The notes below the pieces were generated by a model, which worked only from the letters and a program-made list of their open reading frames with translations, did not search any database and was not told the origin of the DNA. A stretch of 6,581 nucleotides of DNA from Candidatus Eiseniibacteriota bacterium (GTDB lineage Bacteria; Arandabacterota; Arandabacteria; JAGLYR01): assembly GCA_023132135.1 (NCBI GenBank), contig JAGLYR010000171.1, forward strand, positions 1 to 6,581, written 5' to 3'. The position numbers and the translations under genes are program-made. This document shows, piece by piece, positions 1-6,581 of the stretch. Within the stretch, counting starts at the first letter, position 1, and every line of letters begins with the position of its first letter.

Positions 1-351
1 CAAGGGCAATTGCTTCAGGTAGTGGACGACGACAGCCGCGAAGTTCGGGTTCAGGCTCGTCAGTTTCGATTTGAGCACTCCCCGGGCACTCCTGATGACG
101 CTGGTCTTCGGGCCGATGAGATATGTCTCCGCAGGATCGATCACTGGATCCAGGATGGCCTCCTGCTCCAGCCTATGACGGTGAATCACTTCAAACGCTC
201 TGCTCGCGCGTGAAGCGGCATCCAGACTGAGATCATAGTTGGGCTGCTGGACCGGACCCTTCGTCCACTCCATGCCCCCCTGGCAGGCCACGGCCAACAG
301 GGCAAGCCCCACCAGGACCAACATCCGCCTTCTACCCGATAGAGGATTCAA
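1..351 (-). CDS. pgsW: PgsW-like poly-gamma-glutamate system lipoprotein, 3' end cut by window edge
   Basis: This is the N-terminal part (117 codons) of a protein resembling PgsW, a poorly characterised protein encoded next to pgsB and pgsC in some bacteria; its biochemical role is unknown. The start is uncertain. TTG at 351 overlaps pgsC by 20 bases and gives a signal peptide with an Arg7-Arg8-Arg9 n-region, a hydrophobic core (about 10-22) and Cys23 in a loose lipobox (AVAC). ATG at 324 lies 7 bases after the pgsC stop behind AGAAGG, but removes the positive charges. I prefer TTG because signal peptides normally need a basic n-region. An in-frame TGA closes the frame upstream. The mature part has LIGP (78-81) and a KLTSLNPNFAAVVV stretch (96-109), which I recall as typical of the family. 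It is last of the visible pgs genes and probably co-transcribed with pgsC. The identification rests on recalled motifs and context. Envelope location is inferred. Confidence 0.72.
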   Translation of the reverse strand, partial: MNPLSGRRRMLVLVGLALLAVACQGGMEWTKGPVQQPNYDLSLDAASRASRAFEVIHRHRLEQEAILDPVIDPAETYLIGPKTSVIRSARGVLKSKLTSLNPNFAAVVVHYLKQLPL

Positions 352-799
352 TGAGACGCCCCCCGTAGGCCGCGATCAGCGTCACTCGGACGATGAAGGC
401 GGCAATCAACATTGTACACGCCGTCTCCACGATTCCCTGGCGGATCATCCAATAGGCGATGAGACCCGGGATGATATAGCCGATGAATCGAAAGACTTCT
501 GGATCCGCGCCCGTCTGCGGGACGAGGACGTACCAAGTGAGATGCCCCACAAGGAATCCGACCAACGCGCAGAGGACGAGCGTCCGCCTACCAAACAGCA
601 ACACCCAGCGCCCGATAATGCTGACGATAGCCATCGTGACAAGCCCGGCCAGCAGAGTCCCCAGAACGCGTAGCGGCTCGTGGAGGTGCAGAGCAATGTA
701 CCCAGGAACAATGAGCCCCCCGGCGGCCACGCCGAGAATCTCTGAGAATGCCAGACTCACCACAAGCCCGAGCCCGATCGCGATCGTTTCAACAATCAT
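332..799 (-). CDS. pgsC: PgsC/CapC, membrane subunit of poly-gamma-glutamate synthase
   Basis: PgsC is the small integral membrane partner of PgsB in PGA synthesis at the cytoplasmic membrane. This product is 155 residues, close to about 149 in Bacillus. It matches the family along its length: an N-terminal helix ending near Glu20, GGLIVPGYIAL (27-37), FGRR (69-72), and GYIIPGLIA (107-115) followed by RQG (120-122). Bacillus PgsC carries AGLVVPGYLAL, YGRR and GVIVPGLIA with RQG at the matching places. Hydrophobic segments lie near 5-20, 23-38, 45-62, 73-93, 105-118 and 125-145. The start ATG overlaps the pgsB stop as ATGA, the usual sign of translational coupling, and AGGGGGCAAGG stands just upstream. 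The family call is secure. The exact helix count is my estimate. Confidence 0.93.
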   Translation of the reverse strand: MIVETIAIGLGLVVSLAFSEILGVAAGGLIVPGYIALHLHEPLRVLGTLLAGLVTMAIVSIIGRWVLLFGRRTLVLCALVGFLVGHLTWYVLVPQTGADPEVFRFIGYIIPGLIAYWMIRQGIVETACTMLIAAFIVRVTLIAAYGGRLIESSIG

Positions 800-1965
800 C
801 CTTGCCCCCTACGAGATTCGAGATACTCAAGAAATGCCTGCCCGGCCCCTCCGATGTTTCCCACACCCACTACACAAGAACCAGGTTTCGCCATCCGCAA
901 GAGAGCGCTATACACGTCTTCAGCCGACGTTCTCCCCAAGTCGACAAACGCTTCTGGGGACGCGCCGCGGCGCACCGCCCACTTGCGAAACATCTTCGTC
1001 TGGTCCCCAATCAAAATGTATCTCTCGGCTCTCAAGTTCTCGTGAATCACATCAGCGAGGTCCCTGCTCCGTCTCATCCGGTCGCCCCTCAAGTTTATGA
1101 GGACGAGGATCTTCTCCGGATCTTGTTTCGATAGGCCGAGCCTATTCCAAACCATGAGTGTGGACGTTGGGTCATTGGCGGCAAAAGCATTAACGAACTC
1201 GATCTCCTGGTCCCCCTCACGGAGGATAATCCGCCTAAGGGCACCCACGTCGGGAGTGACGCATCGCATACCCGACAGTGCCGTTTCCCGCGGAACACCC
1301 AGCACCTCACAAACATCCAGCGCAAGACACACGTTCTCGGCATGCTCGATGTAAGGAAAACCCTCAAGGTCCCCGTCACCAAGATTCCGGGGGTCGCTGA
1401 GATGGAAACTCGAGCCACGCCGGGAAGCAACGTCCTCGAACAACTCGGCGAAGTCCTGCTCCGCACAGAAGAGTTGCCCCCGTGTCGGGATCGTGTTCGA
1501 GAGAGCGAGGGCGACATTCCCGATGGTGGGCCCTATGATCTCAAGGTGATCCGGACGGACGTTGGTGATGACCCCGATCGTTGACTGGACGATCTTTCTC
1601 TCCGTGACAGTCTGGAGGTCGGAACGAATTGCCATGCACTCCATCACCATGGCCTTCGCTCCCTCGGCAGCCGCCTGGCGCATGACGGCGATCTGCTCCT
1701 TGATATTGGGCGGGCCCTGCCGGTAGACAGGATGCTCGCTGCCGTCGGGGTGGATGTACCTCGCAGCGGAACCTGTGGTCTTCGCGACAGTCTGGATGCC
1801 ACCGGCTCTCAGGCCTGCTGCGATTAGCCTAGTGACCGAAGACTTTCCGCGCGAACCATTGACGTGAATCCGAATGGGGATCTGCCTGAGTGAGCGTTGG
1901 TGCCGGAAGTGCTCAAGAAGCCCGAGGAGCACAAAGACCACGACCACCAATAGAACGAGCTTCAC
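796..1965 (-). CDS. pgsB: PgsB/CapB, ATP-dependent poly-gamma-glutamate synthase catalytic subunit
   Basis: PgsB is a Mur-ligase-like amide ligase that activates the gamma-carboxyl of glutamate with ATP and extends poly-gamma-glutamate. I choose GTG at 1965 (389 residues; Bacillus PgsB has 393). GGAGG sits 5 bases upstream, and the neighbouring pgsB remnant begins with the same MKL. The frame also has a GTG at 1971, but that codon overlaps the ribosome binding site. One N-terminal membrane helix (about 3-17) is followed by EHFRHQRSL (18-26), the ATP-binding loop NGSRGKSSVTR (36-46), KTTGS (60-64), GPPNIKEQ (84-91), ECMA (109-112), NVRPDH (135-140), FAANDPTST (261-269), RGDR (293-296) and GVGNIGG (367-373). 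All have clear counterparts in Bacillus PgsB, so the gene looks intact and functional. It leads the pgsB-pgsC-pgsW run and overlaps pgsC by 4 bases. The polymer could be retained or released; the window does not show which. Confidence 0.95.
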   Translation of the reverse strand: MKLVLLVVVVFVLLGLLEHFRHQRSLRQIPIRIHVNGSRGKSSVTRLIAAGLRAGGIQTVAKTTGSAARYIHPDGSEHPVYRQGPPNIKEQIAVMRQAAAEGAKAMVMECMAIRSDLQTVTERKIVQSTIGVITNVRPDHLEIIGPTIGNVALALSNTIPTRGQLFCAEQDFAELFEDVASRRGSSFHLSDPRNLGDGDLEGFPYIEHAENVCLALDVCEVLGVPRETALSGMRCVTPDVGALRRIILREGDQEIEFVNAFAANDPTSTLMVWNRLGLSKQDPEKILVLINLRGDRMRRSRDLADVIHENLRAERYILIGDQTKMFRKWAVRRGASPEAFVDLGRTSAEDVYSALLRMAKPGSCVVGVGNIGGAGQAFLEYLESRRGQG

Positions 1966-2064
1966 TGCCACCTCCGGGTTCTACAAACTACGCAGGGGAC
2001 AAGGCACACCGACCATCTTCCTCATTACGCCCGACAAACCAGAGCGTGTTACTCTATCAGAATG
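1966..2064. other. Spacer between pgsB remnant and intact pgsB
   Basis: These 99 bases hold the pgsB ribosome binding site and no convincing promoter or hairpin terminator. Intact pgsB is therefore probably transcribed from the promoter upstream of the remnant, or by read-through from the kinase gene. A receiver-phase reading frame left over from the junction in the remnant stays open to a TAA at 2049-2051. Confidence 0.4.
1971..1975 (-). promoter_or_regulatory. Ribosome binding site GGAGG that fixes the pgsB start
   Basis: GGAGG (minus strand) lies 5 bases before GTG at 1965. The first base of the in-frame GTG at 1971 is the last G of this motif, so that codon is an unlikely start. Confidence 0.7.
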
Positions 2065-2307
2065 TCACCAATGGTGCAAGCCAAATCCTGCCACGCTAAA
2101 CACGATGACTGTCCGGATCCGGCTGTCAGGACATCGAACCCCGCCGGCCCTCAGCCCGGCGGCAATGAGCCGCGTGACCGAGGACTTCCCCCGCGTTCCG
2201 TTGACGTGGATCCGGACAGGGATCTTTGCCAACGATCGCTGGTGGCGAAAATGCTCCACCAGCCCGGCGATCACGAAGAGAATGATGAGGAGAACAATGA
2301 GTTTCAT
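2065..2307 (-). pseudogene. Truncated second pgsB, N-terminal 56 codons fused out of frame to receiver-gene sequence
   Basis: The 80-codon frame begins like PgsB. Residues 1-56 align without gaps to the first 56 residues of intact PgsB, with 43 identities by my count, including the membrane helix, EHFRHQRSL and the NGTRGKSSVTR ATP loop. After Gly56 the similarity stops: the last 24 residues are unlike PgsB, and everything that forms the rest of the ligase is missing. From 2145 down to 2118 the DNA is identical to 2759-2732 in the receiver-domain part of the kinase gene, but read one base out of phase. This looks like the scar of an old rearrangement that left the 5' end of a paralogous or imported pgsB. 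Many synonymous differences from the intact copy argue against a recent tandem duplication. A stable 80-residue membrane peptide with a P-loop cannot be excluded. The start ATG overlaps the stop of a possible leader ORF (ATGA). Confidence 0.85.
2118..2145. repeat. 28-base direct repeat, copy 1 (inside pgsB remnant)
   Basis: This stretch is identical over 28 bases to 2732-2759. It starts tccggctgtc and ends accccgcc on the plus strand. It begins exactly where the remnant stops resembling pgsB. The shared run of about six G/C bases (GGCGGG, minus strand) at the boundary would suit microhomology-mediated joining. Confidence 0.9.
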
Positions 2308-2357
2308 GGATCACGTCGGACGCACGCCAGCCGCCATACCTGCGACGGCGGGCACAC
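2304..2357 (-). CDS. Possible 17-codon leader ORF ahead of the pgsB remnant
   Basis: A GTG at 2357 stands 5 bases after GGAGG within a purine run (minus strand, 2367-2358), the best ribosome binding site between the promoter and pgsB. The frame encodes a short peptide beginning MCPPSQVW and ending in TGA that overlaps the ATG of the pgsB remnant as ATGA, so translation could be coupled. A second GTG two bases on opens another short frame of 14 codons. I recognise neither peptide. It may be a real leader, the vestige of a lost gene, or chance. Confidence 0.22.
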   Translation of the reverse strand: MCPPSQVWRLACVRRDP

Positions 2358-2393
2358 TCCCCCCTCCAGTGTCGTGCAGATACACAGCTTGTG

Positions 2394-2421
2394 ATTCTAG
2401 CAGAATTTGTGGTGTTTTCAA
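2394..2421 (-). promoter_or_regulatory. Sigma-70-like promoter for the pgs genes
   Basis: On the minus strand, TTGAAA (2421-2416) and TAGAAT (2399-2394) are separated by 16 bases; each hexamer matches consensus at five of six positions. Transcription would start near 2387, giving a leader of about 80 bases before the pgsB remnant. The stretch is AT-rich compared with its surroundings. It begins 28 bases after the kinase stop codon. Confidence 0.6.
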
Positions 2422-2449
2422 AAGGGAAATCGGGCTGGAGGATGAAGGA

Positions 2450-4960
2450 CTAGGAACCAGGGACTATCTCCAATGCCTTTTTCAATCTCTCCGTGAGCGT
2501 TGCGAACCCGAAGGGCTTCTGGATGAATCCCGCAAGACCCTTCCCCCGGAACCGCTCGGACAGTTCCCGCTCGCTGTAACCGCTGGCAAGGATCACCGGC
2601 ACGTTGCTTCGAATCTCCCGGAGTCTGTAAAAGGTCTGCTCCCCGGCCTGGTGGGGCATCGTCAAATCCAGGATCACTGCGACAATATCATCCGCACGAT
2701 CGCGGAAAATCCGGACGCCCTCCCGACCGTCTCCGGCTGTCAGGACATCGAACCCCGCCTTCTCCAGCATTCTCCGGGTCACAAACCGGACCGCCTCTTC
2801 GTCATCTACGACGAGAACGGTCCCCTGAGCTTTCAGGTCCGCGGACTCGGGGATCCTGGGTTCGGCAACTGCTGCCGGCTGCACGCCCGGCGGGAACAAT
2901 ACACGGAAGGTCGTCCCACAACCGGGTTCGCTCGACACCATGATTGCCCCGCGATGGCCGCGCACGATGCCCAGAACGGCGGCCAGTCCCAGCCCGCGCC
3001 CCGTGAACTTTGTCGTGAAAAACGGCTCAAAAATCCTCGAGAGCGTTTCCTCGCTCATTCCGCATCCGGTGTCGGACACCTCCATATAGATGTAGTCTCC
3101 CTCCGGCAGGTCCTCATCCAGATACGTCTTCGCCAGATCCTCGCGCGTGCAATGGGTCACACCTGTGTCCAGAACAATAGTACCGCCTCCATCACCAATA
3201 GATTCAGAAGCGTTGGTGATGAGGTTGAGGACAATCTGCCGGATCTGGGTGGCGTCGGCGTCGATGAGGGGAATATCCGCGGAAAGGTCACGCTTGAAAA
3301 CAGTATTCCTTGAGATAGACACCTCCAGAAGATGCGCCATCTCCTCGACCACCTCGCTGAGACTCACCGCCCGGACCACAAACCGTCCCTTGCCCGAGTA
3401 TGCCAGCATCTGTGCGCACAGTTCCGCTGCTCTCCGGGCCGCAGTCTCGATAGCCTCAATGTGGTCGAGCGCCCCCGACCCGGTACTGATCTCCGGCTTC
3501 GCCAGCTCAGCGTTGCCCAGGATTCCCATCAGGAGGTTGTTGAAATCGTGGGCAATCCCGCCGGCCAGCACGCCGAGGCTCTCCAGCTTCTGGGCGTGTT
3601 GAACCTGGGCCTCGAGCTGCCGCCGCTCTTCCTCGGCGCACCTGCGCTCCGTGATATCGCGAATAATGACCAGCCCGGCCGGCAGCGACTCGTACTGGAT
3701 GGCCGCAACCGAGGTCTCGCAGGGTATGACGGCTCTGTCTCTGGCAACCAGATCAACCTGGTACGTCTGCTGAACCTCTTTCCCCGCGAGTCGATCTTCG
3801 TACCACCGGCGGGCCGCCTCCCTGTCCTGCTCCCGGACGAGATCGAAGTAACTCAACCCCCTGTCCACATCATCCCGGGTGTAGCCGAAGACTTCCGAAA
3901 ACGCCGGGTTCGCGAACCGGCACCGACCGTCCAGGACAATCAATACGGGATCGGGGCTCAGCTCCACGAGATCCCTGTAACGCTCTTCGCTCTCCCCCAG
4001 AGCGTGTTCCATCTTTGCCCTGGCGATCGCGCTGCCGATGCCGGAAGCGATCGTTTCCAGCGAAGTGCGTGCGAGATCGCTGATGTCGTCTTTGGTGTGC
4101 GAGGCGATGTTCAGACAGGCAATCACCCTGTCTTCGAAACGAATGGGGATCACGGCAAGCGCACGCAGGCCCTCACCCACTTTACCATTGTCGGGGGAGC
4201 CCCCTAGTTCCTGATACAGAGTGTAGACCGATTTCCCCGCCATGATCACGCGCGCGTTGACGGAGTCCGCGTCATAGTGCGACGCTCCGCGTATGAAGCC
4301 AGGAGACAATCCCTGGTGGAACGCGAGGTCGACCGCGCCGGAGACATGATCAATGAGATACACCCCGCCACTGTCCATTCTCGAGACCCGGATCGATGTT
4401 TCGACACACAACCGGAGTGTTTCCTCGAGTCCATGAGCAGCGCTCAGCGCCACCCCAAGATCCCGTTGCTCGCGAATCAGATCCTCCGCCCGCTTGCGAT
4501 CGGTGATGTCCCTGATGTGTTCCACAACCCCCACAACCTTGCCGTCGGCATCCTTCAGCGGATACGAGGACAAATCGACCCATCCCGCCGGCTCCTCGAA
4601 GGACGGATATGGCATGACCTCACTGTGCATCTCGCCCGTCTCGAGTGCTGCAAGACTCGGACACCGCGGGCATGGAGACTGCCGCTTCTGGTAAACCTCG
4701 TAGCATTTCCGGCCCACCAGCGGCATTTCGGCCGTGTATGTTTTCTCTATCCATGTGTTCGCTCTGACGACATTGAGATCGGAATCAAGGATGCTGATCC
4801 CGTCCTGGATTCCGTCGAACACCGCCTGCATAAGCCATTTACTCTCCGCCTGCGCCTCCAACAGGTCATGAGGCGGTTTCTTGACGGACTCGCTGGGCTT
4901 GCGCTCTTCCTCTGCGGGAACTTCTCGACTCGGCATAGCTCCCCCGGTGCGGGTGCTCAT
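2450..4960 (-). CDS. Hybrid sensor histidine kinase (PAS-GAF-PAS-HisKA-HATPase-REC)
   Basis: This 836-residue protein should autophosphorylate on histidine and pass the phosphate to its own receiver. ATG at 4960 is chosen because AGAGAGG ends 6 bases upstream; a TTG two codons earlier is less likely. Order: a polar N-terminus (1-38), PAS (about 40-157) with Cys86 and a CPRCP cluster (Cys97, Cys100), GAF (about 160-318), PAS (about 325-440) and a coiled linker. The dimerisation domain has IAHDFNN with His471. The ATPase has the N box NLITNASE (579-586), DTGCG (630-634), FEPFF (644-648) and GRGLG (654-658). The receiver (about 713-832) has Asp719/Asp720, phospho-acceptor Asp765, Ser793 and Lys815. 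All catalytic residues are present. No membrane helix or signal peptide is seen, so it is probably cytosolic. There is no DNA-binding output domain and no response regulator in the window, so a phosphorelay partner must lie elsewhere. It precedes the pgs genes on the same strand; a regulatory link is only positional. The signal is unknown. Confidence 0.94.
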   Translation of the reverse strand: MSTRTGGAMPSREVPAEEERKPSESVKKPPHDLLEAQAESKWLMQAVFDGIQDGISILDSDLNVVRANTWIEKTYTAEMPLVGRKCYEVYQKRQSPCPRCPSLAALETGEMHSEVMPYPSFEEPAGWVDLSSYPLKDADGKVVGVVEHIRDITDRKRAEDLIREQRDLGVALSAAHGLEETLRLCVETSIRVSRMDSGGVYLIDHVSGAVDLAFHQGLSPGFIRGASHYDADSVNARVIMAGKSVYTLYQELGGSPDNGKVGEGLRALAVIPIRFEDRVIACLNIASHTKDDISDLARTSLETIASGIGSAIARAKMEHALGESEERYRDLVELSPDPVLIVLDGRCRFANPAFSEVFGYTRDDVDRGLSYFDLVREQDREAARRWYEDRLAGKEVQQTYQVDLVARDRAVIPCETSVAAIQYESLPAGLVIIRDITERRCAEEERRQLEAQVQHAQKLESLGVLAGGIAHDFNNLLMGILGNAELAKPEISTGSGALDHIEAIETAARRAAELCAQMLAYSGKGRFVVRAVSLSEVVEEMAHLLEVSISRNTVFKRDLSADIPLIDADATQIRQIVLNLITNASESIGDGGGTIVLDTGVTHCTREDLAKTYLDEDLPEGDYIYMEVSDTGCGMSEETLSRIFEPFFTTKFTGRGLGLAAVLGIVRGHRGAIMVSSEPGCGTTFRVLFPPGVQPAAVAEPRIPESADLKAQGTVLVVDDEEAVRFVTRRMLEKAGFDVLTAGDGREGVRIFRDRADDIVAVILDLTMPHQAGEQTFYRLREIRSNVPVILASGYSERELSERFRGKGLAGFIQKPFGFATLTERLKKALEIVPGS
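2732..2759. repeat. 28-base direct repeat, copy 2 (inside kinase receiver domain)
   Basis: This is identical to 2118-2145. Here it is in frame and codes for the AGFDVLTAG segment of the receiver (residues 735-743), a common sequence in that fold. The kinase copy is therefore the natural context and the copy in the pgsB remnant is the displaced one. Confidence 0.9.
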
Positions 4961-4966
4961 GGACAA

Positions 4967-4973
4967 CCTCTCT
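4967..4973 (-). promoter_or_regulatory. Ribosome binding site of the kinase gene
   Basis: AGAGAGG (minus strand) ends 6 bases before ATG at 4960. It supports that start over the in-frame TTG at 4966, which would directly abut the motif. Confidence 0.6.
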
Positions 4974-5008
4974 TGACATCCGCCACCCTGTGTGCGGCCG
5001 ATCTCAGT

Positions 5009-5035
5009 CTAGTAACGGAATACCCGGCGAGTCAA
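5009..5035 (-). promoter_or_regulatory. Weak candidate promoter of the kinase gene
   Basis: On the minus strand TTGACT (5035-5030) is followed after 15 bases by TACTAG (5014-5009). The -35 match is good, but the -10 is poor and the spacer short. It lies about 50 bases before the kinase start. Confidence 0.3.
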
Positions 5036-5065
5036 TGTAGGAATTTGAGACAGCCAACCAATCGT

Positions 5066-5080
5066 CCTAGCCTGGATTAT
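5066..5080 (+). repeat. Partial copy of dispersed repeat CCTAGCCTGGATTAT
   Basis: Fifteen bases identical to the left part of the repeats at 5292 and 6522. The sequence then diverges to gcacaac, so the right half of the palindrome is missing. Confidence 0.75.
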
Positions 5081-5176
5081 GCACAACTTTTGCGGTCTGG
5101 TGCTGCAACTATGTGGTCTGCATGTGGTTGGTACACGAGAGCCGAGTCAATCTCATTGTTAAATGATGCCAACATC

Positions 5177-5278
5177 CGTAAATTGTAAATGGTAAATGGC
5201 GCTCGGAGAACTGCATTGGAATAGCCCCCTACTTCCTTGTCTCCATCGTTTCCCCCCATTTACGATTTACCATTTACG
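5177..5278. repeat. Inverted repeat with arms made of three GTAAATN heptamers
   Basis: The left arm (5177-5199) reads cgtaaattgtaaatggtaaa followed by tgg. The right arm (5256-5278) is its reverse complement with 21 of 23 positions matching. Each arm is three tandem heptamers of the form GTAAATN. The arms enclose 56 bases. In RNA they could form a long stem. It may be a miniature non-autonomous element or a dispersed heptamer-repeat family; no transposase or clear target-site duplication is seen. Confidence 0.8.
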
Positions 5279-5291
5279 TCCGTTCCCCAAT

Positions 5292-5315
5292 CCTAGCCTG
5301 GATTATTCAGGCTAG
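5292..5315 (+). repeat. Full palindromic copy of dispersed repeat CCTAGCCTGGATTATTCAGG
   Basis: CTAGCCTG (5293-5300) and CAGGCTAG (5308-5315) form a perfect 8-base stem around the loop gattatt. The first 20 bases (5292-5311) recur at 6522-6541. No T-run follows, so it does not look like a normal intrinsic terminator. It lies directly before the candidate promoter of the next gene. Confidence 0.8.
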
Positions 5316-5328
5316 CCCGCAAAGGCCC

Positions 5329-5358
5329 TTGACACAAGATACAGGGGTAGGGTAGCCT
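5329..5358 (+). promoter_or_regulatory. Candidate promoter of the acyltransferase-like gene
   Basis: A perfect -35 hexamer TTGACA (5329-5334) is followed after 18 bases by TAGCCT (5353-5358), which keeps only the TA and final T of the -10 consensus. The predicted start of transcription would be about 55 bases before the GTG start codon. Confidence 0.4.
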
Positions 5359-5420
5359 TCCGGGGATTCCTGACCTGGCTCTCGCCGGATCGCTGTGCTC
5401 TACACCTTCGGGAAAGAAGT

Positions 5421-6521
5421 GTGACGGAAAAGACGAGATTTCTCTTCATTGATTACCTCCGGGGCATTGTGATCGCCCTCATGGCTCTGGATCACGCCTC
5501 GTACTACTTCAATTCCATCTGGTTCTGGTTCAATCCCATCGATCCGCTTTTTGACACAGTCCCGCAATTCCTGACCCGTTACTCTTCCTATCTGTGCGCA
5601 CCCGGGTTCCTGATACTGGCCGGGGCGATGGTGTTCCACTCGTACGACAGGCGAGTGGCCGGAGGTGCGTCTGCCTGGAAAACGAGGTGGAGCACGATTC
5701 AGCGCGGACTGTTCCTGGTCCTGTTGCAGCTCACATGGGTCAACTCGTGCTGGGGTGGCTTCACGCGGCTGAGGCTGGCACACATCGGCATCATTGCCTG
5801 CATCGGAATCTCGATCGCCCTGCTGGTGCTGATTGTCCACTGGCGCTGGCCGTTCCGTCTTCTTTTCGCCCTGGCGCTTTTCGCAATCCATCCGTGGTTG
5901 GTCGCGATCCCCTACGACCCCCACATCTGGTGGCAGCAACTCCCCATGGAGACCTTCGTCACGGCCGGCAAGTTCAACAAGTACCCTGTCATTCCGTGGT
6001 TTGCCCTGTGCACCCTGGGATCTGTGATTGCAGTCGGCTGGTTGAGGGCATGGACCGATCGCGGCAAGAGCATCCTGTACACGTTCCTTCTGGCCCTTGC
6101 GTGTTTCGCCGGCGGAGCGTTGGTCCGCCTCGGTCACAGCTACGGCAACCTGTTTGCGCACTCGGGATTCCCGTCCGTGTCCTATTTCCTTTTCCAGAAG
6201 TACCCGCCGAGCCTCGTCCACCAGTTCTGGGCGGCAGGCTCCATCCTCTTCTTCGGCGGCGTTTTCCAGATCATCGGAGACCGTGGTCAGCGGCTTCTCC
6301 ATCCGCTCCGCAGCTGGGGATCGGCGGCCCTGTTCTTCTACCTCCTCCACATCCCTATTCTCGCCTTGCTCGTCAAGCGCGGACCACTGCCCTACCGCAC
6401 GTCGGGCCTCGACGCCACCTACCTTGGCTGGATCGCTCTCCTGATCCTCATGTACCCGCTGTGCTGGTGGTATGGAAAGGTGAGAATGAGGACGAAGAAT
6501 CCGATTCTGCGAATGCTCTAG
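5421..6521 (+). CDS. DUF1624 / HGSNAT-like polytopic membrane protein, putative acyltransferase
   Basis: This 366-residue membrane protein belongs by its motifs to the DUF1624 / heparan-alpha-glucosaminide N-acetyltransferase-like family. The eukaryotic relatives move acetyl groups from cytosolic acetyl-CoA across a membrane onto sugar amines; most bacterial members have no known substrate. The signature is at the N-terminus: Arg6, Asp11, Arg14-Gly15, Met21 and Asp24-His25, the last being the likely catalytic region. Later marks are PVIPWF (189-194) and KYPPSL (260-265), which I recall as family hallmarks. About ten hydrophobic segments lie near 16-30, 57-73, 96-110, 119-140, 145-163, 190-208, 218-236, 268-286, 300-318 and 334-351. 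The start is GTG at 5421 behind a weak GGAAAGAA; the next in-frame ATG would cut off the signature, so GTG is preferred. It is divergent from the kinase, stands alone, and is flanked by 20-base direct repeats. Sugar O- or N-acylation of an envelope glycan is a guess. Confidence 0.87.
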   Translation: MTEKTRFLFIDYLRGIVIALMALDHASYYFNSIWFWFNPIDPLFDTVPQFLTRYSSYLCAPGFLILAGAMVFHSYDRRVAGGASAWKTRWSTIQRGLFLVLLQLTWVNSCWGGFTRLRLAHIGIIACIGISIALLVLIVHWRWPFRLLFALALFAIHPWLVAIPYDPHIWWQQLPMETFVTAGKFNKYPVIPWFALCTLGSVIAVGWLRAWTDRGKSILYTFLLALACFAGGALVRLGHSYGNLFAHSGFPSVSYFLFQKYPPSLVHQFWAAGSILFFGGVFQIIGDRGQRLLHPLRSWGSAALFFYLLHIPILALLVKRGPLPYRTSGLDATYLGWIALLILMYPLCWWYGKVRMRTKNPILRML

Positions 6522-6541
6522 CCTAGCCTGGATTATTCAGG
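6522..6541 (+). repeat. Third copy of dispersed repeat, directly after the acyltransferase-like gene
   Basis: Twenty bases identical to 5292-5311, beginning immediately after the TAG stop at 6519-6521. The right half of the palindrome is degraded here (CAGG then aatc), leaving only a 4-base CCTG/CAGG stem. Together with the copy at 5292 it brackets the gene with direct repeats. Confidence 0.85.
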
Positions 6542-6549
6542 AATCCCTG

Positions 6550-6564
6550 CTGCGAGTGTCGCAG
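6550..6564 (+). other. Small hairpin after the acyltransferase-like gene
   Basis: CTGCGA (6550-6555) and TCGCAG (6559-6564) form a perfect 6-base stem with loop gtg, 28 bases after the stop codon. No T-run follows within the visible bases, so a role as intrinsic terminator is doubtful. Confidence 0.35.
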
Positions 6565-6581
6565 GATGTGTCTGGACTGCG

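Follow-up and report, generated by a model that had tools for sequence, protein, structure and literature searches.

Short-patch double illegitimate recombination sets a small patch of DNA from elsewhere between microhomologies in the bacterial chromosome. The process is named for bacteria in PMC7192050, and PMC8421209 describes how polymerases switch templates at microhomology, with templated insertions; templated insertions at repair junctions are described mainly from eukaryotes in PMC8421209 and PMC12426944. Here the analysis was carried out on a window of 6581 bp, the whole stretch of DNA analysed and the complete contig C81 of a 3.4-Mb MAG in 345 contigs, on which a second, diverged pgsB, represented by its first sixth, lies upstream of an intact pgsB (Table 1). 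We propose, with a probability of about 0.72, that the remainder of this second pgsB was lost by a non-homologous rearrangement that left a patch templated by the neighboring sensor kinase gene.

Table 1. Features of the window (positions on the forward strand; all features lie on the minus strand).
Feature	Position	Strand	Description and evidence
Poly-gamma-glutamate system protein, N-terminal part	1..351	-	Truncated by contig end; TIGR04332 E 1.1e-17
pgsC	332..799	-	Next after intact pgsB; TIGR04011 112 bits vs cut-off 96.45
Intact pgsB	796..1971	-	ORF of 391 aa; GTG at 1965 after GGAGG as likely start, predicted from sequence
Non-pgsB tail	1972..2106	-	Extends up to intact pgsB; first part gives the final residues of the 80-aa frame
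80-aa frame	2307-2065	-	ATG start; adjoins intact pgs operon upstream
Possible resumed pgsB	2107..2118	-	12 nt (ATCCGGACAGTC, I-R-T-V); pgsB similarity ends afterwards
Stretch identical to kinase receiver DNA	2118..2145	-	28 nt (GGCGGGGTTCGATGTCCTGACAGCCGGA); exact match to 2732-2759 (-)
Putative net in-frame insertion	2119..2139	-	21 nt (VRCPDSR), kinase-copied; pgsB-like reading restored across it
Remnant of second pgsB	2140..2307	-	Codons 1-56 (membrane anchor and P-loop segment VNGTRGKSSVTR); TIGR04012 match and alignment to intact copy
Promoter-like site	2394..2421	-	TTGAAA-16-TAGAAT, extended -10, upstream of remnant; consensus match only
Hybrid sensor kinase	2450..4966	-	PAS-GAF-PAS-HisKA-HATPase-receiver; Pfam PF02518, PF00512, PF00072 (residues 717-828)

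The intact pgsB matched the TIGR04012 profile over its full length (profile positions 2-380; E 6e-128) with 426.8 bits, exceeding the curated cut-off of 222.7 bits, and pgsC occurred as a single copy genome-wide. The C-terminal part of the truncated poly-gamma-glutamate system protein was located at the end of contig C80 (about C80:9245-9757), and because this gene is divided between their ends C80 and C81 are probably neighboring contigs. The 80-aa frame matched TIGR04012 at residues 3-58 only (profile positions 2-57 of 380; E 4.8e-21) with 74.9 bits, which is below the cut-off and identifies it as a PgsB fragment rather than a PgsB; no Pfam family was matched in this frame. The alignment of codons 1-56 with the intact pgsB (1965-799) was gap-free and contained 42 identities (43 when the start codons are counted as Met), reproducing the hand count of the first-pass annotation. 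All 18 columns conserved at ≥95% in 70 homologs were kept in the remnant, including those of the N-terminal anchor and the VNGxRGKSSVTR P-loop segment, and its profile score ranked 24th of 72, with the intact copy 23rd. The lack of decay at these 18 positions indicates that either the break is recent relative to the divergence of the two copies or the frame is still constrained.

In a comparison of codons 2-57 (one past the gap-free block), 14 codons were identical between the remnant and the intact pgsB, 28 differed synonymously and 14 non-synonymously, with differences at the three codon positions distributed 16/2/33 and NG86 estimates of dN 0.16 and dS 2.4 (saturated). The two copies are therefore too diverged for a recent duplication, as had been suggested earlier from their synonymous differences. 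They are old paralogs or close xenologs, each under strong purifying selection for most of its separate history. One of the two may have come from elsewhere, as the first-pass annotation proposed. Over residues 15-56 they are each other's closest relatives, with 88% identity, the best other homolog among 70 reaching 81%, but in a tree of the 56-residue N-termini they paired in 30% of bootstrap trees, 56 residues being too few to resolve it. Loss of a once complete second pgsB is the probable history of the remnant. Searches elsewhere in the genome found neither a pgsB C-terminus nor a second pgsC or a second operon, and a second pgs operon elsewhere was rejected in view of the one pgsC, the one PgsX split over two probably adjacent contigs and the lack of any further pgsB; a plasmid source of the remnant was also considered and gave no match. 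No second pgsB piece was seen in 86 homologous loci, and a literature search returned no paper on a split pgsB of this kind. The distribution of the pgs locus is patchy, as it is present here and absent from the 7 other genomes of the phylum that were examined, perhaps reflecting horizontal acquisition; no relative carrying an intact ancestral form of the second pgsB was found. Synteny with kinase orthologs in the class was also tried and set aside, the best matches being partial, 32-39% identical and not clear orthologs.

The exact 28-nt identity to the kinase that had been noticed at the end of the remnant was recovered: it starts at codon 55, is read one base out of phase relative to the kinase, and breaks off abruptly at either end. 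In a whole-genome search the kinase was the sole other place of this 28-mer, with the donor segment 614 bp from the patch, and an exact 28-mer would be expected about 1e-10 times by chance (arithmetic for about 360 starting positions and both strands of the window). A control for repeats in the same genome gave 38 intra-contig exact pairs of ≥20 nt in 402 kb (40 contigs), those inspected being mostly tandem arrays, palindromic elements or pieces of longer duplications; an isolated 28-nt pair is thus unusual in this genome but not without parallel. In the kinase frame the 28 nt encode AGFDVLTAG, a normal receiver segment within PF00072. Because the sequence reads canonically as receiver there and out of phase in the remnant, the kinase appears to have been the donor. 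The patch codons GTT CGA TGT are AT-ending, which, against a GC3 of 0.80 for the remnant, suits imported DNA. The short G/C run on which the boundary had been placed corresponds to a microhomology, GGCGGG (at least 6 nt), at the left edge of the patch; the right edge carries GGA (3 nt), both edges being measured against the inferred ancestral sequence.

At the break the remnant reads GG-VRCPDSR-IRTV-IVFS, and at the same point 85 aligned PgsB homologs read GG-I-R-T-[VFI]-A-K-T-T-G. Skipping the 21 nt at 2139-2119 gives AGLRAGG-IRTV, in which 10 of 12 bases agree with the intact copy; no other of the 90 gap lengths tried did better. Over 90 offsets, IRTV would turn up by chance at exactly this in-frame position with a probability of about 0.003 (arithmetic), and 4 of 11945 4-mers in the translations of the window scored equally against homolog columns 57-60. 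Past the 21 nt, 12 of 24 bases matched the intact pgsB, 10 of them within the first 12, and pgsB similarity is over by 2107. We infer that the sequence returned to pgsB after the patch (IRTV); the 28 nt probably amount to an in-frame insertion of 21 nt net, and the break by which the remaining pgsB was lost lies just beyond it. VRC within the patch is also compatible with PgsB, [VI]RC being present in 5 of 85 homologs, all from one Myxococcota clade, and some of the 28 nt may belong to the original pgsB and have served as a longer microhomology. A 12-nt inverted match, GGATCCGGACAG, links 2109-2120 with 2208-2219 (-) in the remnant, possibly by chance and possibly as a fold-back copy. Because VRC is PgsB-compatible and these 12 nt match the remnant in inverted orientation, the edges of the patch and the number of switches are less certain.

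Beyond the patch, the tail had no Pfam match in the two reading frames tested, and no other match to its part 2040-2106 was found in the same genome. A related receiver had been offered besides the kinase as the source of this DNA, a suggestion that found no support: the receiver-frame translation of the tail had no Pfam match at E up to 10, and a receiver paralog was rejected as its source with no PF00072 match beyond the 28 nt at the same threshold and no other genome match. The joining of pgsB and receiver sequence proposed in the first-pass annotation stands as an illegitimate (non-homologous) join between kinase-derived DNA and a diverged copy of pgsB, but not as a two-part fusion, since only the 28 nt are kinase-derived and the region consists of three or four pieces.

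Under the proposed mechanism, a rearrangement between the kinase and the intact pgs operon would have cost the second pgsB five sixths of its length. A DNA end or replication fork would have primed on GGCGGG and copied 28 nt of the kinase receiver segment, and copying would have returned to pgsB, probably on GGA, for about 12 nt before a join to the DNA upstream of the intact pgsB, producing a pseudogene with a net 21-nt in-frame templated insertion. Polymerase template switching or microhomology-based joining would fit a short copy of this kind, whose source lies about 600 bp off and whose edges show apparent microhomology. No Ku was found in this genome, which suits the same two processes over classical NHEJ, and Ku-based NHEJ was rejected on this ground. 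To judge from the sequence, the process may have been template switching, microhomology-based joining or short-patch double illegitimate recombination.

An account with one switch fewer would be a simple two-part junction, in which native pgsB runs to GG-V-R(-C) and recombines with the kinase receiver DNA over an 11-15-nt microhomology, a second junction follows after GCCGGA, and the IRTV match is due to chance. The presence of V-R or V-R-C in some homologs agrees with such a junction, which we nonetheless regard as unlikely given the low chance probability of IRTV at its exact in-frame place (about 0.003), the codons GTT CGA TGT, which are out of style for a remnant with a GC3 of 0.80, and the limitation of VRC to one homolog clade. 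It is distinctly improbable that the junction is an assembly, library or amplification chimera absent from the organism. The junction is known from one short 6.6-kb contig of a 345-contig MAG, and 28 nt is near a short assembly k-mer length; however, had two paths been misjoined in the assembly graph at a shared 28-mer, each side would carry the sequence of one parent. Here an intact kinase copy is present elsewhere in the contig and the patch is not followed by kinase sequence, so that a simple crossover between two paths does not account for it. The pgsB remnant is, moreover, a distinct diverged copy.

The promoter-like site upstream of the remnant matched 10 of 12 consensus bases, with shuffled sequences averaging 0.3 sites, and as a consensus match it agrees with the earlier view that the broken pgsB kept its promoter. 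No terminator-like site was found between this site (2421-2394) and the intact pgsB, and transcription of the operon may pass through the remnant. The promoter-like site, the open frame, the 18 conserved columns without decay and the profile score rank of 24 among 72 would all fit an 80-aa frame retained as a functional gene, either as a membrane-anchored PgsB N-terminal piece or as a leader ORF modulating the downstream operon. Such retention is nevertheless very improbable: most of the ligase is missing, the final 24 codons match no family, the ATG has no clear Shine-Dalgarno sequence nearby, nothing comparable lies beside pgsB in the 86 homologous loci, and a recent break explains the lack of decay equally well. 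More remote still is the idea that an 80-residue membrane-anchored P-loop peptide, having captured kinase DNA and being transcribed before the pgs operon, modulates PgsB assembly or operon expression.

Repeats were also observed elsewhere in the contig. CCTAGCCTGGATTATTCAGG occurs at 5292-5311 and 6522-6541, with a variant at 5066-5085, as part of a palindrome that in the 5292 copy reads CTAGCCTG-GATTATT-CAGGCTAG. The genome contains 8 exact copies of the 18-mer CCTAGCCTGGATTATTCA and 0 of the reversed control, and related GCCTGGACTATGCACRAATCC palindromes were seen on other contigs; the CCTAGCCTGGATTATTCAGG and GCCTGGACTATGCACRAATCC palindromes may form a REP-like family. At 5177-5280, in the intergenic region before the gene at 5421-6521, an AT-rich motif is present in facing copies (GTAAATGGTAAATGG / CCATTTACGATTTACCATTTAC), a possible MITE-like hairpin.

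The locus is a case of ordinary genome decay whose scar can still be read, and not a new system. With its unique nearby donor and readable edges, the scar is a neat natural instance of short templated insertion, from a bacterium without detected Ku, and the remnant suggests that the lineage formerly had two diverged pgsB genes; neither the scar nor the second pgsB alone changes the understanding of poly-glutamate synthesis or DNA repair. Compared with PgsB/CapB proteins (TIGR04012), the remnant shares the first 56 residues, P-loop segment included, but is without the other ~320 residues and therefore cannot be a working ligase. As in templated repair-junction insertions (microhomology-mediated break-induced replication, template switching, alternative end joining), a segment here appears to have been copied from nearby, its edges show apparent microhomology, and a gene was probably deleted at the junction; those insertions are mainly eukaryotic in PMC8421209 and PMC12426944, whereas the present case comes from a bacterial MAG and is reconstructed from one sequence. 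As in short-patch double illegitimate recombination, a small DNA patch from elsewhere appears to lie between microhomologies; here, unlike in that process, the rest of the gene was probably also lost.
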